Source: Flavobacteriales bacterium
Lineage (GTDB): Bacteria > Bacteroidota > Bacteroidia > Flavobacteriales_C > GCA-002722245
Assembly (NCBI GenBank): GCA_023251075.1
Contig: JAHEZM010000012.1
Span: forward strand, 1 to 64,000
DNA: 64,000 bases
Direction: 5' to 3'
Part shown: piece by piece, positions 1 to 64,000 of the stretch
How positions within the stretch are numbered: position 1 is the first letter of the stretch
How the letters are laid out: every line of letters begins with the position of its first letter
Translations under genes and position numbers: made by a program
The notes under the pieces: generated by a model
Seen by the model: the letters and a program-made list of their open reading frames with translations, nothing else
The model's database searches: none
Told to the model about the DNA's origin: nothing

Positions 1-1
1 G

Positions 2-106
2 CAGAATTATCTTGATGAAATGGCTTACAAATACAATCACAGAAAGCTTCAAGATAAAGGCTTTGATATCCTGTTAAAAAGAATGATAGTTGCTGTTTTG
101 CCTTAA
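2..106 (+). CDS. IS1595-like transposase, C-terminal tail (gene runs off left edge)
   Basis: Only the last 34 codons are inside the window, in frame from base 2 to a TAA at 104-106. The tail has the layout YLDEMAYKYNHRK followed by FDILLKRM, which resembles the end of ISXO2/IS1595-type DDE transposases (YLdEf-yr-NrR, then -FdrLl-). The catalytic part lies outside the window, so it cannot be said whether the element is intact. A GC-rich stretch with a small hairpin (about 112-140) follows and may belong to the right end of the element, but I cannot identify a terminal repeat from one side. The family call rests on a short motif. Confidence 0.55.
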   Translation, partial: QNYLDEMAYKYNHRKLQDKGFDILLKRMIVAVLP

Positions 107-241
107 TATGGGTCATCGCCCTCCGCCGAGAGGGAGCCCCACACCCGAAAAATTACTTCCAGAAATACACGCAAAAAAAATATTTTTCTTCCTCGGGTTA
201 CCTTCTTCATCTTCCGGGTATCAAGTTAAAAATCATTCATT

Positions 242-448
242 ATGACAAACACAATTAAAACAGGATTATTAGCTATGATAGTAGCAATATCCGTAACATC
301 ATGCGACACAAAAACAGAAGAACCAGCAGCGGTAACAGATCCTGCTACTACAGAAGCAAAAGTTTCTGAAGGAGATTCAATCAAGAAAACCTCTGAAACG
401 GAAGTAGCTCCTGAAACCAAACCTGTTACAGAAGAAAAAGGGCAGTAA
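242..448 (+). CDS. Small predicted lipoprotein (68 aa)
   Basis: Short reading frame with a hydrophobic N-terminus (residues about 6-18) ending in a lipobox, VTSC, with the acylated Cys near residue 21. The rest is hydrophilic and rich in Thr, Glu, Pro and Lys without a recognisable fold, so the mature protein is probably a disordered lipid-anchored peptide. It has its own strong terminator directly downstream, which supports it being a real monocistronic gene. A longer frame on the other strand (226-471) is its shadow. Function unknown; a tether, stress-induced lipoprotein or entericidin-like peptide are all possible. Confidence 0.6.
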   Translation: MTNTIKTGLLAMIVAISVTSCDTKTEEPAAVTDPATTEAKVSEGDSIKKTSETEVAPETKPVTEEKGQ

Positions 449-470
449 TTAAGCAAGGTTATTCTTCTCA

Positions 471-499
471 AAAAGGCGCATCACTGCGCCTTTTTTTTT
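471..499 (+). terminator. Rho-independent terminator after the small lipoprotein gene
   Basis: A perfect 10-bp stem (471-480 with 485-494, AAAAGGCGCA/TGCGCCTTTT) closes a TCAC loop and runs into nine T residues. It sits 22 bases after the lipoprotein stop codon. Confidence 0.85.
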
Positions 500-581
500 G
501 TTTAGTTTACTTAAAATTCTATTATAACTTCCCTCTATCTTTAAATATCAAAATTTTCCATCTTCCATTTCATTTTTTTCT

Positions 582-589
582 TACTTTTG
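582..589 (+). promoter_or_regulatory. Candidate -7 promoter element for the arginine operon
   Basis: TACTTTTG matches the Bacteroidota -7 consensus TAnnTTTG. Transcription would start near 593 and leave a leader of about 180 nt before the first gene at 773. No convincing TTTG -33 box lies 19 bases upstream, so this is only a half-match. Confidence 0.4.
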
Positions 590-640
590 CCCCTCATGTT
601 TTTAAACGAAAAACATATTGCAAACAAATTACCTTCCTTT

Positions 641-727
641 ACTAGGTCTAGTAGACCGAGTAGCAGGCCCCTTGGGGTATAGTGCTAACATAGCCTCCCG
701 AGCGGACGGCTGTCCGTCAGCTGACGG
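641..727 (+). promoter_or_regulatory. Structured GC-rich leader of the arginine operon
   Basis: The 325-base gap between the lipoprotein and the GNAT gene holds a run of inverted repeats unlike the AT-rich surroundings. Stem 1 pairs 641-649 with 653-661 (GGTCT-AGT-AGACC core, outer ACT/AGT). Stem 2 pairs TAGCA at 661-665 with TGCTA at 683-687 around CCCC-TT-GGGG at 668-677. GGAC 704-707 can pair with GTCC 712-715. A 14-bp perfect palindrome, CCGTCAGCTGACGG, lies at 714-727; it competes with the preceding stem. No poly-U run follows, so it is not a plain terminator. It could be a cis-regulatory leader for arginine synthesis, or a dispersed palindromic repeat that landed in the 5' UTR. Confidence 0.5.
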
Positions 728-772
728 AAAGTTTAACAATCAATTTATTTATTAAGCTTAATTTTTAAGGAA

Positions 773-1351
773 ATGGCAATTGAAGTTATAGTAGCTACCG
801 AAGATCATGTTAAATATGCAGTCTCAATCTGCACCATGATTGAAGAGGCTGCCAAAAAACGTGGAACCGGTATTGCAAAAAGAGATCCTGAATATGTGAA
901 ATCGAAAATGATGGAAGGTAAGGCCATCATTGCTTTAGATAAAGAAGAGAACTCTGAAAAAGTAGTAGGTTTTTGCTACATCGAAACCTGGAGTCACAAC
1001 AAATATGTGGCTAATTCTGGTTTGATTGTAGACGAAAACTACCGTCAGCACGGTTTAGCAAAACAAATTAAATACAAGGCTTTCGAACTTTCACGTAGCA
1101 AATACCCTGATGCGAAATTGTTTGGTTTAACCACCTCATTACCAGTAATGAAAATCAATACCGAACTGGGCTACCGACCAGCAACTTTTGCTGAGTTAAC
1201 CGATGATGATTCCTTCTGGAAAGGCTGTCAGAGCTGCGTTAACTACGATATTTTGACCCGCACTAACCGTAAAATGTGTTTGTGTACCGGTATGATCATG
1301 GACCCGAACGAAAAGAAAAAGAACGACGATAATAACACTGAAAAGAAATAA
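773..1351 (+). CDS. GNAT-family N-acyltransferase of the arginine operon
   Basis: A 192-residue GNAT protein. The acyl-CoA-binding core is visible as a strand VVGFCYIETW (about 64-73) followed by the loop ENYRQHGLAKQIK (about 88-100), which corresponds to motif A. The C-terminus is Cys-rich (GCQSC and MCLCTG) and ends in a charged Lys/Asn/Asp tail. It is the first gene of an argG-argC-argD operon, with only 3 bases before argG. In Bacteroidota a GNAT gene at this place is thought to acylate glutamate and so start the arginine pathway; several members use succinylated rather than acetylated intermediates. The acyl donor cannot be decided here. Confident in family and pathway, less in substrate. 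Confidence 0.8.
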   Translation: MAIEVIVATEDHVKYAVSICTMIEEAAKKRGTGIAKRDPEYVKSKMMEGKAIIALDKEENSEKVVGFCYIETWSHNKYVANSGLIVDENYRQHGLAKQIKYKAFELSRSKYPDAKLFGLTTSLPVMKINTELGYRPATFAELTDDDSFWKGCQSCVNYDILTRTNRKMCLCTGMIMDPNEKKKNDDNNTEKK

Positions 1352-1354
1352 ATT

Positions 1355-2542
1355 ATGGCGACAAAGAAAGTTGTATTGGCATTTAGTGGAGGATTAGACA
1401 CTAGCTACTGCGTTAAATATTTGGCCGATAAAGGCTATGAGGTTCATTCTGCTTTGGTGGATACTGGCGGATTTTCTGATGCTGAGTTGAAAAAAATTGA
1501 AGATCGCGCTAAATACTTGGGTGTAGCATCACATACAACTTTAAACTTGCACGATAGATTTTACAACGAGTGTATCAAGTTCTTGATCTATGGAAATATT
1601 TTAAAGAACAATACTTATCCGTTAAGTGTTTCTGCTGAGCGTATTTTTCAAGCTGTAGCTATTGCCGAATATTCTAAGTCGATTGGTGCTAAAGCTATTG
1701 CTCACGGGAGTACTGGTGCTGGTAACGATCAGGTTCGTTTCGATATGGCGTTTGCGATTATTTGTCCGGATGTAGAAATCATCACTCCAATTCGTGATGA
1801 AAAACTTTCTCGTCAGGAAGAAATCGATTACTTGAAGAAACACGGCATCGAAGGAAACTACGAAAAAGCAATGTATTCTATCAATCAAGGGATTTGGGGA
1901 ACAAGTGTTGGTGGTAAAGAAACATTAACATCAAAAGGATATTTGCCTGAGGATGCTTGGCCTACTCAAATTACCAAAACCGGAGAGGAAGTAATTGAGA
2001 TTGAATTTAAAAACGGTGAGCCTGTAGGGGTGAATGGCGTGAGCTACAAATCGGTAGATGCTATTCGTAAAATTCAAGAAATTGCTGCTCCATACGGAGT
2101 AGGAAGAGATATTCATGTAGGTGATACCATCATTGGAATTAAAGGTAGAGTTGGTTTTGAAGCTGCTGCTCCGCTCATAATCATTAAGGCGCATCACTTG
2201 CTGGAAAAACATACGCTTACCAAATGGCAAATGTACTGGAAAGAGCAATTGGCCAATTGGTACGGTACTTTGTTGCATGAAGGTCAGTACCTCGATCCGG
2301 TGATGAGAAATATTGAAACTTTCCTTGCCGACACTCAAAAAACGGTAACAGGAAAAGCTTACGTTCATTTGTCGCCGCGCAATTTCTATTTGCAAGGTAT
2401 TGAATCGAAATTTGATTTGATGGCTTCAAAAGCCGGACAATATGGTGAAATGAACAACTCATGGAGTGGTAACGATGTTAGAGGTTTCTCTAAAATCGCT
2501 GCAATGCAAAATATTATTTACTACAAAGTAAACGAACAATAA
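1355..2542 (+). CDS. argG: Argininosuccinate synthase
   Basis: A 395-residue enzyme that joins citrulline and aspartate with ATP to form argininosuccinate, the penultimate step of arginine synthesis in the cytoplasm. The N-terminal ATP pyrophosphatase P-loop AFSGGLDTS is at residues 9-17. Further family signatures are AHGSTGAGNDQVRF (about 117-130, citrulline/aspartate site) and YSINQGIWG (about 174-182). Length is typical of the family. It starts 3 bases after the GNAT gene and ends one base before the argC start, so the three are surely co-transcribed. Confidence 0.97.
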   Translation: MATKKVVLAFSGGLDTSYCVKYLADKGYEVHSALVDTGGFSDAELKKIEDRAKYLGVASHTTLNLHDRFYNECIKFLIYGNILKNNTYPLSVSAERIFQAVAIAEYSKSIGAKAIAHGSTGAGNDQVRFDMAFAIICPDVEIITPIRDEKLSRQEEIDYLKKHGIEGNYEKAMYSINQGIWGTSVGGKETLTSKGYLPEDAWPTQITKTGEEVIEIEFKNGEPVGVNGVSYKSVDAIRKIQEIAAPYGVGRDIHVGDTIIGIKGRVGFEAAAPLIIIKAHHLLEKHTLTKWQMYWKEQLANWYGTLLHEGQYLDPVMRNIETFLADTQKTVTGKAYVHLSPRNFYLQGIESKFDLMASKAGQYGEMNNSWSGNDVRGFSKIAAMQNIIYYKVNEQ

Positions 2543-2543
2543 T

Positions 2544-3524
2544 ATGAAGTATACAGTTGGTATAGCTGGAGGTGCAGGATACACAGGAGGAGAGCTTCTT
2601 CGCTTGTTGTTGCATCACCCAAATGTTGAAATAAAATTTGTGCACAGCACAAGTAATGCAGGCAATAAATTGTATGCTGTACATAGTGATTTGCTAGGTG
2701 ATACAGAAATGACTTTCAGCAGCGAACTTCAAGAAGTTGATGCTTTGTTTTTGTGTTTGCCACATGGAAAATCGAAAGATTTTGTGCGTGACAACAGCAT
2801 CGCTGATTCTACAAAAATCATCGATCTAAGTACTGATTTCCGTCACAGCTATAAAGATGTAAATCGTGATTTTGAAGGTTTCGTTTATGGTTTGCCTGAG
2901 TTTCAAAAAGAAGAAATTAAGAAGGCAAAAAGAATTGCGAATCCGGGTTGTTTTGCAACAGCTATTCAAATGGCTTTGCTTCCTTTAGCTGCAAGTAAAA
3001 GTTTAACGGGTGCGATTCATATCTCGGCAATTACTGGTTCTACCGGAGCGGGAAGAGGTTTGGCTGATACTACGCATTTCAGCTGGAGAGAAGGAAATAT
3101 TAGTGTTTACAAGCAATTTTCTCATCAGCATTTGAATGAGATTAAAGCGACGCTTCAAAAATTACAAAACGGATTTAACGAAGCGGTGAACTTTATTCCC
3201 TACCGCGGAAATTTCGCAAGGGGAATTCTGGCTTCTGTTTATACTCCGTTCAAAGGCACCGCAGAAGAGGCTTTGAAGATGTATACCGATTATTACAAAT
3301 CGCATCCTTTTGTACATATCGTGCAAAAAGATTTGGATATGAAACAAGTGGTAGCGACAAACAAATGCTTTTTGCAAGTAGAAGTAATCGACGGACAAAT
3401 ATTGGTGCAAAGCTGTATTGATAACTTGTTGAAAGGTGCATCAGGACAAGCGGTACAGAACTTTAATTTGGTTTTCGGATTGCCGGAAACTTCAGGATTG
3501 AATTTGAAATCTATAGGTTATTAG
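2544..3524 (+). CDS. argC: N-acyl-gamma-glutamyl-phosphate reductase
   Basis: A 326-residue NADPH-dependent reductase making N-acyl-glutamate semialdehyde, step 3 of arginine synthesis. The N-terminal Rossmann loop GIAGGAGYTGGELLRLL spans residues 6-22. The catalytic cysteine is C136 in NPGCFAT. A second conserved block, SAITGSTGAGRG, follows. Length matches the family. It lies between argG (1-base gap) and argD (4-base gap). If the operon uses succinylated intermediates, as in some Bacteroidota, the natural substrate would be the N-succinyl form; the sequence does not settle this. Confidence 0.95.
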   Translation: MKYTVGIAGGAGYTGGELLRLLLHHPNVEIKFVHSTSNAGNKLYAVHSDLLGDTEMTFSSELQEVDALFLCLPHGKSKDFVRDNSIADSTKIIDLSTDFRHSYKDVNRDFEGFVYGLPEFQKEEIKKAKRIANPGCFATAIQMALLPLAASKSLTGAIHISAITGSTGAGRGLADTTHFSWREGNISVYKQFSHQHLNEIKATLQKLQNGFNEAVNFIPYRGNFARGILASVYTPFKGTAEEALKMYTDYYKSHPFVHIVQKDLDMKQVVATNKCFLQVEVIDGQILVQSCIDNLLKGASGQAVQNFNLVFGLPETSGLNLKSIGY

Positions 3525-3528
3525 AAGT

Positions 3529-4656
3529 ATGAAATTATTTGATGTATATCCTATTTTTAATATCGAACCGGTAAAGGCTCAGGGCTCTTATGTTTTCGAT
3601 AAAGAAGGAAAAAAATATTTGGATTTTTATGGCGGACATGCCGTAATTTCTATCGGACACACACATCCGCATTATGTGAAAAGAATTGAATCGCAGTTGG
3701 AAAATATCGCTTTCTATTCTAACTCGGTGGTGATCTCTATTCAAAAAGAATTGGCAGAGAAATTAGGTAATGCATCGGGTTATCCCGATTACAATTTGTT
3801 CTTGATCAACTCGGGTGCAGAAGCTTGTGAAAATGCTTTGAAGCTGGCTTCTTTCCACACCGGAAAACCAAGAGTAATTGCTTTCGATAAAGCTTTTCAC
3901 GGCAGAACTTCGGGCGCTTTACAAGTGACCGATTACGCTAAAATGAAAGCATCTTTCAACGCAGGAACAGGAAGCGATTTTCTTCCTTTGGAAGATTTAG
4001 CTGCAGTAGAAAATGAATTGAAAAAAGGTGATGTTGCCGGAATTATCATTGAAGGAATTCAAGGTGTAGCGGGAATTGTAGAGCCTTCTGTAGAATTTTT
4101 GCAAGGACTAAGAAGTTTAGCAGATAAATACGAAGCAGTATTGATTTTAGATGAAGTTCAAAGTGGATACGGTCGTACTGGAAAATTCTTCGCGCATCAA
4201 CATGCAGGTATTCAAGCCGATGTTGTTACCATCGCCAAAGGAATGGGTAATGGCTTTCCAATTGGCGGAGTATTGATTCATCCAAAATTTAAAGCAAGCA
4301 GCGGTTTGTTGGGAACTACTTTCGGTGGAAATCATTTGGCTTGCGCTGCCGCATTGGCGGTGTTGGAAGTGATGGAAGAAGAGAGCGCAATAACGAATGC
4401 AAAAATGTTGGGTGACTATTTAATTAAAGAATTAACGCACATCAATAAAGTAAAAAATATCACCGGTAAAGGTTTAATGATTGGCGTTTTGCTGGAAGAT
4501 GGAAAACAAATTCGCGACAATCTATTGTTCAAGCACAGTATCTTCACAGGAGGTGCTTCTAATCCCGATATCTTACGATTATTGCCTCCGCTAAATATCA
4601 CAAAATTAGAGTGTGATATGTTTTTGAATGCGTTGAGAGAAGAGTGCGGACAATAA
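3529..4656 (+). CDS. argD: Class III aminotransferase, N-acyl-ornithine aminotransferase type
   Basis: A 375-residue PLP-dependent aminotransferase. The class III signature is complete: INSGAEACENALKLA (about 93-107), FHGRTSGAL (123-131), LDEVQSGYGRTG (207-218) with cofactor Asp at 208, and the Schiff-base Lys K237 in TIAKGMGNGFPIGG. In this operon it should aminate N-acyl-glutamate semialdehyde with glutamate as donor to give N-acyl-ornithine. The acetyl/succinyl question applies here too. It is the last clearly arginine-related gene of the cluster; argB, a carbamoyltransferase, argH and a deacylase are not in the window. Confidence 0.93.
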   Translation: MKLFDVYPIFNIEPVKAQGSYVFDKEGKKYLDFYGGHAVISIGHTHPHYVKRIESQLENIAFYSNSVVISIQKELAEKLGNASGYPDYNLFLINSGAEACENALKLASFHTGKPRVIAFDKAFHGRTSGALQVTDYAKMKASFNAGTGSDFLPLEDLAAVENELKKGDVAGIIIEGIQGVAGIVEPSVEFLQGLRSLADKYEAVLILDEVQSGYGRTGKFFAHQHAGIQADVVTIAKGMGNGFPIGGVLIHPKFKASSGLLGTTFGGNHLACAAALAVLEVMEEESAITNAKMLGDYLIKELTHINKVKNITGKGLMIGVLLEDGKQIRDNLLFKHSIFTGGASNPDILRLLPPLNITKLECDMFLNALREECGQ

Positions 4657-4666
4657 TAAAAATCTA

Positions 4667-6100
4667 ATGGAAGAGAGAAACAACAAAAGAAAATTAATTT
4701 TAGTTGTTTCTCTTTTTGCTATCCTATATTCTCTAATTTCTTTTGTTAATCATTATTGTTTTAGGACCTACGCTTTAGACCTTGGTTTATACACTAATGC
4801 GCTTTACGATTATGCTCATTTTCAATGGAACGATAGCTCTGTATTTAAAGAAATAAATGAAAATTTATTGACCGATCATTTCGATTTTTATCTGATTTTA
4901 TTTTCTCCTTTTTCTTATGTTTTTGGAACTTATACTTTACTCGTAATGCAAATATTTTTTGTGTTGTTAGGTGGAGTAGGAGTATATAGAACGGTTCAGG
5001 TTTATACTTTTAATTCATCTTTGTCTTTGTGGGCTACAGTATATTTCTATTTATTTTTTGGAGTGTTTTCAGCCCTGTCTTTTGATTATCATAGTAATGT
5101 GGTAGCAGCAGCTTTAGTTCCTTGGTTTTTTTATTTTTTTCATCAAAGAAAAATGGTGAAAACGTCGCTGGTGTTCGTCGCGATTTTAATATCAAAAGAA
5201 AACATTTCTTTATGGATGATTTTTGTTTGTTTGGGTTTATTATTCAATTATAAAAAAGATAAATTGGCACAAAAATATTTGTTTGCTTTTGCTTCTTTCT
5301 CTGCTCTTTATTTTATCACTATTATTTATTTTGTAATGCCTGCTTTGTCGGTAGGGTCAATGTATCAGCATTTCGACTATCACTGTTTGGGTAATGATTT
5401 CAAGAGTGCTTTAGTGTTTTTGTTTTCTCATCCGATTGATTCGTTGAAGTTGTTGTTTGTTAATCATTCCGGAAATCCTTCGGGCGATTATGTGAAAGTA
5501 GAAGCCTATATTTTGTTGTTGGTTTCGGGAATGTATATGTTGTTCTTTAAACCTCAGTATTTATTGATGTTGGTGCCTATCTTTTGTCAGAAAATGTATC
5601 ATGATAATATGCAAATGTGGAGTGTAATTACTCATTATTGTATTGAATTCGCGCCTGTATTCGCTATTGGAATTTTTACTTCTATAAAATCAAAAAACGC
5701 TTTGATGTTGCCGGTACTTGTTGGTTGTGTTATTTCTACATTTAGAGTGATGGACAATACTCTTATTTCAACAGATAGAGAAAGAATTAGAGTTTATGTG
5801 CCCAATCACTACAGAAGAAACTATGATGTGAAAATTATTCATGAAGAATTGAATAGAATTCCGGCAGAGGCAGTAATAAGTGCTCAATCCAACTACTTGC
5901 CTCATTTGGCTTTGAGAGATAAAATATATCAATTTCCAATAGTGAAAGATGCTGAGTTTATTATTTTTTCAAGCATTGAACAACCTTATCCGTTGAACAA
6001 AGAAGAATTTGAAAAATTCACTCAGGAATTAATGAATTCACCACAATGGAAAATTCAGTTCAAAGGTGAAGGAGTGGTGATTTTAAAAAGAATCAATTGA
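4667..6100 (+). CDS. DUF2079 multi-pass membrane protein
   Basis: A 477-residue integral membrane protein with about ten hydrophobic segments. Near the N-terminus it has the DUF2079 pattern: an aromatic/charged DLGLYTNALYDYA stretch (about 38-50), then NLLTDHFDFYLILFSPF (about 66-82). The arrangement (acidic first loop after TM1, conserved DH) resembles GT-C-type glycosyltransferases, so a lipid-linked sugar or mannosyl transfer role is conceivable but not shown. The hydrophilic C-terminus (about 385-477) is outside the membrane core. It begins 10 bases after argD and is probably co-transcribed, though functionally unrelated to arginine as far as can be seen. Confidence 0.75.
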   Translation: MEERNNKRKLILVVSLFAILYSLISFVNHYCFRTYALDLGLYTNALYDYAHFQWNDSSVFKEINENLLTDHFDFYLILFSPFSYVFGTYTLLVMQIFFVLLGGVGVYRTVQVYTFNSSLSLWATVYFYLFFGVFSALSFDYHSNVVAAALVPWFFYFFHQRKMVKTSLVFVAILISKENISLWMIFVCLGLLFNYKKDKLAQKYLFAFASFSALYFITIIYFVMPALSVGSMYQHFDYHCLGNDFKSALVFLFSHPIDSLKLLFVNHSGNPSGDYVKVEAYILLLVSGMYMLFFKPQYLLMLVPIFCQKMYHDNMQMWSVITHYCIEFAPVFAIGIFTSIKSKNALMLPVLVGCVISTFRVMDNTLISTDRERIRVYVPNHYRRNYDVKIIHEELNRIPAEAVISAQSNYLPHLALRDKIYQFPIVKDAEFIIFSSIEQPYPLNKEEFEKFTQELMNSPQWKIQFKGEGVVILKRIN

Positions 6101-6114
6101 TTTGAAATTATTCT

Positions 6115-6342
6115 TTATTCAAATTCCGATAGGATTACCAATGCAGCTACCACCGTAATAAGAATAATCCACAATAGTGTTTTTCTATTTTTACTGGTAT
6201 GACGCTGAAAGCGGTGCCATGGATGTCGGTAGGCCCAATGAGTATATGTCTCATAGGCCTTATCGAAATTCATGTGCTTTTCAATATCCTTTTCTGAAAT
6301 CGCGCGAGGGTTCGTTTTAATATCGTATTTATCTGTTTTCAC
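6115..6342 (-). CDS. Small single-pass membrane protein overlapping the sigma-factor gene
   Basis: A 75-residue protein with a charged N-terminal part (about 1-52, rich in Lys, His, Arg, with a Tyr/Trp/His-rich middle) and one hydrophobic segment near the C-terminus (about 53-71, LLWIILITVVAALVIL). Its ATG lies 14 bases inside the 3' end of the ECF sigma gene in another frame, so it is very likely translationally coupled to it. That position is where anti-sigma factors are usually found, but no zinc-containing anti-sigma motif is present. I infer, weakly, a membrane-linked partner or regulator of the sigma factor. Confidence 0.6.
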   Translation of the reverse strand: MKTDKYDIKTNPRAISEKDIEKHMNFDKAYETYTHWAYRHPWHRFQRHTSKNRKTLLWIILITVVAALVILSEFE

Positions 6343-6913
6343 TGGATAATTTGTTCAACTTTTTAAGCAATACTACTTGTAGTTTTTTTAATATTCTGTG
6401 CACTCTTACTTTTGCGTTGCTTTCTGTTATTCCTAAAATTTCTCCTAATTCTTTAAATGAACGTTTTTCAAAAAACCTCATTTCTATCAATTGCACTACC
6501 TCTTCATCTTGTTCACTCAGGGTTTCTTTTAAAGCCTGTAATTTGAGTTCACTGAAATCCTCATCTATTTCTTCAATGAAATCTTTAACAATGGTTTCGT
6601 CAATACTTACGGTACGTGCTTTAGCAGAGTTTCTATAATGAAGATTTATTTCATTTAACGCAATGCGATAAAGCCAGGCAACAAAAGGAACGCCTCTGTA
6701 TTCGTAACGATGGAGGTTGGCCATAGCTTTTACAAAAGCTTGCTGCGTGAGGTCGGCAGTAAGCTCCTGATCATTCCCCGACCGCAGATATACAAACCGA
6801 AATACGGTTTTAAAGTGCCGTTGGTAAAGCTCCCGAAAGAACCTAATGTCCTTTTGGGCAGCTTGAATGATCTTCCATTCGTCCGCGCTATTTGTTAAGT
6901 TTTGACCAGCCAC
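6329..6913 (-). CDS. ECF-type RNA polymerase sigma factor
   Basis: A 194-residue sigma-70 family protein of the extracytoplasmic-function class. Region 2 is visible as FRFVYLRSGNDQELTADLT followed by QAFVKAM (about 38-65) and the Trp-containing GVPFVAWLYRIALNEI (about 74-89). Region 4 is the C-terminal helix-turn-helix FKELGEILGITESNAKVRVHR (about 154-174). A candidate -7 element TAACTTTG lies on the minus strand at 6940-6947, about 25 bases before the start. Its regulon is unknown. The only candidate co-regulator is the small membrane protein overlapping its 3' end. Confidence 0.93.
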   Translation of the reverse strand: MAGQNLTNSADEWKIIQAAQKDIRFFRELYQRHFKTVFRFVYLRSGNDQELTADLTQQAFVKAMANLHRYEYRGVPFVAWLYRIALNEINLHYRNSAKARTVSIDETIVKDFIEEIDEDFSELKLQALKETLSEQDEEVVQLIEMRFFEKRSFKELGEILGITESNAKVRVHRILKKLQVVLLKKLNKLSSENR

Positions 6914-7028
6914 TCTTCCCGGAGTTTAGTAGTTTAATACAAAGTTAAATGAAAGTTACAGTTTGTTCGCAAGTATTTTTTCTAACGATATATTTTTTTA
7001 GTTATTGCACGTTGACTAAATTAGAGCA

Positions 7029-7484
7029 ATGAAATTCTTTTCGGCATTATCAATTCTTTTGTTTTCCTTGTTTTTCGCGTGCGCTCCCGATGTATGTAAC
7101 CAAAGCACTACTCATAAAGCAAAGATTAAGTTTTATAGTTATGGTTCAAATCCTGAAACAGTTTATTCATTAGATACGATTAGTGTTTGGGGATTGGGAG
7201 AAACGGTTGAGATATATACAAAAAAAGCAAATAAGGATACTATCAATTTACCCCTCCGATTAACCAATGATTCTTCTTTATTTGTGATAGTAAGCAGCAG
7301 TGTGAAAGATACCCTTACAATTAAACATACAACAGCACATTTTTATATTTCACAGGCTTGTGGTTATGGATACAAACAAGATATTACAGGAATCGAATGC
7401 ACTAAGCATATTGTAGATTCGGTAGCGATTTCAAATTCATCTTTAGAGCAAAATGTTAAAGAAAATATCAAATTATATTATTAG
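7029..7484 (+). CDS. DUF6452-family envelope protein
   Basis: A 151-residue exported protein. The hydrophobic start (about 3-17) runs into FACAPDVC; C18 could be a lipobox cysteine. The core matches the Bacteroidota DUF6452 family as I know it: a Cys-containing start, an extended beta-rich middle, and a closing HFYISQACGYGY motif (about 109-120). The last 32 bases overlap the next gene in another frame, which suggests coupling. DUF6452 genes are normally followed by a DUF6048 gene, exactly as seen. Function is unknown; together the pair looks like a periplasmic/lipoprotein partner plus an outer-membrane barrel. Confidence 0.7.
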   Translation: MKFFSALSILLFSLFFACAPDVCNQSTTHKAKIKFYSYGSNPETVYSLDTISVWGLGETVEIYTKKANKDTINLPLRLTNDSSLFVIVSSSVKDTLTIKHTTAHFYISQACGYGYKQDITGIECTKHIVDSVAISNSSLEQNVKENIKLYY

Positions 7485-8112
7485 TTTTTTAATGCTAATG
7501 GCTTTTGCTTCGCAAGCTCAAAGTGATTCTACCATCAGGAAGGGTTTGTTTCGTTTGAATATAGATTTGCTTTCTCCTGTTTATGGTTATTTTTCTGATG
7601 TTCCTAAACAAAGAATGGGTGGAGAAGCAATGTTAGAATTTTCTAAAAATGACACTTTGTTTTTTTTAGCGGAAGTAGGATATCATAGAATGGATCTCAC
7701 AAAAACATTTTTTCAAACTGTTTCATCAGGTGAATTTTTAAGATTGGGTGTTAATCGAAGTTTGATGAAATACAATAGCAAACGCGATTATGATATATTG
7801 TATGTAGGAGCGCGGGTTTCAGGAAGTGTTTATAATTTACAATATCCTTCTTTTGTAGAAGCTAGTCCGTATTGGGGGTCAACTTCTATTTCTGTCCCAT
7901 CTGCAAATTATGTCGCTTTATGGACTGAAGGGGTTTTAGGAGCAAGGATTGAGACTTTCAAAAATCTCTTTTTAGGATTTGATGTGAGAGGATCTTTATT
8001 GATTTATGATTTTAACAGAACAGATTATAAAACACTCTTCGTACCTGGTTTTGGTAATCCTCAAAATGGAGTAAGCTTGTGGGCGAGTTATTCTATTGGG
8101 TATAAGTTTTAG
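7453..8112 (+). CDS. DUF6048-family predicted outer-membrane barrel
   Basis: A 219-residue protein with a signal peptide ending in ASQAQ (about residue 22). The mature part consists of alternating hydrophobic/aromatic strands, with family-like blocks RLNIDLLSP (about 33-41), LRLGVNRSLM, DILYVGARVSGS and FKNLFLGFDVRGSL, and a terminal aromatic strand ASYSIGYKF. That closing F is typical of outer-membrane beta-barrels. Its start overlaps the preceding DUF6452 gene by 32 bases; the following lipoprotein starts 22 bases after its stop. No function is known for the family. Confidence 0.7.
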   Translation: MLKKISNYIISFLMLMAFASQAQSDSTIRKGLFRLNIDLLSPVYGYFSDVPKQRMGGEAMLEFSKNDTLFFLAEVGYHRMDLTKTFFQTVSSGEFLRLGVNRSLMKYNSKRDYDILYVGARVSGSVYNLQYPSFVEASPYWGSTSISVPSANYVALWTEGVLGARIETFKNLFLGFDVRGSLLIYDFNRTDYKTLFVPGFGNPQNGVSLWASYSIGYKF

Positions 8113-8134
8113 ATTCACAAATTACAGGTTAAAC

Positions 8135-8686
8135 ATGAATAAGATTATTGCATTAGTGTTTTTGCTTTTTTTAAGTAGTTGTTGGATTAAGTATTACCGA
8201 ACAGAAAAAGATTATGCCAGGCCACTTGATAGCAATGTATTTACTTATAAGAAAAAACATTTTTCCTCCATTGATTCTTTAATTGATACAACTAAAATCT
8301 ATTGTAATGCTTATCCTGTGGATTCCCCTGACTATTTTGATTGTTATCGATTTTTTTCGAGTGAAAGAGTTCTTGTTTATCGATTTTTCGGAAAAATTGA
8401 TACGAATGCTTTTTCTGATATTAATATAGGAGGTGTTGGTTATTGTCACATAGATAAAGATATTATGAGAGTACAACTATTTACTGTCAATGCACAACAT
8501 CTTAATGAAGGTGGAGGAGGTATGTTAGAGCACAATTATGGAATTATAAGTAACGGAAATATTATAATGGATCACGAACATATTTCTAAAAGATACCATG
8601 CTTCCCGAAATATTTTAGAAACAGGATACAAGTTAGTTTATAAAAAAACTCAAATTGAAGCTCCTGCATTAACACCAAATTGGTAG
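8135..8686 (+). CDS. Predicted lipoprotein, third gene of the DUF6452/DUF6048 set
   Basis: The frame is open from 8096, but the ATG at 8135 is chosen because it begins a clean signal peptide (MNKIIALVFLLFLSSC) with a lipobox LSSC at residues 13-16. The 183-residue product has no domain I recognise. It is rich in Tyr, Phe and Asp; a region around 105-150 contains GGVGYCHID and a Gly run NEGGGGM. It follows the DUF6048 gene closely on the same strand and faces the oxygenase gene convergently. Probably an envelope protein; function unknown. Confidence 0.65.
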   Translation: MNKIIALVFLLFLSSCWIKYYRTEKDYARPLDSNVFTYKKKHFSSIDSLIDTTKIYCNAYPVDSPDYFDCYRFFSSERVLVYRFFGKIDTNAFSDINIGGVGYCHIDKDIMRVQLFTVNAQHLNEGGGGMLEHNYGIISNGNIIMDHEHISKRYHASRNILETGYKLVYKKTQIEAPALTPNW

Positions 8687-8704
8687 ATGGTTTTCAGTTT
8701 TTTC

Positions 8705-9667
8705 TTATTTCGCCAACCCGATTTCTCTTAATCTTTGCATTAAAAATTCTTCAACCGTAGCATCTTCAAATCTCTTTGGATGTTTTTCGTCAATGCAGGA
8801 ATCCAAAACTTTCAAACTCATATCAGGATTTCCATGCATAAAGAAAGGAATGGAATATCTTGGTGATGTTGCTTTGTCTCCATTTGGATTTACCACTCTG
8901 TGTAATGTTGATTTCAATTTATTGTTACTTAGGCGTTGTAGCATATCTCCTACGTTGATTACCAATTGCTCAGGTACAGCTGTGATTGGAATCCATTTTC
9001 CATCTTGTCGTTTTACCTGTAACCCTTCTGCACTTGCACCCATTAAAATGGTGATGAGGTTGATGTCACCATGTTCTGCAGCACGTACTGCTTCTGATGC
9101 GGCTTCTTCTTGTGTAAGTGGGTAGTAGTGGATAGGACGCAAGATGCTAATACCTTTGTCTACCTTGTTTTCAAAATAATATTCCTCTTGTTCCAGATAG
9201 AGAGCCAGAGCTTTTAAAATCGTTCTCCCTACTTTTTCTAACTGTTGATAGGATTGAAGACTATATTCTCCAAATTCTTTTACTTCTTCAGGTAAAATAT
9301 TAGCTTGGTAATGGGGGCTTGTGCTTCCTGTTATCTCTCTTCCGAAATGATAAAACTCCTTTAAATCGCCTACTTTTCTGCCAGCAGCATGTTCTTTCAT
9401 TTTTCCAGTGTAACCTCGTTGTCCGTGTGTTTTTGCTCCATCGTATTTTGTTTTTATTTCTTGTGGAAGAGCAAAGAATTTTTTACTGGCTTGATATAGA
9501 TTTTCTTGAAGTTCCTCTGCAAAACCATGATTTTTTACAGCGATGAATCCGATGTTGTTGTATGCCTCACCAATAGCTGCCGCGAATTTTTTTCTGGCAG
9601 CTAAATCGCCTGAAATAAAATCATTTAAGTCGAAGGAGGGAATAGTATCGTATAATATCTCTGACAT
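8705..9667 (-). CDS. 2-oxoglutarate/Fe(II)-dependent dioxygenase, isopenicillin N synthase-like
   Basis: A 320-residue enzyme if started at the ATG at 9667; a longer frame from 9712 adds 15 residues without family similarity. The N-terminal DIOX_N part (about 8-110) has the usual GFIAVKNHG motif (40-48). The catalytic jelly-roll shows the iron ligands H199, D201 and H256 and the 2-oxoglutarate-binding R270-x-S272. Plants and bacteria use this family for many oxidations, so the substrate is open. It is divergent from the nitroreductase gene with only 51 bases between starts, so the two may share control. All catalytic residues are present. Confidence 0.9.
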   Translation of the reverse strand: MSEILYDTIPSFDLNDFISGDLAARKKFAAAIGEAYNNIGFIAVKNHGFAEELQENLYQASKKFFALPQEIKTKYDGAKTHGQRGYTGKMKEHAAGRKVGDLKEFYHFGREITGSTSPHYQANILPEEVKEFGEYSLQSYQQLEKVGRTILKALALYLEQEEYYFENKVDKGISILRPIHYYPLTQEEAASEAVRAAEHGDINLITILMGASAEGLQVKRQDGKWIPITAVPEQLVINVGDMLQRLSNNKLKSTLHRVVNPNGDKATSPRYSIPFFMHGNPDMSLKVLDSCIDEKHPKRFEDATVEEFLMQRLREIGLAK

Positions 9668-9718
9668 TTGCTGTATTTTTGCTTTCGAAGATAAAATAAT
9701 CGATCGAATCAATTAGCT

Positions 9719-10306
9719 ATGAAATACAATTTAAGTGAGTTAAGAGAGATAATTCGAAATAGAAGAACCATTAAGCCTGAAGATTTTTCTGATAGAAAAA
9801 TACACAAGGAAATGGTGGTGGAAATGTTGAACAATGCTTTGTGGGCACCAACGCACGGACATACTCAGCCTTGGTTTTTTAAGGTTTTTGTTGATGGAGG
9901 GCTAACAAAGTTGGGTGATTTTTTAAGTGAAATATATAAGCAACAAATGCCAAGTGATAAGTTCATGCAAAAGAAATATGAGCAGTTAAAGGCTCGTCCC
10001 AATATGGCAACTGTGGTAATTGCTGTTTGTATGAAGCGTCAGGAAATTGAAAAAATTGCTGAAATAGAAGAGATAGAGGCAGTGGCTTGTGCTGTTCAGA
10101 ATTTACATTTAACAGCAACGGCTTATGGATTGGGAGGGTATTGGAGTAGTCCGGAATTAATGTACACTTCGGCAATGAATGTTTTTTTAGGACTTGGGCC
10201 AAAAGACAAATGTTTGGGAATTTTCTATTTAGGTTATCCTAAGGGTGAGTGGCCAGAGAGTCATCGTAGGCCCTTAGAGTACCAGAGTGAATGGATTGAG
10301 TCCTAA
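9719..10306 (+). CDS. Nitroreductase-family FMN oxidoreductase
   Basis: A 195-residue protein. The N-terminal IIRNRRTIKPEDF segment (about 11-23) is the FMN phosphate-binding part of the family, NALWAPTHGHTQPW (about 40-53) is the conserved WAPt-g--qPW block seen in YdjA-type members, and GLGGYWSS (about 139-146) contacts FMN. Such enzymes work as dimers and reduce nitroaromatics or quinones with NAD(P)H; the natural substrate is unknown. A TATTTTTG -7 match lies at 9674-9681, between it and the divergent oxygenase. Confidence 0.88.
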   Translation: MKYNLSELREIIRNRRTIKPEDFSDRKIHKEMVVEMLNNALWAPTHGHTQPWFFKVFVDGGLTKLGDFLSEIYKQQMPSDKFMQKKYEQLKARPNMATVVIAVCMKRQEIEKIAEIEEIEAVACAVQNLHLTATAYGLGGYWSSPELMYTSAMNVFLGLGPKDKCLGIFYLGYPKGEWPESHRRPLEYQSEWIES

Positions 10307-10423
10307 TCCTTGCATTAAACAGATTTTTTAGTATTTTTGTAAACCTTTTTTAAAACAATTGCAATAGTGAAACTCATGGTGAAACTATTCGGTTAAAAGT
10401 TTTTTTTGAAAGTTTAAGCATTT

Positions 10424-11239
10424 ATGAAGAACAACAGAACAGGTAAGGGGTTTAAAGCTAGAGCGTTTCGGTTTGTGTCGATTAGTGTTTGGGGAGTATT
10501 GCCGGGAATAATGCAAAGAAAGATCTCTAGAGTTTATGCCAATATTTACAATAAGAGATGGACAAAACATTTGATCAAACCTTATTGTCGTGCGCATTAT
10601 GATGATCCAAATTATTTAGATAATTACCTACCAGCGAGTAGAGCGAATGATTATCTCAGCTTTCAAGATTTTTTCACCAGAATATTAAGATTTCCTCCTC
10701 AAATTATCTCTGATACCGTATGGGCTTGCGAAGGCTTGCTTTGTGAATATGGTAAAGTAGGTGAGTTGGAGTTGGTTAAAGTGAAAGGGCAACGTCGCCA
10801 CTTAAGAGCTGTATTTGGTGAGGAAGGAAAAGCAATTCCAGATAATTATTTTTTCTCGAATGTATTTTTACATAATAACAACTACCATAGAATTCATGCT
10901 CCCATTAGCGGAGTAGTAAAAAGAATAGAGCATGTGCCGGGAGATTTAGTATTGTTGCGCCCATGGGCCTACAAAGATCCATCATTGCCAGCTTTGAGAA
11001 ACGAGAGAATTAACGTTGACATTGAAGATAATAAAGGAAGAAAATGGTACATGAGTATTGTAGGTGGGCCAGGTGTAGGAAGCATTGTTTTAACGCATTC
11101 AACCTTTGTAGGAGCTAGTGTATTAATCGGACAAGAAGTAGCCAGTTTTCTATTGGGCTCTACCTGTTGTATCGCAGCTCCTGAGCCATGTTTGAAGTCA
11201 CAAGTAGGTGATCAGGTTGAAATGGGCGATCCTTTATAG
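10424..11239 (+). CDS. Phosphatidylserine decarboxylase-family protein
   Basis: A 271-residue member of the pyruvoyl-dependent decarboxylases that make phosphatidylethanolamine in the membrane. Seen: NNNYHRIHAPISG (151-163), with conserved His at 155/158; LRNERINVDIED (191-202); GGPGVGSIV (214-222); and the self-cleavage motif LGST at 244-247, where the Ser becomes the pyruvoyl group. Instead of the common VGA before VGSI it has GGPG, and CC follows the GST. These are small departures, so it may be a divergent paralogue. The LysE gene starts 2 bases downstream and must share a transcript. No psd partner (pssA) is in the window. Confidence 0.85.
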   Translation: MKNNRTGKGFKARAFRFVSISVWGVLPGIMQRKISRVYANIYNKRWTKHLIKPYCRAHYDDPNYLDNYLPASRANDYLSFQDFFTRILRFPPQIISDTVWACEGLLCEYGKVGELELVKVKGQRRHLRAVFGEEGKAIPDNYFFSNVFLHNNNYHRIHAPISGVVKRIEHVPGDLVLLRPWAYKDPSLPALRNERINVDIEDNKGRKWYMSIVGGPGVGSIVLTHSTFVGASVLIGQEVASFLLGSTCCIAAPEPCLKSQVGDQVEMGDPL

Positions 11240-11241
11240 AA

Positions 11242-11928
11242 ATGATTAGTGAAGCTTTTGTTTTAATTTTCATTTTGATTTTTGGAGTAAGCTTTGGTTT
11301 CATTTCATCCACTCCTTTGGGTCCTATCAATTTATTAATTGCCAATCATTATTTAATTAGAAAAAAATTAGCAATTGTTCCTTTTGTAGTGGGAATTATA
11401 TTGGCCGATGTGTTTTTGGCCTTTGTTGCTTTTTTTGGTTTTTATAAATTATTGGAAGGTACTAAAGTAAGTGCGTGGGTTGGGTTGGTGGGGGGTGTTT
11501 TGGTAGTAGCCTTTGGAATAATAGGAATTATCTCCGCATTTGGTAAAGAGAAGTCGGCAGAAGATGTAGAGAGAGAGCTTCCTAAAACAGCAAAAAAAAT
11601 TTCAGGAGATTTTATTAAAGGTCTTGCCCTTTGTGGTTTAAATCCAGGTTTACTATTGTTCTGGATATCTATTGCTACACTTATGCCTGGATCCGTTGAG
11701 TATTTCACAGGTAAAACAGTTGAATTCAATTCTACTCATTTAATCACTGTTTTAATAGGAATCACATTTGGTGAGCTCTTTTGGTTCATTTTTTTTATTA
11801 AAATTTTAAAGTACGGAGCACAAAGATTTGGGAATAAAGTACTTTTTTATCTCCGCATAATTATTTCTGCAGTGCTTGTTCTGCTTGGTTTATATCTTTT
11901 AATATTCGAAGGAATTTCGAAATTCTAA
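11242..11928 (+). CDS. LysE-family exporter
   Basis: A 228-residue inner-membrane protein with six hydrophobic segments. The N-terminus carries the family hallmark STPLGPINLL (about 24-33), and GLALCGLNPGLLLFW (about 128-142) is the second conserved half-repeat with the family Asn-Pro. LysE proteins export basic or hydrophobic amino acids or related small molecules. It begins 2 bases after the decarboxylase-family gene; the coupling could reflect lipid or ethanolamine metabolism but no functional link is known to me. Confidence 0.88.
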   Translation: MISEAFVLIFILIFGVSFGFISSTPLGPINLLIANHYLIRKKLAIVPFVVGIILADVFLAFVAFFGFYKLLEGTKVSAWVGLVGGVLVVAFGIIGIISAFGKEKSAEDVERELPKTAKKISGDFIKGLALCGLNPGLLLFWISIATLMPGSVEYFTGKTVEFNSTHLITVLIGITFGELFWFIFFIKILKYGAQRFGNKVLFYLRIIISAVLVLLGLYLLIFEGISKF

Positions 11929-12006
11929 TTATTTTATTTTTCATTTTCTGGAACATTGTTACGTAGTATCCCGTAGATATGCTTGTAATCATTTCAATAC
12001 TACATC

Positions 12007-12222
12007 ATGAAAATACAATCTGCCACTCAGTACAACGAGATACTAAAAAAAATAGATGATTTATTGGATTTAAATGCACTAAGTAAACAACAGTCGGATA
12101 TCTTGAAAGCTTTATTGCAAGCAGTAGATCACTACCAGTTGAAAATTTTTAATAGAAGATTGCCCGCTCAATATAAGCTGGTAAATGAATATATGAAATT
12201 AGAAAATGTTTTAAAAAATTAA
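12007..12222 (+). CDS. 71-residue orphan, resembles the N-terminus of HigA-type antitoxins
   Basis: A small, mostly helical protein. Its first 45 residues (AT-YNEILKKIDDLLDL, then QSDILKALLQAVDHYQ) recall the N-terminal helices of HigA antitoxins (Y---l--ie-Lm, then d-L--L---ve-YE). Unlike HigA it has no helix-turn-helix domain and no toxin gene beside it; the remaining residues (about 48-71) form one more charged helix. It may be a truncated or domesticated antitoxin fragment, or an unrelated helical protein. A strong terminator follows 30 bases downstream. Confidence 0.5.
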   Translation: MKIQSATQYNEILKKIDDLLDLNALSKQQSDILKALLQAVDHYQLKIFNRRLPAQYKLVNEYMKLENVLKN

Positions 12223-12251
12223 GGTCAGGGGAGGAGTGTTTTAGTACAATT

Positions 12252-12289
12252 AAAGCCGCTGGTTATTTAACTAGCGGCTTTTCTTTTTT
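12252..12289 (+). terminator. Rho-independent terminator
   Basis: AAAGCCGCT (12252-12260) pairs perfectly with AGCGGCTTT (12273-12281), and an inner GTTA/TAAC can extend the stem. A T-rich tail follows on the plus strand, ending the 71-residue gene. The giant repeat-protein gene converges on it from the right. Confidence 0.82.
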
Positions 12290-12304
12290 GGATTCTATTT
12301 ATTC

Positions 12305-15300
12305 TTATTTGATAATAGTAACCGTTCCAACTTGTTGACGCAATGCACCACCTTCATGTTTGTCTATCCAATATTTGTAAGTCACTTTCCAAACATATAC
12401 ATCTATTTGAGCATCTCTCATATTGTTATCTCGTTTTCCATTCCATGGGTTTGCCATATCCGATGAATGAAAAATCATTTCTCCCCAACGATCGAATACA
12501 TATAAATCGAAATCATAAATATTTTCCCCTTTTACCTGGAAAACATCATTTAGTCCGTCTTCGTTTGGTGAAAAGGCATTAGGAACAAAGAGTGAAGAAG
12601 GACAATCTTCAGAAATTGTTACCGAGGTGCTTGCTGTGCATCCATATTCGTTGGTCAATTTTACGCTGTAAACTCCTTCCGAAGTAACGGTGTTGGTTTG
12701 ACCTGTTGTGCCATTGCTCCAGGTAAATAAGTCGGCAGTTCCCCCTGCATCAAGGGTTAATCCATTAGGCAATTGAAGAAAGCAAACTGTAGTATCATTC
12801 ATGGTAACCACTTTTGGAATATCATCTACAATTACTTGCAAAGAATCAATAGCGGAACACATTCCTCCATTATTTGCAGTAGCAATAATTTTACCCGCTG
12901 ATGAAACATTAATAGTTGTTCCGGTTTGACCCGTACTCCATGTAAGTACTGAACTTGGCGGATTGAATATGGCAGTGATTGAAGCACTTTCTCCCGGGCA
13001 AATATGGATATCTTCACCAATTTCTAATTGCGGTACTACAATAAATGTTGCTGTTGCGGTATCATATCCCTTACAACCATTTACATCCGTCACTACCACC
13101 GAATATTGTCCATCTGTAAGAACTAATATTGATTGTGTGGTTTGTGCATTGCTCCATAAATAAGTAGATCCTGTATTTCCTGCATCAAAAGTGGCAGATG
13201 TTCCTCCGCATCCTGTATAATCATTTCCAACAGCTACAACAGGATTGTTATTTACGGTTAAGGTTGCGCTTGCTGAATTTTTACATCCCTTTGCATCTGT
13301 AACGGTAACAGTATAATTGTTGGCAACAGATTTATTAATCGTTTTTGTTATTTCACCCGAACTCCATGAATAAGCAGAATAATTTCCAGCGTCAAAAGTA
13401 TACGAAGCACCTGCACATATAATTCCTGGTGTAAGAGTAGGTGTTGGTAAACTGTTTACAGTTAACTTAACTGTACCATCACCTTGGCAACCCATAGGAT
13501 CCTGTACATGCACATTATAGGTTGCTGCGTTTTTAACGGTGATGGTTTTGGTACTTGCCCCGTTATCCCATGTATAGGTGACACCTGCCGCCGCATAATT
13601 TACTGTGAAAGTAGTAGAATCACCTGCGCAAATTTCTTTATCTGGTCCTAAGTTGATACTTAAGTTAGCATTCACATTTACTACCAACGTATCTGATTTA
13701 GCACAGCCTTTAGCATTTGTAACAGTTACTATATAGTTGTTGGCAGTAGTAGCACCAATCGTTTGAGATGTTTCACCGTTAGGTAACCATGAATAAGTAG
13801 TGAACCCTGCGCCGGCATCAAGAGTGGCAGTGCTTCCCGGACAAATTGTTTGATCAGGACCAAGAGATACTACAGGCAGTGCATTAACGGTTAAGTTAGC
13901 ACTAGCGGTGTCTTTACATCCTTTATTATCGGTAACTTCAACAGTATAAGTAGCTGCAGTTGTTTTACTAATCGTTTGAGTGGTTTCACCGCTAACCCAT
14001 TTGTAGGTATATCCTGCTCCTGCATCAAAAGTAGCAGCAGCACCATTGGTACATATTTCTTTATCGGCTATGGTAATGTTCGGTTTAGGGTTTACTGTAA
14101 GGGTAGCATTGGCAGTGTCTTTACACCCTTTGTTATCAGTAACAATTACCGAAATGGGTCCACCTATATTTGTACTATAAGTCGCTAAAGTACTAGCTCC
14201 GTTATTCCAATTGTATGCGCTAAAAGTACCGCTAACTTTAAATGTTTTTGCTGGTGCACCTTGGCAAATAGCAGTATCAGCTAAAGTAATATTAGGTCTC
14301 ACATTTACAGTTAAAACTGCTGAAGCAGTGTCTTTACATCCTTTGGCATCGCTAACAATTACTGTATAAGTGTTGGCTGTAGTGGTGCTATAGCTTGAAG
14401 TAGTGGCTAGTCCGTTATTCCAATTGTAAGAAGTGTAACCAGCACCCGGACTAAATACATGTGCAGGAGAGCCTTCACACACTGTGGTATCTTGCATTGA
14501 AATAGTTGGACGTGAATTGATTGTGATCGTAGATTGAGCGGTGTCTTTACATCCTTTTGAGTCGGTAACAATTACAATATAAACTCCATCTAAAGTATTG
14601 CTTGTACTTCTTGTTGATGTGGTAATAGTAGAGTTATTCCAATTGTAATTTGCATAACCTGCTCCTGCATCCAATACAATGGGAGTCGTACCTTCACATA
14701 TTGCAGTATCGCGTAGGGTTATATTGGGTTTAGCACTTACTGTAAGTACATTATTGGCAGTGTCTTTACATCCCTTGTTATCTGTTACAATAACACTGTG
14801 TGGTCCGGCAATTCCAGTACTAAATGTTTGTGTTGCACCAGCACCATTGTCCCAATTGTAGTTGCTAAATCCAGCACCGGCATCTAAAACAACAGCAGAG
14901 CTCCCCTGGCATATAGCACTATCTCTTAAGGTAATATTAGGTTTTACATTTACAGTTAAAATTGCTGAAGCGGTGTCTTTACATCCTTTTGCATCGGTAA
15001 CAATTACTGTATAAGTGTTGGCTATAGTGGTGCTATAGCTTGAAGTGGCTGCTAGTCCGTTATTCCAATTGTAAGAAGTGTAACCAGCACCCGGACTAAA
15101 TACATGTGCGGGAGAGCCAGCACAAATGGCGGTATCGGTTAAAGAAATATTCGGACGCGCATTAATCGTGATGATGGATTGGGCAGTGTCTTTACACCCT
15201 TTGGCATCGGTTACTATTACTTGGTAAGTAGCACCAACAGTGTTGCTGGTTACTTTGGTTTGACTACTAGAAGCAGTGGGTGTCCAGGCATAAGTTGTAA

Positions 15301-17287
15301 ATCCTGCACCAGCATCTAAAGTAATAGGTGTACCTCCATTACAAATAGCTGTATCTCTTAATGTAATATTAGGTTTAGCATTTACTGTAAGTGTTGCACT
15401 GGCAGTATCCTTACATCCTTTATTAGTGGTAACTATTACAGTATAGAGTCCGGCTGTTTTTGTAGAATAAGTAGGAGTGGTAGCTAATCCGGCATTCCAG
15501 TTGTAGGAGGTATATCCACTTCCTGGATTAAACACATGATTAGGAGATCCACTGCAAATAGTAGTATCAGTTAGAGTAATATTAGGTTTGGCGTTAACAA
15601 CTATTGTTCTTTCAGCGTATTTCGGACAACTTGGATCAGCAGGAGCTGGATTTAAGGTATATCTCACCACATAGCTTCCACCGGCAGTATTGCTATTTGT
15701 TGTAAAAACAGTTCCTGCTAAAGTAGGCCAATTAGCCCCGGGGGTTCCTTGTATAGTCCAATTTCCCGTAACTGTTGTAATTCTCATGGTATCTAAATCA
15801 ATTTTGGATCCGGCACAGATTGGTTTAGGATTTTTAAGTGTTGTATCAGGACAAGAACAGGTGTTTACAACAATGAAAATAGTATCATCAACACTGCATT
15901 TGGTAAATATGATGCGATGTGTTCCCGCACCAGCTACAGAAGGACTAAATACTCCTGTTCCGGCAGTGATACAAGCACCACATGAAGCGGTGTAAACACT
16001 GGCAGGGTTACCACTTGGATCTTCGGCATCTAGCCCACTACATAGCCATTTTGTAGATAAATCCACTGGAGCATCAGTATTACAATAAGGACCCACTTCC
16101 TGAATATCTGGTTCCTCTTGAGGAGGAAGAAACATAGTTGGAAGGCCATAACTTGCTTGTCCGGCAGTACCAGCTACAGTAGCCGAAGTAAAAGCCCCTC
16201 CGGCATTTAATGATCCGGTAGTTTTTACCAATGACCCTCCTACAACAGTGTATAAATTTCCATCCGCTCCTATTTCGATGGCGCTATATCCGGTAGTAAC
16301 TCCTGTTGAAGTTCTGGAAGCGCTCATTGTTGCTACATTCCATGAGGTGATATCGTAATAGAAAATATTTGTATTTTGTCCGGAAACATAAACTTTAGAA
16401 TTATCAGGAGAGAACACAACATCGTAAGGAGTATCTAATGTTCCTCCCGGAGTAATTGCATGTTCATCAGTTATTGCTCCTGTAGCATTATTGAATTTAT
16501 AAATAGAAACTGCTTGTTTCTCATTGGGCCAATTGTTGGGGTGAGCACTGGCGAAATATTTACTATCCCATGAAAATGCCACACCTCCCCTTTCTTGTTG
16601 TCCGCTAATCGATGGGGCAGGGGAAACTACAGGTGTTGTTACCAATCCGTTACATTTTAACAAATAAGTATAAAACTGTGAAGTGCCAGATCCGCAGGTG
16701 GTAATCCAAATGTCAACTCCATTGGCATGCCAGGTGGCAGCTACACCTTCTGTACTTCTATATCCTCCTAATCTTGCTGCTGGTGAAACTACCGCCCCGG
16801 TATTGTTAACTACAACATAGTTAAACCCTAAGGTTGTTCCCTGGGCATCATCTGTTGTGAATATGTAGTAATTGTTTGGATTTAATGGATGTCTTACAGT
16901 GATTATGCCTTGAGCAGCACTACCATTAGCCATGTTGGTAGAACCTTGTTCATTCCCTTCCATTACTCCACCGAATTTCAGAACAGTGGATGCTCCTGTA
17001 CCTGTCCATATTTTTCGCCCATTGGTATAAAACAATAAATTACCAGAATCATCACTTGCTGCCGAAACACCTTCGTAAGATGTTACAGGAACTGTTCCAA
17101 CAACACCTACCGAAGTATTGGTTGATGTGGACATGTTTCTTACCATGCCCGTCCACCCATTGGGAGCAAAAAACCAATTTCTGTGTGATGGCCATTGCCA
17201 TGGGTTTTTACTGGTAGTAGAACAAGATTGGCTGTAGGTATAAATAGACAGCAATCCCATAAGGGCAAGCAGTAAGTTTCTTCTCAT
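12305..17287 (-). CDS. Giant secreted repeat protein with gliding-motility-associated (CHU_C) C-terminus
   Basis: A 1660-residue surface protein. Residues 1-19 are a signal peptide. About 25-395 look like a beta-propeller (repeated NLLFYTNG, FSWDSKYFAS and FSPDNSKVYVSG blades). A Cys-rich linker (about 396-568) follows. Then come 14 tandem beta-sandwich-like repeats of 68-73 residues (569 to about 1562), each of the form NITL-DTAIC-G...Y-W-NG...YTVIVTDAKGCKDTA--LTVN-KP. The last about 98 residues are the CHU_C type B T9SS sorting domain (FVPNAFSPNEDGLNDVF ... DRWGEMIF). It should cross the outer membrane through T9SS and stay at the surface or be released. Repeats 2-4 and 5-7 are a recent duplication. 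Adhesin or matrix role is inferred from architecture only. Confidence 0.9.
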   Translation of the reverse strand: MRRNLLLALMGLLSIYTYSQSCSTTSKNPWQWPSHRNWFFAPNGWTGMVRNMSTSTNTSVGVVGTVPVTSYEGVSAASDDSGNLLFYTNGRKIWTGTGASTVLKFGGVMEGNEQGSTNMANGSAAQGIITVRHPLNPNNYYIFTTDDAQGTTLGFNYVVVNNTGAVVSPAARLGGYRSTEGVAATWHANGVDIWITTCGSGTSQFYTYLLKCNGLVTTPVVSPAPSISGQQERGGVAFSWDSKYFASAHPNNWPNEKQAVSIYKFNNATGAITDEHAITPGGTLDTPYDVVFSPDNSKVYVSGQNTNIFYYDITSWNVATMSASRTSTGVTTGYSAIEIGADGNLYTVVGGSLVKTTGSLNAGGAFTSATVAGTAGQASYGLPTMFLPPQEEPDIQEVGPYCNTDAPVDLSTKWLCSGLDAEDPSGNPASVYTASCGACITAGTGVFSPSVAGAGTHRIIFTKCSVDDTIFIVVNTCSCPDTTLKNPKPICAGSKIDLDTMRITTVTGNWTIQGTPGANWPTLAGTVFTTNSNTAGGSYVVRYTLNPAPADPSCPKYAERTIVVNAKPNITLTDTTICSGSPNHVFNPGSGYTSYNWNAGLATTPTYSTKTAGLYTVIVTTNKGCKDTASATLTVNAKPNITLRDTAICNGGTPITLDAGAGFTTYAWTPTASSSQTKVTSNTVGATYQVIVTDAKGCKDTAQSIITINARPNISLTDTAICAGSPAHVFSPGAGYTSYNWNNGLAATSSYSTTIANTYTVIVTDAKGCKDTASAILTVNVKPNITLRDSAICQGSSAVVLDAGAGFSNYNWDNGAGATQTFSTGIAGPHSVIVTDNKGCKDTANNVLTVSAKPNITLRDTAICEGTTPIVLDAGAGYANYNWNNSTITTSTRSTSNTLDGVYIVIVTDSKGCKDTAQSTITINSRPTISMQDTTVCEGSPAHVFSPGAGYTSYNWNNGLATTSSYSTTTANTYTVIVSDAKGCKDTASAVLTVNVRPNITLADTAICQGAPAKTFKVSGTFSAYNWNNGASTLATYSTNIGGPISVIVTDNKGCKDTANATLTVNPKPNITIADKEICTNGAAATFDAGAGYTYKWVSGETTQTISKTTAATYTVEVTDNKGCKDTASANLTVNALPVVSLGPDQTICPGSTATLDAGAGFTTYSWLPNGETSQTIGATTANNYIVTVTNAKGCAKSDTLVVNVNANLSINLGPDKEICAGDSTTFTVNYAAAGVTYTWDNGASTKTITVKNAATYNVHVQDPMGCQGDGTVKLTVNSLPTPTLTPGIICAGASYTFDAGNYSAYSWSSGEITKTINKSVANNYTVTVTDAKGCKNSASATLTVNNNPVVAVGNDYTGCGGTSATFDAGNTGSTYLWSNAQTTQSILVLTDGQYSVVVTDVNGCKGYDTATATFIVVPQLEIGEDIHICPGESASITAIFNPPSSVLTWSTGQTGTTINVSSAGKIIATANNGGMCSAIDSLQVIVDDIPKVVTMNDTTVCFLQLPNGLTLDAGGTADLFTWSNGTTGQTNTVTSEGVYSVKLTNEYGCTASTSVTISEDCPSSLFVPNAFSPNEDGLNDVFQVKGENIYDFDLYVFDRWGEMIFHSSDMANPWNGKRDNNMRDAQIDVYVWKVTYKYWIDKHEGGALRQQVGTVTIIK
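14081..15370 (-). repeat. Two 645-bp tandem copies inside the giant repeat gene
   Basis: Repeats 2-4 (14726-15370) and 5-7 (14081-14725) of the protein match with an exact 215-codon offset: repeat 2 pairs with 5, 3 with 6, 4 with 7. At DNA level the middle repeats are almost identical (about 14327-14470 against 14972-15115), while the outer ones have drifted more. This points to duplication of a three-repeat block, with later divergence or partial gene conversion. Confidence 0.85.
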
Positions 17288-17388
17288 AAAATAGTAGTAT
17301 AATTGTCCTGGTCATTAATATGACAAATAACTAGCACTTTTCGTTACAATAAAAAGTATTTTTTTTGAAAAATACGTGATTAGCCGTA

Positions 17389-18969
17389 TTAGAATTCCGA
17401 TTTGAAATGGAATTGTAAATCAGGATATTTTTCTTTAGAAACATCGATAGAGTATGCAGAGTCAGCTAAAAAAACATCTTTGCCGTCTTTGTCTCTAGCC
17501 ATATATGCGGCTTTTCGCATTTTAAAATCGGCCAATTGCTCTTTGTTTTCACTGGCTATCCAACAGGCTTTGTGTAATTGAACAGGCTCATATTTACACA
17601 AGGCATTATATTCGTGTTCTAATCTATATTGAATTACTTCGAACTGAAGTTGACCAACGGTTCCAATAATTTTTCTTCCATTTTGAGTTCTAATGAATAA
17701 TTGGGCAACTCCTTCATCCATTAACTGATCAATCCCTTTTGCCAATTGTTTGGATTTCATTGGATCTCCATTTTCAATGTATTGAAAGAGTTCGGGGGAG
17801 AAGCTTGGAATTCCTTTGAAATGTAGCTTTTCACCAGAAGTAAGCGCATCACCAATTTTAAAATTACCACTATCATATAAACCAACAATATCTCCAGGAT
17901 AAGCATCATCGATTACTTCCTTTTTCTGAGCCATGAAAGAAGTTGGATTGGAAAACTTAATTTGTTTATCTAAACGAACATGATAATAGTTGGTGTTTCT
18001 TTCGAATTTTCCTGCACATATTTTTACAAAGGCAATTCTATCGCGATGTTTAGGATCCATATTCGCATGAATTTTAAAAACAAATCCACTAAACTTCTCC
18101 TCTGTAGGAACAATCATTCTTTCTTCTGTCTCTTTTGGTTTGGGAGAGGGAGCAATACGAATAAAGGTATCGAGCAATTCTTTTACACCAAAAGTGTTTA
18201 ATGCCGATCCGAACATTACCGGAGAAATTTCACCTGATACATATTTGGCAGTATCAAATTCAGAATAAACCCCATTGATTAAATCTAAATCTTCACGCAA
18301 CTGATTGGCTGATTCTTCGCTGATAATGGCATCTAATTCTTTAGAGTTGATATCTTTAATTTCAACAATTTCTTCGGCTATTTTTTGCTTATTGCCTTCA
18401 AAAAGAAGAATGTTTTTATCGTAAATATTGTAAACGCCTTTCAACTGATCACCAGTTCCTATTGGCCAGCTTAGCGGTTGTACTTTAACATTTAGTTTTT
18501 TTTCAATTTCATCTAGCAAGTCAAAGGCATCTTTTCCCGGACGGTCAATTTTATTGATGAAAATAAGCATTGGAGTAGCACGCATTTTACAAACCTCTAC
18601 CAGTTTTTCAGTTTGAGGCTCAACACCTTTTGCAACATCAATCACCACAATAACACTGTCTACAGCAGTTAGAGTTCTGTATGTATCTTCAGCAAAGTCT
18701 TTGTGACCGGGTGTATCCAGAATATTTATTTTGGTGTTTTTGTAATCAAATCCCATTACTGAGGTAGCAACAGAGATACCTCTTTGCTTTTCAATTTCCA
18801 TCCAGTCGGAGGTAGCTGTTTTTTTGATTTTGTTTGATTTAACCGCACCAGCGGTTTGAATAGCACCACCAAATAAAAGCAGTTTTTCGGTTAGTGTTGT
18901 TTTACCAGCATCGGGGTGACTAATAATCCCGAAAGTTCTTCTTTTCTCTATTTCTTCCTTGATACTCAT
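17389..18969 (-). CDS. prfC: Peptide chain release factor 3
   Basis: A 526-residue translational GTPase that recycles RF1/RF2 from ribosomes after termination. The GTP-binding signatures are complete: P-loop SHPDAGKTT (17-25), LDTPGHKDF (G3), and INKIDRP (G4). RF3-specific features include [13 protein letters not shown] at the N-terminus and the [13 protein letters not shown] switch I region. Length is typical. A good -7 match (TACATTTG on the minus strand) ends only four bases before the ATG, which would make the message nearly leaderless. It is transcribed away from the SPOR gene. Confidence 0.97.
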
Positions 18970-18973
18970 GGCG

Positions 18974-18981
18974 CAAATGTA
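18974..18981 (-). promoter_or_regulatory. Candidate -7 element directly before prfC
   Basis: TACATTTG on the minus strand fits TAnnTTTG. If used, transcription begins about one base before the prfC ATG. No TTTG -33 box is seen at 19 bases, so support is partial. Confidence 0.35.
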
Positions 18982-19063
18982 GTAAATATGAAATACTCAT
19001 TAAGTCGGTTATCGTTTAAATTGATACTTAAATCCTTGAAATGGAAGTTTCGGTCTATTTTTT

Positions 19064-19094
19064 TTTGTAATACAAGGTCAAGGCACTATATTTG
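19064..19094 (+). promoter_or_regulatory. Bacteroidota-type promoter for the SPOR-domain gene
   Basis: TTTG at 19064-19067, a 19-base spacer, then TATATTTG at 19087-19094: a full match to the Bacteroidota -33/-7 consensus. Transcription would start near 19098, 25 bases before the ATG at 19123, and this supports that start over the longer upstream reading frame. Confidence 0.8.
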
Positions 19095-19122
19095 GCTGAT
19101 CCCTATATATAAAACTGAAACT

Positions 19123-19935
19123 ATGAGAAGTTGTGTATTTGTTTTCGCGTTAATCGTAAGTATTTTTTCTACTTCGTTCGCTAGTGCTCCGGCAATTTGT
19201 AAAAGATCTTTTTCAACTTATACCATTGCTCCTAATGGTGAAGTAATAGTAACAGTTGATATTCATAAAGGTGATGCTAAGGGAATCGCTAAGTTAGTGG
19301 AAGAAATTCCTGATGGGATGAAGGCTTTCGAAGTAAATAGTATGAATGGTACTTTTACTTTCGAGCAACAAAAAGTGAAAATCATGTGGTTGGATATCCC
19401 CAAAGAAACAAGTTTCAAAGTAAGTTATAAATTGAAACAGGAAGGTCCGGTTCAGGGCGATTACCACATCATTGGAAAGTTTTCTTATGTAGTTGATGAC
19501 TTAAAAGAGGAATTCTTTTTATCAGAAGGAGTTGTTTTGTGTAAAGAAGGTGGTGCAACTACTGCGAATCAACCGGTAATGAAAGTTGTAGTTGAAGACG
19601 TTGCAGTTAAAACCAATACTGAAAATGTAAGTGCAGCTACTACTAATGTACCTGTAGTTACTAGTGAAAAGGTAGTAGAGGTTGCTAAGGTTGAAGAAAA
19701 AGTAACTGTTACCACTTATAAAGTTCAGTTGGGTGCATTTGGTGCTCAAAAAGAGGCTAGTGTTTTCAAAAATTTAGGAGAGATTTCAAATGAAAAAGTA
19801 GGTGAGGTGTATAAATATTATTCTGGTAATTTTAGTTCTAAAGCAGATGCTGAAAAGAGAATGGAAGAAGCTAAGAAATCAGGATTCTCCGGAGCTTATG
19901 TAGTTACTTTCGTAGATGGTAAAAGAAGTAATTAA
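19123..19935 (+). CDS. Secreted SPOR-domain protein
   Basis: A 270-residue exported protein starting at the ATG at 19123, which begins a clear signal peptide (MRSCVFVFALIVSIFSTSFA). The frame is open from 18916, but a perfect promoter sits inside that extension. Residues about 25-130 form a beta-sandwich-like domain (IAPNGEVIVTVDIHKGDA ...) reminiscent of DUF11/adhesion folds. A Val/Glu/Thr-rich linker follows. The C-terminal about 75 residues are a SPOR domain (YKVQLGAFGAQKEA, then YKYYSGNFSSKADAEKRM), which binds denuded peptidoglycan at division or growth sites. It probably acts in the periplasm. Its stop codon directly abuts that of the convergent gene. Confidence 0.85.
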   Translation: MRSCVFVFALIVSIFSTSFASAPAICKRSFSTYTIAPNGEVIVTVDIHKGDAKGIAKLVEEIPDGMKAFEVNSMNGTFTFEQQKVKIMWLDIPKETSFKVSYKLKQEGPVQGDYHIIGKFSYVVDDLKEEFFLSEGVVLCKEGGATTANQPVMKVVVEDVAVKTNTENVSAATTNVPVVTSEKVVEVAKVEEKVTVTTYKVQLGAFGAQKEASVFKNLGEISNEKVGEVYKYYSGNFSSKADAEKRMEEAKKSGFSGAYVVTFVDGKRSN

Positions 19936-22752
19936 TTATATAATTACAAATTTCCCAGCGTTTCTTCCACATTTAAATATATAAAGCCCAGCCGACCATT
20001 TTGAAAGGTCGATTTCTTTGTTGTTCAGATTTGATCCATTGTAAATTAGTTTTCCTGATTCGTCGTAGATAAAAATAGGGGAGCCTGTGTGGTTGTAAAG
20101 AATAGAGTTTGAAATAAAAATATTTTCGCTTCCTATTGTTTCATAATTAATCGACTGTGAAAAATTTTCTTGCCCGTTCCCATCTATACTCATAATTCTA
20201 ACATATTTAGCTTCTCTCAGCCGATTCACTTTGTATTGATAATGATTGGTTGTTGAATGTTCAGCATTTGTTGGAACACAGTCTATATCATTGAAATTAA
20301 TTCCATCGGAAGAAATCTGTATGCAAAACTCTTGTATTTGAGTTTCTCCCAGTGTAGTCCATTCCAATAAATTTGTTTCGATACGATTCCATTGTATCAT
20401 TATTTCGTTAACAGCTAAAGGATCATCTAGTTTAGAAATCATAGTCCAGGTAGAAAAAGAGTTTATTTTATCACCAACTATTTTGTTATTTGACGTATCA
20501 ATTTGAGCAGGCATTAAATACCAATCTGTTTCATTTTCCGATTTAAATAATTGCAATTTGTTTTTGGTGTTGTTTTCTAATTCATGATTTAAAAAGTTGA
20601 AACTTACTTTTTCATTCAGGTTACTATTGAATTGGGGATGAATTTCAAATTGTCGGAGAATAGTGTTTCGTCCTTCGATTTTCATTCTTTTGTGTTTTCT
20701 AATAAATAGCGTATTTCCCCAATTGTTTTTCGATTCCACTATCAATCCTAAACCTCCTATAGAATCGGTGCTATTGGCAGAAATGTTTTTTTCTAAATGT
20801 ATGCTTCCGTTTTCAGCCGTGATGTAGTTTTCATTGTTTTCACCTTGAATTTTAGCAGTATTGTTAAGGTATAGATGATGGTCTAATAGATTTATTTTTC
20901 CAGACTTCAGAAATAGAATATTTTGAATGATAATATCGTTCGATAAAAAAAGGGAGCTTTTCTTTTTTTGAATTTCCATTTTAAAAAATGAGTTGTTGCC
21001 TTTGATGAATTGTGCCGTAATAGTGTCGGTAAAAGCTATTGTGCTTTCTCCTTGAACAAAAATACCGTCATTGATCCAATTTCCATTCACATTAATTTTA
21101 GTGGGAGATTTGCACTCCAACTTTCCATTTTCTTTAATGTTTACATTTTTTATTGTTCTGCTTTGTTGTGTAGAGGTGAATTGGATATGATCTCGAATAA
21201 TCAGGCTGTCGGTAATGATCATGGTTTCATTTCCAATTTCTAGTTTTCCTTTTATTTGTAATAGTTTGTTTGCTTTAAAGATATTGTCGTTTCCTTTAAT
21301 AATAGCCTTACCTAAAGACTTGTTAATTTCCACTTGGTAGTACTCACCAATTTTTAATAGTTGATTTTCATTTCCATTGTATATTACTTTGCTATTTCCG
21401 GGATAAAGAATGCCGTAATTGTTTCCATTTCCTTTAAGATAGAAGGTGCCTTTGTTCATTTGAAGATTTCCAATCCCATCCCAATCTCCTTTCACATTTA
21501 TTTTACATTCATTGCATTTTACTTTTACTGAGCTTTCCGCAATCCAAAAATTTCCTTGAATATTTAAACTGTCATTAGAAATGATTTTAATGCTTTCTTG
21601 TACAGCGCCATCGTCGATCCACAGATTCCCATATATGACTTTAGAATCTATTGTTTCGTTCTTTTTACTTTGATATACAACTGTGGAAAGTGGATGGAGT
21701 AAGGTTTTGATGAAATTTACGGGAAATCCTGATGAGGCTTCATTTTCATTATTTCCAATTTGAATCATGCTGGTAGAATCGACATAAAGTTGCGCAGAAT
21801 TATTTCCGTTCACATTAAAAATTCCCATTGAAATTTTAGCACTATCACTTAGGTTTAATTTATTTTTTACAAGCAAATCTTGAGTGAGGAATTTTCTTCC
21901 GTTTTTTAAAAATAAATTTTGGTAAAATCCATTGAGGGGTTGAAAGATATTTTGGTCTTCATGGTTTTCATAATAAACAGAATTGTTGGTGTAGGAGGTA
22001 TTGAATTCATTCACTTGAAATGTTAATGGTGAGCTATAAATATGCAATTCTCCTGCGTTATGTAAACTGCAGCTCCCTTCTATTGAATGTGTAATTTCCA
22101 GTTTTCCATTATTGAATAAAAGTGCAGAAGAATTACAATGAGGGATAGAAATTAATGTGTTCCCTGATAGGTAAGTATTTTCTGTAAAGTAATAAGTGCA
22201 AGCATTGTCTTTGCATGCAGTAAAATTTCCGTTGTTGTTTATGTTTCCTGAAATTACAGGATTACAAGAGCTTTTATTATTCCATGAACCATTTTCGTGG
22301 ATAGTTATGTTTTTAAATTGCCTAAAACTACTTTCTGTTTCAAAAATAATTTCGCCATTCAAAATAGTGTTGTTGGTACATTGAATATTGGTGTTTTGAA
22401 TGTTTAGTTTCCCATTAAATACATGAAGCAAACTATCGCAACTTAGCGTACCAATAACGAAATTACTTTTCAGTATTGCGTTTTTGGAACAGTTTAAAAA
22501 ATGCACAAGAAATGTGTGGGATGAATTCCATTTTAAAGTTCCGCTTAGTTCAATGCAATTGAATTCTAATGAGGCGTTATTAATTGAGATTTCATGATTT
22601 TCTGAAATGATAAGAGTATCGTTTTTTGTGGGAGGAACCCCTGAATTCCAGGTGGTGGATGATAGAATATTCCCGCTTTGAACGCTAGTGAATATGTTGC
22701 TTTTACCAATGCAAAAGCATAGGCAAAAGGCCAATAGAGTGATGAGACGCAT
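19936..22752 (-). CDS. Large secreted T9SS type A cargo protein, beta-solenoid-like
   Basis: A 938-residue protein with a short signal peptide (about 1-18). Near the start, SGNILSSTTWNSGVPPTKNDTLII (about 27-50) is the frequent 'sg-w-dp-tW-gg-vP---d-v-I' opening of G8/pectate-lyase-like secreted proteins. Through about 650 it is built of short strands with regular I-G-N-x motifs, fitting a right-handed beta-helix. Residues about 780-860 resemble the fibronectin-like LEWTTLGETQIQEFCIQ module common before T9SS domains. The last about 60 residues (IFIYDESGKLIYNGSNL ... GLYIFKCGRNAGKFVII) are a type A sorting domain. Substrate and role unknown. Confidence 0.8.
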   Translation of the reverse strand: MRLITLLAFCLCFCIGKSNIFTSVQSGNILSSTTWNSGVPPTKNDTLIISENHEISINNASLEFNCIELSGTLKWNSSHTFLVHFLNCSKNAILKSNFVIGTLSCDSLLHVFNGKLNIQNTNIQCTNNTILNGEIIFETESSFRQFKNITIHENGSWNNKSSCNPVISGNINNNGNFTACKDNACTYYFTENTYLSGNTLISIPHCNSSALLFNNGKLEITHSIEGSCSLHNAGELHIYSSPLTFQVNEFNTSYTNNSVYYENHEDQNIFQPLNGFYQNLFLKNGRKFLTQDLLVKNKLNLSDSAKISMGIFNVNGNNSAQLYVDSTSMIQIGNNENEASSGFPVNFIKTLLHPLSTVVYQSKKNETIDSKVIYGNLWIDDGAVQESIKIISNDSLNIQGNFWIAESSVKVKCNECKINVKGDWDGIGNLQMNKGTFYLKGNGNNYGILYPGNSKVIYNGNENQLLKIGEYYQVEINKSLGKAIIKGNDNIFKANKLLQIKGKLEIGNETMIITDSLIIRDHIQFTSTQQSRTIKNVNIKENGKLECKSPTKINVNGNWINDGIFVQGESTIAFTDTITAQFIKGNNSFFKMEIQKKKSSLFLSNDIIIQNILFLKSGKINLLDHHLYLNNTAKIQGENNENYITAENGSIHLEKNISANSTDSIGGLGLIVESKNNWGNTLFIRKHKRMKIEGRNTILRQFEIHPQFNSNLNEKVSFNFLNHELENNTKNKLQLFKSENETDWYLMPAQIDTSNNKIVGDKINSFSTWTMISKLDDPLAVNEIMIQWNRIETNLLEWTTLGETQIQEFCIQISSDGINFNDIDCVPTNAEHSTTNHYQYKVNRLREAKYVRIMSIDGNGQENFSQSINYETIGSENIFISNSILYNHTGSPIFIYDESGKLIYNGSNLNNKEIDLSKWSAGLYIFKCGRNAGKFVII

Positions 22753-22859
22753 AATGATTTGTTTAGTTAGTGAGACAAACTTACTAAACGAAATAAAAAA
22801 TGCTGAAACAAGTTATTTGAGTTTTATAACAGAAGTAAAAATGAATTGCAAAAACTTAT

Positions 22860-24335
22860 TTAATCTTGTTTTGCAAAAAGGGTGGAAGATGATTTTTGTT
22901 GCGGATCAATTAAGTTGATATAATAATTTCCACCGGCATATTTTTCCATTGACAAGCTGAATTTATTTTCACCTAATAGTGCAGGAATCATAGCTGAGAA
23001 AATATTCTTCCCTCCGGCATCAATAATATTCAAATAATAAATTCCTCCTTCTTCTGAATTAAAATAAAGTGTGGTGATGTCGTTTGATGGGTTGGGGTAG
23101 AGTTGTATGATTTGGTTGATTTCATTGCTGAAATTGATGGGGATAATATTTGATTTTTGTGATTTTCCGTCAAAATCATATTCAATTAGTTGATAATAAT
23201 TTGTTCCTTGCGCGGGGTTTTCGTGTACGTGATAATAGTTGTGTAAAGCTGTTGATGTTCCTGCTGCTTTTGTAGTATTAATAGTATTGAAATTGATTCC
23301 ATCTGTTGAATGTTGTAAATCAAAATAATTACTATTTATTTCCGAAGCAGTTTGCCATTTTAATAATACAGCGCTATTGTTTTTGGTTGCTGTAAAATCG
23401 ATTAATTCTACGGGAAGTGTATTAAGAAGACCTTTTGCTCCTAGGGTCCAGAAATCAGACGCATTTCCATTCCATGTAGTCCATGAGTCACTGTCAACAG
23501 TTCCTGCCGATGTTGTTCCGGTTATATTGTTTCCGCCTCCATTTGTCCAGGTGGCTCCAGTCCAAAAGAGAGTGGTCATGGATGATGTTTCCTGTACACC
23601 GCTAACGGCATCCCATGATAAAGTAACAACTCCATTTGCGGTTCCACTTGTTCTGGCGCATTTCCAGTATTCAACATAAGTCATGTGGTTAAATGTATTG
23701 TCGATGACGTGTGAGAACGGATTTGCAAAGTAGTATTTACTTTTCCATGTGGTAGATGAATTAGTGCTTGGAGTAATATAGTTAGGTCGGTATTTTGATC
23801 CATTGCCAACAGGAAATGTAAATTGTGAGGTGGAGGCGGTGGTTTTATTTATTGGGCCATTTACATGATTTCCGTCGGCAGCACCTGTGGAAGTAGCAGC
23901 AGCAGATAAAGAAATTATATTGGCATCTGTTGTCACCAGGTCACCACTGGTGAAATTCAAATTATTGGTAACAGTTGCAGCGCTTGTTAATGTTACATCA
24001 CCACTGGTATTACTAATTTTTAGGTTGTATAAATTGTCGCCACCAAAATCGGCATTTTGTGCTGAACTACCTACAAAAGAGATGGTTCCCACACCACTCG
24101 TTAATACCCCTGAAGTGCTATTTGTAAAATGACCTTTAAGTTGTAATAAACTTGATGATGAACCATCGAATTGTAAAGTTGCGCCGGCTTCGTTATTTAC
24201 ATTTGCGTCACAATGCAAAGTGAAACTCGATCCAATAAACAATGTGGAGGTTGTACCCAGATTTGTCAAGGAGCTTTGGGCATTACTACTCAAAAAATGA
24301 ATAAGAAAAAGTGATATGGAAAGTATCTTTTTCAA
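22860..24335 (-). CDS. T9SS type A cargo protein (491 aa), TTG start coupled to the S74 gene
   Basis: The start is a TTG at 24335 immediately after the TAA of the upstream S74 gene; it begins a good signal peptide (MKKILSISLFLIHFLSSNAQ) and no ATG is available nearby, so translational coupling is likely. The middle (about 25-290) is a beta-rich repeat region with TLQFDGSSSSLLQLKG and SAATVTNNLNFTSG blocks. From LPVELIDFTA (about 316) the C-terminal half is the standard fibronectin-like plus sorting module (KWQTASEINSNYFDL, YPNPSND). This module is paralogous to that of the gene at 28083. The last residues QQKSSSTLFAKQD extend past the usual end. Confidence 0.8.
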   Translation of the reverse strand: MKKILSISLFLIHFLSSNAQSSLTNLGTTSTLFIGSSFTLHCDANVNNEAGATLQFDGSSSSLLQLKGHFTNSTSGVLTSGVGTISFVGSSAQNADFGGDNLYNLKISNTSGDVTLTSAATVTNNLNFTSGDLVTTDANIISLSAAATSTGAADGNHVNGPINKTTASTSQFTFPVGNGSKYRPNYITPSTNSSTTWKSKYYFANPFSHVIDNTFNHMTYVEYWKCARTSGTANGVVTLSWDAVSGVQETSSMTTLFWTGATWTNGGGNNITGTTSAGTVDSDSWTTWNGNASDFWTLGAKGLLNTLPVELIDFTATKNNSAVLLKWQTASEINSNYFDLQHSTDGINFNTINTTKAAGTSTALHNYYHVHENPAQGTNYYQLIEYDFDGKSQKSNIIPINFSNEINQIIQLYPNPSNDITTLYFNSEEGGIYYLNIIDAGGKNIFSAMIPALLGENKFSLSMEKYAGGNYYINLIDPQQKSSSTLFAKQD

Positions 24336-25631
24336 TTATTTTACTTTCACTTCCGAAGTGAACATAGGTTGATTTTTTTTCATTTCTATTATTTCTTTCT
24401 GTAAGTTTTGCAGTAATAGTTTTTGTTCTTCAATAATTTGTTGTTGTTCTTTTACTGCTTCTACTAAAAGTGCTGTTACGGGAGCATATTGCATGCTGTA
24501 GTACTTACCTGTAGTGTCCACCACCTCTGGGATGATTTTTTGTGCCTCTTGAGCAATAAATCCCATTTGTAATCCTTTTGCGTGGTTAATTGTATCAATC
24601 CAGTTATAATTTACTCCACGCAAGGCCAACACTTTTTGCAAAGGAGAAGAGATGGTTGTTATATCTTTTTTCAATCGTACGTCAGAATCATTAAACCATG
24701 CTGCAGTTCCTCCTGCATTTCCATTAGAAAAAAATGTTCTGTTACTCGTATTGTCGGAGGAACTCCCATTAATTACCAAACGGTTATTCCCAAAATCACC
24801 CCAAATAAGTGGGCTGTCATTTGCGGAATTATCAACATATAACAAATTACTAGTGGCTGTTCCAGATGTTGGTCCCGCCATATATCCTATGCAAATACCA
24901 CTAGCTCCTGTTAAGTTGTATCCCGATTGGTAGCCCAAATAAGTGTTGTTACCTACGTTTGACATGGAGTATCCCGATTGATAACCCACCAGCGTATTAT
25001 TAAATCCCGACGATAGTGAATTTCCTGCCTGATACCCTAATAATACAGATGCATTAACATTAATGCTATTACCACTTCCTGAACCAACACATACATTGTA
25101 GTCTCCTGTAGTATTAGTGTTTCCCGCGTTGTACCCCACAAAAACATTATCCGTTCCACCCGAATTGAATTGAGCTCCAGCCCCCTCGCCAACATATACA
25201 TTGTTAGTGTTGGGTAAAGATAAAGCATGAACATCTTTGTATCTGTAAAAATCTGTTGAATTGGTTAATGGGTAAACATTGATTGATCCGGATTTTACGT
25301 CGAGTAAATAGTCTGGACTGGCATCATTGATTCCTATCTTGCCCCCATTGTCAATGGTTAGCATTGTGCTGGTTTCTACTGCACTGGTTCCTATTTTAAA
25401 TTTATCGGAATCACTATTGTCAATACCCATTGAAAAGGTAGTGGCACTTGACAATTGAAAATTTATTTTAGGATCACCACCTCCGGTATTATTAATATCT
25501 AATGCTGTTTTGGTGGCATTGCTTGATTCGAGATCAAGTATTTCAGAGGGGGATGTAGTGCCAATTCCAACTTGCGCATTCATGCACAAGCTAAGACACA
25601 ATAGCCCTGAGGTCGCAAAAATTCTTGTCAT
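24336..25631 (-). CDS. Secreted protein with self-cleaving S74 (endosialidase chaperone) domain
   Basis: A 431-residue protein with a signal peptide (1-20). It opens with VGIGTTSPSEILDLE, typical of Bacteroidota S74 proteins, and has a second G-I-ND-SPDYLLDVKSG unit around 97-114. Residues about 143-255 hold regular units of the N-(T/V)-(F/L)-(V/L)-G-Y-x-(A/S)-G type, like YadA-head or tail-fibre turns. The intramolecular chaperone domain (about 312-390) carries SDVRLK with the predicted catalytic pair S316 and K321, then KGLQMGFIAQEAQKIIPEVV. The C-terminal helix (about 390-420) is a coiled coil. By family knowledge it should trimerise and cut itself before S316. Confidence 0.88.
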   Translation of the reverse strand: MTRIFATSGLLCLSLCMNAQVGIGTTSPSEILDLESSNATKTALDINNTGGGDPKINFQLSSATTFSMGIDNSDSDKFKIGTSAVETSTMLTIDNGGKIGINDASPDYLLDVKSGSINVYPLTNSTDFYRYKDVHALSLPNTNNVYVGEGAGAQFNSGGTDNVFVGYNAGNTNTTGDYNVCVGSGSGNSINVNASVLLGYQAGNSLSSGFNNTLVGYQSGYSMSNVGNNTYLGYQSGYNLTGASGICIGYMAGPTSGTATSNLLYVDNSANDSPLIWGDFGNNRLVINGSSSDNTSNRTFFSNGNAGGTAAWFNDSDVRLKKDITTISSPLQKVLALRGVNYNWIDTINHAKGLQMGFIAQEAQKIIPEVVDTTGKYYSMQYAPVTALLVEAVKEQQQIIEEQKLLLQNLQKEIIEMKKNQPMFTSEVKVK

Positions 25632-25737
25632 ATTTTATAGCCGTATTAAATCCTATACAGGAACTCTGGTTACGATAAATCAGCTATAATGGTTATAATT
25701 AATATTACAGAAAAATCAATCTTCAAATTACTACCCA

Positions 25738-26424
25738 CTACTGTTCTGAAATAGAAGTTAGATTACCTTTTGCTAAATGGAAGTCGGGCATGATTTGCAG
25801 CGCTTGCGTGAATAATTGTTTGGCCTTTTCTTTTTCGTTGTGTTGTAATAAAATAAATCCAGCCATATTGAAAGCTGCAGCCATAAGCGGAACACTTTGT
25901 TGTGTGTTTTGTTTCTGATCGTTGATATAGGTGATTTGGATAGAAGTTTTCATTGAACTTGAATCTTGAATAATACTTTCTAATTTCATTAGCGCTTCCT
26001 GAAATTTTTGTTTTTGAAATAGCATAGTAGCCAATTGATATTTTAAGTTAGCGCTGGGCTGAATAGAATCTAATTTTGAATATACTACAATGGCCGCCGA
26101 GGGGTTGTTTTTTTTATCGTAACAATTCGCTAAAAGAAGCAATGCTTTTTCATGATTTTCTTTTTTCTTAATTACTATGTAACTGGTATTAATACATTGA
26201 TCGTATCTTTCGGTATCGAAATAAAATTCAGCTAAAGAATAAAGTTTTTCAATATTATTAGGGTCTTTGCTCACAATGCGAATCAAAGCATCTGTTGCAG
26301 CGCTTTGATCTCCAATTTCCATAGCCAAAACAAAAGCCGAAGAATCGGCGTTGATGTATTTTATTTTTTGTGCAAAAGAACCGTGACTAAAAATTAGTAA
26401 GACGATTATAAAAAGTGTTCTCAT
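25738..26424 (-). CDS. Secreted TPR-repeat protein
   Basis: A 228-residue protein with a signal peptide ending in GSFAQ (about 18). The rest is tetratricopeptide-like: AATDALIRIVSKDPNNIEKLYSLAEFYFD (about 40-68, given here as a region), KALLLLANCYDKKNNPSAAIVVY, LKYQLATMLFQKQKFQEAL, and a final KAKQLFTQALQIMPDFHLAKGNL unit, so four or five repeats. TPR proteins are scaffolds; no partner is evident. Its ATG overlaps the stop codon of the upstream gene (ATGA-type overlap), so the two are translated together. Confidence 0.75.
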   Translation of the reverse strand: MRTLFIIVLLIFSHGSFAQKIKYINADSSAFVLAMEIGDQSAATDALIRIVSKDPNNIEKLYSLAEFYFDTERYDQCINTSYIVIKKKENHEKALLLLANCYDKKNNPSAAIVVYSKLDSIQPSANLKYQLATMLFQKQKFQEALMKLESIIQDSSSMKTSIQITYINDQKQNTQQSVPLMAAAFNMAGFILLQHNEKEKAKQLFTQALQIMPDFHLAKGNLTSISEQ

Positions 26425-27968
26425 TTTTTTTGTTTTAATTCTAAATGATGTTCAAAAATGGTTTTGCCGTGAATTTTCCCTTCCAACCATGCCACTGCAT
26501 CAAAATATTTGTAAATTTTTAGCTGTTGCATATCAAACTGACGGCTCATTAAAAAATCTCGAAAATCGTAGAAATGACTTCGAATGAATTTTTTTTCAGA
26601 GCGAATTAAACGCAATACCAATTGAATAATCTCTGAGTCGATTTCGAAATAAACATTTTCTTCATCTAAAGATTTAAGCCAGGTTTTGGAAGTGTTTTTG
26701 ATCAATTCAAACTCTCCGTTTTCAAACAAACACAATAGAAATAAAATGTTTGAAATATTGAAAATATCTGATTTAACTCCGGTTGATTTAGTATTTAAAA
26801 CCTGTTCTAAAACCTTTTGTGCTTCAATAAATTTTCCTGTAGCGAAGTAGGCATATCCAATGTAGTAAACTAGCTCTTGTTGCAATCCTAAATTTATTTG
26901 GGCATTGTATTTTACTAATCCTTTTTGAATGTCATTCTCAAACTTTATAATTTCTTCAAATTGATGATTCTGTTTGTGTTTTTCTAAAATTGCCAAATAG
27001 TAGTAAACAAATAAATTCGATTGATGTTCAGGTGCAAAATCATCTTGAGCTGAATACATTTTGGTGAGTTGAGCAATCACTTTTGTGCTTAATTCTTTTT
27101 TACCACTTTCTTCTGCTAATTCTGATGTAAGTTGTAAGGTGAACAAATAATCAGAAAAAAGTTCTTGCATGAAAACATCAACATTTTCAAACAGCTTTAA
27201 ACGTTTTTCAAAGAAGGGAAGGGCCTTGTCTTTTTGAAAAATGAGTTTGTGGTACATTCCCCATATATAGTAATAGTTGAGTCGGGCGCGCAGTGATAAA
27301 GTTTTTTGTTCCGAAGAGAGTAAATCGTTTTTCATTAACTCTTCTAAATAATGCAAATCTTTTTTTTGCTGAAATTGTGCCCCTTCAAAATGCAAACGGG
27401 CGATAGGAAGCAGGAGCGTATCATATTCTTTAATGTTTTCAATAATATTGAGTACACTTTTTGTTTCATCCATCAATACTTTAATACGCTCTTTGTAAGA
27501 TTTCAAACTTTTAAACGACATGGCAGAAACCAATAATTTCTGCTCCATATTAATGAGTTGTAAAAGCGTTTCGAATTGTTCGTTTTGTTCCGCTTTTTTC
27601 TTGGTCTGATCAATTAATTTATGCCCTTGTTTGTACAAGCCTTTACGGAACAAAACATCAATTTCATTTAGTTTACTGCGCGTAAACATTCGCGAATTTT
27701 TTTCGGAATATAAAGACGCTAAACTCTTTAAAATGCTACTGTACAACACATTTTTAATCACGAAATACTCTTTTACATCGATTAATTCTACCATCACTTT
27801 CTCTTCGTTATATTCTTTGGCTTTTTCTAAAATATCGAATAAACGCAAGTATTGATTTTCTTCAGAATTTTTCATTACGAAGGAAGCGTGCAGCTTATAA
27901 TAGCGCTTTTCTCCCTTGGTTAAAGAGTGAATAAGTTCGTGGAGTTTTGATGATGACTTTCTGGGCAT
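26421..27968 (-). CDS. Conserved Bacteroidota helical-repeat protein (515 aa)
   Basis: I take the ATG at 27968 over the TTG four codons upstream. The protein begins SSKLHELIHSLTKGEKRYYKLHAS, an opening I recognise from a family of uncharacterised Bacteroidota proteins (L--LI-sLtk-EKRYfKl-as). It has no signal peptide or membrane segment, so it is cytoplasmic. The rest is all helical, with TPR-like pairs (about 90-470, for example YYIGYAYFATGKFIEAQKVL). Aromatic and Lys residues are abundant. It is translationally coupled to the secreted TPR protein downstream. Function unknown. Confidence 0.7.
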   Translation of the reverse strand: MPRKSSSKLHELIHSLTKGEKRYYKLHASFVMKNSEENQYLRLFDILEKAKEYNEEKVMVELIDVKEYFVIKNVLYSSILKSLASLYSEKNSRMFTRSKLNEIDVLFRKGLYKQGHKLIDQTKKKAEQNEQFETLLQLINMEQKLLVSAMSFKSLKSYKERIKVLMDETKSVLNIIENIKEYDTLLLPIARLHFEGAQFQQKKDLHYLEELMKNDLLSSEQKTLSLRARLNYYYIWGMYHKLIFQKDKALPFFEKRLKLFENVDVFMQELFSDYLFTLQLTSELAEESGKKELSTKVIAQLTKMYSAQDDFAPEHQSNLFVYYYLAILEKHKQNHQFEEIIKFENDIQKGLVKYNAQINLGLQQELVYYIGYAYFATGKFIEAQKVLEQVLNTKSTGVKSDIFNISNILFLLCLFENGEFELIKNTSKTWLKSLDEENVYFEIDSEIIQLVLRLIRSEKKFIRSHFYDFRDFLMSRQFDMQQLKIYKYFDAVAWLEGKIHGKTIFEHHLELKQKK

Positions 27969-28082
27969 GATTCTTTGCAAGCTTAAAAATAGTTGATTTA
28001 TTTTAAAATTGGGTGTATTTTTGTTTCCAGCGGAAAACTACTTTGATAAGATAATTGGGATTTAATTTAAAAGATTATTAAA

Positions 28083-29582
28083 ATGTTTCGTTTACATTTA
28101 GTTTTATCAGGTTTGTTATTTTTTTCTTTGTGCAAGGGGCAAATTCAGTTTAAATGCGGTTCATATACTGGCGATGGTAATGCAACTCAGGCTATTACTG
28201 GGGTTGGTTTTTCTCCCAACGTTTTGATCATTAAATGCGCAGGAGCTAATGCTCCAGTAATGGTTACTTCTACGATGACTGCAGGCAACAGTAAGTTAAT
28301 GACCTCCACCACTAATTCTGCAACCGTTACTACTTATATGAGTTCGCTGAATTCCGATGGCTTTACTGTTAAAAATACTGTGCAAACGAATACAGCGTCT
28401 ACTACCTATCATTATCTGGCAATAAAATCTTCCACTGGGTGTAAAGTTGGTTCTTATACAGGAACAGGAGCGGCAAAGACCATTTCGGGGATTGGTTTTC
28501 AACCAGAAGTACTTTTCATTATTCCTGATTTTGCAGATGCAACATATACAAACGAAGGTATTTATATGTCGATGCGCGGAAAGCCTACAGAGACAGTGAA
28601 ATTTAGCTTGGGAACTCCTGGAACCGCTGGAATAAATACTTGGGGAGCCGATGGCTTTACAACATCTTCGGGTTTGAGTGCAGTAGCCGCTTATACTTAT
28701 CATTATGTGGCTTTAAATGATGATAACTCTTCATTTGATTACGGCAGTTACACCAATCCTGGTACTGCTGTTGATAATACCAATATTACTATTGCTTTTC
28801 AACCAGTTTTTGTTTTGGATATCGACGATACCGCAAATAATAATCCCATTGCTCGCTTTAATGATGAATCCGGTGATGCATCCATGCAAATGACTGCCAA
28901 TGGCGAAACCACCAATAAAATACAGGCATTTAATTCATCTCCCGTTGGTTTTCAAATTGGTACTCATGCCAATGTTCAGGCACCCAACTCGGTAAATTAT
29001 TATTTTGCTTTTGGTACAAGTGTTTTGCCTGTTGAATTGGTTGATTTTACTGCTGAAATAGTTGATTCTAAAGTTGAATTAGAATGGTTAACAGCTAGTG
29101 AAATTAATAGCGAAAATTTTTCTGTGATGCGTTCTTCCGATGGAAAAAACTTCGAAAAAATTGCTGATCTGTCAGCGGCAGGAAATAGCAGTAGTTTTAT
29201 TCATTATTACTATACAGATGAAAACCCTAATTCAGGTTATAATTATTATAAATTAGTAGAGAAAGATTTTGATGGAAAAACTCAGGAATCTAAATTAATA
29301 GGAATCAATTTTAATCTCGAATTGAATGTGATAACACAGTTGTATCCTAATCCATCTTCCGATAAAACAGTTCTTTATTTTAATTCAAAAGAGGGTGGAA
29401 TGTACAATTTAAGAGTTATTGATTTCAATGGAAAAATGATCTATTCAGCTCAATTACCAGCTATGGTTGGTGAAAATAAATTTACTCTGTTAACCAGCGA
29501 TTATTCTTCAGGTACCTATTCTTTACAACTGGGCGACGCAAGTGGGTTTTATTCGGAGGTAAAATACGTGAAATCGGAATAA
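28083..29582 (+). CDS. T9SS type A cargo protein with a three-fold beta-repeat
   Basis: A 499-residue protein with a signal peptide (1-19). The N-terminal about 310 residues contain three copies of a module of roughly 95-100 residues, each opening with GSYTGDG-type turns and GxGFQPxVLxI: FKCGSYTGDGNATQAI, CKVGSYTGTGAAKTI and FDYGSYTNPGTAV. The three copies contain recurring YHYLA/YHYVAL strands. From LPVELVDFTA (about 315) it switches to the fibronectin-like plus sorting module (LEWLTASEINSENFSVM, YPNPSSD) shared with the gene at 22860. A -7 match TATTTTTG lies at 28016-28023. Role unknown; likely displayed on or released from the surface. Confidence 0.8.
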   Translation: MFRLHLVLSGLLFFSLCKGQIQFKCGSYTGDGNATQAITGVGFSPNVLIIKCAGANAPVMVTSTMTAGNSKLMTSTTNSATVTTYMSSLNSDGFTVKNTVQTNTASTTYHYLAIKSSTGCKVGSYTGTGAAKTISGIGFQPEVLFIIPDFADATYTNEGIYMSMRGKPTETVKFSLGTPGTAGINTWGADGFTTSSGLSAVAAYTYHYVALNDDNSSFDYGSYTNPGTAVDNTNITIAFQPVFVLDIDDTANNNPIARFNDESGDASMQMTANGETTNKIQAFNSSPVGFQIGTHANVQAPNSVNYYFAFGTSVLPVELVDFTAEIVDSKVELEWLTASEINSENFSVMRSSDGKNFEKIADLSAAGNSSSFIHYYYTDENPNSGYNYYKLVEKDFDGKTQESKLIGINFNLELNVITQLYPNPSSDKTVLYFNSKEGGMYNLRVIDFNGKMIYSAQLPAMVGENKFTLLTSDYSSGTYSLQLGDASGFYSEVKYVKSE

Positions 29583-29635
29583 CTTATTTTCATTTTAAAT
29601 TTTCATTAATATTTTTTCTTCTTTCTTGAATGGTG

Positions 29636-29643
29636 TAAGTTTG
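29636..29643 (+). promoter_or_regulatory. Candidate -7 element of ettA
   Basis: TAAGTTTG fits TAnnTTTG; transcription would start near 29647, 16 bases before the ATG. The -33 position reads TTTT instead of TTTG. Confidence 0.45.
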
Positions 29644-29662
29644 CCGAACTAAAATCAAACTC

Positions 29663-31348
29663 ATGTCAGAAGGTCGTCAAGTTATATTTTCCATGTCGAA
29701 GGTTTCCAAAGTGTTGCCTTCAGGAAAAACCATTATTAAAGATATTTATCTATCGTTTTTCTACGGAGCGAAGATTGGTATTCTCGGTTTAAACGGTTCG
29801 GGTAAGTCTACCTTATTAAAAATTATCGCTGGCATCGATAAAAATTACCAAGGTGATGTTGTTTTTTCTCCCGGTTACTCTGTTGGATACCTAGAGCAGG
29901 AGCCTCAATTGGATGAAACAAAAACCGTAATGGAAATTGTGCGTGAAGGGGCACAGGAGGTGATGGATGTGTTGAAAGAATACGAGGAAATCAACAATAA
30001 ATTCATGGATGCAGAGATTTTGGAGAATCCTGATAAAATGGAGAAATTAATTGCGCGTCAGGCCGTTGTTCAAGAGAAAATTGATGCAATGGATGCGTGG
30101 GAAATCGACAATAAATTGGAGCGCGCGATGGATGCATTGCAGTGTCCTGAAGGCGATACTCCGGTAAACGTATTATCGGGAGGAGAAAGAAGACGTGTTG
30201 CCCTTTGCCGTTTGCTTTTGAAAAAACCTGATATTCTTTTGTTAGATGAGCCTACCAATCACTTGGATGCTGAATCTGTTCAATGGTTAGAGCAATTCTT
30301 ACAATCGTATCAAGGTACCGTTATTGCTGTAACGCATGATAGATATTTCTTAGATAACGTAGCGGGATGGATTTTAGAATTAGACCGTGGTGAAGGTATT
30401 CCGTGGAAAGGAAATTATTCTGAATGGTTAGATCAAAAAGGAAAAAGATTAGCCCAAGAAGAGAAGACTGAAAGCAAGCGTAAGAAAATATTAGAGCGTG
30501 AGTTGGAGTGGGTGCGTATGGGTGTGAAAGGAAGAGGAACAAAATCGAAAGCGCGTTTGGCGAACTACGATAAAATGTTGGCCGATGAAGGAAAAGAAAA
30601 AATGGAGAATTTGGAGATTTATATTCCCAATGGTCCGCGTTTGGGTAATGATGTAATTGAAGCTGTAGATGTTTCAAAAGCATATGGCGACAGGTTATTG
30701 TATGAAAATCTAAATTTTAAATTACCTCCTGCGGGTATCGTTGGTATTATCGGACCAAATGGTGCCGGTAAAACAACTTTGTTTCGTATGATTTTAGGTG
30801 CAGAACAACCTACCAGTGGAGAATTTAAGGTTGGTCCTACAGTGAAAATATCCTATGTAGATCAAGCCCATAAAGATATCGATCCCAATAAAACGGTATA
30901 TGATGTTATTTCTGCAGGTGCAGATAATATCAACTTAGGAGGCAAAATGATGAATGCCCGAGCTTATTGCTCCCGCTTCAATTTTGGTGGAACCGATCAA
31001 GGTAAAAAATGTGAAGTATTATCGGGTGGAGAAAGAAATCGATTGCATCTGGCTATCGCGCTTAAAGAAGGTGGTAACGTGTTGCTGTTAGATGAACCAA
31101 CGAATGATATCGACGTAAATACTTTACGTGCATTAGAGGAAGCATTAGAAAATTTTGCAGGTTGTGCAGTAATTATTTCTCACGACCGTTGGTTCTTAGA
31201 TCGTGTGTGTACACACATCTTAGCATTCGAAGGTGATTCAACTATCTATCCTTTTGAAGGTTCTTTCTCTGAATACGAAGAAAATAAGAAAAAACGATTG
31301 GGTGATGTGAGCCCGAAAAGAATGAGGTTTAAGAAGTTGATGAAGTAA
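29663..31348 (+). CDS. ettA: Energy-dependent translational throttle protein, ABC-F ATPase
   Basis: A 561-residue soluble ABC-F protein with two ATPase domains and no membrane part. Walker A motifs are at 42-50 (GLNGSGKST) and 364-372 (GPNGAGKTT); signature motifs are LSGGERRRVAL and LSGGERNRLHL; Walker B motifs are DILLLDEPTNHLD and NVLLLDEPTNDID. The linker with the arginine/lysine-rich WVRMGVKGRGTKSKAR stretch (about 290-305) reaches toward the tRNA. Length and order match E. coli EttA (about 555 aa), which binds the ribosomal E site and gates the first elongation step by ATP/ADP ratio. No antibiotic-resistance feature is evident. Confidence 0.95.
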   Translation: MSEGRQVIFSMSKVSKVLPSGKTIIKDIYLSFFYGAKIGILGLNGSGKSTLLKIIAGIDKNYQGDVVFSPGYSVGYLEQEPQLDETKTVMEIVREGAQEVMDVLKEYEEINNKFMDAEILENPDKMEKLIARQAVVQEKIDAMDAWEIDNKLERAMDALQCPEGDTPVNVLSGGERRRVALCRLLLKKPDILLLDEPTNHLDAESVQWLEQFLQSYQGTVIAVTHDRYFLDNVAGWILELDRGEGIPWKGNYSEWLDQKGKRLAQEEKTESKRKKILERELEWVRMGVKGRGTKSKARLANYDKMLADEGKEKMENLEIYIPNGPRLGNDVIEAVDVSKAYGDRLLYENLNFKLPPAGIVGIIGPNGAGKTTLFRMILGAEQPTSGEFKVGPTVKISYVDQAHKDIDPNKTVYDVISAGADNINLGGKMMNARAYCSRFNFGGTDQGKKCEVLSGGERNRLHLAIALKEGGNVLLLDEPTNDIDVNTLRALEEALENFAGCAVIISHDRWFLDRVCTHILAFEGDSTIYPFEGSFSEYEENKKKRLGDVSPKRMRFKKLMK

Positions 31349-31438
31349 AAAAATATTTATTTTGGTTACCGCAAACTATTTAGGAGTAGAGTTCTTCCTG
31401 CCTACTTATAAAACAATAGAATCGTGTATCTTTAGAAA

Positions 31439-32494
31439 GTGAAATATCCTTCAATAAATGGATTGCGTGCTTTAAGTATTCTCCTGGTAATAACAGGTCA
31501 TTGCTATGTCCTCTATAACGGATCAGTTTATATGCAATCGTATGATTTTTTTGGATCCATATCTTCCCTTTTACACGATGGACAACTAGGCGTTAATGTG
31601 TTTTTCGTTATATCGGGATTTTTAATCACTTATTTATTACTGCAGGAAGAAGAGCAAAATGGACATTTTTCAGTGATGAATTTTTATAAAAGAAGAGCAC
31701 TGAGAATTTTTCCCGCCTATTATTTTTTACTTCTCATTTTTGTACTCTTAGATTTTTTAGATTTCATTTGGTTGAGTGATCCTTCTTATCTCACGTCGTT
31801 TACCTTCAACAAATATTTTAACTACAAAAGAGATTGGTTAACGGGGCATTTATGGACTCTTAGTGTTGAAATTCACTTTTATATTTTATGGCCCTTTATT
31901 TTGAGAAAATTCAAAACACAGAGAAAACAAATTGCCTGGAGTTTGTTTTTGATAGTGCCCTTGGTACGATTACTATTGTTTTTTTATCCGGTTGACTGGA
32001 TATTAGAATATTCTTTTTTCACAAGAATGGATGCAATAGTTACTGGTTGTTTGTGTGCATTTTATAAGGATAAACTAACAAGTTTATTTGGAGCTCATGG
32101 GAAGTATGTTTTCTATGTTGCGGTTTTAAGTCTTTTTTTACTGAGTTATCTGGATTCGCTTCTCTCTGTTTATAATTTTGGTTTGTTGTACCAGTTTATT
32201 GGCACTACTTCGGGAACTATTGCGAATATAATGATTGGCTTGATTTTAATGTTTTCTATTGCTAATGAAACAAGCGTTTGGTATAAATTTTTAACCTGGA
32301 GGTGGGTTCAGTTTTTAGGAACTTTGTCGTTCAGTATTTATTTGTGGCAGCAGCTTTTTATTTCTAAAGCAGGTTATTGGATCAATGTATTTCCTCTTAA
32401 TATTCTACTCATATTTTTGGCTGCAATGCTTTCCTATTATTTTGTGGAGAAACCTTTTCTGCGGTTGAAGTTCAAATTTAAGGGTGATATGTGA
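31439..32494 (+). CDS. Acyltransferase 3 family membrane protein
   Basis: A 351-residue integral membrane O-acyltransferase (OafA/YrhL type) starting at GTG, which opens the family N-terminus SINGLRALSILLVITGHC (5-22) with the catalytic His at about 21. NVFFVISGFLITYLLLQ (about 54-70) and the arginine-rich FYKRRALRIFPAYYF (about 82-96) are the usual second and third landmarks; about ten hydrophobic segments follow. It lacks the C-terminal SGNH domain of the two-domain type. Such enzymes add acetyl or other acyl groups to surface sugars or lipids. No neighbour names the substrate. Confidence 0.9.
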   Translation: MKYPSINGLRALSILLVITGHCYVLYNGSVYMQSYDFFGSISSLLHDGQLGVNVFFVISGFLITYLLLQEEEQNGHFSVMNFYKRRALRIFPAYYFLLLIFVLLDFLDFIWLSDPSYLTSFTFNKYFNYKRDWLTGHLWTLSVEIHFYILWPFILRKFKTQRKQIAWSLFLIVPLVRLLLFFYPVDWILEYSFFTRMDAIVTGCLCAFYKDKLTSLFGAHGKYVFYVAVLSLFLLSYLDSLLSVYNFGLLYQFIGTTSGTIANIMIGLILMFSIANETSVWYKFLTWRWVQFLGTLSFSIYLWQQLFISKAGYWINVFPLNILLIFLAAMLSYYFVEKPFLRLKFKFKGDM

Positions 32495-32547
32495 TGTTTT
32501 TAAAGGTGGAAAAATGTATTGGTGTTCCATTCAAGAATAAGATCAAT

Positions 32548-32580
32548 AAAAAACGGCTAGTAGCTTTCGCCACTAACCGC
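32548..32580 (-). terminator. Rho-independent terminator of the DUF4476 gene
   Basis: On the minus strand an 11-bp stem with two G-U pairs (CGGTTAGTGGC/GCTACTAGCCG) closes a GAAA tetraloop and is followed by six T residues. It lies 20 bases after the DUF4476 stop codon. Confidence 0.8.
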
Positions 32581-32599
32581 TTATTTCCAACAGAATATT

Positions 32600-33736
32600 T
32601 TATTTTTTTGAGTCGATATACTCTTGCAAAGTTTGAATACTTCCGTCGAAAGTAAAAGCATCATTTACCTTGTAATAATTGTTTTGATCAGTACAATGAT
32701 CGTAAGCATATTTAGCGAAATCAATTTTACTTTCTTCGAAAGCGAACAATTTCATAATCTCTTTAATCTGACTAGTATTCAAACAATGTGAGCCGGTGAA
32801 TTGTTTTGCAGTTGACAATTTTGTGTCTTCAAAAGATTTTGAGGAAATAGATCTTTTCCCTGATTCCATATCACCAGTTGTAGCAGCGTTAAGGCAAGGA
32901 TTGCTATAGCTTGAGTTGGTGATTACAGTATTGCCCGGAATAGTTGATCCACCTGAATAATCATCTTGAACAACAGTGGTGGTGGGAGAATAAGAATTGG
33001 TAGTAGTAGTGGTGGTGGGAACTTGTCCGTTTGGAAATCCTGTCATATCATCATTCTCCAAAGAAGCTCCGTTGAGATTCAAGTTGATGCTTGTACCATT
33101 CATATTCATATTGATACCTGTACCGGTTTTATTTGATCCACTAGAGTTGCTACTAACATTTGTAGAAGTGTTGTTGCTTGTATTGGTTACCACAGGATCG
33201 GTAACAACATTAGTTGAAACAGTTGTATTTTGCGTAGTATTAACATTGTTAGTACTCATTAAAAAATTGCCAAAATTCAAAGCACTGCTTTTTCCAATAT
33301 ATCCATCAATTACCGATTCTGAATTGGCGATCAATTTCCAATATCCATGTTTATAACCTTTTGGTTTCACTACTTCAACCTCTGCTCCGTTTTGTTGTGT
33401 GGTAGTAGTGGTGGTTCCTGCATTGATTCTAACAATGTCGGTTGTTTTTTCTTTTTTGAAAAATGCTGCTTTGTAGGTGTGGGTGGCACCTGCCATGATA
33501 GTGACATCTTTTTTGAATTCACCTACTGTGGCATCGAAAAATTTTAATTCTGCCGAATAATACCCTTCTGGAGAATCTTCAACTTTCACCGAATTCAGGG
33601 GTTGATTGTTTTGTAATTCTCCGTTAAGATAAAGGTAGAAAGGCTGTCCGCCGGAAGAGAAGATCACTAAATTTCCTGTTTGGGCAAATAGGGTTGAAAC
33701 AGCGAAAACGCAAAGAGTAAAAATAATTTTTTTCAT
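32600..33736 (-). CDS. Secreted DUF4476-domain protein
   Basis: A 378-residue protein with a signal peptide ending in TLFAQ (about 19). Residues about 20-100 form a PEGA-like beta domain (FSSGGQPFYLYLNGELQNNQP, then YYSAELKFFDATVGEF). The middle (about 160-285) is low complexity, full of Asn, Thr and Ser (TTTTTTNS, NVSSNSSGSN, with Met/Asn-rich repeats), and is likely disordered. The C-terminal about 90 residues are the DUF4476 domain (QFTGSHCLNTSQIKEIMKLF ... FAKYAYDHCTDQNNYYKV). The domain is common in Bacteroidota without a known role. The two Cys of the domain could form a disulfide. Confidence 0.82.
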   Translation of the reverse strand: MKKIIFTLCVFAVSTLFAQTGNLVIFSSGGQPFYLYLNGELQNNQPLNSVKVEDSPEGYYSAELKFFDATVGEFKKDVTIMAGATHTYKAAFFKKEKTTDIVRINAGTTTTTTQQNGAEVEVVKPKGYKHGYWKLIANSESVIDGYIGKSSALNFGNFLMSTNNVNTTQNTTVSTNVVTDPVVTNTSNNTSTNVSSNSSGSNKTGTGINMNMNGTSINLNLNGASLENDDMTGFPNGQVPTTTTTTNSYSPTTTVVQDDYSGGSTIPGNTVITNSSYSNPCLNAATTGDMESGKRSISSKSFEDTKLSTAKQFTGSHCLNTSQIKEIMKLFAFEESKIDFAKYAYDHCTDQNNYYKVNDAFTFDGSIQTLQEYIDSKK

Positions 33737-33808
33737 AGATGTAGTTTTATAGTTGTGTCAACGCACTGTCTAAAACCGTACCACAATCGTAAGTAGAGTA
33801 AAAAAATG

Positions 33809-33816
33809 TATTTTTG
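33809..33816 (+). promoter_or_regulatory. Candidate -7 element of hisS
   Basis: TATTTTTG fits TAnnTTTG and would start transcription about 16 bases before the hisS ATG. The -33 region matches poorly. Confidence 0.4.
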
Positions 33817-33835
33817 TTTCATTCAAGAATAAAAT

Positions 33836-35194
33836 ATGAGCAAACCATCTATTCCTAAAGGAACCCGCGATTTTTTACCGGCACAAATGGTAAAGAGAAA
33901 TTATTTGTTCGATACACTTCGAAGCATTTTTAAGAAATATGGTTATTTGCCTATTGAAACTCCGGCGGTGGAGAATTTATCTACATTGATGGGTAAATAC
34001 GGTGAAGAAGGAGATAGATTGATTTTTAAAATTTTGAATTCGGGTGATTATTTAGGTGGAGTAGAAAATATAACACAACATACTTCGGGTTCATTAACCA
34101 AACATATTTCGGAAAAAGCTTTGCGCTATGATTTAACTGTTCCTTTTGCCCGTTTCGTTGTGCAAAACCAAAACGAATTGTCTTTTCCTTTCAAGCGTTT
34201 TCAAATACAACCGGTATGGAGAGCCGATCGTCCGCAAAAAGGAAGATACCGTGAGTTTTTTCAATGTGATGTGGATGTGGTAGGAAGCGATTCGTTGCTA
34301 TACGAAATTGAATTTATTCAAATATTTTCTGAAGCATTAACAGCTTTAAAAGTTCCTGGATTTCAGATTAAGATTAACAACAGAAAAATATTGTCGGGTA
34401 TTGCTGAAGTGGTGGGTGCAGCCGATAAAATTGTTGATATTACGGTGGCTATCGATAAGCTAGATAAAATAGGTTTAGAGAAAGTAAACGAAGAAATGTT
34501 GGAGAAAGGAGTGAGTAAGGAAGCGATTGAAAAATTACAACCAATTATTCAAATGAGTGGAAGTTCAACACAGAAATTTGCTACTTTAAGAACTGTGCTT
34601 TCTTCTTCTGAAATTGGATTAAAAGGAATTGAAGAATTGGAATTCATCTTTAAAAACTGCACACTCCTCTCTGTTCACTCTTCACTGATTCTTGATATTA
34701 CATTGGCTCGCGGATTAAACTATTACACCGGAGCAATCTTTGAAGTAAGTGCAGAAAACTTTAAAGGCAGTATTTGTGGTGGTGGGAGATACGATGACTT
34801 AACTGGAATCTTCGGTTTGAAAGGGATGAGTGGTGTTGGAATTTCTTTTGGTGCCGATCGTATTTTTGATGTGTTGGAAGAGAATAATTTATTTCCTCAA
34901 AACTTAGCACAAACTACCGATGTGTTGTTTGTGAATTTTGGTGAAAATGAAGCCATGTATTCTATGAAAGTGATGCAGCAATTGCGAGCTGCTGGAGTGA
35001 GTTGCGAGTTGTATCCATCGAATGCTAAAATGGGCAAACAAATGACTTATGCCGATAATAAAGCGGTTCGTTTTGTGGCTATGATTGGTACTAATGAAAT
35101 GAACGAAAATAAAGTATCGTTGAAAAACATGACAACGGGGGAACAGAAATTAATTAATGTAGCAGATATTATAAACGAAATAAATAAACCTTAG
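33836..35194 (+). CDS. hisS: Histidine--tRNA ligase
   Basis: A 452-residue class II aminoacyl-tRNA synthetase that charges tRNA-His. Motif 1 lies in [17 protein letters not shown] (about 9-25) and downstream; the [12 protein letters not shown] block (about 101-112) and the motif 2 region [27 protein letters not shown] contain the ATP-binding arginines. The histidine-specific motifs are [19 protein letters not shown] (about 288-306) and [16 protein letters not shown] (about 313-328). The C-terminal about 90 residues form the anticodon-binding domain. Length is normal; no paralogue signs (HisZ) are seen. Confidence 0.97.
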
Positions 35195-35304
35195 TACGTC
35201 ATTGCGAGGAGTGTACTCACGACGAAGCAACCTTATCATACATTAGTAATTAAAACATGATGAGATTACTTTAATTTTGAGTACAAAATTTTCGCAATGA
35301 CGTA
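35195..35304. repeat. MITE/REP-like inverted-repeat element
   Basis: About 110 bases bounded by a 12-bp perfect inverted repeat: TACGTCATTGCG (35195-35206) and CGCAATGACGTA (35293-35304). An inner imperfect pair (GAAGCAACCTTATCA against TGATGAGATTACTT) lies nearer the centre. The element begins directly after the hisS stop codon. The CGTCATTGCGAGG...GACGAAGCAA pattern is one I know from dispersed repeats in several bacterial genomes. No coding potential. No second copy is visible in the window and no clear target-site duplication. Confidence 0.65.
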
Positions 35305-35315
35305 ATGTGTATAAA

Positions 35316-36179
35316 ATGAAAGTCTCAGGATTCACCATAATCAGAAACGCTATCAAATACGACTTCCCCGTTGTAGAAGCTATCTCATCCGTTCTACCTC
35401 TGTGCGATGAATTTATTGTAGCTGTTGGCGATTGTGAAGATGGAACTTTAGAGCTGATTCAATCTATCTCTTCTCCTAAAATAAAAATTGTGCGCACCGT
35501 TTGGGAAGAAGAAAAATATCGTTCAAAAAATTTAGAAATCTTAGCTGTAGAAACCAATAAAGCATTTAAAGAAATTTCGAAAGACAGCGACTGGGCTTTT
35601 TATATTCAAAGTGATGAGGCCTTACACGAACAATATCTCGATAATACCTATAAAGCCATGCAGCAGTGGAAAGACAACGAAAGGGTAGAAGGCTTGCTTT
35701 TCAACTACAAACATTTTTACGGAAGCTATGATTATGTTGGTGCTTCGCCACGTTGGTACCGCAAAGAAATTCGCATCATTCGTAATCGCGCAGATATTTT
35801 TTCTTATAAAGATGCGCAAGGTTTCCGCAAACTACCCAACGATAAATTGAACGTTAAACAAATTGATGCAACAATGTATCATTATGGATATGTACGCGAT
35901 CCAAAGAAGTTGGCAGAGAAAATGAATTTCAATCAGGCCATGCATAACGACGACCCGAATAAGATGATGCAATTCTATAATTACGACGAAGTAGATGCCT
36001 TGTTTAAGTTCGATGGCACACATCCTAAAGTGATGCAAGAACGCATTAATAAAATGGGTTGGATCTTCGATTTCGATCCTTCTTTCAATAAACTTACGTT
36101 AAAAGATAAGTTTAAAATTTTTACCGAAAAGCTTACCGGTAAAAGATTTGGTGAGTATAAGAACTACAAAGAAATTTAG
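35316..36179 (+). CDS. Family 2-like glycosyltransferase
   Basis: A 287-residue GT-A-fold protein if started at the ATG at 35316; a GTG nine bases earlier, partly provided by the flank of the repeat element, is possible. FTIIRNAIKYDFPVVEAISS (about 5-24) is the nucleotide-sugar-binding start of a GT2 variant, VAVGDCEDGTLE follows, and AFYIQSDEALHE (about 93-104) holds the DxD-like metal site (SDEA). No membrane segment. It is alone on its transcript as far as can be seen, after hisS, so the acceptor is unknown; it is not near the polysaccharide operon at the right end. Confidence 0.8.
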   Translation: MKVSGFTIIRNAIKYDFPVVEAISSVLPLCDEFIVAVGDCEDGTLELIQSISSPKIKIVRTVWEEEKYRSKNLEILAVETNKAFKEISKDSDWAFYIQSDEALHEQYLDNTYKAMQQWKDNERVEGLLFNYKHFYGSYDYVGASPRWYRKEIRIIRNRADIFSYKDAQGFRKLPNDKLNVKQIDATMYHYGYVRDPKKLAEKMNFNQAMHNDDPNKMMQFYNYDEVDALFKFDGTHPKVMQERINKMGWIFDFDPSFNKLTLKDKFKIFTEKLTGKRFGEYKNYKEI

Positions 36180-36281
36180 AGTAATTCGTAATAATGCTCA
36201 AAAATAGTTTTGGATATTAAAAAGCGCTTTCCTAACTTGAGCTTTAACTATTGGGGCTTTATTACTTTAACTATTTTAATT

Positions 36282-37547
36282 ATGAAAAAAATTATTTTAC
36301 TCAGTTCATTCTGTTTTCTATTTATCTTTCAAATTAACGCACAACGTATTTTAGCTTACTTCCCTTACTATCGTTCAACAACTGATGCTGATAATGTGGA
36401 TTGGGCAAAGCTTACCGATGTAGTATATGCTTTTGCGAATCCAACTATTAATACTGGCGTATTAGATCAGCCTGAATACGCTCAGCATACTGCATTGTTT
36501 GACTATATTGCTGATAAAGCTGAAGCCAATGGAGTTAAGGTTCATATTTCAATTGGTGGTGGTGGATTGAGCTATAAGTTATCACAATGTATCGATGTTC
36601 CTTCCGCAAGAACGGCTTTAATCAGCAATATCGTGAATTTTGTTTCCGGTACTAATTCTGGTAATCATATTTTGGCGGGTGTTGATGTCGATTGGGAATT
36701 TCCTCAAGGAACTACGGAAAAAAACAAACACGAAAATTTTCTTAAAGATTTAAGAACTGCTTTGGATGCCAGAGAAGTTCAAGACAGCCGTCAGTATGAA
36801 TTATCGATTGCTGTAGGAGGTGATGTGGTATCACAACCCAACAACCATAGTATGTATATTAATGCCGGTGCTGCTCAGTATTGCGATTTTATTAATTTAA
36901 TGGTGTACGATGGTCCGGCAAGCTATGGAAATAACCACTCTACTTATCAAATGGCAGTTGATGCTATCAATGCTTATTCTTCAGCGCCATTGAATTTCCC
37001 TAAATCGAAATTTATGTTAGCGGTTCCTTTTTACGGAAAAGATGCTAATGGATGGAATGCTGAGCTATATAGTGTTATAGCTGCATCTGCTCCTGCTACT
37101 GCTTTTGGTGCCGATTCATACAATGGTTGGTATTATAATGGTAATCAAACTTTACGTGATAAGGTTGATTTGATTTGTAACCAAGGCGGAATGGGAATTA
37201 CCATTTGGGAAATTACTCAGGATAGAAATGCCGGACAACAATATACTTTATTGTCGGCAGTGAAAAGTCAAATGAGTACAAGTTCTTGCAGCACTGTTTC
37301 AACACAAGAAGTTTCTAAAAATGGGGTAAGTATTTATCCTAATCCAACCGATGGATTGGTAACAGTTTCTGGTGTTGGAATTCAAAAAATAACAGTGTAT
37401 AATGTGTTAGGAGAACAAGTTTTTTCTGAATCAGGTTCTTTTCAAATCAAACAACTTGATTTCAATAATTTATCGAATGGAATGTACATTGTGAAAATTC
37501 AAAATAGCAACAATGAAGAGCTTTCTTCGATGGTATTGAAAAACTAG
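36282..37547 (+). CDS. Secreted GH18 chitinase-like glycosidase with T9SS sorting domain
   Basis: A 421-residue protein started at the ATG at 36282, which opens a signal peptide (1-20); the frame is open further upstream without a signal. The GH18 TIM barrel covers about 22-345: RILAYFPYYRS (strand 1), VHISIGGGG (strand 3), and the catalytic AGVDVDWE (132-139), where E139 is the acid. The first Asp of the usual DGxDxDxE is Ala here. Later LMVYDGPASYG and MLAVPFYGKDANGW are the substrate-side motifs. The last about 75 residues are a type A sorting domain (VSIYPNPTDGLVTV). Expected role is cleavage of chitin or related GlcNAc polymers outside the cell. Confidence 0.9.
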   Translation: MKKIILLSSFCFLFIFQINAQRILAYFPYYRSTTDADNVDWAKLTDVVYAFANPTINTGVLDQPEYAQHTALFDYIADKAEANGVKVHISIGGGGLSYKLSQCIDVPSARTALISNIVNFVSGTNSGNHILAGVDVDWEFPQGTTEKNKHENFLKDLRTALDAREVQDSRQYELSIAVGGDVVSQPNNHSMYINAGAAQYCDFINLMVYDGPASYGNNHSTYQMAVDAINAYSSAPLNFPKSKFMLAVPFYGKDANGWNAELYSVIAASAPATAFGADSYNGWYYNGNQTLRDKVDLICNQGGMGITIWEITQDRNAGQQYTLLSAVKSQMSTSSCSTVSTQEVSKNGVSIYPNPTDGLVTVSGVGIQKITVYNVLGEQVFSESGSFQIKQLDFNNLSNGMYIVKIQNSNNEELSSMVLKN

Positions 37548-37567
37548 TTTTAAATATTCGAATGAGG

Positions 37568-37598
37568 AAGTCCTGAACTTTTAGTTCAGGACTTTTTT
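37568..37598 (+). terminator. Rho-independent terminator after the GH18 gene
   Basis: A 12-bp perfect stem (AAGTCCTGAACT at 37568-37579 with AGTTCAGGACTT at 37583-37594) around TTT, then a T run. It sits between two convergent genes; its T tail touches the stop codon of the aminopeptidase gene. Confidence 0.88.
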
Positions 37599-39312
37599 AT
37601 TTCTGTTTCTCGAACAATTTAATCAGTTTATTGTTTTTATAAGCACCGTATAGTTTTTCATTGTTATCGAATGATACAAAGGATGCATTAATCAGCATTT
37701 TAGTTTTCTTTATTTCTTTTGAAGGTGAAAGTTTTACCCAATTTCTGTTTGCATCTGATGCTATAAAAGATGGAGAATATTTTATGGGCATAACAAAATC
37801 ATCATTGGCATCTATCCAACGATAATAAAGATTTGCACTGTCATCTATGCACCACTCTAAAATGGGCGTTTTTCGGGAGTATAAATATTGATTAAAAAAC
37901 CAATCCCAATCGGCACCCGTTTTTTGTTCTACTAGCTTTTGTAACACATCCGTCAAAATTTCTTTGCGTTGATTTTCCATGTAGAATGTTTTTAAAATAT
38001 CGAAAAACAGCGCATCATTATTTATTAGTGTTCTCATGGTAGCTAAAATCCATGTACCTTTCATATACATATCGCTGTCTTTGTAGTAAAACCAGCGCAT
38101 GTTCATGGGTTTAACAACCGGACGGGAATTTTTAATAAACCAACGATCGTAAGCTAGCTTACTTTCATAGGCACTTTTTCCTGCGATTTCTTCATAAAAC
38201 AAAGCCTCACAGTAGGTAGCAAACCCTTCGTGAATCCAACCATGTGCAAGGTCGGCTGCGCTCACACTATTGCCCCACCACTCATGAGCAGTTTCATGTA
38301 AAATAATATAATCAGTACTGTGATCCTGATTTTTATAGCCATTTCCATAAGCAATTGCCGATTGGTGTTCCATTCCTGCAAAGGGAGATTCTACTAATTT
38401 GAATCCATCTTTAAACCATGGATAAGGACCAAATTTCTTTTCATAAAAAAGGATTATTTTTTTTACTTGTTGGAAGTGTATTTTTGCTTTTTCGTAGTTG
38501 TACGATAAAACGTAATGATTCATTGGAAGCATTCCTTCTGCCGATTTCATAGAATCTTTCAACAACTTAAAATCACCCAGATAATAAGTGATGTTGTAGC
38601 TGTTTATTTTGTAATGATTTTTCCAAAACCATGTGGTAGAATCGGGAATAGAAACCGAATCTACTTTTTCTAATACACCATTTGAAACGCCTACTAATCC
38701 TCTCGGTCCGGTGATGGCTATGGCGAATGAATCAGGTTCGTCACTGCTGTGATCTTTCCCTGGCCACCATAGGCTCGATCCGTTATTTAAACCTTCACAG
38801 GCAACACCTAAATAAGGTTTTTTATTTGCATCTTTTTTCCAAACTGTTCCACCATCCCAAGGCGGGCGATTGGCTTCTACCGGTTTTCCGCTGTAAGAAA
38901 TAATACTGGTGAAATTTTGATTTTTTTGAATAGTATTTTTTAGTTCAACTTCAATAGCACTGTGGTTTCTTTTATAAACTACATTTTCACCATTAATTGT
39001 AAAGCTTTCTATTTTTAAATTCGGATGTAAATCAATTTGAAGTTTATTGAAATCATTTACAGCAATGGCTTTCATGATTACTTTTCCTTTTATGGTTTTA
39101 TTGTGCGGAAATAGTTGTACCGCTATATCATAATGTAAAACATCATAACAGGTTTTTAGTTCTGTTAAGTTGCCTAATAAGATGTCATCTTTACTTGTTT
39201 TATATTTCCCCTCCGATTTAGGGTTGTGAATTGAAAAATAAATGCCCACTAATCCACAACCACTAAAAAGAGTAGTTAAGAATAAAAATTTAATTATTGT
39301 GCGTATAGCCAT
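37597..39312 (-). CDS. M1-family zinc aminopeptidase lipoprotein
   Basis: A 571-residue protein started at the ATG at 39312, because it opens a lipoprotein signal (FLFLTTLFSGCG, Cys near 18); the frame runs 64 codons further without any signal features. The N-terminal beta-saddle covers about 45-230 (CYDVLHYDIAVQLFPHNKTI). The gluzincin site is complete: H339-E-x-x-H343 and E362 in GWIHEGFATY. The substrate-side GxMEN motif reads SPFAGMEHQSAIAY, with His instead of Asn, which is common in the bacterial branch. It trims peptides from the N-terminus, anchored to the outer or inner membrane facing outside the cytoplasm. Confidence 0.9.
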   Translation of the reverse strand: MAIRTIIKFLFLTTLFSGCGLVGIYFSIHNPKSEGKYKTSKDDILLGNLTELKTCYDVLHYDIAVQLFPHNKTIKGKVIMKAIAVNDFNKLQIDLHPNLKIESFTINGENVVYKRNHSAIEVELKNTIQKNQNFTSIISYSGKPVEANRPPWDGGTVWKKDANKKPYLGVACEGLNNGSSLWWPGKDHSSDEPDSFAIAITGPRGLVGVSNGVLEKVDSVSIPDSTTWFWKNHYKINSYNITYYLGDFKLLKDSMKSAEGMLPMNHYVLSYNYEKAKIHFQQVKKIILFYEKKFGPYPWFKDGFKLVESPFAGMEHQSAIAYGNGYKNQDHSTDYIILHETAHEWWGNSVSAADLAHGWIHEGFATYCEALFYEEIAGKSAYESKLAYDRWFIKNSRPVVKPMNMRWFYYKDSDMYMKGTWILATMRTLINNDALFFDILKTFYMENQRKEILTDVLQKLVEQKTGADWDWFFNQYLYSRKTPILEWCIDDSANLYYRWIDANDDFVMPIKYSPSFIASDANRNWVKLSPSKEIKKTKMLINASFVSFDNNEKLYGAYKNNKLIKLFEKQK

Positions 39313-39367
39313 GATTTCCAAAATTTTTAATGCGGTAAATTTATACATTTGCTTTAAGTACCCAGAA

Positions 39368-39946
39368 ATGATTTTTAATAAAATATTGATTTTCTTTTTT
39401 TCTTTCCTCTTTTCGCAAGTCGTTTTCGCTTGTGAATGTGAGGCACTGCAAACCATTTCTTTGGAAGAATGTGGGAGATATGATGTGATCTTTGAAGGAA
39501 CCATTGATACCCTGTTTACTTGTGCTGAAAATCAAGGAAAGGCAGTTTTTACCATCAATAATTTATACAAAGGAAAATTTCTTTCTACTGTTGAAGTTAA
39601 TTATGAATGTGGTACATCCTGTGACTTTTATTTTGCAAAAGGCGCTACCTGGATTATCTATGGTGATTTGAATAATGCACAAGAGGTAAGTGCTCAGTTT
39701 TGCTCGCATACACGGAGAATGCCTACTGCGCAAGAGCAGGATGTATATGCTGTTACTTCAGGATTAACTTTTTTGGAAGAGAATAATTTATTACAAAGTT
39801 TATTCGGAAAAGCATCGAACAAGAATGGTGTATTACAACCGCGGAGGTACGAAAAAGTAAATCCGGTTTTAATTCCTGTTTTCTTAGGTGTATCTTTGGC
39901 TGTAGTATTGCTTGGTTTGTGGTTGTTTAAAAAGTATGGAAAATAA
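39368..39946 (+). CDS. Exported NTR/TIMP-like domain protein with C-terminal membrane anchor
   Basis: A 192-residue protein started at the ATG at 39368; a TACATTTG -7 match at 39344-39351 fits this start. A signal peptide (1-21) is followed by CECEAL. The domain has a pattern C-C...Y-DVIFEGTID...FTINNLYKG...VNYECGTSCDFYFAKGATWIIYG, resembling netrin/TIMP-like (OB-fold) domains with paired cysteines. A single hydrophobic segment lies close to the C-terminus (about 169-187), then KKYGK. So it is probably a membrane-anchored extracytoplasmic domain. It starts 55 bases from the divergent aminopeptidase gene; an inhibitor role is tempting but unproven. Confidence 0.65.
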   Translation: MIFNKILIFFFSFLFSQVVFACECEALQTISLEECGRYDVIFEGTIDTLFTCAENQGKAVFTINNLYKGKFLSTVEVNYECGTSCDFYFAKGATWIIYGDLNNAQEVSAQFCSHTRRMPTAQEQDVYAVTSGLTFLEENNLLQSLFGKASNKNGVLQPRRYEKVNPVLIPVFLGVSLAVVLLGLWLFKKYGK

Positions 39947-39956
39947 AAAAAATAAC

Positions 39957-40493
39957 ATGAAAAAATATCTTTCTCTTCTTTCTCTTTTCTTATCGTTTTC
40001 TTTTGCTAAGGCTCAAACGGGAGATTTTATTCAACCAAATTTTGGTAGTTCCGATAGCTATAAATCTTCTTTTTTTTCTGGTTATTATGTGCGTCCTTAC
40101 CTAGAGGTTTTAACTTTGAATTCAATCACTTTAGGAGGAGGAGCAATTCTTAGAAAAAACGCAAAGCATTATGTTAATTTAGGTGCAGATTACGATATAT
40201 TGAAGAGAGCTTATGTAGGTCGCGTAGGTTTTCATTTTGGCTTTTTAGCACATATTGGATTGGAGTATGCGAATTTGAATGACCTTAAAACAAGCTATTC
40301 TTATATGCCAGTATTTCTTGGTATTGGAAATCCTAAAAAATTAGTGATTTCTTATGTGCATAATTTTTTTCTACCCGAAAATAATACATTTAATTACCCG
40401 CTAGATCAAATTTGTTTGCGTTATTCTTTAGGAAACAAGTATAAAAAATCAAGAGCAGCGGAAGATGATTACTACGCTCCTTCTGCCTTATAA
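39957..40493 (+). CDS. Predicted small outer-membrane beta-barrel protein
   Basis: A 178-residue protein with signal peptide (MKKYLSLLSLFLSFSFAKAQ) starting at 39957, ten bases after the previous stop. The mature part alternates short amphipathic strands (YYVRPYLEVLTLNSITLGGG, YVNLGADYDILKRAYVGRVGF, HFGFLAHIGLEYA), as in 8-strand barrels. The tail KKSRAAEDDYYAPSAL is charged. I do not recognise a family. Its stop codon shares the hexamer TTATAA with that of the convergent gene. Confidence 0.6.
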   Translation: MKKYLSLLSLFLSFSFAKAQTGDFIQPNFGSSDSYKSSFFSGYYVRPYLEVLTLNSITLGGGAILRKNAKHYVNLGADYDILKRAYVGRVGFHFGFLAHIGLEYANLNDLKTSYSYMPVFLGIGNPKKLVISYVHNFFLPENNTFNYPLDQICLRYSLGNKYKKSRAAEDDYYAPSAL

Positions 40494-41381
40494 AGCAGCT
40501 AATTTATCTAATACTTCTTGTTCAGTAACGATTTTCATGTCTAGGTCGATGGTTTTTCCTGAAGTAATAATTTCACTGGAATAGTGTAATCTATATTTTT
40601 TGTTTTGATCCATTGCCATTGCAACTACAGTTACATTTTCACCTGTTGGAATTTGAATAGACTGTAGGCTTTTTACTTTTACTACCGAGAAATAATCTTT
40701 CGCTATAATAAATACGTCAATCTTATCTGTTCCCGATCCTTTTGCTTTAAAAGTAACGATAGTAGTAGCGCCCCCGGTGTGGGTTTTAGCACAAGTTGCC
40801 CAACCCATTTGCGACATAGCCATAGCGTATGTATTTCCTGATATCACTACGGTTGAAAGTTGGTCGGTGGCAGGAGTCCAGTTAACATCAGTATCCTTAT
40901 TTTCTCCGTAAAAAATAGCCATTGTATTTTTTAAGTTGTTTGCATTGGTCATAGCCGCACCGTAAACTTTCCCTGGTTTTAAAACCAGTTCAACATTGTT
41001 TTTGTAAGCTCTAACTCTAATTGCACCAGCAGCCTCAGTTACAGTGCTGTTTGAAACTGTGCTCATTGGAAATTCTATAAAATCGCTTTCAGGGTAAAGT
41101 TCAATTAATTTTAAAGTAAAAGGAAAAGTAAGATCGCCACCACCCGGAAGCATAAATATGGAGGTGTCAACCAATATTTGAGTTCCTTGTTTTCCTATAA
41201 TAGGGCCTGTTCCTGCTGAGTCGATAATAAATTCTTGCTCTTCCTGACGGTGTTTGGTGTAAAATTCATCCATCGATGAATATTCAGCATCTTCATCATC
41301 ACGAGCGCTTTCGCATGAAACCATTGTAAGTGCTGAAATAGCAAGCACTAATCCTAATATTTTTTGAATAAATTTTTTCAT
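40488..41381 (-). CDS. Predicted lipoprotein (297 aa)
   Basis: Started at the ATG at 41381, which opens a lipoprotein signal with lipobox TMVSC (Cys about 22); the longer frame adds 12 residues without a signal. The mature N-terminus is acidic (ARDDEDAEYSSMDEFYTKH). The rest is beta-rich: a region GDLTFPFTLKLIELYPESDF (about 95-115), then IRVRAYKNNVELVLKPGKVY and ATCAKTHTGGATTIVTFKAK. The middle part recalls proteins with carboxypeptidase-regulatory or PEGA-type beta domains, but no family is certain. It lies 5 bases after the barrel gene at 41387, so they form an operon. Confidence 0.6.
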   Translation of the reverse strand: MKKFIQKILGLVLAISALTMVSCESARDDEDAEYSSMDEFYTKHRQEEQEFIIDSAGTGPIIGKQGTQILVDTSIFMLPGGGDLTFPFTLKLIELYPESDFIEFPMSTVSNSTVTEAAGAIRVRAYKNNVELVLKPGKVYGAAMTNANNLKNTMAIFYGENKDTDVNWTPATDQLSTVVISGNTYAMAMSQMGWATCAKTHTGGATTIVTFKAKGSGTDKIDVFIIAKDYFSVVKVKSLQSIQIPTGENVTVVAMAMDQNKKYRLHYSSEIITSGKTIDLDMKIVTEQEVLDKLAAL

Positions 41382-41386
41382 AAAAA

Positions 41387-41926
41387 TTAATTGTAATTGT
41401 AAGTGTATGCTGGGCAATATTCATGTTTCCGGCCACAGCTTCCAAAGAAAAACGCAAGTCCTACCCGAAGGTTGCCTTCATTCCATTTAATATTATAACG
41501 GGCTTCCGCATAAGGCCGTAAACAGCCATAATTTCTTATAATCCCAATTCCTGGTTCTGCATTCCAATTGTGTTGTTTTGCCAGAATGCTATAGGAGTCA
41601 TAATAATTAATCCAATCGTGATAAGAGGCATGAGCCAGCGCATATAATCCCCAACGGGCAGAAGGTGTGAAGTTGAAATGCAATGACATTCCAGCATAAA
41701 AATCTACAAAGCGATTAAAACTAGGATAATACTGTAACTGCGGTGCCAAAGTGAAACGATCATTTAATATAAATAGCCCTCTAACTTCTCCTCCAAAACT
41801 AGGTACTGTGAAATTGCAAATAGCTCCAACACCTACTCCCCATTCCTGAATTACTTGCGCTTTCGATACTTGAGTTATCAACACAAAGCAAAATAGTAAA
41901 ATTAATTTTTGAATATTTTTTTTCAT
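41387..41926 (-). CDS. Predicted outer-membrane beta-barrel protein (179 aa)
   Basis: Signal peptide ends in VSKAQ (about 24). The mature part has barrel-like strands rich in Tyr, Phe and Gly: EWGVGVGAICNFTVPSFGGEV, RFTLAPQLQYYPSF, DFYAGMSLHFNFTPSARWGLYAL and NLRVGLAFFFGSCG. The C-terminus CGRKHEYCPAYTYNYN contains two Cys near the end. Size suits an 8-strand porin-like protein. It precedes a lipoprotein gene by five bases, a frequent pairing of envelope proteins. No function can be named. Confidence 0.6.
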   Translation of the reverse strand: MKKNIQKLILLFCFVLITQVSKAQVIQEWGVGVGAICNFTVPSFGGEVRGLFILNDRFTLAPQLQYYPSFNRFVDFYAGMSLHFNFTPSARWGLYALAHASYHDWINYYDSYSILAKQHNWNAEPGIGIIRNYGCLRPYAEARYNIKWNEGNLRVGLAFFFGSCGRKHEYCPAYTYNYN

Positions 41927-42021
41927 TCCTAAATCTAAATTCTAAAATCGTCAATCTAAAAAGCACTTCACTTATCAACTTGTTGTGGATAAAAATATAA
42001 AATATTGCCGAAGCAAAATTT

Positions 42022-42029
42022 TATTTTTG
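42022..42029 (+). promoter_or_regulatory. Candidate -7 element directly before topB
   Basis: TATTTTTG fits TAnnTTTG and ends five bases before the topB ATG, implying a start of transcription about two bases before the gene. No clear -33 box. Confidence 0.35.
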
Positions 42030-42034
42030 GTACT

Positions 42035-44029
42035 ATGAAGTTATGTATTGCCGAAAAGCCAAGTGTAGCAGGGGAAATAGCTAAGATATTGGGAGCCACC
42101 AGTCGGAAAGATGGTTTCTATGAGGGAAATGGCTATTGGGTATCGTGGACTTTCGGGCATTTGTGCGGGTTAAAAGAACCACATGAATACAAGGAGAAAG
42201 ATAAGTTTTGGGATTTGTATAGTTTACCCATCGTTCCTAAAGAATTTGGCATAAAACTCATCGCGAACAAAGGAGTTGAAAAGCAGTTCAATACCATTAA
42301 AAAATTAGTGAATGAATGTGAGGAAATCATCAACTGTGGTGATGCTGGCCAAGAAGGGGAACTCATTCAAAGATGGGTGATGAAGCATGCTGAATGTAAG
42401 GTGCCGGTGAAACGGTTGTGGATTTCGTCGCTAACTGAAGAAGCGATTAAAACCGGATTCAAAAAGTTAATGGATGCCAAAGATTTTGATTCTTTGTATC
42501 ATGCCGGTGAATGCAGAGCTATTAGTGATTGGTTGTATGGAATAAATGCTACTCGTTTGTTTACTATGAAATATGGTAAAAAACAACAGGTTTTTAGCGT
42601 GGGTAGAGTTCAAACACCAACATTGGCAATGATAGTACAGCGTTATCATGAAATTGCCAATTTCGTTCCTCAAACTTATTTTGAACTCAAAACCAATTAT
42701 CGAGAAGCTATTTTTTCTTATGCGAAAGGAAAAATCGATGAAGAGAAAAAAGCAAAGGAATTATTAGATCAAATAAAAGATTTACCTCTAGAAATAAAGA
42801 AGGTCAGCATTAAAGAAGGAAAAGAATTTGCTCCCAATCTTTTCGATTTAACTTCTTTACAAATTGAAGCGAACAACAAATTAGGTCTTTCTGCAGAAAA
42901 TACTTTGGCTACGGTGCAAAGCTTGTATGAAAAAAAATTAGTGACTTATCCGCGTGTTGATACGGTTTTCTTACCCAACGACATGTATCCTAAAATCAAA
43001 GGGATGATGGAAGGACTCACAGGATATAAAGAATTAGTAGCACCCATTCTAAGTAAAAAAATACCAAAGCCTAAAAAGGTTTTTAATGATAATAAAGTTA
43101 CCGATCACCACGCCATAGCGCCTACTGGTGTTGTAGCCAATGATATTGCAGGGAATGAAAAAGATGTTTACGATTTAATTGCGCTTCGTTTCATTGCAGC
43201 ATTTTATCCTGAATGTAAAGTGTCGAATACTACTATTGATGCCGTTGTGGGAAAACACGCTTTTAAAGCTACGGGTAAACAAATTTTAGAGCCTGGATGG
43301 AGAACTGTTTTGGGTACCGAAAAACAACGCGATACTTCTGAGAAAAAAGAAACTTCTGAAGAAGAAAAAGTATTGCCTCATTTCGATGAGGGGGAAAGTG
43401 GACCACACCAACCTTTGGTAGATAAAAAGAAAACATCTGCGCCTAAAGAATACACTGAAGCAACTTTGTTGCGTGCAATGGAAACTGCAGGAAAAGCTAT
43501 TGAAGACGATGAGTTGAAAGCTTTGATGAAAGAGAATGGAATTGGCCGACCATCAACACGTGCAAATATTATTGAAACGCTTTTTAAAAGAAATTATATA
43601 GAAAAAAAAGGTAAAAAATTATTGCCTACTGAGGTGGGTATTCATTTGATTTCAGTGATTCATAATCCCACTTTAAAGTCTCCTGAGCTAACGGGAATGT
43701 GGGAGAAAAAACTCCGACAAATTGAAAATAACGAGTTTTCATCCACCCAATTTATTAAAGAGATGGAGGAAATGGTAAACACTTTGGTAACAGAGGTTAT
43801 TTACGATATCCGTCCGGTAGAGGCGAAGCCTTTGGTTTGTCCGAAATGCAAAACAGGAAAAATTATTAAGGGGAAAACCGCCTATGGTTGTAGCGAGTGG
43901 AAGGCAGGGTGCGCTTTTCGAATTCCGTTTGAATCTCTTTCTGCAGAAGCTGATGTGGCTAAATTAATTCAGGAAGGAAAGGTAAGTGTGGGAGGAAAAA
44001 CAGTGCAGCTAACTGAAGTTTTGAAGTGA
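42035..44029 (+). CDS. topB: DNA topoisomerase III-type (type IA)
   Basis: A 664-residue type IA topoisomerase. The ATG at 42035 gives the family start MKLCIAEKPSVAGEIAKILG. The Toprim acidic site is CGDAGQEGELI (about 105-115), the catalytic tyrosine lies in TYPRVDT (about 305-311), and ENGIGRPSTRANIIETL follows near 505-521. A single C-terminal zinc finger (CPKC...C...C, about 605-630) closes the protein. Such enzymes decatenate DNA by passing strands through a transient break. The downstream hydrolase gene overlaps its stop codon (GTGA), so the two are coupled. No relaxase or conjugation gene is near. Confidence 0.92.
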   Translation: MKLCIAEKPSVAGEIAKILGATSRKDGFYEGNGYWVSWTFGHLCGLKEPHEYKEKDKFWDLYSLPIVPKEFGIKLIANKGVEKQFNTIKKLVNECEEIINCGDAGQEGELIQRWVMKHAECKVPVKRLWISSLTEEAIKTGFKKLMDAKDFDSLYHAGECRAISDWLYGINATRLFTMKYGKKQQVFSVGRVQTPTLAMIVQRYHEIANFVPQTYFELKTNYREAIFSYAKGKIDEEKKAKELLDQIKDLPLEIKKVSIKEGKEFAPNLFDLTSLQIEANNKLGLSAENTLATVQSLYEKKLVTYPRVDTVFLPNDMYPKIKGMMEGLTGYKELVAPILSKKIPKPKKVFNDNKVTDHHAIAPTGVVANDIAGNEKDVYDLIALRFIAAFYPECKVSNTTIDAVVGKHAFKATGKQILEPGWRTVLGTEKQRDTSEKKETSEEEKVLPHFDEGESGPHQPLVDKKKTSAPKEYTEATLLRAMETAGKAIEDDELKALMKENGIGRPSTRANIIETLFKRNYIEKKGKKLLPTEVGIHLISVIHNPTLKSPELTGMWEKKLRQIENNEFSSTQFIKEMEEMVNTLVTEVIYDIRPVEAKPLVCPKCKTGKIIKGKTAYGCSEWKAGCAFRIPFESLSAEADVAKLIQEGKVSVGGKTVQLTEVLK

Positions 44030-44751
44030 AAAAACTCATTTTATTCTTCTTTACATTATTGAGCTTAATATCTATGGCACAAGATACCTTAACAATAGAT
44101 TCCACTAAGAAAAATACCGTTTATCTATTTAGTGGTTTAGGAGTTGATGAAAGAGTATTTAGAAATCTGGATTTACACGATTATGATACTGTACACATCA
44201 GATGGATTATTCCTCAAAAAAATGAAGCAATTGAAGAGTATGCGAAACGAATATCTCAGCAAATAAAAACGGAGAACCCCATATTAATCGGATTGTCTTT
44301 CGGTGGAATGATGGCGATAGAAGTGGCAAAAATAATAGATACTGAAAAAATAATTTTGATTTCTTCCGCCAAAATAAAAACCGAAATTCCTTGGTATTTC
44401 AGGTTAGCTGGTACAACAAGAATTCATAGAGTACTTCCCGATTTTATACTCACTAGAAGCAATGCGATGCTTAATTGGTTTTTTGGCGTACAATCTCCTG
44501 AAGAAAAATTATTACTGAAAACAATTCTTCTCGAAAGCGATCCTGATTTTAATCGTTGGGGAATTGATAAAATCGTGACTTGGAGAAATACTTTTATTCC
44601 AGGGAATCTCACTCATATTCATGGAACATCGGATAGAATTTTGCCTTTTCGTTATGTGGAAAGTGATTTTATGATTGAGCGTGGTGGACATTTTATGACA
44701 TTGAATAAGGCAACTGAAATAAGTGTTATTTTGAAAAAACTTCTGAATTAG
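44026..44751 (+). CDS. Alpha/beta-hydrolase with signal peptide
   Basis: A 241-residue protein starting at the GTG that overlaps the topB stop. It begins with a signal peptide (KKLILFFFTLLSLISMAQ). The fold shows VYLFSGLGVDERVF (about 31-44, oxyanion side), the nucleophile elbow GLSFGGMMA (about 88-96, G-x-S-x-G with Ser near 90), a later acid candidate in HGTSDRILPF, and the final His in RGGHFMTLNK (about 223). So the triad is complete and it should be an exported or membrane-tethered esterase/lipase-like enzyme. The substrate is unknown. Coupling to topB seems accidental in function. Confidence 0.82.
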   Translation: MKKLILFFFTLLSLISMAQDTLTIDSTKKNTVYLFSGLGVDERVFRNLDLHDYDTVHIRWIIPQKNEAIEEYAKRISQQIKTENPILIGLSFGGMMAIEVAKIIDTEKIILISSAKIKTEIPWYFRLAGTTRIHRVLPDFILTRSNAMLNWFFGVQSPEEKLLLKTILLESDPDFNRWGIDKIVTWRNTFIPGNLTHIHGTSDRILPFRYVESDFMIERGGHFMTLNKATEISVILKKLLN

Positions 44752-44780
44752 TTTCCTATATTCGTTTCAAATTCTTCAGG

Positions 44781-46286
44781 ATGAATAAGTCAGTTTTGTT
44801 TATATTTTTTACAGCGGTATTATTGTCGTTTATTTCTTTTAAATCGTCGATGGATGATGGAGTGGAGGATTCGCAGGATTCTTTTGGATCACCTGATTCG
44901 ATAGTGCGTGCCATGCTTCCGGGTTTGAAAAAAGAATATTCAGATGTGCCCTATTTTACAAAGTTAGATGATCAGTATCTTTTTTATGTGGTGAAAGGAA
45001 ATTGGATAGATACCAATGCTAAAAATTTTGCTGTTGGGCATTATAAATTGGGTTTGTTAAATGAGAAAAAAGAAGTGCTTCTCAAAGCAGAGTACAACAA
45101 GATTTATAATCCTGATGGTACAGCAAGGGGATATATAGAATTTGAAAAAAACGGAAAAAGAGGTTTGGTAAATTATCATACTAAAAAAATTATTTCCCCA
45201 GAATATGATGTTATTTTTCCTTACAATAATTGGGAAGCAATTGCTGTGGGTAGAATTGCTAGGAAATTTTATAAAATATATTCTGATGGAAGAAAAGAAC
45301 AATTGATTTTCGGTAAATATGATGGATGGAGAGATCTTTTAAAACAAGTTATAGTCAATAAGAATACAAATTTACATTTGATCTATGATTTAAATGTAAA
45401 AGTAGTTAGAGATGAGGAATACAGTATCGCGAAAGGAGTTGTAGTAACACCTTCTTTTTTATATGATCTTAAGTTCGATGAGAAATACATAGGAGTTGAA
45501 TTTTTTGATAATGTATTTGAATCAATTTATGAATTAGAATTTAATTTCAATTTTTACTATGGACGTAAATCAGATATTAATTCTTTTATAAGCACATTTA
45601 TTGAAAGAGGGGTAAGCGGACGAGATTATGTTAATAGAAAAGACAGAATAGTTGTAACAGATTCTGTAGGTGATAATCGTGATGTTATGGAAATAGATCG
45701 CTCTGTCTCCGTTATAGAAGATTATTTTTACATCTATTCATTGGAAAACAATTGTGATTTTAATACTGATTTTTATCGTGTTTTTCATCAAAACGACAGT
45801 ATTGTTCGGGTGAATTGTATAAGAGATTCGATGAATGGAAATCCCAACTATTCTTACGCTACATATAATGTTTTCTATAAAATAGATAAGCAAGGGTTTA
45901 TTGAAAAAATAGAAAGTAATAGACTTTATGATATCACAAAATTTATGGAGATGCATGAATCTGATTTTGATGGTGATTTTATTATTGATCTAAATGCAAA
46001 TTCTGATACCAACGGAATTCACTATAGTCATTTACGTTTAGTGGATTTAGAATTAATGAGAAATGAGATCTTTGCTGATTATGGTTATAAGTTTAAAAAT
46101 GAAAAATGGAAAAAATATTTTTCTGCTAAATATTGGTATAAAGCGGAGTACGATAATATAGATCGTTTTTTAAGTCCTATAGATAAACACAACATTGAGT
46201 TTATAAAAAAGAAAGAGCAAGAATTACTTAAAAATGAAAATCTTATTACGAAACCAACCTATGTAAATTATGGTTACGGCTATTAA
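44781..46286 (+). CDS. Secreted WG-repeat-like protein (501 aa)
   Basis: Starts with a hydrophobic segment (about 4-20) that may be a signal peptide or anchor. Residues about 70-150 show two WG-type beta repeats: YKLGLLNEKKEVLLKAEYNKI and KRGLVNYHTKKIISPEYDVI, where a Gly-Leu-hydrophobic pair is followed by a charged turn and (A/P)EYD-(K/V)I. The rest (about 180-501) is rich in Asp, Tyr and Asn, with no domain I recognise. The last 17 bases overlap the start of the DUF2306 gene in a different frame. Function unknown. Confidence 0.55.
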   Translation: MNKSVLFIFFTAVLLSFISFKSSMDDGVEDSQDSFGSPDSIVRAMLPGLKKEYSDVPYFTKLDDQYLFYVVKGNWIDTNAKNFAVGHYKLGLLNEKKEVLLKAEYNKIYNPDGTARGYIEFEKNGKRGLVNYHTKKIISPEYDVIFPYNNWEAIAVGRIARKFYKIYSDGRKEQLIFGKYDGWRDLLKQVIVNKNTNLHLIYDLNVKVVRDEEYSIAKGVVVTPSFLYDLKFDEKYIGVEFFDNVFESIYELEFNFNFYYGRKSDINSFISTFIERGVSGRDYVNRKDRIVVTDSVGDNRDVMEIDRSVSVIEDYFYIYSLENNCDFNTDFYRVFHQNDSIVRVNCIRDSMNGNPNYSYATYNVFYKIDKQGFIEKIESNRLYDITKFMEMHESDFDGDFIIDLNANSDTNGIHYSHLRLVDLELMRNEIFADYGYKFKNEKWKKYFSAKYWYKAEYDNIDRFLSPIDKHNIEFIKKKEQELLKNENLITKPTYVNYGYGY

Positions 46287-46887
46287 GGTAGTTGTTAGTA
46301 TTCTAATTCTTTGTATTGCATTTCTAATATTTCAGAAATCACTCGAATATTTTCATCCTGATTTTACCCGCGGATTTCTTTTTGGTAAGAAAGAATATTT
46401 TGATGGGATTTATAAATATGGTTTGTATGCTCATATCATAGGTACTCCTGTTTGTATTGTAATTGGAACGCTTCAGATCTTTTTTTGCTTTGAGAAAAAA
46501 TTTCCTCAACTCCATAGAAAAGCAGGAAAAATTTATGTGGTTACGGTTTTATTTTTAGCGGTTCCGGGTGGTTTTATTATGGCTTTTTCTGCTATAGGCG
46601 GACAGCTTTCTGAATTGTGTTTTTTATTGCTGGCCATGTTGTGGATGTTCTTTACTTATAAAGCGTATCAAAGTGCCCGAAATAAAAATTTTGTAGAGCA
46701 TAAAAAACATATCACCCGCAGTTTTATTTTAATGTTATCGGCAATCAATCTTCGAATTCTTACTTTTATTTTCATTCAATTTTTTAATTATGAGGGAGTA
46801 CAGATGTACACTTTAGCAGCTTGGTTATCATGGGTACCTTCATTGCTGATTTATGAATGGGTGCAGTTCCGAAAACTAAAAGTGTAA
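46270..46887 (+). CDS. DUF2306 membrane protein
   Basis: A 205-residue protein with six hydrophobic segments. It has the DUF2306 pattern: YAHIIGTPVCIVIGTLQIFF (about 53-72, with a His), the FPQLHRKAGKIYV motif (about 78-90) and HKKHITRSFILMLSAINLR (about 140-158). The histidines in the membrane edges suggest a haem- or metal-related role, but no function is established. It begins inside the 3' end of the WG-like gene; a secreted protein gene follows after 39 bases. Confidence 0.8.
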   Translation: MVTAIKVVVSILILCIAFLIFQKSLEYFHPDFTRGFLFGKKEYFDGIYKYGLYAHIIGTPVCIVIGTLQIFFCFEKKFPQLHRKAGKIYVVTVLFLAVPGGFIMAFSAIGGQLSELCFLLLAMLWMFFTYKAYQSARNKNFVEHKKHITRSFILMLSAINLRILTFIFIQFFNYEGVQMYTLAAWLSWVPSLLIYEWVQFRKLKV

Positions 46888-46926
46888 CCAAATTGTTTTT
46901 ATGTATTGCATACTCTATATTCAAGT

Positions 46927-47685
46927 ATGAAAAAATTAATATTCCTTTTTCTCTTTATAAGTGTTCAAAGTTTTGCCTCCACAAAATACATTCATGTTTT
47001 AGTGGCGCTTTGCGATAATAAATACCAAGGTATAGTTCCTGTTCCTGCGGGAATTGGTAACGGACAAGATCCTGCTACCAACTTGTATTGGGGATGTGGT
47101 TATGGAGTAAAAACTTTTTTTAAAAAACAAGTCGATTGGAAACTGGTGAAGAAAATTGATAAGCCCAGTGTTCAGATTTTAGAACGTTTGATTTTTAAAC
47201 ATCGCGATTCTTCTATTTATTTAATTGCCGATGCCTATGATGGTAAAGAAATTAAACAAACTACTATTGATTTCTTTGCTTTTTCTTCTGGTAGAAATAA
47301 AATGGATATTAAAGTAGATTCACTCACCACGGTGAAAGCGGGAGGTAATGCCGATTTGATTTGTTATATCGGTCATGATGGGTTGATGGATTTTTCTTTA
47401 GATACTACTTTTGCTTCGGTAGATATAAAACAGCGACAAACCATAGCTTTGGCTTGTTACAGTAAAAACTATTTCAAACCTCATTTGCTTAAAACTGGTG
47501 CTCAACCTTTGTTGTGGAGTACTCATTTAATGAGTCCCGAAGCCTATACTTTGGATGCTGCCATTGACTCCTGGATTGTAAAAGAAGTGGCTACTTCTAC
47601 CCGCGAAAAAGCAGCTCAAGCCTATAACCTTTATCAAAAATGTGGAATTAAAGGGGCTCGAAATTTATTAGTCACCGGTTGGTAA
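46927..47685 (+). CDS. Conserved secreted protein with possible caspase-like His/Cys pair
   Basis: A 252-residue protein started at the ATG at 46927, which opens a signal peptide (1-18). The mature N-terminus is IHVLVALCDNKYQGIVPVP (22-40). The middle alternates strands and helices: IYLIADAY (97-104), ADLICYIGHDGLMDF (142-156), RQTIALACYSKNYF (170-183), AQPLLWSTHLMSPEA (192-206). H150 after a hydrophobic strand and C177 after the next strand are spaced like the His/Cys dyad of clan CD (caspase/CHAT) proteases. I infer this fold from the pattern only; a catalytic role is unproven. It is followed after 7 bases by a DUF4846 gene. Confidence 0.6.
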   Translation: MKKLIFLFLFISVQSFASTKYIHVLVALCDNKYQGIVPVPAGIGNGQDPATNLYWGCGYGVKTFFKKQVDWKLVKKIDKPSVQILERLIFKHRDSSIYLIADAYDGKEIKQTTIDFFAFSSGRNKMDIKVDSLTTVKAGGNADLICYIGHDGLMDFSLDTTFASVDIKQRQTIALACYSKNYFKPHLLKTGAQPLLWSTHLMSPEAYTLDAAIDSWIVKEVATSTREKAAQAYNLYQKCGIKGARNLLVTGW

Positions 47686-47692
47686 TCTTTTT

Positions 47693-48550
47693 ATGAAAAA
47701 TATTTTTTTAGTTTTTATTATCCCAGCTCTTCTCCTTACCTGTGCCAATCAACCAGAAAATATCTTGGTTGATTCAGTGATTGAACCCAAAGAAATTATG
47801 GTGAAAGAAGGAACCACTGTTTTAACTCGTTTTAATCCTCCCGATAGTTTTGTTCGATTGGTTGCTGATTCAAATTCCTTTGCCTTTTTTCTAAGATCTT
47901 TTCCTCTGAAGAAAGATGGGAGCAAGGTGTTATTGTATAATGGCGAAGAGAAATTTTTTCAAGCAGGTGTTGCGGCAGTGTTAGATATTGATGTGGGCAC
48001 TAAAGATTTACAACAATGTGCCGATGCTGTAATGCGGTTGAGAGCCGAATATCTTTATCAGCATGAAATGTATTCGAAAATCCATTTCAATTTTACCAAT
48101 GGTTTTATGGCCGATTATATTAAATGGGCAGAAGGCAGCAGAGTGAAAATTTCGGGGAATAATACTTCATGGTATGCCGGAGCGGAGAAAGATTATTCTT
48201 ATGAAAATTTCAGAAAATATTTAGAATTGGTTTTTTCTTATGCAGGCACTTTGAGTTTATCAAAAGAGTTAAAAACAATATCTGTTGACAGCATTGTTGC
48301 AGGAGATGTTTTTATTTACGGAGGATCTCCAGGTCATGCAGTAATTGTTACCGATGTGGCTCAGCATATTAGAACAGGTGAAAGAGTTTTTATGATAGCC
48401 CAAAGTTATATGCCTGCACAAAACATTCATTTGCTTAGAAATTTAAATGATTTAAATATTTCACCGTGGTACAATTTAAAAGGCACTGATTTGCTGCTTT
48501 CCCCTGAATGGACTTTCAAAAAATCTCAACTCAAGAGATTTGCAGATTAA
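47693..48550 (+). CDS. DUF4846-family exported protein
   Basis: A 285-residue protein. The hydrophobic start with LLLTC (Cys near 17) suggests a lipoprotein. The core matches DUF4846: TRFNPPDSFVRL (about 43-54), LRSFPLKKDGSKVLLYNG (about 67-84), a conserved QCADAVMRLRAEYLYQ (about 103-118), IHFNFTNGFMADYIKWAEG (about 123-141) and GDVFIYGGSPGHAVIVTDVA (about 204-223). The last stretch recalls NlpC/P60-like or transglutaminase-like folds, with a GHA histidine, but a catalytic Cys is not evident. Probably envelope-associated; function unknown. Confidence 0.8.
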   Translation: MKNIFLVFIIPALLLTCANQPENILVDSVIEPKEIMVKEGTTVLTRFNPPDSFVRLVADSNSFAFFLRSFPLKKDGSKVLLYNGEEKFFQAGVAAVLDIDVGTKDLQQCADAVMRLRAEYLYQHEMYSKIHFNFTNGFMADYIKWAEGSRVKISGNNTSWYAGAEKDYSYENFRKYLELVFSYAGTLSLSKELKTISVDSIVAGDVFIYGGSPGHAVIVTDVAQHIRTGERVFMIAQSYMPAQNIHLLRNLNDLNISPWYNLKGTDLLLSPEWTFKKSQLKRFAD

Positions 48551-48559
48551 TACAAAAAG

Positions 48560-48588
48560 AAAAAGTTGGACGGGCATCCAACTTTTTC
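48560..48588 (+). terminator. Rho-independent terminator after the DUF4846 gene
   Basis: An 11-bp perfect stem (48560-48570, AAAAAGTTGGA, with 48577-48587) around a six-base loop; A and T tracts on both sides make it usable in both directions. Confidence 0.85.
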
Positions 48589-48618
48589 TAACCTAACCTA
48601 ACTAAACTTAACTAAACT
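48589..48618. repeat. Six tandem pentamers TAACC/TAACT/AAACT
   Basis: Directly behind the terminator the sequence reads TAACC TAACC TAACT AAACT TAACT AAACT, six five-base units with at most two changes from each other. It marks the start of the 327-base gap before the response regulator gene; no coding potential. Function unknown; it could be a slippage-prone tract. Confidence 0.7.
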
Positions 48619-48698
48619 ATTTACAGTTTTTAAAACTGTATGGGAGTATATTTTAGTATTACAAATATACAACATTATTTTACAAAGTCAAGTTTTCA

Positions 48699-48761
48699 TC
48701 GAAAAAAAAGTTTAATTCGTCGAAAAATAAACTAAAATTGTCGAAATAATTAAGATATTTT
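48699..48761 (+). promoter_or_regulatory. Three tandem 21-bp units upstream of the response regulator
   Basis: TCGAAA occurs at 48699, 48720 and 48741, exactly 21 bases apart, each followed by an A/T-rich stretch (consensus TCGAAAAAtAAacTaaAattg). Two helical turns per unit puts the TCGAAA cores on one face of the DNA, as for an array of protein-binding sites. The third copy is the most diverged. The array ends 117 bases before the response regulator ATG. I infer an operator array, possibly for the regulator itself. Confidence 0.55.
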
Positions 48762-48810
48762 ACTGATTATTATTGCTTTACCTTCAATTATTCACTACAT
48801 TACAAAAGGC

Positions 48811-48830
48811 ATTTTACAAAGGGGTAAAAT
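48811..48830 (+). promoter_or_regulatory. Inverted repeat between the 21-bp array and the response regulator
   Basis: ATTTTAC (48811-48817) and GTAAAAT (48824-48830) form a perfect 7-bp inverted repeat around AAAGGG. The half TTTTACAAAG also occurs at 48679-48688. It is 48 bases before the gene start, suiting an operator or a 5' UTR hairpin. Confidence 0.45.
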
Positions 48831-48877
48831 CTACATAGTTCCAGATACATTTTTTAATTAAAAACAAGGGGTTAATT

Positions 48878-49534
48878 ATGAACAGATTAAAAGTACTATT
48901 GGTTGATGATCATCGCTTGATCAGAAAAGCAATTTCCACGCTTCTTAATGGTGAACCTGACATTCAGGTAATTGCCGAAGCCAGCAACAAAGAAGAATGC
49001 TTTCATTTGGCAGAAGTAGCTCTTCCTGATATTGTTTTAATGGATATCTCTTTAGAAGATGCCGACGGTATTCATTTAACTAAAGAATTGATAGAGAAAT
49101 ACCCTAATTTGAAGGTTATTATTCTTTCTATGCATTTACAAGAATCTTATATCAAACAAGCCATTAAAGCAGGTGCTAAAGGATATATTCTTAAAAATTC
49201 TCCTCACGAAGACTTAATTAAAGCAGTAATGGAAGTTGCCAATGGCGGACAATATTTTGCTCAGGAGGTTTCGAAAATGATGGCTCAAAATTATTTATTG
49301 TCTGAAAAAACAACAGATTCTCGTTACCATAAAGATGAAATTCTTACGAAACGTGAATTAGAAATTGTTAAGTTGGTTGCTGAAGGATTGAACAATCAAA
49401 AAATTGCCGATCAATTGTGCATCAGCCACAGAACGGTTGATACGCATAGAACGAACATTATGCAAAAGGTTAAAGTGAAAAATGTTGCTGAGTTGGTTCG
49501 TTATGCGATTAAAAATAGATTGGTAGAAATTTAA
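48878..49534 (+). CDS. LuxR/NarL-type response regulator
   Basis: A 218-residue two-component regulator. The receiver domain (1-120) has the acidic pocket DD at 10-11, the phospho-acceptor D56 in IVLMDIS, and the conserved Lys in YILKNSPHEDL (about 105). The C-terminal helix-turn-helix of the LuxR class (about 150-215) reads LTKRELEIVKLVAEGL, then ISHRTVDTHRTNIMQKV. It has no histidine kinase next to it. It is preceded by a repeat-rich control region and faces a large sensor-type adenylate cyclase across a shared terminator. Target genes unknown; autoregulation is plausible. Confidence 0.94.
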   Translation: MNRLKVLLVDDHRLIRKAISTLLNGEPDIQVIAEASNKEECFHLAEVALPDIVLMDISLEDADGIHLTKELIEKYPNLKVIILSMHLQESYIKQAIKAGAKGYILKNSPHEDLIKAVMEVANGGQYFAQEVSKMMAQNYLLSEKTTDSRYHKDEILTKRELEIVKLVAEGLNNQKIADQLCISHRTVDTHRTNIMQKVKVKNVAELVRYAIKNRLVEI

Positions 49535-49555
49535 CCTAAATAAAATTCGAATATT

Positions 49556-49594
49556 AAAGCCAAAAAGTTTACGCTTTTTGGCTTTCTTTTTTTA
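49556..49594 (+). terminator. Bidirectional terminator between response regulator and cyclase genes
   Basis: A 12-bp perfect stem (AAAGCCAAAAAG at 49556-49567 with CTTTTTGGCTTT at 49574-49585) closes TTTACG and is followed by T-rich sequence. The last codons of the cyclase gene lie within this hairpin, so its coding end doubles as part of the terminator. Confidence 0.85.
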
Positions 49595-52500
49595 CTACAT
49601 TTTGGTAAAGTAATTCATTGGCAATTTTTCCATGCTCATCTTTAGAGTATTGTGGTAAGAGTCGTTCTACAAAGTACATACTCATTTCCCCTTTGTTTTT
49701 AACATGAATATCACCGCGCGCATTGCAAATAAAATATTCTTTTATTTCAAGGTAAGTGCTTTCTGAAATATTTAATTTCCCCGGAATACTATTTGATTCC
49801 ATTCTGCTGGCTACATTTACAGAATCACCCCAAATATCATAGGCGAATTTTTTCTTGCCTACCACTCCTGCAATGAGTGGCCCACTGTGAATGCCCACAC
49901 GTACTTCCCAGGAATGTCCGATTTTTGTTTCGAATGAAGCAATGAAATCGATAAAGGCTAAACCTGCTAAAACACAATCTACTGCATGTGTTTTATTGCT
50001 TACAGGTATTCCTCCTGCACACATATAAGCATCTCCAATGGTTTTTATTTTTTCGAGATTATGTTGATCGGTAATAGCATCAAATTCAATAAAGATATTG
50101 TTCAATTCACTAACCAGCACATCTGGCGACAATGTTTCTGAAAGACTTGTAAATCCTTTAAAATCAGTAAACATTATACTTGCATCTTCATAAAGTTTTG
50201 TTTTTGCTGTTCCCGAATCTTTCAGCTCAGTGGCTATCTCTTCCGGAAGAATATTTAGTAACAGCTCTTCAGATTTTTTCTTTTCTATTTCAAGATCTTT
50301 TGTTCGCGACTGAACAATGTCTTCCAATTGTAATTTTTCTTTGGTTAACCTCTTAATTCTCCATTTAAACCCTATCCAAAGAACTAAACCAATACTTATT
50401 ATTAGCAGGATTCTGAACCACCATGTTTCCCAAAAAGGTGGAATGATAGTGATGTTGATGCTCAAAGGTTTTTTACTCCATTTACCACCATTCAGTTTGG
50501 TGTAAACTTCAAGTGTGTATTCACCAGGTTCAATGTTAGAGTATGTAACTTTGTTTAATGAGCCACTAGGAGATAATTCATTATCATGACCTTTAAGTTG
50601 AAATCTATATTCTACAGCTGTTGGGTTAATTAATGCATTTGCTTTAAACTCAAAAGTTAAATGGTTGATGTTATAGGGTAATATTAGTTTATTGGGTGTA
50701 TGATAATATCCTGTCAATGAATCACAATAAGGTCTCCAATCGAAATCTGAATAATTAAATTTTATATTGGTGAAATCTAGTTTAGGAATAAAATTTTCTG
50801 GAGTTTGCGAGGGATTCAAAGTTTTAATTTTACAAGCACCATTTATTGTCCCTAGCCATAAAGATTCTTTGCTATCAATACACCAGGCATTCCTGTTACA
50901 TTGTATCCCTTCGAATCCTTCTTTAATACCATAAGAGAATATTTCGAAAGTATTCATTGATATTTTTTTCACGTCTTTATCAGTAGCTAACCATATCGCA
51001 TTGTCGTTTGCATAAATTGAATTGATTACAATGTTTTTAAGACTTTTGTGACTAGGTAGGGTATAAAATTTCCCTTTGTGCATGAAATAAACTCCGTCGC
51101 CTTGAGTACCAAACCAAATTCTTTGCTTGTCAATTTCAGAATAGCAGCTTATTACATGAAGCAAAGATCCTTCAGTGCATTTAGAAAATACATTTATTTT
51201 TAATTTCTCTTTCGATGCATTTGCAGTATTCGTGATTTGGATCACTCCCTTGTTCGATGCTGCCCAAATATTTCCTTGGTCATCTTCACAAATACTATAA
51301 ACACTACAATTTTCGATGTTTTCTGGATTTTCATAATCATAAAATAGTGCAGTTTTTTTATTATCGAAACCAATACTTTTTATTCCATGATTATTTGTTC
51401 CCACCCAAATAATTCCTTTTTTATCCACATAAAAACAATTTACTTCATTGGCAGTAATGTTATTGAAGTTTACAAGCCTATTGTTTTCATAGCGGTAAAT
51501 TCCATTTCCTTCAGTTCCAATCCATAGTGTACCTGAAGAATCACTACACAGTGCTGTTATTGTTGTTGAATTTAGTACCTCAGAATTGTTTAGTGATGAT
51601 ATTTTTTTTCTTTTTCGAATGACTACTCCATTGGATTGTGTTCCCAGTACAACACTTGAATCGGGAAGTACACAAATTGCGGTGATAATAGGATCGTTTA
51701 ATCCGCTATTGCTGTTTATAATAGAAAAGGTTTCGCCAAGATATTTATTTATTCCTCCAAATTTTGTGGCAAACCACAGGGCACCCGATTTATCTTGTTC
51801 TATACCTCTAATTTGATTGTTTGATAGTCCGTTTTCTTTCGATATCAAGGTAATTCTTACTTCGTCTTCTTCAAAATTATTGTGTCGTATTCGGTAAGCA
51901 CCTTTGTTGGTAGCTATCCATAAATTATGGGTGAAATCTTGAAATAAACAATTAATAGTTTTTGTGTGGATCATAGAGGTGTCGATCACCATTTTAAATG
52001 AATTTTCTTTTTGTATCCAAACGCCATTATTTGTTCCTACCCATATTTTATTTTGATAATCTTTTAAAAGCGAATTTATTTTTAAGTCTTTCAATATCTC
52101 TATACCAATTATTTTTTTAGTTTTCGAATGGATATAATTCAATCCATTTTGTGTAGCTATCCAAATGTTACCCTCTTTATCTTTAGTAAGATCAAAAATT
52201 GCATCGCTAAATAATCCATCTTTCCGAAAGAAGCTTTGTATTGATTTTTCATGCAGGATATTCAAGCCGTTGTATTTGGTACCTATATAGATATTGCCCA
52301 AATTATCTTCACAAATAGAAGTGATACAATTATCACTTAATCCATTGCTGATATCAAAAACTTTAATTATTTCATTTTCTATATAACAAGCTCCTCCGTT
52401 TTCAGTACCTATCCATATTTTACCTTTACTATCTTCAAAAAGGGTAGTGATGTTTTCATCGGGTAGTCCGTTACTTTGGTGATAATATTTGAATTGGGTA

Positions 52501-52691
52501 CCATCATAGAGGTTCAATCCATTGTTATCGGTACCAATCCATAAGTGTCCATTTTTATCTTCTATAATTGTTTTAACAGAGGCTTGAGATAAGCCTTCTC
52601 CCACAGAAATATTTTCGAAATGATATTGCTGACTTCGCATGGAAACAGCTAGAAAAAATAAAAAACATATGAGTGTTGTACTCTTTTTCAT
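49569..52691 (-). CDS. Propeller-sensor class III adenylate cyclase
   Basis: A 1040-residue transmembrane enzyme; the ATG at 52691 is chosen because it opens a signal peptide, 13 codons inside the longest frame. The extracytoplasmic part (to about 640) is made of repeated two-component-regulator propeller units (for example GNIYIGTKYNGLNIL, GTLWIGTEGNGIYRY), then a Y_Y_Y domain (to about 735), one membrane helix (about 740-760), a short coiled coil, and a class III cyclase domain (about 835-1005). Metal ligands D843 and D887, adenine-selecting K883 and D952, and N959/R963 are present, so ATP to cAMP is expected. The histidine kinase that normally follows such propellers is replaced by the cyclase. 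Confidence 0.9.
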   Translation of the reverse strand: MKKSTTLICFLFFLAVSMRSQQYHFENISVGEGLSQASVKTIIEDKNGHLWIGTDNNGLNLYDGTQFKYYHQSNGLPDENITTLFEDSKGKIWIGTENGGACYIENEIIKVFDISNGLSDNCITSICEDNLGNIYIGTKYNGLNILHEKSIQSFFRKDGLFSDAIFDLTKDKEGNIWIATQNGLNYIHSKTKKIIGIEILKDLKINSLLKDYQNKIWVGTNNGVWIQKENSFKMVIDTSMIHTKTINCLFQDFTHNLWIATNKGAYRIRHNNFEEDEVRITLISKENGLSNNQIRGIEQDKSGALWFATKFGGINKYLGETFSIINSNSGLNDPIITAICVLPDSSVVLGTQSNGVVIRKRKKISSLNNSEVLNSTTITALCSDSSGTLWIGTEGNGIYRYENNRLVNFNNITANEVNCFYVDKKGIIWVGTNNHGIKSIGFDNKKTALFYDYENPENIENCSVYSICEDDQGNIWAASNKGVIQITNTANASKEKLKINVFSKCTEGSLLHVISCYSEIDKQRIWFGTQGDGVYFMHKGKFYTLPSHKSLKNIVINSIYANDNAIWLATDKDVKKISMNTFEIFSYGIKEGFEGIQCNRNAWCIDSKESLWLGTINGACKIKTLNPSQTPENFIPKLDFTNIKFNYSDFDWRPYCDSLTGYYHTPNKLILPYNINHLTFEFKANALINPTAVEYRFQLKGHDNELSPSGSLNKVTYSNIEPGEYTLEVYTKLNGGKWSKKPLSINITIIPPFWETWWFRILLIISIGLVLWIGFKWRIKRLTKEKLQLEDIVQSRTKDLEIEKKKSEELLLNILPEEIATELKDSGTAKTKLYEDASIMFTDFKGFTSLSETLSPDVLVSELNNIFIEFDAITDQHNLEKIKTIGDAYMCAGGIPVSNKTHAVDCVLAGLAFIDFIASFETKIGHSWEVRVGIHSGPLIAGVVGKKKFAYDIWGDSVNVASRMESNSIPGKLNISESTYLEIKEYFICNARGDIHVKNKGEMSMYFVERLLPQYSKDEHGKIANELLYQNVVKKESQKA

Positions 52692-52813
52692 TCGAATTAT
52701 TGGCAAGCTTGATACGCTATTCCAATTCATAAGTTTTAATTCAGTTAAATAATCCTGTTTTGTTTAGGTATTTACTGAGATTAAGAAAAACGCTAAGTAA
52801 AGTAGGGCATATT

Positions 52814-52844
52814 TTTGCAAATTTAAATTGAAGCGCTATATTTG
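52814..52844 (+). promoter_or_regulatory. Bacteroidota-type promoter of the tRNA genes
   Basis: TTTG at 52814-52817, a 19-base spacer and TATATTTG at 52837-52844, a complete -33/-7 match. Transcription should start near 52848, 26 bases before tRNA-Gly. Confidence 0.85.
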
Positions 52845-52873
52845 CAGCCCATTAGTTCTTTTAGATGGTTATT

Positions 52874-52949
<76 letters not shown>

Positions 52950-52952
52950 TAG

Positions 52953-52977
52953 AAAACCCTGTTCACAGGGTTTTTTT
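52953..52977 (+). terminator. Terminator between tRNA-Gly and tRNA-Leu
   Basis: AAAACCCTG (52953-52961) pairs perfectly with CAGGGTTTT (52966-52974) around TTCA, followed by T residues. Confidence 0.85.
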
Positions 52978-53019
52978 AATTGAAGTAGAATGAAAACTAC
53001 CATTTTCATTTTATGGTTT

Positions 53020-53102
53020 GCCTTGGTGGTGGAATGGTAGACACGCAGGACTTAAAATCCTGTGGCAGCAATGCCGTAAGGGTTCAAGTCCCTTCCGAGG
53101 TA
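53020..53102 (+). tRNA. tRNA-Leu (anticodon TAA)
   Basis: Class II tRNA of 83 nt: acceptor GCCTTGG with CCGAGGT, D arm around GGTGGAATGGTAGACAC, anticodon stem CAGGA/TCCTG with loop CTTAAAA (anticodon TAA), an extended variable arm GGCAGCAATGCC, and T arm GGGTTCAAGTCCC. Discriminator is A. The next bases are CTA, so the CCA end is not encoded here, unlike the neighbouring tRNA-Gly. Confidence 0.95.
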
Positions 53103-53104
53103 CT

Positions 53105-53217
53105 AAAAATCAGAGTGAGAGTGAGACACGAGAGTGGCCACGAGCACTCTGATTTTTCTCAAAGCTCGCTCTCACACTCACTCTGTTTTTCTCCAAACTC
53201 ACTCCCACACTCACTCT
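53105..53217 (+). terminator. Terminator and related repeats after tRNA-Leu
   Basis: AAAAATCAGAGTG (53105-53117) pairs perfectly over 13 bp with CACTCTGATTTTT (53145-53157); inside lies the palindrome GTGGCCAC (53134-53141). Two more CACACTCACTCT copies follow (ending 53184 and 53217), each before a T/C-rich run, and can pair with the same left arm. It looks like a terminator whose right arm was copied twice. The rest of the gap up to 53302 is AT-rich and I see nothing else in it. Confidence 0.65.
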
Positions 53218-53302
53218 TTCTTAATTTCTTCATTTACTTGAAGAAAATATAGTTTTGAAAATAAAATATTTACAAAATTTACTTCGAAAAATTGATTAAA
53301 TC

Positions 53303-53728
53303 ATGAATGTACAAGAACAAATCAAAAAGTATATTACTGGCCAATCAGAGCCAAAACGCACTGACATGCAAGAGTTGCATCGCATTATTCTGCAAGTAAT
53401 GCCAGTATGTAAATTATGGTTCTTGGATGGTAAAAACAGCGAAGGTAAAACTGTTTCTAATCCTAATATAGGATATGGGTTTTACACCATAAAATATGCA
53501 GATGGAACAACCAGAGAATTTTATCAAATTGGTTTGAGTGCAAACACAACCGGTATCTCGGTATATATCCTTGGTATCGAGGATAAGACATACTTAGCCC
53601 ATGCATATGGAAAAAAACTAGGAAAGGCAAGTATAAGCGGGTATTGCATCAAGTTTAAAACACTAAAAGATATAAATATTGATGTACTTGAGGCGGCAAT
53701 ACGCTATGGAGCTGAGGCGCAGAATTAG
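53303..53728 (+). CDS. DUF1801-domain protein
   Basis: A 141-residue soluble protein. The sequence IGYGFYTIKYADGTTREFYQI (about 56-76, quoted as a region), then GLSANTTGISVYILGI and the C-terminal GKASISGYCIKFKTLKDI match the YdhG-like DUF1801 fold (strand-rich, with the closing G-xx-C/I-xF-k-l-dl). Most relatives are small stand-alone proteins of unknown role related to the iron-chaperone frataxin-like fold. It is alone between tRNA-Leu and the convergent waaA gene. Confidence 0.82.
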   Translation: MNVQEQIKKYITGQSEPKRTDMQELHRIILQVMPVCKLWFLDGKNSEGKTVSNPNIGYGFYTIKYADGTTREFYQIGLSANTTGISVYILGIEDKTYLAHAYGKKLGKASISGYCIKFKTLKDINIDVLEAAIRYGAEAQN

Positions 53729-53770
53729 GGTATTCAAGGAAGATAGTTCACTAGCATTTTTTTATCGCAT

Positions 53771-55000
53771 TTAAATTTGTAGCAGAAGCGATAATATTTT
53801 TTCTGTTGCGCCACTTTGTGAGTTTAAATACTCTAGTTGATTTTCTTTTATTTGAGTTCTAAGTTCGGCTGATTGCAAAATAGAATTTAGGGATGAAGAG
53901 AATTTTTCAAATTTTTCGAAACAAAATCCGCTACCGTTATTGATCATCGCAGAGGCTTCATCGAATTTATAATGTTTGGGTCCGAATAATACAGGTAAAC
54001 CAAAAGCAGCGGGTTCGAGAATATTATGGATACTAGCATTAAAGCCACCACCAATTACAGCCACGTTGCCATATTGGTAGAGTGAAGATAAAATGCCGAT
54101 ACAATTGATAAGGATGATTTTTGGGCAAATATTTTGCTGGTCAATATCCGACCAAAGCACCGATTCGGCCCACTGTTTCTGAAGAGATTTTATTCTGCTT
54201 TCATTCACTTCGTGTGGTGCCAAAATGATGATGGTGTCATCGTCGATTTTGTTTTTATATTGAAGTAAAAATTCATTTTCCTTATCCCATATACTACCGC
54301 CAATAATTACTTTTTTTCCAACGAGTAGTTTTTCCAGCGTTGGAAATTTCTGTGGATTCTTAGAGTGCTCCATTACTCTGTCTATTCGGGTGTCTCCAAC
54401 TATTGATGAATTTTCAATGCCATGAATTTGAAGCAGATTTTTAGAAACCTCATCTTGAACAAAAAAATGAGTGAATGCTTTTCTTAGTTTTTCAAAAAAC
54501 CAGGAACCTCCCGAAGCAAAAAATATTTGTTCTTTTCTAAATTTCCCGGAAATAAGATAAGTAGGCGTTTTTTTTTCGGTTAATACATTTAACATGTTGA
54601 ACCATAGCTCATATTTAATGATAAAAACACGTGAAGGATTTATTTTTCCGATAAATTCCTGCATGTTTTTTTTTCGGTCTAAAGGCAAATAACTTACCCA
54701 GTCGGCAAAGGCATAATTCTTTCTGATTTCGTAGCCCGACGGAGAGTAAAAAGTGACAAATATTTTTTCGTGGGGATATTTTTCTTTCAGTTTTTCTATA
54801 AGTGGTCGTCCTTGTTCAAATTCACCCAGCGATGCGCAATGAAACCAGTTGATGAACATTGATTTACCGGTGTTGTTGGGAATTTTTTCAAGTATATTTT
54901 TTCTTCCTTCTACCCACAACTTCGCTTTTTTATTGAAAAGTGCTGCAAACCTGATGATGAGTCCGTAAACATTAATCGATATGTTATAAATAATTTGCAT
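53771..55000 (-). CDS. waaA: 3-deoxy-D-manno-octulosonic acid (Kdo) transferase
   Basis: A 409-residue GT-B glycosyltransferase (GT30) that moves Kdo from CMP-Kdo onto lipid IVA at the cytoplasmic face of the inner membrane, making the LPS inner core. The N-terminal hydrophobic stretch (about 6-22) anchors it. HCASLGEFEQGRPL (54-67) holds the catalytic base E60; FFVQDEVSKNLL and GDTRIDRV follow (about 193-225); GGGFNASIHNILEPAAFGLPVLFGP (about 323-347, a region) is the CMP-binding loop. Length is usual. The next gene begins directly at its start, one base apart. Confidence 0.93.
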   Translation of the reverse strand: MQIIYNISINVYGLIIRFAALFNKKAKLWVEGRKNILEKIPNNTGKSMFINWFHCASLGEFEQGRPLIEKLKEKYPHEKIFVTFYSPSGYEIRKNYAFADWVSYLPLDRKKNMQEFIGKINPSRVFIIKYELWFNMLNVLTEKKTPTYLISGKFRKEQIFFASGGSWFFEKLRKAFTHFFVQDEVSKNLLQIHGIENSSIVGDTRIDRVMEHSKNPQKFPTLEKLLVGKKVIIGGSIWDKENEFLLQYKNKIDDDTIIILAPHEVNESRIKSLQKQWAESVLWSDIDQQNICPKIILINCIGILSSLYQYGNVAVIGGGFNASIHNILEPAAFGLPVLFGPKHYKFDEASAMINNGSGFCFEKFEKFSSSLNSILQSAELRTQIKENQLEYLNSQSGATEKILSLLLQI

Positions 55001-55729
55001 CTATTCAAAAATATCTTCAGAGACAGATGAATAAATTGGAATTATCCAGCCGATTTGAATACCAAAGATAAAATTAAAGTGAGAATTGGTATCGCTTGTA
55101 TTGTTGTAATAATTGTATTTTCTTATGTTCCAAAGTAATACCTCCTGGATATAGGTGCTAATTTTAAAATTTATTTTTCTGTTTTCCGATAGGTAAATCA
55201 AACGTGCTTCTTGTATGGTAGAGGGGCCTATCGACCATTGATCGTAGCCTTTTAAATTGCTTTTTGAAAGATATGCTGAGGTTCCTTCGAGAGTTTTACT
55301 TTTTAATTGATTTTGCATGAATCCGGCCCCCAATGTTGTTTCAGTATGCCAATGGGTATTGGTAAACAAAGGAAAACCAAAAAGAAGGTGGGCTTGATTA
55401 CCTGTGAATTGTGTTTTTAGATCAATTAATGAACCATCATCAGCAATAATTAAGCCTTCACTTGTTCTTATGTTTTTGAATAAATCCACACCAGTATATT
55501 GACCAAAAAGTAACTGGTATTGAGCACCCACATAAAACTTTTTAGGATAATAATTATACTCCAAACCGAAGCAATTGATAAAATTTGATTTTGTACTTAA
55601 TTCTTTGTTTCCGAAGTTAGTAGAGTAGTTCAGGTTGAGAATATGTTTTAGGTCTTTGTTTTGTGCAAACAAAAAAGGTGTCAACGTCAAGCTAAATGCA
55701 ATATTTAGAATTATTCTTTTCATGTTCAA
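55001..55729 (-). CDS. Predicted outer-membrane protein upstream of waaA
   Basis: A 242-residue protein with signal peptide (to about 22, LTPFLFAQ). The mature part has barrel-like amphipathic strands (HILNLNYSTNFGN, FGLEYNYYPKKFYVGAQYQL, AHLLFGFPLFTNTHWHTETTLGAGF) with a terminal aromatic run FIFGIQIGWIIPIY. The gene ends just one base before the waaA start, so they are co-transcribed. No family recognised; an envelope role fits its partner. Confidence 0.6.
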   Translation of the reverse strand: MNMKRIILNIAFSLTLTPFLFAQNKDLKHILNLNYSTNFGNKELSTKSNFINCFGLEYNYYPKKFYVGAQYQLLFGQYTGVDLFKNIRTSEGLIIADDGSLIDLKTQFTGNQAHLLFGFPLFTNTHWHTETTLGAGFMQNQLKSKTLEGTSAYLSKSNLKGYDQWSIGPSTIQEARLIYLSENRKINFKISTYIQEVLLWNIRKYNYYNNTSDTNSHFNFIFGIQIGWIIPIYSSVSEDIFE

Positions 55730-55781
55730 ATTGCGCTTAAAGTTATAGTTAAATTATTATCTTCGCGCTAAATGTTTTTTT

Positions 55782-56924
55782 ATGCCTGAAATTTCGGTAA
55801 AAGATATCAAAATGGTTGATTTGGCAAGTCAGTATCAACGACTAAAATCGGAGATCGATGGGGCTATGCAAAAAGTGATAGAAGAAACTACTTTTATTAG
55901 TGGGCCTGCTGTTAAACAATTCAGCACTAATCTTGAAAGATATTTGAATGTAAATCATGTTATTCCCTGTGCCAATGGTACCGATGCTCTTCAAATTGCA
56001 TTAATGGCTTTACCGCTTACGGCTGGTGATGAAATCATAACATCGGCTTTTACTTTTATTGCTACTGCAGAAGTAATTGCCTTATTGGGTTTAAAGCCTG
56101 TTTTTGTGGATGTTGATCCCAATACTTTTAATATTGATGTGGAGTGTGTGAAAAAGGCAATTACTCAAAAAACAAAGGTGATTTTACCGGTACATATTTT
56201 CGGACAATGTTCGGATATGGAAGCGATCATGGAGATTGCCAATGAAAATAAATTATTTGTTGTAGAAGATACTGCTCAAGCGATTGGAGCGAAATATACT
56301 TTCAAAAACGGAGATCAAAAAACAGCTGGAACGATTGGAGATATCGGAACAACAAGCTTCTTTCCTTCAAAAAATTTAGGTTGTTTTGGTGATGGAGGTG
56401 CCTTAATGACGAATAATATAGAACTAGCCTCAAAATCAAAAGAGATTTCAAATCATGGTTCTAAAGTTCGGTATTATCATGATGTAGTAGGGATAAACTC
56501 GAGATTAGATTCTTTGCAGGCGGCCATTCTCAACGAAAAACTAAAGCATCTAGATGATTTTTCATCCAGAAGAAATACGGCAGCTTCATATTACGATAAA
56601 GAATTGGGGAGTGTAAAAGAATTACAGATTCCATCCAGAGCAAAAAACTCAACTCATGTTTTTCATCAGTATACATTGAAGGTTTTGAATGGTAAAAGAG
56701 ATGAATTGAAGAAACATTTAGAGGAAAAAGGAATACCAGCAATGGTTTATTACCCTGTTCCTTTGCATCAGCAAAATGTTTTTAAATCAACTATGCTTGC
56801 TCAAAAACTACCTGTAAGTGAATTGCTTGCTAGTCAGGTACTATCATTACCTATGCATACAGAATTAACAAATGATCAATTAGCCTATATTTGCTCACAA
56901 ATCAAAGATTTCTTTAATAAATAA
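55782..56924 (+). CDS. wbpE: DegT/DnrJ sugar aminotransferase, WbpE-like
   Basis: A 380-residue PLP enzyme of the DegT/DnrJ/EryC1/StrS family; the cofactor Lys is K197 in SFFPSKNLGCFGDGG, and ANGTDALQIAL (64-74) and EDTAQAIGA (162-170) are the other family signs. With WbpA-, WbpB- and WbpD-like genes downstream it most likely aminates a UDP-3-keto-GlcNAc-uronate at C3, using glutamate as donor. It is the first gene of the sugar-nucleotide operon, four bases before ugd. The name is transferred from the Pseudomonas pathway by context and family. Confidence 0.88.
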   Translation: MPEISVKDIKMVDLASQYQRLKSEIDGAMQKVIEETTFISGPAVKQFSTNLERYLNVNHVIPCANGTDALQIALMALPLTAGDEIITSAFTFIATAEVIALLGLKPVFVDVDPNTFNIDVECVKKAITQKTKVILPVHIFGQCSDMEAIMEIANENKLFVVEDTAQAIGAKYTFKNGDQKTAGTIGDIGTTSFFPSKNLGCFGDGGALMTNNIELASKSKEISNHGSKVRYYHDVVGINSRLDSLQAAILNEKLKHLDDFSSRRNTAASYYDKELGSVKELQIPSRAKNSTHVFHQYTLKVLNGKRDELKKHLEEKGIPAMVYYPVPLHQQNVFKSTMLAQKLPVSELLASQVLSLPMHTELTNDQLAYICSQIKDFFNK

Positions 56925-56928
56925 TATT

Positions 56929-58260
56929 ATGAATATTGCAGTTGTAGGAACAGGATATGTTGGATTGGTAACAGGTACGTGTTTTGCCGAAAGCGGAAAC
57001 AATGTAATTTGTGTAGATATCAATGAACAAAAAGTAAACAAATTAAAAGAGGGAATTATTCCAATTTTTGAACCCGATTTGGATGTGCTTTTTGAGAGAA
57101 ATACTAAACAGGGAAGATTACAGTTCACCACTAATCTGAAAGATGCAGTAAAAAAATCAAGTATCATTTTTCTTGCCCTTCCAACGCCTCCTGGTGAAGA
57201 TGGTTCTGCTGATCTCTCTTATATTCTTGGAGTTGCTGAACAGTTGGGAAATATCATGGAAGAATACAAAATTATTGTTGATAAAAGCACTGTTCCGGTG
57301 GGTACTGCCGAAAAAGTAACAGCAGCAGTTGCTAAAAATGCGAAGGTGGAATTTGACGTGGTAAGTAATCCTGAATTTTTAAGAGAAGGATATGCAGTGG
57401 ATGATTTTATGAAGCCAGATAGAGTGGTGGTGGGTACTCAAAGTGTGAGAGCAAAGAAACTAATTGATGAGCTGTATAAACCCTTTGTTCGTCAGGGAAA
57501 TCCAGTGTATTTTATGGATGAGCGCTCTGCCGAATTAACCAAATACGCAGCCAATTCTTTCCTTGCTGCAAAAATTTCTTTTATGAATGAAATTGCCAAT
57601 TTATGTGAATTGGTGGGTGCTGATGTGGATATGGTGCGTATTGGAATTGGATCGGATACACGTATTGGAAAAAGATTTTTATTTCCTGGTATTGGATACG
57701 GAGGAAGTTGTTTTCCTAAAGATGTGAAAGCATTGATAAAATCATCACAAGAAGTGAATTATGATTTTAAAATATTGACTGCCGTTGAAGAGGTAAATGC
57801 CTCTCAAAAAACAATCATAGTTCCTAAAATAGAAGATTATTTTGATGGCGATATATCGGGTAAAACATTTGGTATTTGGGGCTTGGCTTTTAAACCTAAT
57901 ACTGATGATATTCGAGAAGCACCGGCAATTTATGTTATTCAGGAATTGTTGAAAAAAGGGGCAAGTATTAAGGCTTTTGATCCTGAAGGGATGGAAAATA
58001 TGAAGGGGGTTTTTGGAAAAGAAATCGAATTTTGTGAAAATCAATACGAGGCAATTTCTGGTGTGGATGGATTGGTAATAGCTACCGAATGGTCGGTTTT
58101 TAGAGCTCCCGATTTCGATTTGATTAAAAAGATGATTAAAAATCCAGTGATTTTTGACGGAAGAAATTTATTCGATTTGGAAAGTGTTGAATCTAAAGGT
58201 TTCGATTATATCAGTATTGGAAGAAAGGCCGTTGTTACACATAAAAAATCTTTAGCATAA
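56929..58260 (+). CDS. ugd: UDP-glucose 6-dehydrogenase
   Basis: A 443-residue NAD-dependent enzyme oxidising UDP-glucose to UDP-glucuronate in two steps. The N-terminal Rossmann loop is [12 protein letters not shown] (5-16), the middle carries KSTVPVGT (119-126), and the catalytic cysteine is C261 in [10 protein letters not shown]. The C-terminal UDP-binding domain follows with [20 protein letters not shown]. The product feeds the decarboxylase that comes next; the stop and the next start share one base (TAATG). Confidence 0.95.
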
Positions 58261-59234
58261 TGAAAAAAAGAGTTTTAATTACCGGTGCTGCTGGTTTTTT
58301 AGGGTCGCATTTGTGTGAAAGGTTTTTGAAAGAAGGTTTCCATGTGATTGCTATGGATAATTTGATTACAGGAAACCTAAGAAACATTGAAGAGTTTTTT
58401 AAGTTGGAAAGTTTTGAATTCTATCATCATGATGTGAGTAAATTTGTTCACGTTCCGGGTGAGTTAGATTATATTCTGCACTTTGCTTCACCTGCGAGTC
58501 CAATTGATTATTTGAAAATCCCAATCCAAACTTTAAAAGTGGGATCGTTGGGTACACACAATTTATTAGGATTGGCCAAAGCAAAAAATGCCAGAATGTT
58601 GATCGCTTCTACTTCAGAAGTATATGGTGATCCTGATGTTCATCCTCAACCAGAAACTTATTGGGGAAATGTAAATCCAATTGGTCCGAGAGGGGTTTAC
58701 GACGAAGCAAAAAGATTTCAAGAGGCTATGACTATGGCTTACCATACTTATCATGGAGTTGAAACACGTATTGTTAGAATTTTTAATACTTATGGTCCGA
58801 AAATGAGATTGAATGATGGAAGAGCACTTCCTGCATTTGTGGGACAAGCTTTGCGTGGTGAAGATATTACTGTATTTGGAGATGGTTCTCAAACCAGATC
58901 GTTTTGTTTTGTAGATGATTTAATTGAAGGGATTTATCGTTTGCTTTTAAGCGAATATGCTCAGCCGGTAAATATTGGAAATCCTGATGAAATTACCATT
59001 AAGGAATTTGCCGAAGAGGTGGTGAAATTAACGGGAACTAATTCAAAAGTGATTTATAAAGATCTTCCCGTAGATGATCCCAAACAAAGAAGACCAGATA
59101 TTACAAGGGCAAAAGAAATTTTAGGTTGGGAACCTAAAGTGAAACGCTCTGAAGGATTGAAAAAAACTTTGGAATATTTCAAATCATTGCCCCAAGATGA
59201 ACTATTTAAAAAAGAATTGAACTTTGGAAGCTGA
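58260..59234 (+). CDS. uxs: UDP-glucuronate decarboxylase (UDP-xylose synthase)
   Basis: A 324-residue short-chain dehydrogenase-type enzyme that converts UDP-glucuronate to UDP-xylose. NAD loop [10 protein letters not shown] (9-18), [11 protein letters not shown] (74-84) typical of UXS, catalytic set T118, E120 (STSEVYG), Y147 and K151 (YDEAKR), and the [15 protein letters not shown] block. It overlaps ugd by one base at its start and the WbpD-like gene by 11 bases at its end, so it is firmly in the operon. Its place directly after ugd supports the function. Confidence 0.93.
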
Positions 59235-59805
59235 AGACTATTTCGTTCATGAATCATCTTATGTTGATAATGGATGTGTTATTGGAAAAGGCACTAAAAT
59301 ATGGCACTTTAGTCATATAATGCCTAACTGTACTATTGGAGAAAATTGTAATGTTGGTCAAAATGTAGTAATCTCTCCTGAGGTTGTAATTGGTAACAAT
59401 GTTAAAATTCAAAACAATGTATCTATTTATACAGGGGTTATTTGTGAAGACGATGTTTTTTTAGGACCCTCTATGGTATTTACCAATGTGATGAATCCTC
59501 GATCAGCAGTAAGCAGAAAGAATGAATATAAAAAAACAATTTTAAGAAAAGGCGTTACTATTGGTGCCAATGCTACTATTGTATGCGGTATTGAAATAGG
59601 TGAGTATGCTTTTGTGGGTGCCGGAACAGTGGTAATAAGAAACGTAAAACCCTATGAGATGTTAGTTGGAAATCCTGCCCGACAAATAGGCTGGATGAGT
59701 GAGCACGGGGAGAAGTTAGAGTTTAATGAGAAGTCAGAAGCTGTTTGTAAGTTTTCAGGTGAAAAGTATCTATTAAATAAAGATTCAATTCAAAAAATAA
59801 AATAA
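59224..59805 (+). CDS. wbpD: Hexapeptide-repeat sugar N-acetyltransferase, WbpD-like
   Basis: A 193-residue left-handed beta-helix acyltransferase. The start is a TTG at 59224 inside the uxs 3' end; it gives [16 protein letters not shown], the family N-terminus, and there is no upstream ATG. Hexapeptide turns ([53 protein letters not shown]) run through about 145. The WbpD-type insertion with [12 protein letters not shown] is present. It should acetylate the C3 amino group put on by WbpE, yielding the 2,3-diacetamido sugar. Cytoplasmic trimer by family knowledge. Confidence 0.88.
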
Positions 59806-60827
59806 TGGCAGATAAAGTAAAATTTGCGGTAGTGGGTTGTGGTCATATTGGGAAGCGCCATATGGAAATGATCGAAAGAAATCCAGAGGCTGAATTGCTT
59901 GCTTTTTGTGATGTTTTAGATAAATCGGAATTAAATATTGATTCTAAATTTCAACAGCCCTACTTTACGGATTTAGAGAAAATGTTAAACGACGTCAAAG
60001 GTATTGATGTAGTAAATATTTGTACTCCTAATGGTTTACATGCCGAGCAAAGTATTTTGGCATTAAGCAATCGTAAACATGTGGTTTGTGAAAAACCAAT
60101 GGGATTGCATAAAAGCGATTGTGAGAAGGTAATTGAAAAGGCACTCAATTATTCCAAAAAGGTTTTTTGTGTTATGCAAAATCGTTATTCTCCTCCGTCT
60201 GTTTGGCTAAAAGAGGTAGTTGATCAAAAATTATTAGGAGATATATTTTTGGTACAATTAAATTGTTATTGGAACAGAGATGATCGCTACTATAAAAAAA
60301 GTAAATGGAAGGGATCTATGGATATGGATGGAGGAACTTTATTTACTCAGTTCTCACATTTTGTTGATATAATGTATTGGTTGTTTGGTGATATCAAAAA
60401 TATTGCTGCACGTTTTGAAGATTTTTGTCATCAAGAATCTACAGATTTTGAAGACACTGGAATTGTGAATTTCGAATTTGTAAATGGAGGTATTGGTACC
60501 ATCAATTATTCCACCGCTGTTTACAATTCAAATCTAGAAAGTAGTATTACCATTATTGGTTCAAAGGGAAGTATAAAAGTAGGGGGTCAATACATGGATA
60601 AAATTGAATATTGCAATATTAAGGATTATGTGATGCCGGAATTAGCTCCTATCAATGCACCTAATGATTACGGTGATTATAAAGGTTCTGCTGCCAATCA
60701 TCATTATGTGATAGAAAATGTGGTTAATACTTTAAAACGCGGTGACTATGCTACTACCAATGCTTTGGAGGGTCTTAAAGTGGTAGAAATTATTGAAAGA
60801 ATTTATAAACTCAAAGAAACAAAATAG
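59805..60827 (+). CDS. wbpB: Gfo/Idh/MocA oxidoreductase, WbpB-like
   Basis: A 340-residue NAD(P)-dependent oxidoreductase. The Rossmann loop is VVGCGHIGKRH (9-19), and the family EKP motif is VCEKPMG (94-100). YNSNLESSITIIGSKGSIKVGG (about 244-265, quoted as a region) lies in the C-terminal alpha/beta domain. Beside WbpA-, WbpD- and WbpE-like genes it is the likely 3-dehydrogenase of UDP-GlcNAc-uronate. Start and end are tight against its neighbours (one-base overlap and 3-base gap). Confidence 0.88.
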   Translation: MADKVKFAVVGCGHIGKRHMEMIERNPEAELLAFCDVLDKSELNIDSKFQQPYFTDLEKMLNDVKGIDVVNICTPNGLHAEQSILALSNRKHVVCEKPMGLHKSDCEKVIEKALNYSKKVFCVMQNRYSPPSVWLKEVVDQKLLGDIFLVQLNCYWNRDDRYYKKSKWKGSMDMDGGTLFTQFSHFVDIMYWLFGDIKNIAARFEDFCHQESTDFEDTGIVNFEFVNGGIGTINYSTAVYNSNLESSITIIGSKGSIKVGGQYMDKIEYCNIKDYVMPELAPINAPNDYGDYKGSAANHHYVIENVVNTLKRGDYATTNALEGLKVVEIIERIYKLKETK

Positions 60828-60830
60828 AAT

Positions 60831-62123
60831 ATGATTGCTCAAAAAATTGCCAATAAAGAATGTAAAATGGCACTTATCGGACTAGGTTATGTAGGATTGC
60901 CCATTGCTTTAGAATTTGCGAGAAAAGCAAAGGTGGTAGGATTCGATATTAATGCTGCCAGAGTTGAATTGATGAGAAAAGGAATAGACCCTAGTAATGA
61001 GTTGGACGCAAAGGAATTTGAAGGTTGCGATATTCATTTTTCGGCAGATTTAAATGATTTGAGGGATGTGAATTTCTTTATTGTTGCGGTTCCAACTCCT
61101 ATTGATCAGCATAATTTGCCGGATTTGAAACCCTTATTGTCGGCTTCAAAAACTGTTGGTAAGGTTCTGAAAAAAGGAGATTATGTGGTGTTTGAATCAA
61201 CTGTTTACCCTGGTTGTACCGAAGAAGATTGTGTGCCTGTTTTGGAGCAAGAGTCAGGATTGAAATTTGGGGTAGATTTTAAAGTAGGCTATTCACCTGA
61301 AAGAATTAACCCGGGAGATAAAGAACATACTTTATCAAAAATTGTAAAAGTAGTTTCTGGATGCGATGCAGAATCAGCCGATCAAATAGCAAAAGTGTAT
61401 GAAATGGTTATTTCTGCAGGGATTCATAAAGCATCAAGTATTAAGGTAGCCGAAGCAGCAAAGATTATTGAAAATACACAAAGAGATGTGAATATTGCTT
61501 TAATGAATGAATTGTCGCTTATTTTTAGCAAGATGAATATCAATACTTATGAAGTACTGGAAGCTGCAGGAACCAAATGGAATTTCTTGAAATTCTCTCC
61601 GGGTTTAGTAGGTGGCCATTGTATTGGTGTTGATCCTTATTATTTGACTTATAAAGCAGAGGAATTAGGAGTACACGCTAAAATCATTACTTCAGGTAGA
61701 GCAATCAATGACTCTATGGGCCCGTATCTGGCTCGTTTGGCAGTAAAAAAAATGATTACCAATGGAAAGGAAATTTCTAAAGTAAGAGTGTTGGTGATGG
61801 GTACTACTTTTAAGGAAAATGTAACCGATACCAGAAATTCGAAAGTTGCTGATGTAGTGAATGAAATTAAATCTTTTGGAATCAATGTAGAAGTTCACGA
61901 TCCACATGCTGATCCACATGAAATTATGGAAGAATATGGGTATGGTTTAGTACCTGAAATTACAGGAAAATATGATGCAATAATAGTTGCTGTTAATCAC
62001 AGAGAATACATTGGTTTAGGAAATGATTTTTTCAGTAAGCATATGACCGAAAAAGGAGTGCTTGTTGATGTGAAAGGTATTTTTAGAAACAAAATTACTG
62101 TTGCCGATTATTTAAGTTTTTAG
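60831..62123 (+). CDS. wbpA: UDP-N-acetylglucosamine 6-dehydrogenase, WbpA/TviB family
   Basis: A 430-residue nucleotide-sugar dehydrogenase of a different subfamily from the ugd above. Rossmann loop ALIGLGYVGLPIA (14-26), VAVPTPID (86-93), FESTVYPGCTEEDC (121-134), catalytic C264 in GGHCIGVDPYYLTY. That last motif, with GHCIG rather than GSCFPKD, marks the WbpA/TviB group acting on UDP-HexNAc. It should make UDP-GlcNAc-uronate, the first step of the diacetamido-uronate route. Gal versus Glc configuration cannot be read from the sequence. Confidence 0.9.
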   Translation: MIAQKIANKECKMALIGLGYVGLPIALEFARKAKVVGFDINAARVELMRKGIDPSNELDAKEFEGCDIHFSADLNDLRDVNFFIVAVPTPIDQHNLPDLKPLLSASKTVGKVLKKGDYVVFESTVYPGCTEEDCVPVLEQESGLKFGVDFKVGYSPERINPGDKEHTLSKIVKVVSGCDAESADQIAKVYEMVISAGIHKASSIKVAEAAKIIENTQRDVNIALMNELSLIFSKMNINTYEVLEAAGTKWNFLKFSPGLVGGHCIGVDPYYLTYKAEELGVHAKIITSGRAINDSMGPYLARLAVKKMITNGKEISKVRVLVMGTTFKENVTDTRNSKVADVVNEIKSFGINVEVHDPHADPHEIMEEYGYGLVPEITGKYDAIIVAVNHREYIGLGNDFFSKHMTEKGVLVDVKGIFRNKITVADYLSF

Positions 62124-62124
62124 A

Positions 62125-63126
62125 ATGATATTAGTTACAGGCGGTGCCGGATATATTGGATCTCATACGGTTGTTGATTTAATCAATAATGGTTATGATG
62201 TTTTGGTGGTCGATAACTTCTGTAATTCCACTGTATCAGTAATTGCTGATATGGAAAAAATATGCGGTAAAACTATCCTTTTCGAAAATATTAATTTAAT
62301 TGATAAAGAAGCAGTTTTAGCATTAGCTGCTAAATATAAATTTACCAGTGTAATACACTTTGCCGCTTATAAAGCAGTGAAGGAGTCTTCCGACAATCCA
62401 ATGAAATATTATGAAAATAATATTGTTGGATTGATGAATGTTATACAATTAATGCAAAAATCAGGATGTAAGAATTTAATTTTTTCTTCTTCTTGTACAG
62501 TTTATGGTGAAGTGGATAAAGTGCCTGTAAAGGAGAGTTCGCCTATCCAACAGCCCTTATCTCCTTATGGCAATACTAAAAAAATATGTGAGGAAATTAT
62601 TCGAGATATGACCTCTATAGGTGCTATAGAGGCTATTGCTCTGAGGTATTTTAATCCTATAGGCGCCCACACAACCTACCTGTTGGGAGATAATCCACAG
62701 AATTTCGATAATATAATGCCGCTTATTATTAAAGTAGCAAAAGGAATTTCTTCGCATCTTAACGTTTTTGGAGATGATTATAATACTGTTGACGGATCTT
62801 GTGTTCGTGATTACGTGCATGTAATGGATATTGCTTCGGCCCATGTGAAAGCAATGGAGCGCATGCGTAAAGGTAAAATGGAAAAAGCCTTTGAAGCTTT
62901 TAATCTTGGTTCAGAAAAGGGTTATTCTGTTTTTGAGTTGATTAAAACCTTTGAAAAGGTAAATAATGTGAAGGTGAATTTTAAAGTGGTGGGACGACGA
63001 GAGGGCGATGTTTCTAATATATATTCTGATAGTACTTTGGCAAAGGAAAAGTTGGAATGGAAAATCAATTTTTCTATTGAAGAAATGTTGTCTTCTGCAT
63101 GGAAAAGATCACTAAAACAAACATAA
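62125..63126 (+). CDS. galE: UDP-glucose 4-epimerase
   Basis: A 333-residue extended SDR epimerase interconverting UDP-glucose and UDP-galactose (possibly the N-acetyl forms). NAD loop GGAGYIGSHT (6-15), active site SSSCTVYG (121-128) and Y148-x-x-x-K152, and the RYFNPIGAH block (about 174-182). The gene starts one base after the WbpA-like gene and its stop overlaps the next ATG by one base. It supplies galactose-type sugars to the locus. Confidence 0.92.
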   Translation: MILVTGGAGYIGSHTVVDLINNGYDVLVVDNFCNSTVSVIADMEKICGKTILFENINLIDKEAVLALAAKYKFTSVIHFAAYKAVKESSDNPMKYYENNIVGLMNVIQLMQKSGCKNLIFSSSCTVYGEVDKVPVKESSPIQQPLSPYGNTKKICEEIIRDMTSIGAIEAIALRYFNPIGAHTTYLLGDNPQNFDNIMPLIIKVAKGISSHLNVFGDDYNTVDGSCVRDYVHVMDIASAHVKAMERMRKGKMEKAFEAFNLGSEKGYSVFELIKTFEKVNNVKVNFKVVGRREGDVSNIYSDSTLAKEKLEWKINFSIEEMLSSAWKRSLKQT

Positions 63127-64000
63127 TGGAATATAAAAAAAGAATACTAATTACAGGTGGTGCCGGTTTTATCGGTAGCCATTTGGTGCGTTCTTTCGTG
63201 AAAAAATATCCTCATTATCTGATAGTTAATATTGATAAATTAACCTATGCAGGAAACTTGGCTAGTTTAGAAGATATTAAAGATGAACCTAACTATCATT
63301 TTCGAAAGGTTGATATTTGTGATGGAATTAAGGTTTCCGAAATTTTTGAAGAATTTAAAATCGACCATGTGATTCATTGTGCAGCAGAATCTCATGTTGA
63401 TCGTTCTATTATAAATCCTCTGGAATTTGTTCAAACTAATGTGGTGGGTACAGTAGTGTTGTTGAATATTTGCAAAAATTTTTGGAACCAGAAAGAATCA
63501 CATTTGTTTTATCATATCTCAACAGATGAAGTTTATGGCTCTTTAGGGGAGAGTGGAAAGTTTTTGGAAACTACTCCTTATGATCCTCGCTCTCCTTACT
63601 CTTCCAGTAAGGCATCTTCTGATCATTTTGTTAGAGCTTATCATGAGACTTTTAAATTATCTACGGTGATCAGTAACTGTTCAAATAATTATGGGCCTAA
63701 TCAATTTCCGGAAAAATTAATTCCTCTTTGCATTAAAAATATTATTGATAAAAAACCTTTACCTATCTACGGAAAGGGTGATAATATCAGGGATTGGTTA
63801 TTTGTGTTGGATCACGTTAGTGCAATTGATTTTATTTTTCATAAAGGAACAACTGGAGAAACCTATAATATTGGTGGTGACAATGAGTGGAGGAATATCG
63901 ATTTGGTGAGGGCTCTTTGTCGTATCATGGACCATCGTTTAAATAGAAAAAAAGGTGAATCGGAACAATTGATTACATTTGTTAAAGACAGGCAAGGACA
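63126..64000 (+). CDS. rfbB: dTDP-glucose 4,6-dehydratase (gene runs off right edge)
   Basis: The first 291 codons are present from the ATG at 63126, which overlaps the galE stop codon. NAD loop GGAGFIGSHL (11-20), CAAESHVDRSI (85-95), catalytic T133-D134-E135 in STDEVYG, and Y158-x-x-x-K162. NCSNNYGPNQFPEKLIPL (a region around 179-196) is the RmlB-type substrate block. It makes dTDP-4-keto-6-deoxy-glucose, the branch point to rhamnose and many amino-deoxysugars. The 3' end and its rml partners lie outside the window. Confidence 0.95.
   Translation, partial: MEYKKRILITGGAGFIGSHLVRSFVKKYPHYLIVNIDKLTYAGNLASLEDIKDEPNYHFRKVDICDGIKVSEIFEEFKIDHVIHCAAESHVDRSIINPLEFVQTNVVGTVVLLNICKNFWNQKESHLFYHISTDEVYGSLGESGKFLETTPYDPRSPYSSSKASSDHFVRAYHETFKLSTVISNCSNNYGPNQFPEKLIPLCIKNIIDKKPLPIYGKGDNIRDWLFVLDHVSAIDFIFHKGTTGETYNIGGDNEWRNIDLVRALCRIMDHRLNRKKGESEQLITFVKDRQG

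Follow-up and report, generated by a model that had tools for sequence, protein, structure and literature searches.

A conserved 21-bp tandem array as the probable operator of a small RNA promoter in a Flavobacteriales genus

Three tandem 21-bp units in a Flavobacteriales contig (JAHEZM010000012.1; the window analyzed here is its positions 1 to 64,000 on the forward strand) constitute a real, conserved, and functional-looking operator. It probably serves the promoter of a predicted small RNA (sRNA) gene on the minus strand, in which case the original prediction, which had placed it with the LuxR-type regulator next door, named the wrong owner. In the model that we favor with reasonable though limited confidence, the array would be a promoter-proximal tandem operator of this sRNA gene, bound by a LytTR-family response regulator and activating, and the sRNA would act after transcription. 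At the sequence level, the model is built on the conserved array and its constant register to the sRNA promoter, on the conservation of the sRNA itself, on the corresponding register in BTnc049 promoters, and on 21-bp repeats that stand in this register at LytTR operons too.

The TCGAAA copies lie at 48699-48704, 48720-48725, and 48741-48746, an exact period of 21 bp, and the TRF call on the array covered 48695-48746 with a period of 21 and a score of 62. The pattern TCGAAA-N15-TCGAAA matched twice in the window and never in 100 dinucleotide shuffles; across the whole 3.28-Mb genome it matched three times, two of them in this array, and the reversed-pattern control gave no match. With 175 TCGA sites in the window, the array was the sole equally spaced TCGA triplet at spacings of 5-60 bp, where 0.0013 triplets were expected by chance at 21 bp and 0.07 at any spacing. 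Direct positions, shuffles, and TRF thus confirmed the three tandem 21-bp TCGAAA units. All three are A/T-rich and phased. Read on the minus strand, the TCGA cores of the promoter-proximal (48699-48719), middle (48720-48740), and distal (48741-48761) units, at 48699-48702, 48720-48723, and 48741-48744, precede the −7 box of the sRNA promoter by 33, 54, and 75 nt, respectively; the proximal core also precedes the TTG of the −33 element by 11 bp. A resemblance to the Spo0A-like TGTCGAA was considered and dropped, as Spo0A is, to our knowledge, not expected in Bacteroidota.

The surroundings of the array had been called otherwise featureless, which proved incorrect: an sRNA gene that is conserved together with its promoter occupies 48554-48691 on the minus strand, immediately to the left. 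The gene (48657-48554, minus strand) is unannotated, approximately 100 nt long (104-nt predicted RNA), and apparently noncoding, with stops breaking all three frames. With a covariance model, R1, each of the five genus genomes (G000-G004) gave a match, at 114-127 bits, as against 0/5 genomes of the sister genus, and no sRNA was found at the sister-genus regulator loci. The promoter consists of a −33-type element, TTGAC (48687-48691, minus strand), conserved in the alignment of orthologues, and a −7 element, TATATTTG (48662-48669, minus strand), of the sigma-ABfr type TAnnTTTG; the pair fits the published sigma-ABfr consensus TTTG/TAnnTTTG (PMC7366714). From these features, we infer that an sRNA is transcribed from this locus. 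Its predicted fold, all on the minus strand, starts with a 5' hairpin, UACAGUUUU...AAAACUGUA (48622-48640), whose arms read ACAGT...ACTGT in four of the five orthologues. A nearly invariant, UUAG-rich linker follows (48590-48621), largely unpaired in the predicted centroid fold and bearing several UUAG/GUUAG copies, and the RNA ends in an intrinsic terminator hairpin with a U tract (48554-48588), in which two pairs are compensatory. A second, shorter sRNA of like build (hairpin, GTTTAGTTAGGTTAG, terminator) was observed beside a tRNA gene in two genomes (G000:C31:49101-49189 and G001:C157:1653-1746).

The array is conserved in four related genomes besides the window genome. Over the five genomes, the two promoter-proximal core windows, 21 bp apart, have a pairwise identity of 100%, whereas the spacers have 47%; the TCGA core of the middle unit is invariant, and that of the distal unit is retained in three genomes. 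Counted upstream from the sRNA −7 box, the TCGA positions are 33/54/75 in the window and 32/53, 34/55/76, 34/55/76, and 34/55 in the others, and in every genome TTG follows 10-11 bp after the start of the core. The distance from the regulator start codon to the nearest TCGA, by contrast, drifts (−137, −147, −123, −129, and −149), and no TAnnTTTG box lies between the array and the regulator gene in any of the five genomes. As to gene content, the sequence to the left of the array is kept in the four further genomes, and the gene upstream varies. Conservation of the 21-bp spacing at orthologous promoters had been named as a test, and it is kept at four orthologous loci; a phased array of putative binding sites is well supported. 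At the second, tRNA-adjacent sRNA loci (G000:C31 and G001:C157), the corresponding sequence reads TCGAYGAA-N3-TTGAC, which places its core at 34 nt relative to the −7 box.

Similar features were found in the BTnc049 family (Rfam RF04179), for whose function no literature was found. The window sRNA aligned over the full model length but scored 27.1 bits, where the gathering score is 81.9, and is therefore not a BTnc049 member by the Rfam criterion. The two nevertheless share the hairpin-linker-terminator architecture, a linker with AUAGUUUAGUUAAGUYUAGUU, a sigma-ABfr promoter, and T[AC]GA at 34/55; they differ in the sequences of the terminator and the 5' hairpin, and the window gene belongs to a Flavobacteriales genus and is read divergently from a LuxR regulator gene. 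A 17-mer of the linker, TTTAGTTAAGTYTAGTT, occurred in 3 of 396 Bacteroidota genomes, namely in this sRNA and in two BTnc049 genes. In a set of 25 BTnc049 promoters from Bacteroidaceae-like genomes (family f32), T[AC]GA was counted at each of 71 positions; the counts were highest at exactly 34 and 55, with five occurrences each against a mean of 0.34, and these came from four genera. In the BTnc049 promoters of genus g190, the core is GTAGA/GCAGA and the 21-bp period is retained. We take the window sRNA and its promoter to be, together, distant homologues of the BTnc049 RNA and promoter.

The gene to which the array had been assigned encodes an orphan LuxR/NarL-type response regulator (48878-49534, plus strand) with Response_reg and GerE domains, and the reported lack of an adjacent kinase was correct. 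This divergent regulator might bind the array and activate the sRNA gene, perhaps also its own, as GacA does on RsmY/RsmZ. In the GacA-RsmY/RsmZ and CsrB/CsrA systems, a response-regulator operator precedes an sRNA in which short single-stranded motifs recur, and the window locus would be alike in both respects; its repeated motif, however, is UUAG and not the GGA of CsrB-type sponges, and there was no CsrA-type evidence. In the window regulator, the receiver residues are intact and the HTH is conserved. Its divergent synteny with the sRNA holds in 5/5 genomes of the genus, and the second sRNA locus of G001, too, has a LuxR regulator-kinase pair as its neighbor, whereas that of G000 has no LuxR regulator nearby. 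Ownership by this regulator does not agree with the register described above, which follows the sRNA promoter and not the regulator gene, nor with the missing TAnnTTTG box toward that gene. Moreover, its sister-genus orthologues have an identical recognition helix, yet both sRNA and array are absent there, and in the Bacteroidaceae carriers searched, where BTnc049 promoters show the 34/55 geometry, no orthologue was found (best identity 25-32%); neither G697 nor G744, both with TCGA at 34 in their BTnc049 promoters, gave a match at E 1e-15. Given this lack together with the LytTR geometry and matrix match presented below, an operator for the LuxR regulator is not favored and appears rather unlikely, but it is a live rival that may still act here because the two genes are divergent in 5/5 genomes.

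Some further observations concern the neighborhood. The gene next to the regulator encodes a Reg_prop/Y_Y_Y/guanylate-cyclase protein; in the window, this gene (49569-52730, minus strand) is convergent with the regulator gene, and its large product combines Reg_prop propellers, a Y_Y_Y domain, and a guanylate/adenylate cyclase domain. A 33-bp tandem repeat of 2.2 copies (53145-53217) follows just after a tRNA-Leu gene (53020-53103). One database entry, CAMBXP010000084.1, contains the genus sRNA locus and the regulator at 84% identity, and its title, Chryseobacterium gleum, looks doubtful.

The geometry of the array points to a different family of regulators. In the literature, LytTR sites consist of direct repeats of 9 bp separated by 12 bp, and most of them lie about 10 bp upstream of −35; such operators, of which those of the HdrR/BrsR operons are examples, are often autoregulatory (PMC6193735). 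The array has the same type of geometry, namely direct repeats with a 21-bp period placed a few bp upstream of a −33 element. It differs from those operators in having two to three repeats instead of two, in its target, an sRNA gene, to which binding is predicted from sequence, and in its site, TTTCGACRAA, which departs from the published consensus of the ACCxCTTAT type (PMC6193735, Tables 2 and 3). The site does resemble those at LytTR operons of its own genus, all members of which have LytTR homologues (Pfam included). In the promoters of one type of LytS-LytTR operon (G000, G002, G004, and G005) and in that of a Bacteroidaceae paralogue, 21 bp was the best or tied-best repeat offset among offsets of 11-40 (shuffle p of 0.0025-0.035 each), with units such as TTCGTAGG, TTGGTAGA, and TTCGTCGG at about 54/75 or 33/54 from the −7 element. 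In 5/5 genomes, a second group of LytTR operons shows the 21-bp period as well, here with TCACC-type repeats at 37/58. These promoters were read individually; an automatic search for 21-bp repeats at 17 LytTR loci had miscalled the operon starts and was therefore not informative. The LytS-LytTR operon promoter of G004 (L183:2832 / G004:C15:7391-7431) has sites in all three registers, 33/54/75, which suggests that this operon may be autoregulated.

We then consider a position matrix built solely from eight LytTR-operon sites. These sites were aligned on a T[AC]GR core picked after the array had been seen, so the test is not fully blind, and the genomes, being related, are not independent. In the window promoter, the top three matrix positions were 54, 33, and 75, and in the G003 promoter, they were 34, 55, and 76. 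The best match fell in register in six of seven genus sRNA promoters and 13 of 25 BTnc049 promoters, compared with shuffled-promoter means of 1.4 and 4.9, respectively, and the observed counts were never reached in 1000 shuffles; column-shuffled matrices gave p values of 0.008 for the genus and 0.01 for BTnc049. In the other 12 BTnc049 promoters, several of them beside LytTR genes, the best match was out of register. In several Bacteroidaceae, the BTnc049 gene comes immediately after a LytS-LytTR operon. As a separate observation, three BTnc049 promoters (L051, L054, and L055) have a strong LytTR-operon-like site at 63-66 and not at 34/55, about one helical turn beyond 55; in L051, this is TTCGTCGATAAAA, at 18.6 bits.

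Taken with the geometry, these matches make a response regulator of the LytTR family, with its gene elsewhere in the genome, the probable binder of the array. In G001, which has the sRNAs and the array, no close homologue of the G000:C11-type LytTR was found, so another LytTR paralogue would be needed there. Some other regulator conserved across Bacteroidia, neither the LuxR neighbor nor a LytTR protein, might instead bind the tandem sites of the sRNA family. The sites do travel with this family through differing gene neighborhoods, and their core drifts between TCGA and TAGA, both of which would suit such a protein; the in-register prediction from LytTR operon promoters argues against it, and we regard it as unlikely.

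The repeats might also be an intrinsic UP-like or curved element, with A/T tracts every two turns, that boosts strong stable-RNA promoters without a dedicated regulator. Consistent with this, the units are A/T-rich and phased, and TCGA occurs beside a T-tract, near the proximal position, at one rRNA-like and two tRNA promoters: at one tRNA-Glu promoter in G000 and at one rRNA-like and one tRNA promoter in G002. A single TCGA core is therefore not exclusive to sRNAs. Conservation, however, sits in the TCGA cores and not in the A/T spacers, and tRNA promoters are in register no more than chance, with one TCGA among about 18 in the genome and best matrix matches in register at 4/18. On these counts, a generic stable-RNA promoter element was rejected, and the intrinsic-element explanation is very improbable.

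Under the preferred LytTR reading, two or three protein subunits would occupy the direct repeats, two turns apart and on the same helical face. From beside the −33 element, they would bring RNA polymerase to the TTGAC/TATATTTG promoter; we infer activation of the sRNA promoter rather than repression. The binder would most likely be the LytTR-family regulator from elsewhere in the genome and not the LuxR neighbor. The sRNA would then act post-transcriptionally through its nearly invariant UUAG-rich linker, which may either pair with mRNAs or occupy an RNA-binding protein of the RRM type. A genome-wide search for antisense targets of the linker with at most three mismatches over 25 nt returned none except the sRNA gene itself, and the genome encodes three RRM proteins. 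Protein titration or short-seed pairing with mRNAs would be the candidate modes of action. According to the available part of a study in Bacteroides (PMC11697453), the RRM protein RbpB binds sRNAs and is the partner of GibS and FopS, of which FopS has sigma-ABfr promoters. That part describes GibS/FopS as having, like the window sRNA, a single-stranded 5' region and a terminator, and does not describe an upstream array for them.

How sRNAs are themselves controlled is poorly known in Bacteroidota. The BTnc049-like family, itself uncharacterized, is here extended to a Flavobacteriales genus and tied to one precise operator geometry, which is testable in Bacteroides, and the locus offers a handle on the targets of LytTR regulators, of which these genomes have several copies. 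A tandem operator of the LytTR-like type in front of a BTnc049-like sRNA gene would be a variant of a known operator type. Much more speculatively, and with considerable doubt, a Bacteroidota-wide circuit can be imagined, in which LytTR response regulators drive, through 21-bp tandem operators of two or three units, BTnc049-type sRNAs whose UUAG repeats sequester an RRM protein, like a CsrB-type sponge assembled from unrelated parts.

Two minor observations were made. Of the 72 TAnnTTTG boxes of the window, the one at 28016 (plus strand) is the only other with two in-register matrix matches (54 and 75), both weak and probably due to chance. The weak class-wide matches of model R1 were mostly other terminators or 3' ends after GTTAG repeats and were not kept as clear sRNA relatives. 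Such Bacteroidota terminators preceded by GTTAG/TTTAG repeats (L035, L042, L043, L044, and L047) include some apparently short free-standing RNAs and some mRNA 3' ends, and the repeats may be a common RNA-protein signal.
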